Notes under the pieces: model-generated
What the model saw: the letters and a program-made list of their open reading frames with translations, nothing else
What the model was told of the DNA's origin: nothing
The model's database searches: none
Shown here: one piece after another, positions 1-9,950 of the stretch
Position numbering within the stretch: position 1 is the first letter of the stretch
How the letters are laid out: each line of letters opens with the position of its first letter
Assembly: GCA_902779075.1 (NCBI GenBank)
Contig: CACZAK010000288.1
Span: 1-9,950, forward strand
Length of the DNA stretch: 9,950 nucleotides
Source of the DNA: an uncultured bacterium
GTDB taxonomy: Bacteria; Verrucomicrobiota; Kiritimatiellia; RFP12; UBA1067
Direction: 5' to 3'
Program-made: the position numbers and the translations under genes

Positions 1-528
1 CCTGTGGTAGGTGGTGGTGTGAATCCCCGGCGTGATCCCCGCAAGGTCGTGCGCACAGTCCGCCCAGATCGTTTTGATCGTGCCGCCGCCACGCGGCGGC
101 GCCTCGACCCGCGTGTACGGGATGACGCCGAGGCCCTTGTACTTCGCGGTCTCCATCATCAGGAGCGCGCCGGCGCACGTGCCGAGATAGCCGCCGCCCT
201 CGCGAATGAACCGTTCAAGCTCCGCACGCCCTTCGTCGCCGAGCGACGCGCTGATGTCCACGCTCGAGCCGCCGGACATCAGCAGCACGTCAATGCCGGA
301 AAGCGCGCCCGCGCGCACCGCCGCGCCGTCGATGAACTTCACCTCGCAGTCCGGCGAAAGCGCCGCCAGCTTGGAGTACGCCAGAACCGACCCGCGCGCG
401 CCGACGTCGGTGTACACGCCCACCCGCAACAGAGCGCGCGATTCCGTGCAGACGCATGCCTTGTCCTGTGCGAACGCCAGACTCGTCACGGTAAGCGCAG
501 CGGCGGCGAGAATTGATTTCTTCATCAT
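1..528 (-). CDS. Secreted class I glutamine amidotransferase-like protein (BPL_N type), 3' end outside window
   Basis: Reading leftward from 528 there is an uninterrupted frame of 176 codons that runs off the left edge, so the C-terminus is missing. It opens MMKKSILAAAALTVTSLAFA, a clear Sec signal peptide; ATG at 528 or 525 both fit, and only a weak AGGA lies upstream. Residues about 35-175 fit the DJ-1/PfpI/glutamine-amidotransferase fold: a first strand LLRVGVYTDVGARG, the turn LLMSGGSSVD at about 82-91, and a nucleophile elbow GGYLGTCAGALL with Cys118. A secreted protein with this order resembles the biotin-protein-ligase N-terminal (BPL_N) family, whose substrates are largely unknown. 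The biotin-ligase catalytic domain is not seen and is not expected for a secreted form. It starts 62 bases after the ATPase stop. The fold is fairly sure, the function unknown. Confidence 0.75.
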   Translation of the reverse strand, partial: MMKKSILAAAALTVTSLAFAQDKACVCTESRALLRVGVYTDVGARGSVLAYSKLAALSPDCEVKFIDGAAVRAGALSGIDVLLMSGGSSVDISASLGDEGRAELERFIREGGGYLGTCAGALLMMETAKYKGLGVIPYTRVEAPPRGGGTIKTIWADCAHDLAGITPGIHTTTYHR

Positions 529-590
529 CCGTTTTCCATTTCCTGTTATCGTTTGCTGAAATTGTTACAATCGGTGACCTGTTCGTCGGA

Positions 591-2012
591 TCATCCCGCC
601 GTGAAAAGGTCGTCTAGTGACACCTCGGACTGGATGCGCGACGAATACTCGTTCCGGACGAGTCCGCTGGAGGTGATCATCGTAAGATGGATCGATTTCC
701 GCGTTTTCGTGACTTCTCGGAACACGCCGATCTTCTGCGCAAGGCGTGCGTCGTATTCCTTGTCGATTCTGAACGGTTCAGACGTGTATTTGCACTCGCA
801 GACGTTGATCACATTGTCGGCCCTGTCGAAAAGGAGGTCTATCTGCGCACCGTCAGGATGCACGTCGTCCGCTCGATGCTGCCATGCACAACACTCCACA
901 AGGACGCCGTCAATGCCAAGCGTCTTGCGTATCTGCGGCTGGTGCAAAAGGCAGAGCCGTTCAAAGGCCAGTCCGCACCAGACCCTGTGGAAAGGCGTAT
1001 CCACCGTCCGCAGCCAGAAGTTTCCGTCCGATGGCTTTCTGCCAGCAAGATAGCGGAAATGGAAAAGCGAAAAAGCGTCAACCAGCTGAAACACCAGTTT
1101 GCAGCTCCCTGAACCGAATGGATTGTACTTACGGACAAAACCGCTCACGGTCAAAGCCTCAAGCGCATCCGTCAGTTTGCCGGATGCCGAGATGCCGAGC
1201 GCGCGCGCGATGTCGTTTCGCGTCATGCCGGAAAGCCTTCCTGCAAGTTCCTTCACGATCTTGCGGGGCAGTGCCGAGTTGCGGAACAGGGACGAATAGA
1301 GTTCCACGAACTCGTCGGCGAGCGGAGCACCGTCAGCAAAGAACATCCTGTCGAGATTCTGCGCGACCGAGAAGCGCTTGTCAAGGTATCGCCAGTAGAA
1401 CGGGATTCCTCCGAACGCCATGTAGCACTCGGCTATTTCCGCCCGCGACATCACGAGACCTCTTTCGCGGACAAGGCTTTCACACTCGCACAGCGTGAAC
1501 GGATTCAGACAGATCCGACACGTCACGCGGTTGTGAAGTCCGCCTCGGTTGCGAAACAACTTCTTCGCGATCCAGGAGGCGGCCGAACCGCAGACGATCA
1601 GCAGAACGTCCTTGCGCGCCGAAGCCCATCCGTTCCAAAACCCTTCCAGTGCCGACACGAAATTCGAGCGCGGCGTGTCCAACCACGGCATCTCGTCGAT
1701 GAACACGACCTTGCGCTGGAACTCGCTCGCGGCAATAACCTCTCGAAGCATGACAAACGCCTCGTCCCAATTCTTCGGCGTTCCATGCCCAGACAGACCA
1801 AACGACTTGAGGGAAACGGCGAAATTGGCGAGTTGGCGCTTCATCCCACCTTTCGCAAGGCCGGAATGCTGGAACGTAAATTGCCCGTCAAACGTCTCTC
1901 GCACAAGATACGTCTTGCCTACGCGCCGACGCCCATAGATTGCGACAAATTCCGACTCGTTGGATTCATACATCCGCATGAGTTCGTCTTGTTCGGCTTT
2001 CCGGCCTATCAT
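591..2012 (-). CDS. ATP-binding protein, ATPase_2 domain with C-terminal DUF234 (PD-(D/E)XK-like)
   Basis: This 473-residue protein has the normal full length and order of the prokaryotic ATPase_2/DUF234 family. Walker A is GRRRVGKT (27-34), Walker B is VVFIDEMPW (102-110, Asp106 and Glu107), a sensor-like strand LIVCGSAASWI follows at about 138-148, and LHNRVT (159-164) sits where the arginine finger is expected. A winged-helix segment follows (about 255-300, SGMTRNDIARALGIS). The C-terminal DUF234 region (about 340-473) keeps a nuclease-type core: Glu351, Asp392 in QIDLLFD, and Glu406-x-Lys408 in ECKY. The start at 2012 is set by AAGGAG at 2019-2024 with a 6-base spacer. These proteins are cytoplasmic STAND/AAA-like ATPases, often multicopy in anaerobes, with no settled role; defence, DNA processing and selfish spread have been considered. 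A remnant of a related gene lies at 6921-7160. Confidence 0.9.
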   Translation of the reverse strand: MIGRKAEQDELMRMYESNESEFVAIYGRRRVGKTYLVRETFDGQFTFQHSGLAKGGMKRQLANFAVSLKSFGLSGHGTPKNWDEAFVMLREVIAASEFQRKVVFIDEMPWLDTPRSNFVSALEGFWNGWASARKDVLLIVCGSAASWIAKKLFRNRGGLHNRVTCRICLNPFTLCECESLVRERGLVMSRAEIAECYMAFGGIPFYWRYLDKRFSVAQNLDRMFFADGAPLADEFVELYSSLFRNSALPRKIVKELAGRLSGMTRNDIARALGISASGKLTDALEALTVSGFVRKYNPFGSGSCKLVFQLVDAFSLFHFRYLAGRKPSDGNFWLRTVDTPFHRVWCGLAFERLCLLHQPQIRKTLGIDGVLVECCAWQHRADDVHPDGAQIDLLFDRADNVINVCECKYTSEPFRIDKEYDARLAQKIGVFREVTKTRKSIHLTMITSSGLVRNEYSSRIQSEVSLDDLFTAG

Positions 2013-2046
2013 CCTGCACTCCTTTCTTTCTCTTCGAGGTGCTGAT

Positions 2047-2075
2047 ATGATACCATTTCTTTTTTTTTAGCACAA
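2047..2075 (-). promoter_or_regulatory. Candidate promoter of the ATPase gene
   Basis: On the minus strand TTGTGC (2075-2070) and TATCAT (2052-2047) are separated by 17 bases, 5/6 to the -10 consensus but only 3/6 to the -35. The spacer contains a run of nine A residues. The -35 hexamer overlaps GTGCTAAAA, a 9-base match to the arms of the inverted repeat at 2094-2144. Assigned from consensus only; promoter rules for this lineage are not known to me. Confidence 0.35.
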
Positions 2076-2093
2076 GTACAAACATTATCAGTG

Positions 2094-2144
2094 CTGAAGA
2101 GGTGCTAAAATCATTCACTGCGGCCGATTTTAGCACCTCTTCAG
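2094..2144. repeat. Perfect 19-bp inverted repeat with a 13-base loop
   Basis: The arms CTGAAGAGGTGCTAAAATC (2094-2112) and its exact reverse complement (2126-2144) flank 13 bases. It lies 29 bases beyond the stop of the CAZyme gene and about 80 bases upstream of the ATPase start. It could stop transcription of the CAZyme gene, but no U-tract follows in that direction. A third partial copy of the arm (GTGCTAAAA) overlaps the ATPase -35 box, so an operator or a transposon-end role is equally possible. Confidence 0.85.
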
Positions 2145-2173
2145 TTATCTTTTCGCATGGTTTTGCAGCTGGC

Positions 2174-5100
2174 TCACAAGTTCTTGTCGGCGAAATCCAT
2201 GTAACGGTCCCAGTCGTAGGGGTCGAGGGAATGCTTGCCGGGACGCAGATGGTACGAGATGCTTCCCTCCTGCTGCTTCTCGCCCGGTGCGGGGAACCGT
2301 TCCGCAACGAGTCCCATTCTGCCGTACAGTTTCCACGCGGGCGACGCGAGCTTCGCGCTCCACCACTCGCCGGGCTGCCCACACCAGTAGTCTTCGGACG
2401 CGGAGGCGACGCAGAGCAGCCGCGGCGCGACGAGGGCGAGCAGCTCGTGCTGGTCGAAGTCCATCGTCATCTCCTTGCCGCCGTACTTCTTCGGGTAGTT
2501 GCCACAATACCAGTTCGGGAAAAACTTCGGGATGGACGCGATGTTCTCGCTCTTCGGAAGTCGGATGTGGTTGAGCTTCGCGCCGTGCGCGCCGGAATTG
2601 TTGGAGCAGACGAGCGCGAAACGCTTGTCGGTCACGCCCGTCCAGATCGCGGTCTTGCCACCGCGCGAATGGCCGACGACCCCGACGCGCGTGGCGTCGA
2701 TGGCCGGTTCCGTCTCGATCCAGTCCATCACACGGCTCGCCGCCCACGCCCACGCGGAGATCGTGCCCCACGATTCGTCCGTGCGCGCCTCGGGCTTCTC
2801 CACGCACTTGAACACGCCCTGCGCGAACCCCGTGTTCTTCTCCGTCGCGATGTCCTCGGTGAGGAAGCCGATTGTCGCGTAGCCGCGTCCGACAATCTGC
2901 TCCACCGGCCAGCATACGCTTGTGATCACGTGGTCGCCCCCCACCTTCGAACGACTCTTCAGACAAATGCTCACGAACGCCGGAACCGGCTTTTGCGCCT
3001 TGGGAATGTAGACGGTGAACGGGAACGAGAACTTTCCGAGCGGCCCGTCGAACTCCGCGCGGACGAGTTTCCGTACGGCCTTGCCGTCCATCACGGGACG
3101 CTCGTCGTACACCTTGAACGAGATGCGCTTCCGCTCGTCCAACACGGCGGGACGGCGTCCATAGACATCCTTTTGGAAGCGCTCCAGCAGTTCCGGCGCA
3201 CGCACCTTCTCCCACTCCGCCTTCGTCTTCACCTCTTCGCCCGCAAACGTCCGCATCAGCTCCGGCACGTTCTCCGGCTCGGGGATGCTCGTATCCACGG
3301 CCCTGAAGTGGAACTCCACCATTGCGAACGTCACCGGTTTCTTGAACTTCACGGCAATGCGGCGCGGGCGTCCATCCGGCGGCGTGTTCTGCGTTTTGCC
3401 CGCCACCCAGATCGCCCATTTTCCCTCAGGCGCGTCCTTCGCGACCGGCAATTCGCCGCGTCCGTTGTCCATCGTGCGCACGTCCCATTCCCATTCGCCG
3501 CCGGAAGTCTCCACATCGACGGCAAGCCGTCCCTTCTTGCCGACGAATTCAAGCCTCGTATCTTGCTGTCGTACGCTTGCTGTCACACCGACCGTCGCCA
3601 CCCTGCCATCCACGCCGACCAATGTGGTCAGCGGGTCGTCGAACGCCGTCGGTTCCTTGAAGTCGACTTCATCGCGGATCGTCACGGTCTGTGCCGCACG
3701 GTCGTAGATGAACTTGCGGTGGAGACGCTTGAGCGTTTTCGATGGATACGCGCCCGTCAGGTCGAACACGACCGTATCGCGGTTCGGCCGGAACTCCGTG
3801 CGGATGATCCGTGCGGCGTAGCGGCGTCCCAGCCCCTGCAACACGCCGGGACGCGGCACGGGATGCCCGAAGCTGTTCAGCACCTCGGAATCGTAGCGCC
3901 GCGACGAGAACGTGCGCCGCGAGTAGAGTTCACCGCCCACGTCGCCGCACAGCACCTCGCCACCGAGTGAGATCGCGTACGATCCCACGTCGTTGTGATT
4001 ATGGAGTTCGGCGTTGTGTCCACCCTTGACGCCCAAGGCGATGCCGCCCTTCCCGCCGCCAGGCCTCATCAGATAAACTTGCGAATGAGGAAAGACGCTC
4101 CGCATGGGCAACGGGGCTGGTAAGACAGCAAGCGTACTACAACAAGATTTCGCCCTGCCACCTTGCTGTTGTACGCTTGCTGTCCCACCTTGCTGTTGTA
4201 CGCTTGACGTCCCAAACGCGCGCAACGCAATGAACGCACATGCCGGGCACGGACTAAAACTCGCGGAGTCCCCCTTCTTGAGCGACAGCGGTCCCACACC
4301 CGAACTTGGAACCACCGTCGGCCAAAACCTGTGGCACAAGTCGAGAAGCGAAAGGTCCGGCGCACCGCCGCCGTCCGCGAAATGCGGAGAAAGCCCGTCC
4401 TCCAGCTGGAAGTTCACCGCGTACGCGGCGGCGGTCGCCGCCATCGGCGAATCAAGCGACACGAATCCACCGGTGGCCTGCTCCGCCATCGCGCGCAGCG
4501 CGACGTAGTGTCCGAAACCGTAGTTCCAGTAGCCCATTCCCTCTGAACAGTAGCCGTCGCGTCCGAATCCGAGGAAGTAGTGGGGCATCGCCCGTTCGAC
4601 AGCCTCAAGACACTCCGCCCGTTCGCGGCGGCTGTCGAGGATTGCGAGGGCGGCGCCGACGCATCCGGCGTGGCACACGGGTGACCAGTTCGTCCGTACG
4701 AAAAACCACCAGAGCGGATCGCCTCCGCCGCCCTTGGCGAGCGACGGATTGCGGCACGCCGCAAGGTACAGGTCCAGGACGCGTTTGCGGCATTCCAACT
4801 TCGCCCGCGCCACCAGTTCCGGCGGGAGGACGTCCGCAAACCAGTTGGCCGCATACGCGACGATCCACGCCCTGTTCGCGCTGAAGAGACAGATCACCGG
4901 CTTCCCCTTGACGAACGCGAGATCCTTGGTATCGGTGGCGGGGATCGTCCACACCTTCTCGTCGAGAACCGACTCGAGGTAGCGGCGAATCTCCGGCACG
5001 AAGCGTCCCTTCCATTCAAGCGCCTCCGCCACCATGAAGAGGTTGAGACGGTACGCCTTGCGGAAGTAGTCGATCTTCGCGCCGACCAGCTTTTCCGCCG

Positions 5101-6361
5101 ATGCGACGATCGCGGCGGCGGCGGGGTCTTTTGCAAGCGGCGCCCACGCCGTGCGGTCGCACGGACGCGGCGCCGGCGTACAGGGTCTTTCCGGCAGGTG
5201 CGCCGCGATCTGATCCACGCGCGAGACGTGCGCAAGCGCATACCGGCGCAGCTCCGCCGCCGCCAGCAGATAGCCGCCCGCGCCGTACGTCTCGGTCGAG
5301 TCGGGGCCGAAGTTCTTCACCGGACTTTCCCCGATCGGCTGCACCCACCCGAACTTGCCGTCCTCACCGACGCAGCGACACATCGCCGCCCACGCCCGTT
5401 CGACGCAGGGGAGGTACGTCGCCTCGTCAAGTACGCCGTTGTTCACGCCCCAGGCGAGCGCGTAACAGAAGAACGCGGTCGCGCTCATCTCCGGCGCGTC
5501 GGGGTTCTTTCCGTCGAGGAGGCTGGCGGACCACGCCCCGTCCGCGCGCTGGATCGTCCGCACCTTCGCGCACATCTCTTTGAACAGTTCCGTAAACCAC
5601 CGCCGTTCCGCGCTGTCCGTGGGAAGCTCGCGGATGACGAGCGGAAGACCGGCGAGGACCCATCCGTTCCCGCGTCCCCAGAAGAGCTTCTTGCCACCGG
5701 GAGTCGTCCGCCCCACATACCGCGCGTCGCGCCAGAAGAGATGATCCTCGCGGTCGTAGAGGTGGTCGTAGGTGGCACGGTACTCGCCCATCATGAAATC
5801 GAGGTACTTCCGCTCGCCCGTGATCGCCGCGAGCTTCGCCCACACGGGCGGGGACATGAAAAGCGCGTCGCACCAGTACCAGCGCCGTCGGTTCAGCACG
5901 ACGCGCTCGCCTTCGCGGCGGGCGAGCGGCGCATCAACGTGCGCCGCCATGAACGCGTCGAGTTCCGCGCGCACGGACGCCACGACCGCATCATCGCGCT
6001 CCGCGCGCGCGATGTCGAGCCAGGCTTGTCCGATGCAGTGCGTGTTGCCCACGTCGGCGTCGCGCTTCTCGAACTTCCAGCCGTACGTGCGTCCCTCCTC
6101 GCGGATGGCGTCGATGTACCTGCGCTCTCCCGTCGCACGCGCGAACTCCGCCAGCCCGGCGTAGAACGCGCCATAGCTCCAGTCGCGGTGGTTGGCGCGC
6201 TTCGGATGCGCCAGCATCCAGTCCGCCACCTTCACGCCGTTGGACGCAATCGTCGCGGCGTCGAACGAAGCGCACACGGCAGTTTTTTGCACTTCTCCGC
6301 CCTTGACGACTGCGGCGGCAAAAAACGCCGCAGCCAGGGAAAGCGCTTTTCGAGTCACCAT
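2174..6361 (-). CDS. Secreted three-enzyme fusion: GH105 hydrolase - heparinase II/III-like lyase - CE15 esterase
   Basis: One uninterrupted frame codes for 1395 residues. Residues 1-22 (MVTRKALSLAAAFFAAAVVK...) are a signal peptide, so the enzyme is exported. Residues about 30-378 match GH105 (YteR-like unsaturated rhamnogalacturonyl hydrolases) in full length, with the family segment WYWCDALFM (161-169, Asp165), GNTHCIGQAWLD and FWGRGNGWVLAGL. Residues about 400-1025 match heparinase II/III-type lyases: a helical toroid with NWSPV (558-562) and DGYCSEGMGYWNYG (602-615), then a beta-sandwich opening with HNHNDVGSYA (787-796). Residues about 1030-1395 match CE15 glucuronoyl esterases: nucleophile elbow GHSRGGK (Ser1232), SEDYW (1322-1326) and catalytic His1377 in RPGKHSL. 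Together they could de-ester, cleave and trim a uronic-acid-rich glycan. The start at 6361 is set by AAGGAG six bases upstream plus the signal peptide. A repeat-rich insert sits at residues about 717-745. Domain calls rest on recalled family motifs; the exact lyase family is not decided. Confidence 0.88.
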   Translation of the reverse strand: MVTRKALSLAAAFFAAAVVKGGEVQKTAVCASFDAATIASNGVKVADWMLAHPKRANHRDWSYGAFYAGLAEFARATGERRYIDAIREEGRTYGWKFEKRDADVGNTHCIGQAWLDIARAERDDAVVASVRAELDAFMAAHVDAPLARREGERVVLNRRRWYWCDALFMSPPVWAKLAAITGERKYLDFMMGEYRATYDHLYDREDHLFWRDARYVGRTTPGGKKLFWGRGNGWVLAGLPLVIRELPTDSAERRWFTELFKEMCAKVRTIQRADGAWSASLLDGKNPDAPEMSATAFFCYALAWGVNNGVLDEATYLPCVERAWAAMCRCVGEDGKFGWVQPIGESPVKNFGPDSTETYGAGGYLLAAAELRRYALAHVSRVDQIAAHLPERPCTPAPRPCDRTAWAPLAKDPAAAAIVASAEKLVGAKIDYFRKAYRLNLFMVAEALEWKGRFVPEIRRYLESVLDEKVWTIPATDTKDLAFVKGKPVICLFSANRAWIVAYAANWFADVLPPELVARAKLECRKRVLDLYLAACRNPSLAKGGGGDPLWWFFVRTNWSPVCHAGCVGAALAILDSRRERAECLEAVERAMPHYFLGFGRDGYCSEGMGYWNYGFGHYVALRAMAEQATGGFVSLDSPMAATAAAYAVNFQLEDGLSPHFADGGGAPDLSLLDLCHRFWPTVVPSSGVGPLSLKKGDSASFSPCPACAFIALRAFGTSSVQQQGGTASVQQQGGRAKSCCSTLAVLPAPLPMRSVFPHSQVYLMRPGGGKGGIALGVKGGHNAELHNHNDVGSYAISLGGEVLCGDVGGELYSRRTFSSRRYDSEVLNSFGHPVPRPGVLQGLGRRYAARIIRTEFRPNRDTVVFDLTGAYPSKTLKRLHRKFIYDRAAQTVTIRDEVDFKEPTAFDDPLTTLVGVDGRVATVGVTASVRQQDTRLEFVGKKGRLAVDVETSGGEWEWDVRTMDNGRGELPVAKDAPEGKWAIWVAGKTQNTPPDGRPRRIAVKFKKPVTFAMVEFHFRAVDTSIPEPENVPELMRTFAGEEVKTKAEWEKVRAPELLERFQKDVYGRRPAVLDERKRISFKVYDERPVMDGKAVRKLVRAEFDGPLGKFSFPFTVYIPKAQKPVPAFVSICLKSRSKVGGDHVITSVCWPVEQIVGRGYATIGFLTEDIATEKNTGFAQGVFKCVEKPEARTDESWGTISAWAWAASRVMDWIETEPAIDATRVGVVGHSRGGKTAIWTGVTDKRFALVCSNNSGAHGAKLNHIRLPKSENIASIPKFFPNWYCGNYPKKYGGKEMTMDFDQHELLALVAPRLLCVASASEDYWCGQPGEWWSAKLASPAWKLYGRMGLVAERFPAPGEKQQEGSISYHLRPGKHSLDPYDWDRYMDFADKNL
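3562..3584 (-). repeat. Dispersed 23-bp intragenic repeat, single copy
   Basis: Read on the minus strand this is GACAGCAAGCGTAC followed by GACAGCAAG. It differs by one base from the copies at 4162-4184 and 4189-4211 over most of its length. It codes for TASVRQQD at residues 927-934 in the beta-sandwich of the lyase domain. The unit itself has an 8-bp direct repeat (ACAGCAAG) spaced by 6. Confidence 0.75.
4124..4211. repeat. Cluster of three 23-bp repeat copies, two tandem and one inverted, inside the lyase domain
   Basis: Copies at 4162-4184 and 4189-4211 are direct repeats with a 27-bp period, exactly nine codons, giving the peptides TSSVQQQGG and TASVQQQGG. The copy at 4124-4146 is inverted relative to them and shares an exact 14-base core, GACAGCAAGCGTAC, so the cluster can fold into a long hairpin. 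The inverted copy is read as SCCSTLAVL. The stretch coincides with a Gln/Gly/Ser-rich segment (residues about 717-750) that does not look like domain core and precedes the HNHNDVGSYA motif. Confidence 0.8.
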
Positions 6362-6367
6362 ATCACT

Positions 6368-6373
6368 CTCCTT
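6368..6373 (-). promoter_or_regulatory. Ribosome binding site that fixes the CAZyme start
   Basis: AAGGAG lies six bases before ATG at 6361, and the next residues form a signal peptide. This favours 6361 over the ATGs at 6451 and 6499 in the same frame. Confidence 0.75.
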
Positions 6374-6448
6374 GTTCGCGTAAGATTTGGATTGCATATC
6401 ATAAGTAAAGAACGGACGAATCCTCTGCAAATATGTCTTTCGTAAAAC

Positions 6449-6460
6449 CATAACACCTCC
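6449..6460 (-). promoter_or_regulatory. Second strong ribosome binding site and in-frame upstream ATG
   Basis: GGAGGTG (6460-6454) is a 7-base match to the anti-Shine-Dalgarno sequence, followed by ATG at 6451-6449 in the frame of the CAZyme. The 30 codons between it and 6361 are AT-rich (TTA, ACA, TAT, TTT, GAT) unlike the rest of the gene and would put a charged extension before the signal peptide. It may be a leader or an alternative start, or chance. Confidence 0.35.
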
Positions 6461-6470
6461 GAGCGCATAC

Positions 6471-6499
6471 AATATATCACGTTTATGACCGTCACGCAA
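6471..6499 (-). promoter_or_regulatory. Candidate promoter of the CAZyme gene
   Basis: TTGCGT (6499-6494) and TATATT (6476-6471) on the minus strand are separated by 17 bases in a locally AT-rich stretch. The predicted RNA start near 6464 would give a leader of about 100 bases that includes the upstream ATG at 6451. The -10 box is 5/6 and the -35 box 3/6 to consensus. Confidence 0.4.
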
Positions 6500-6555
6500 T
6501 GACTAATTCAGTTTTTTAGCGGCCATAACCGCCCAATGCGAAAACTCATAGGCTT

Positions 6556-6695
6556 GTTGGGGTGGCGGGCGTCTCGCCCGCAACTAGGCCAACAGGGGTC
6601 CCGCCCGTTGCGGTAGGGCGCGCGCCCCGCGCGCGCCGATGTGGCAAGGCCGCCCCGGCCTTGCAAGGTGGGGCGAGCCCTCCGGGCGAGCCGCA
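6556..6695. repeat. GC-rich multi-hairpin element A (REP-like)
   Basis: This stretch holds consecutive perfect palindromes: GCGGGCG/CGCCCGC with a 3-base loop at 6565-6581, GGCGCGCGC/GCGCGCGCC with a 3-base loop at 6617-6637, and GGCAAGGCC with GGCCTTGC at 6643-6664, then a direct repeat of GGGCGAGCC near 6671-6694. Bases 6611-6695 match element B (7222-7306) at 83 of 85 positions. It begins a few bases after the stop of the C-terminal remnant at 6700-6864 (minus strand). No open frame of note is present. The role is unknown; REP/BIME-like elements can act in RNA end protection, termination or gyrase binding. Confidence 0.85.
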
Positions 6696-6699
6696 CCCC

Positions 6700-6864
6700 C
6701 TACAGCACCACCACCACCTTGAAGAACCGCATCGCCGCCTTCTCCGCCGCCATCGCCCCTTCAGCGCCATCCGGCGTCGCATGTCCCGCATGACCGTCCT
6801 GGTAGAACGGGCGCACCGCACACGTTATAAAAGACCGCGTGAAACCCCATTGCCAAAGCCCATC
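6700..6864 (-). pseudogene. C-terminal remnant of a secreted protein related to the 7338-8198 gene
   Basis: After a TAA at 6867-6865 the minus strand reads 54 codons to TAG at 6702-6700, with no start codon at the left of the frame. Its end, AAEKAAMRFFKVVVVL, nearly repeats the end of the 7338-8198 protein, AAEKAAMRFFKVVVEVQ. The match continues upstream as ATPDG against ATLDG after a 12-base in-frame gap. The part before it (QWGFTRSFITCAVRPFYQDG) has no counterpart that I recognise. I read it as a decayed copy of the 3' end of a paralogous gene. Confidence 0.6.
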
Positions 6865-6885
6865 TTAATATGTTACACTATCCGC

Positions 6886-6920
6886 GTTGTGCCAAATAGC
6901 ACAATACCTTTTGGCACAAC
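6886..6920. repeat. 11-bp inverted repeat with a 13-base loop, next to the ATPase remnant
   Basis: GTTGTGCCAAA (6886-6896) and its exact reverse complement (6910-6920) flank 13 bases. A second, overlapping hairpin is possible, TTGTGC with GCACAA at 6899-6904. The arms share GTGC-Y-AAA and the 13-base loop length with the 19-bp inverted repeat upstream of the intact ATPase gene (2094-2144). Confidence 0.7.
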
Positions 6921-7160
6921 CACTTCACATTTGCGATCAAGCAACTTACCGCCCAGCAGACACGCGTTCTCCGCACCATCGCCGAACGCGGTGGCAAGGA
7001 GATATACTCCGGCGCATTCCTTGACGCGGCGCAAGTCTTCAGCGCGGCATCTGTGAAAAAAGCCGTCGCGAAGCTTGAACGGGAGAACATAATATGCAAC
7101 TACGAAGGGGAATACCGCTTCGGCAGTCCGTTTTTCTGCGAATGGCTCCTGCGTCGTTGA
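6921..7160 (+). pseudogene. C-terminal winged-helix remnant of an ATPase_2-family protein
   Basis: The plus strand has an open frame after TAG at 6897-6899, without any ATG, ending at TGA 7158-7160. It reads AIKQLTAQQTRVLRTIAERG, then YSGAFLDAAQVFSAASVKKA, and closes GEYRFGSPFFCEWLLRR. This is the typical C-terminal winged helix of ATPase_2 family proteins, in which a helix-turn-helix with SASSV-like residues precedes a DPFF.WLRR ending. The P-loop part is absent upstream in all frames. It is the only substantial coding trace on the plus strand and lies between hairpin elements A and B. Presumably it is the leftover of a gene deleted by recombination. Confidence 0.65.
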
Positions 7161-7196
7161 ACGCATTACATACGCACTTGTCACGGCCAATTCGGG

Positions 7197-7333
7197 GAAG
7201 CGGCGCTCTCGCCGCTTCACCCGGTAGGGCGCGCGCCCCGCGCGCGCCGATGTGGCAAGGCCGCCCCGGCCTTGCCCGGTGGGGCGAGCCCTCCGGGCGA
7301 GCCGCAAAGCGGTAGGGGCACGCGCCCCGCACG
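7197..7333. repeat. GC-rich multi-hairpin element B (REP-like)
   Basis: It contains GAAGCGGCG/CGCCGCTTC with a 4-base loop at 7197-7218, the same GGCGCGCGC and GGCAAGGCC palindromes as element A, and an extra GGGGCACGC-type hairpin of about 27 bases (7307-7333) absent from A. Bases 7222-7306 match element A at 83 of 85 positions. It ends four bases before the TAG of the 7338-8198 gene, so on the minus strand it is the immediate 3' flank of that two-gene unit and could act as its RNA end. No U-run follows the hairpins. Confidence 0.85.
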
Positions 7334-7337
7334 CCCC

Positions 7338-8198
7338 CTACTGCACCTCCACCACCACCTTGAAGAACCGCATCGCCGCCTTCTCCGCCGCCGTCGCCCC
7401 TTTAACCGACTTCCACTCGCCATCCAGCGTCGCCGCACCCTTCAACACGGCCTGTATCTCCGCGCCCGTCCAGCGATTCATCTTCGGCTCCCACTCCACC
7501 TTCGGCTCACCATCCACCAATTCAATGGACACAATGCGGAAGTCGTTCGTGGCAAGAGCCGGATCAAGCCCCAGCATATAGCACTCCGCCGCCGTACGCC
7601 CATTCGCCGCCACGGCATCAGCCGTCAGGTTACGCTCAGCCAGCCATGCGGCAAGACCAGATGTCGGCGTCCATGTGACTTCGTCTAGCCATGCGCAGTC
7701 CGAACCGCCCGACATCTCGTCGTCTTTGACGTACGACCACCGGAGAACGTGCCTCCCTGCGCCTTCGACCTGCACCATCGCGTTCGTCCAGTCCTGTTCT
7801 CCGCCAATCCGCAGACGCTCCTGTCCGTCCACCGAAAACATCGCATAGTCAATCGCATACTGGCGGTAGTGTTCGCTCGACGCCTTCCACCAGAACGACA
7901 CCTCCCCCGCACCGTCCACGGACGTCTCGACCCACGACACCTGTCCGTTGCCTATCGCTCCGCTCTTCAGCGCCGAACCGCCGCCGTGCGCCGTCTCGCC
8001 CTGGGCCGTCCATTCTGCGTCGCCGCCCGTCGAGAACTCAAGCCCTGGCGCGTCCAACGCGCCGGACAGTCCTCCGTCGCGGTCATGCGCCACGGCAACG
8101 CCCCACATCGCCACGCGCATTCCCAGAGGCATCGCCTCCACGGAGACGCCCGCCGCCCACGCGGCGAACACAATCCCTATTGCCAACAACCGCTTCAT
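7338..8198 (-). CDS. Secreted beta-sandwich protein with C-terminal FFKVVVEVQ module
   Basis: The product has 286 residues. MKRLLAIGIVFAAWAAGVSVEA is a signal peptide; ATG 8198 has GGAG nine bases upstream, while ATG 8204 leaves only three, so I prefer 8198. Residues about 45-178 resemble a concanavalin-like/MAM-like beta-sandwich common in surface proteins of this superphylum: SALKSGAIGNGQVSWVETSV, GEVSFWWKASSE, MFSVDGQERLRIGGEQDW, HVLRWSYVKD and SDCAWLDEVTWTP. Residues about 178-286 form a second module (GLAAWLAERNLTA, CYMLGLDPALATNDFRI, KGAATLDGEW, MRFFKVVVEVQ) seen, as far as I recall, at the C-terminus of many exported proteins in this group. No catalytic residues are evident; ligand binding or surface display is likely. 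It follows the LRR gene by 16 bases, so the two are probably co-transcribed and may act together. Confidence 0.75.
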   Translation of the reverse strand: MKRLLAIGIVFAAWAAGVSVEAMPLGMRVAMWGVAVAHDRDGGLSGALDAPGLEFSTGGDAEWTAQGETAHGGGSALKSGAIGNGQVSWVETSVDGAGEVSFWWKASSEHYRQYAIDYAMFSVDGQERLRIGGEQDWTNAMVQVEGAGRHVLRWSYVKDDEMSGGSDCAWLDEVTWTPTSGLAAWLAERNLTADAVAANGRTAAECYMLGLDPALATNDFRIVSIELVDGEPKVEWEPKMNRWTGAEIQAVLKGAATLDGEWKSVKGATAAEKAAMRFFKVVVEVQ

Positions 8199-8214
8199 CG
8201 GCATCCGCTCCGTG

Positions 8215-9690
8215 TCACTGCACCGTTTCCAGCTCTTCGCGCGAGACGAGGAACGTGTCGCCCGTCGTTCGCGTGATGGTGAGAATGTTGCGGGAGTTGG
8301 CCGGAATCGTCAGTGGCTTCGCACCCTTGAATGTTTCATAGACGTAACCCGCAGGAAGCGTCAGACGCACCTCGCCCGCAGACGTGTTCACGATGCGCAG
8401 GACCGAATCGTAAACCTTCCCGTCCTTCAACACGAACGAATCAATCGCGCAGTCCCGATCCACGGTCACGGATGCGATGGCACGGTCCGCCGGACTCGCC
8501 GCGAGCGCATATCGCGGATCGACCGGCTCCGCACTACCGCCGCCGGAAGACCCACCTCCTGCCGATGAACTATTCGCCAGCGTCCGGTACCATGCGGTCC
8601 AAAGTCGGCCGCAACCATCAAATGCCGAAGATGGCAACGATGTCACGCTATCGGGGATTGTCACGCTCATAAGCCCACCGCAGCCGGAGAACGCGGAAGC
8701 TCCGATGCTCGTAACACCGTCCGGGATCGTAACACTCGTAAGCCCGCCGCAACCGGAGAACGCGGAATCTCCGATGCTCGTAACACCGTCCGGGATCGTA
8801 ACGCTCGTCAAACCGCCGCAATTATAGAACGCGTAATTCCCGATGTTGGTCACGCTGCCGGGTATCGCCACGTCCATATTCAAGCCTTGTATAAGCGTTG
8901 TACCGTCCTTCGACAATAACAGACCATTGATTGACTTGTAGTTGGGGTTGTCATCAGCAACCGAAATCGACATCAGTCCATTGCAATTGAAGAACGCCAG
9001 AGACCCGATGTTCGTCACGCTGTTCGGTATCGCAATGCTCGTCAGGCCGCTGCAATTGTAGAACGCTCGATCCCCGATGCTCGTCACCGAGTCGGGTATC
9101 GTCACGCTCGTAAGGCCGCTGCAATTGTAGAACGCTATATCCCCGATGCTCGTCGTACCTTTACTGATGACGAGATTTGTAACTGCGTTAAACGGTATGG
9201 TACATTTCCATCCAGGAACAACGACATCCGTCACGTTCGTGCAACCCTCGAACGCACTCCTCGCGATGCTCGTCACACCATTGCCGATCGTCACGCTCGT
9301 AAGACCGCTGCAATAGTAGAACGCCCCATCCCCGATGCTCGTCACGCTGTTAGGTATCGTCACGCTCGTAAGACCGCTGCAATAGTAGAACGCCCCATCC
9401 CCGATGCTCGTCACGCTGTTAGGTATCGTCACGCTAGTAAGACCGCTGCAACCGTAGAACGCATCATACCCAATGCTCGTCACGGGTTTGCCGCCGAGCG
9501 TGGAGGGTATCGTCACGGCTCCAGTAGGTGATGGCGAGATGGCAGGAGAAGGAAAAGATGGGCCGTAAATCTCCGCCGTGTCGCCGTTGATCCAGTACGT
9601 CCACGTGTAGTCGCCGACCGTTTCCGTATCGGCCCACGCGCCAAACGCCACGGCCACCGCCGCAGCCATCATCATCAATTTTGTTTTCAT
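8215..9690 (-). CDS. Secreted BspA-like leucine-rich repeat (LRR_5) protein
   Basis: The product has 491 residues. The start at 9690 is set by AAAGGA eight bases upstream and by the signal peptide MKTKLMMMAAAVAVAFGAWA; the longer frame to 9756 runs into repeat DNA. Residues about 22-70 form an N-cap (ETVGDYTWTYWINGDTAEIY). Residues about 73-370 hold ten to eleven LRR_5 units of 23 residues, consensus GDxAFYxCSGLTSVTIPxSV, with a longer insertion at about 240-275. A Gly/Ser linker (375-386) leads to a C-terminal module (about 388-491) with YVYETFKGAKPLTIPANSRN and FLVSREELETVQ, which I recall from other proteins of this clade without a known function. LRR_5 proteins of gut bacteria are surface-exposed and bind hosts, particles or other cells. 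No LPXTG or transmembrane anchor is seen. Partner: the beta-sandwich gene 16 bases downstream. Confidence 0.88.
   Translation of the reverse strand: MKTKLMMMAAAVAVAFGAWADTETVGDYTWTYWINGDTAEIYGPSFPSPAISPSPTGAVTIPSTLGGKPVTSIGYDAFYGCSGLTSVTIPNSVTSIGDGAFYYCSGLTSVTIPNSVTSIGDGAFYYCSGLTSVTIGNGVTSIARSAFEGCTNVTDVVVPGWKCTIPFNAVTNLVISKGTTSIGDIAFYNCSGLTSVTIPDSVTSIGDRAFYNCSGLTSIAIPNSVTNIGSLAFFNCNGLMSISVADDNPNYKSINGLLLSKDGTTLIQGLNMDVAIPGSVTNIGNYAFYNCGGLTSVTIPDGVTSIGDSAFSGCGGLTSVTIPDGVTSIGASAFSGCGGLMSVTIPDSVTSLPSSAFDGCGRLWTAWYRTLANSSSAGGGSSGGGSAEPVDPRYALAASPADRAIASVTVDRDCAIDSFVLKDGKVYDSVLRIVNTSAGEVRLTLPAGYVYETFKGAKPLTIPANSRNILTITRTTGDTFLVSREELETVQ
8700..8802. repeat. Near-identical LRR coding repeats, 69-bp period (3' block)
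   Basis: Bases 8700-8733 recur exactly at 8769-8802, 69 bases apart, equal to one 23-residue LRR unit. They code for VTIPDGVTSIG repeats. DNA identity above what the protein needs suggests recent unit duplication. Confidence 0.75.
9301..9438. repeat. Two tandem LRR coding units, 68/69 bases identical (5' block)
   Basis: Units 9301-9369 and 9370-9438 differ at one base (C against A at 9436) and code for two copies of GDGAFYYCSGLTSVTIPNSV plus three residues. This is the freshest duplication in the array and a place where copy number could change by slippage or recombination. Confidence 0.85.
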
Positions 9691-9724
9691 TTCGCTAGTC
9701 CTTTCAATTGGCTCTTTCTCCTTA

Positions 9725-9751
9725 CGGCTCGGCGGGACGCCTCGCCCCACC
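9725..9751. repeat. 27-bp GC-rich repeat, copy 1
   Basis: Identical to 9803-9829. On the minus strand it contains GGCGTCCCGCC, which can form a short hairpin. It lies 34 bases upstream of the LRR gene start. Confidence 0.85.
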
Positions 9752-9757
9752 AACACC

Positions 9758-9784
9758 TTCTACACGTTCTACATGTTCTACACG
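9758..9784. repeat. Triple 9-bp tandem repeat
   Basis: Three adjacent units of TTCTACA(C/T)G, the middle one with T. It sits between the two 27-bp repeats, in the leader region of the LRR gene. The unit length and position would suit slippage-driven variation, but no link to expression can be shown from the sequence. Confidence 0.8.
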
Positions 9785-9802
9785 GCTAAAACCATTCCCT
9801 CC

Positions 9803-9829
9803 CGGCTCGGCGGGACGCCTCGCCCCACC
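9803..9829. repeat. 27-bp GC-rich repeat, copy 2
   Basis: Identical to 9725-9751. It begins ten bases after the stop codon of the partial gene at 9840-9950 (minus strand), the same stop-proximal placement as elements A and B. Confidence 0.85.
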
Positions 9830-9839
9830 GTTTTCCGCC

Positions 9840-9950
9840 TCACTTCATGACCTCCCAATGGCCACACTTGGAACTGCCAACACGCCTTATCAGCGACTTC
9901 CTTGTCAATGCCCTAAGATGATACCTTACCCCCGCCGCAGACAATCCCAA
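9840..9950 (-). CDS. C-terminal end of a winged-helix protein, possibly AlbA_2/RecG-like ATP-binding protein (partial)
   Basis: From the right edge the minus strand reads 36 codons to TGA at 9842-9840: LGLSAAGVRYHLRALTRKSL followed by IRRVGSSKCGHWEVMK. A helix-turn-helix recognition helix, a basic beta-wing turn (RVGS) and a final G-HW-V are typical of the C-terminal winged helix of AlbA_2-domain (RecG-like) putative transcription regulators; Fic-family or other regulators with the same ending are possible. The N-terminal domains lie outside the window, so the family is not proven. It is upstream of the LRR gene on the same strand. Confidence 0.55.
   Translation of the reverse strand: MGLSAAGVRYHLRALTRKSLIRRVGSSKCGHWEVMK

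Follow-up and report, generated by a model that had tools for sequence, protein, structure and literature searches.

Organization of the locus

The 9,950-nt stretch of DNA analyzed here (the window) contains, on the minus strand, an open reading frame that is unbroken from an ATG at position 6361 to a stop codon at position 2174 and encodes a protein of 1395 aa. Behind a signal-peptide-like start, the protein comprises a GH105-type unsaturated uronyl hydrolase, a PL33-like lyase and a CE15 glucuronoyl esterase (Table 1). The initial annotation, made from the sequence alone, had described one exported chain of three uronic-acid-active enzyme classes, and the single frame, the start peptide (recognized by eye) and the family and structure matches reported below bear this out. 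The related loci L034 and L035 come from records of yak rumen and roe deer omasum, respectively, and these relatives suggest a gut-type habitat of the host bacterium.

The inverted repeat directly downstream of the gene is possibly the transcript end. The terminator scan was limited to loops of 8 and does not list this 13-nt-loop repeat. In the window, the promoter and terminator scans yielded no more matches than shuffles (1 versus 0.7 and 4 versus 4.5, respectively).

Table 1. Features of the enzyme gene and its 3' flank
Feature	Position	Strand	Remark
Whole gene, GH105 + PL33-like lyase + CE15	2174..6361	-	1395 aa
Signal-peptide-like start, residues 1-25	6287..6361	-	read by eye from sequence
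GH105-type unsaturated uronyl hydrolase, residues 26-378	5228..6286	-	catalytic D165
PL33-like lyase, residues 380-1019, alpha toroid followed by a beta sheet domain	3305..5224	-	fold modelled on relative L032
Clean 66-bp in-frame deletion point, TGNR segment gone	5068..5069	-	from the lyase alignment with relatives
Hypervariable linker that joins the lyase alpha and beta domains	4125..4210	-	in-frame dispersed-repeat copies
Repeat copies in the linker	4125-4146 (inverted), 4162-4183, 4189-4210		in frame
Extra repeat copy in the lyase beta domain	3562..3583	-	within a 16-aa stretch absent in some relatives
CE15 glucuronoyl esterase, residues 1026-1394	2180..3286	-	triad S1232, D1324, H1377
Perfect 19-nt inverted repeat, 13-nt loop	2094..2144	.	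directly 3' of the stop codon of the enzyme gene

Family assignments and active sites

The first domain matches the GH88/GH105 model of Pfam (PF07470) with an E-value of 1.7e-70 (238.2 bits, cut-off 26.6). This model spans both GH88 and GH105; chains that bear the name GH105 or are described as such are among the closest solved relatives. Of the GH105 structures, 4ce7 (E 1.2e-66), that of the ulvan enzyme Nu_GH105, is the nearest. In the alignment with YteR, W163, D165, M169, W228 and W234 correspond to W141, D143, M147, W211 and W217 (numbers matched by hand); no counterparts were matched for YteR Asp88, because the alignment stops short of it, and for His189, which lies in a gap. The roles of the YteR residues, including the catalytic Asp143, are those given in PMC4528949. 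Nu_GH105 and YteR share with the window domain the GH88/105 family, the catalytic Asp and the W/M pocket residues, but they are not fused to a lyase, whereas the window GH105 is joined to a lyase and a CE15 domain.

The C-terminal domain is a predicted glucuronoyl esterase. It matches the CE15 model of Pfam (PF22244, E 7.9e-29, 101.6 bits, cut-off 27) and the solved enzyme PvCE15 (8q6s, E 7.3e-70). S1232, R1233, K1236, E1272, D1324, W1326 and H1377 correspond to S264, R265, K268, E302, D353, W355 and H406 of PvCE15 (matched by hand), and the Ser-His-Asp triad, the oxyanion arginine (R1233) and the Trp, Glu and Lys binding residues were all found; PMC10807430 assigns the PvCE15 residues to the triad, the oxyanion arginine and the Trp/Glu/Lys contacts with glucuronate. 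The closest solved CE15 enzymes by sequence, PvCE15 and OtCE15A (6syr), have all of these residues in common with the window domain, but both are single CE15 enzymes, whereas the window CE15 is part of a fusion, and OtCE15A has a Glu where the window CE15 and PvCE15 have an Asn.

For the lyase stretch, Pfam and NCBIfam gave no matches at an E-value of 0.1. Its identity rests on matches to solved structures, profiles and folds, and it is filed here as PL33-like rather than as a member of PL33. The solved relative 8r75 (E 8.8e-25) was named heparinase in one search and BtPL33HA in another. PL33 is the nearest family among the solved lyases, and the model of the relative L032 has a two-domain (alpha/alpha)6 plus beta fold. 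PL12, PL15, PL17, PL21 and PL35 were rejected as the nearest family, since PL33 was clearly on top among the solved structures; the first four had been proposed for comparison in the initial annotation, and PL33 is nearer than any of them among families with solved structures.

N558, Y611, H787 and Y813 correspond to N238, Y291, H444 and Y470 of BtPL33 in the alignment (numbers matched by hand; residue roles from PMC11848413), and the counterparts of the PL33-invariant N238, Y291 and H444 are thus all kept. The position of BtPL33 H154 is occupied by Thr476, and by Thr across the clade, so that even the intact lyase would be predicted to differ from PL33 in the +1 site. Compared with BtPL33HA and BcPL33HA, the likeness consists of the fold, the catalytic N/Y/H and the second Tyr; the differences are an identity of only 19-22% in the structural matches, the Thr at H154 and, in the window copy, the missing R103 segment. 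The crystallised PL33 enzymes also lack any fusion to GH105 or CE15. Altogether, the active-site motifs quoted in the initial annotation are present, align with known active sites and are far beyond chance. Residue correspondences, as well as some protein and genome counts below, were made by hand.

Lyase-domain relatives of about 50% identity (P0011-P0015) include proteins in which the domain is fused to a beta helix (P0011), to a histidine phosphatase domain (P0012) or to a DUF4838/GH67N-like part (P0015); the domain contents of P0013 and P0014 were taken from precomputed domains. One distant relative, P0060, carries PF07940 (Hepar_II_III). L049 (a stop in the chosen stretch) and P0011 (extra domains) were left out of the lyase alignment, and L085 and L109 out of alignment A2.

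Recurrence of the fusion, selection and fusion partners

Full triples in the same frame and order were found in L031 and L032, which come from different assemblies. L031 is record CAMKJU010000082.1, and its alignment figures are identical to those of G001 C82. L032 (RUG14528) has a checked 60-mer in common with G270 C16. In a third candidate, L033/G011, a contig edge falls inside the GH105 tail. The triple is present in at least 2 of the 345 class genomes searched, a search in which at most two candidates per genome were scored, only at E <= 1e-50, so that triples of lower identity may be missed. Lyase-CE15 proteins without GH105 are encoded at L034, L035 and L036, and apparently also by P0007-P0010. 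Conversely, P0002-P0005 have kept GH105 and CE15 but lost residues 398-749 in frame and with them almost all of the alpha domain of the lyase, and most of GH105 is missing from P0006. These partial losses indicate that the three activities are not necessarily interdependent.

Among the window, L031 and L032, dN/dS was 0.08-0.20 in every domain at dS values of 0.11-0.23 (pairs led by one of the three), showing purifying selection on all three parts. In the L032 model, the GH105-lyase junction forms one continuous helix (residues 350-383, block pLDDT 86-94; whole-model pTM 0.74), and the relative position of the two domains may therefore be fixed.

Fusions of CE15 are already known, and these bacteria have many of them. 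BeCE15A-Rex8A (CE15-GH8), CkXyn10C-GE15A and OtCE15C (CE15-GH106; PMC10807430) likewise join a glucuronoyl esterase to another carbohydrate enzyme, but with one partner catalytic domain each (GH8, a xylanase and GH106, respectively), whereas the window protein has three catalytic domains, with GH105 and the lyase as partners and CE15 last. In the genus, 89 CE15 matches above the cut-off were counted by hand, distributed over 16 of 16 genomes, with none in 14 control genomes; 20 of the 89 lie in frames of at least 600 aa. The CE15 model was also found in 60 of 68 related proteins, a number favored by the CE15 domain in the query itself and obtained from a search in which only the 7987 candidates with the most words in common with the query were scored. 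Its partners in this set include GH105, GH78, GH92, GH2, GH36, GH97, GH20, GH28 and a GH123-like domain, several of them named from their Pfam accessions.

GH105 also has other partners. A GH105-DUF4861 architecture was seen in the two sister proteins of the genus that were checked (L013 and L015), two GH88/105 stretches together with BNR_4 in L148 (590-4297) and L151 (1840-5475) from other genera of the class, and a LamG-BNR_4-GH88/105 order in L150 from the same genus; no CE15 was found in the three long frames L148, L150 and L151. Thus, both ends of the window protein belong to partner-changing families. In the open literature, no GH105-lyase-CE15 protein was found by title or start of the abstract among the matches listed, and no open paper paired Kiritimatiell- with glucuronoyl esterase, 5NOA with GH105 or DUF4861 with GH105.

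Probable exchange between genera and proposed mobility of the GH105 module

The alignment of the window with L032 runs from 81 nt past the window ATG, just beyond the signal peptide, to a point 11 nt short of the last base of the stop codon; at the sensitivity used, the flanks gave no alignment. With L031, the downstream flank is homologous over 2.2 kb, up to the end of the window, and the upstream flank is unaligned. The signal peptides of the three are mutually different, and that of the window is unlike those of L031 and L032 even though the GH105 domains behind it are 95.7% and 96.5% identical, respectively.

Over 4.2 kb, the identity of L031 to L032 is 93.8%, compared with 79.9% for the rpoB regions of G001 and G270, which belong to different genera. 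Similarly, the L031 and L034 genes are 88.8% identical, compared with 74.7% for the rpoB regions of G001 and G038 (the alignment figures of L034 are the same as those of L003 of G038). The identity of the gene exceeds that of rpoB, which supports an exchange of the gene between genera. Wrongly binned contigs could also give high cross-genus identity, although L032 and L034 are located on contigs of more than 80 kb.

L031 and L035 have an upstream gene end in common, and GH105 is present in L031 and absent from L035. In a lyase-CE15 tree of seven sequences, L031 grouped with L035 (92) and not with L032 or the window, while the other nodes were weak (45, 55 and 66). Therefore, the proteins with GH105 do not fall on a single branch. 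No convincing remnants of GH105 were found upstream of L034, L035 and L036, the genes with two domains, and these regions thus gave no order of gain and loss. We infer that GH105 is a module that either joined a lyase-CE15 protein behind its signal peptide or was removed from that position. More tentatively, and with some doubt, the mature enzyme might be viewed as a horizontally exchanged coding block that passes between genera of the Kiritimatiellae and is re-fitted with local signal peptides, with modules, GH105 among them, gained or lost at the signal-peptide border, a short stop-free repeat spreading in frame and CE15 as a general add-on. Block-like exchange of this kind suggests how little-studied gut bacteria may build new enzymes.

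A 66-bp gap in the lyase domain of the window

In the window lyase, 22 residues are missing between D431 and Y432. Among the 13 sequences compared, the region is entirely absent from P0002 and P0005; of the remaining 11, which include the window, all 10 relatives have kept the stretch, and it is absent from the window alone (the starts of L034 and L036 were left untrimmed in this alignment). By eye, the ends of the deletion have no bases in common. The lost arginine of the TGNR segment aligns with R103 of BtPL33 (counted by hand), a near-invariant residue of PL33. According to PMC11848413, R103 binds the substrate, and kcat/KM of the R103A variant is 50-60-fold lower. The remaining catalytic residues that were checked are all present. 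Because the R103-equivalent arginine is lost, the window allele probably encodes a weakened lyase, next to GH105 and CE15 domains that look intact. The initial description of each domain as about full length does not hold for the lyase. The gap is seen in a single sequence and could be genuine or an assembly slip.

The deletion also fits a stronger reading, to which we give somewhat less than even weight, namely that the enzyme is decaying, the window strain no longer uses the lyase and GH105 and CE15 act as a pair. The loss of the segment that contains the counterpart of R103, with the effect of R103A in BtPL33 (PMC11848413), and the retention of GH105 and CE15 in P0002-P0005 in spite of the missing alpha domain are in line with disuse. 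However, the remaining lyase of the window has a dN/dS of 0.09-0.20 in comparisons with six loci, the N, Y, H and Y residues are kept, and the deletion, seen in a single sequence, could be an assembly slip.

Predicted joint action of the three domains

In the preferred reading, the PL33-like lyase would open 4-linked glucuronic-acid chains and leave 4,5-unsaturated ends, GH105 would take off these ends, and CE15 would release glucuronic acid that is esterified at terminal or side-chain positions of the same material. The first two steps are based on family chemistry, whereas the link to CE15 is what we infer. Accordingly, of the relay proposed in the initial annotation, the succession of lyase and GH105 fits, but the CE15 step would be restricted to terminal or branching uronates: the five CE15 enzymes of PMC10807430 showed no action on uronic acids within a backbone, and its authors assign the activity to residues that are terminal or branching. 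A residue in a given state would thus not serve both CE15 and the lyase. In the window allele, loss of the R103-equivalent arginine may make the lyase step a weak one. As an overall explanation, we consider it likely that a Kiritimatiellae-like bacterium secretes the protein as a multicatalytic enzyme, which degrades uronates with three activities, carries GH105 as a module, is encoded by a block that crosses genera and has, in the window, a lyase weakened by the deletion.

The activities might instead be tethered because this is convenient for secretion, and they might act, without any relay, on different polymers or different parts of a polymer. We regard this as a serious possibility, although not the better one: all three domains come from uronic-acid-active families, and the product of the lyase is of the type that GH105 uses as a substrate. 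The many unrelated enzymes to which CE15 is fused (the 60 of 68 proteins, with CE15 in the query) are compatible with mere tethering, and so is the lack of intramolecular synergy in the CE15-GH8 and CkXyn10C-GE15A fusions reported in PMC8417218. The three-domain protein and its natural two-domain versions offer a ready test of whether lyase, unsaturated uronyl hydrolase and glucuronoyl esterase act as one unit.

Substrate and neighboring genes

Directly upstream of L031 lies a NAGLU alpha-N-acetylglucosaminidase gene. The neighbors of L032 encode rhamnosidase-like, arabinosidase-like and GH95 proteins, those of L034 a sugar isomerase-like protein and an oxidoreductase, and that of L036 an alginate-lyase-like protein. 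The neighbors conflict between the copies, and no single substrate is indicated.

A substrate of the glycosaminoglycan type, from host or bacteria (heparosan, heparan or hyaluronan), rather than plant uronates, appears unlikely: such chains are not known to contain an ester target of CE15, the neighbors of L032 are of the plant-polysaccharide type, and the nearest GH105 structure, 4ce7, is that of an ulvan enzyme. Such a substrate would suit the NAGLU gene next to L031, the same upstream gene end at L035 and the PL33 substrates, which include hyaluronan, heparosan, chondroitin and gellan (PMC11848413). According to PMC10807430, the target of CE15 outside xylan is an open question. The partner domains are a clue to it.

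Dispersed repeats and other features of the window

The linker between the two lyase domains contains 0-4 in-frame copies, depending on the strain, of a dispersed repeat, the core of which (GACAGCAAGCGTACAACAGCAAG) is stop-free in all six frames. With at most one mismatch, 96 copies were found in G001, 86 in G013 and 64 in G011, compared with none for the reversed control, and the repeat is present in 10 of 14 genomes. An enrichment in coding frames was not clearly seen: among 77 copies (at most two mismatches, in 20 G001 stretches chosen around listed copies), 76 lie in frames of at least 100 aa, compared with 96.8% of random positions, and 58 (75%) in frames of at least 500 aa, compared with 63%. 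The copies are thus at least not excluded from open frames. Palindromic elements are known from Rickettsia genes; their behavior is alike, but the repeat in the window is not a palindrome. L033, L035, L036, P0002, P0005 and P0007 have different GC-rich repeat-like inserts at the same site, and the linker therefore tolerates unrelated inserts.

Strain-mixed metagenomes with dispersed repeats can be misassembled, and such repeats occur in this gene and in related genomes, but a chimera of separate genes is highly improbable, and the concern about misassembly raised in the initial annotation is largely answered by the full-length L031 and L032 with the same frame and order from different assemblies, the low dN/dS (0.08-0.20) on either side of each junction and the continuous helix modelled across the GH105-lyase junction of L032.

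An AAA-type ATPase gene (591-2012, minus strand) adjoins the enzyme gene and is kept at L031. A stretch upstream of the enzyme gene that the window has in common with L036 resembles, by eye, the start of another ATPase gene, which is cut off in the window. In the regions 6611-6761 and 7222-7402, repeats of 85 nt and 62 nt occur in the same order; they combine a GC-rich repeat with the 3'-terminal part of the gene at 7338-8204, which suggests the remnant of a second gene that encoded this C-terminal tail as well. The gene at 8215-9756 (minus strand) encodes a BspA-type leucine-rich repeat protein with a repeat spacing of 69 nt.
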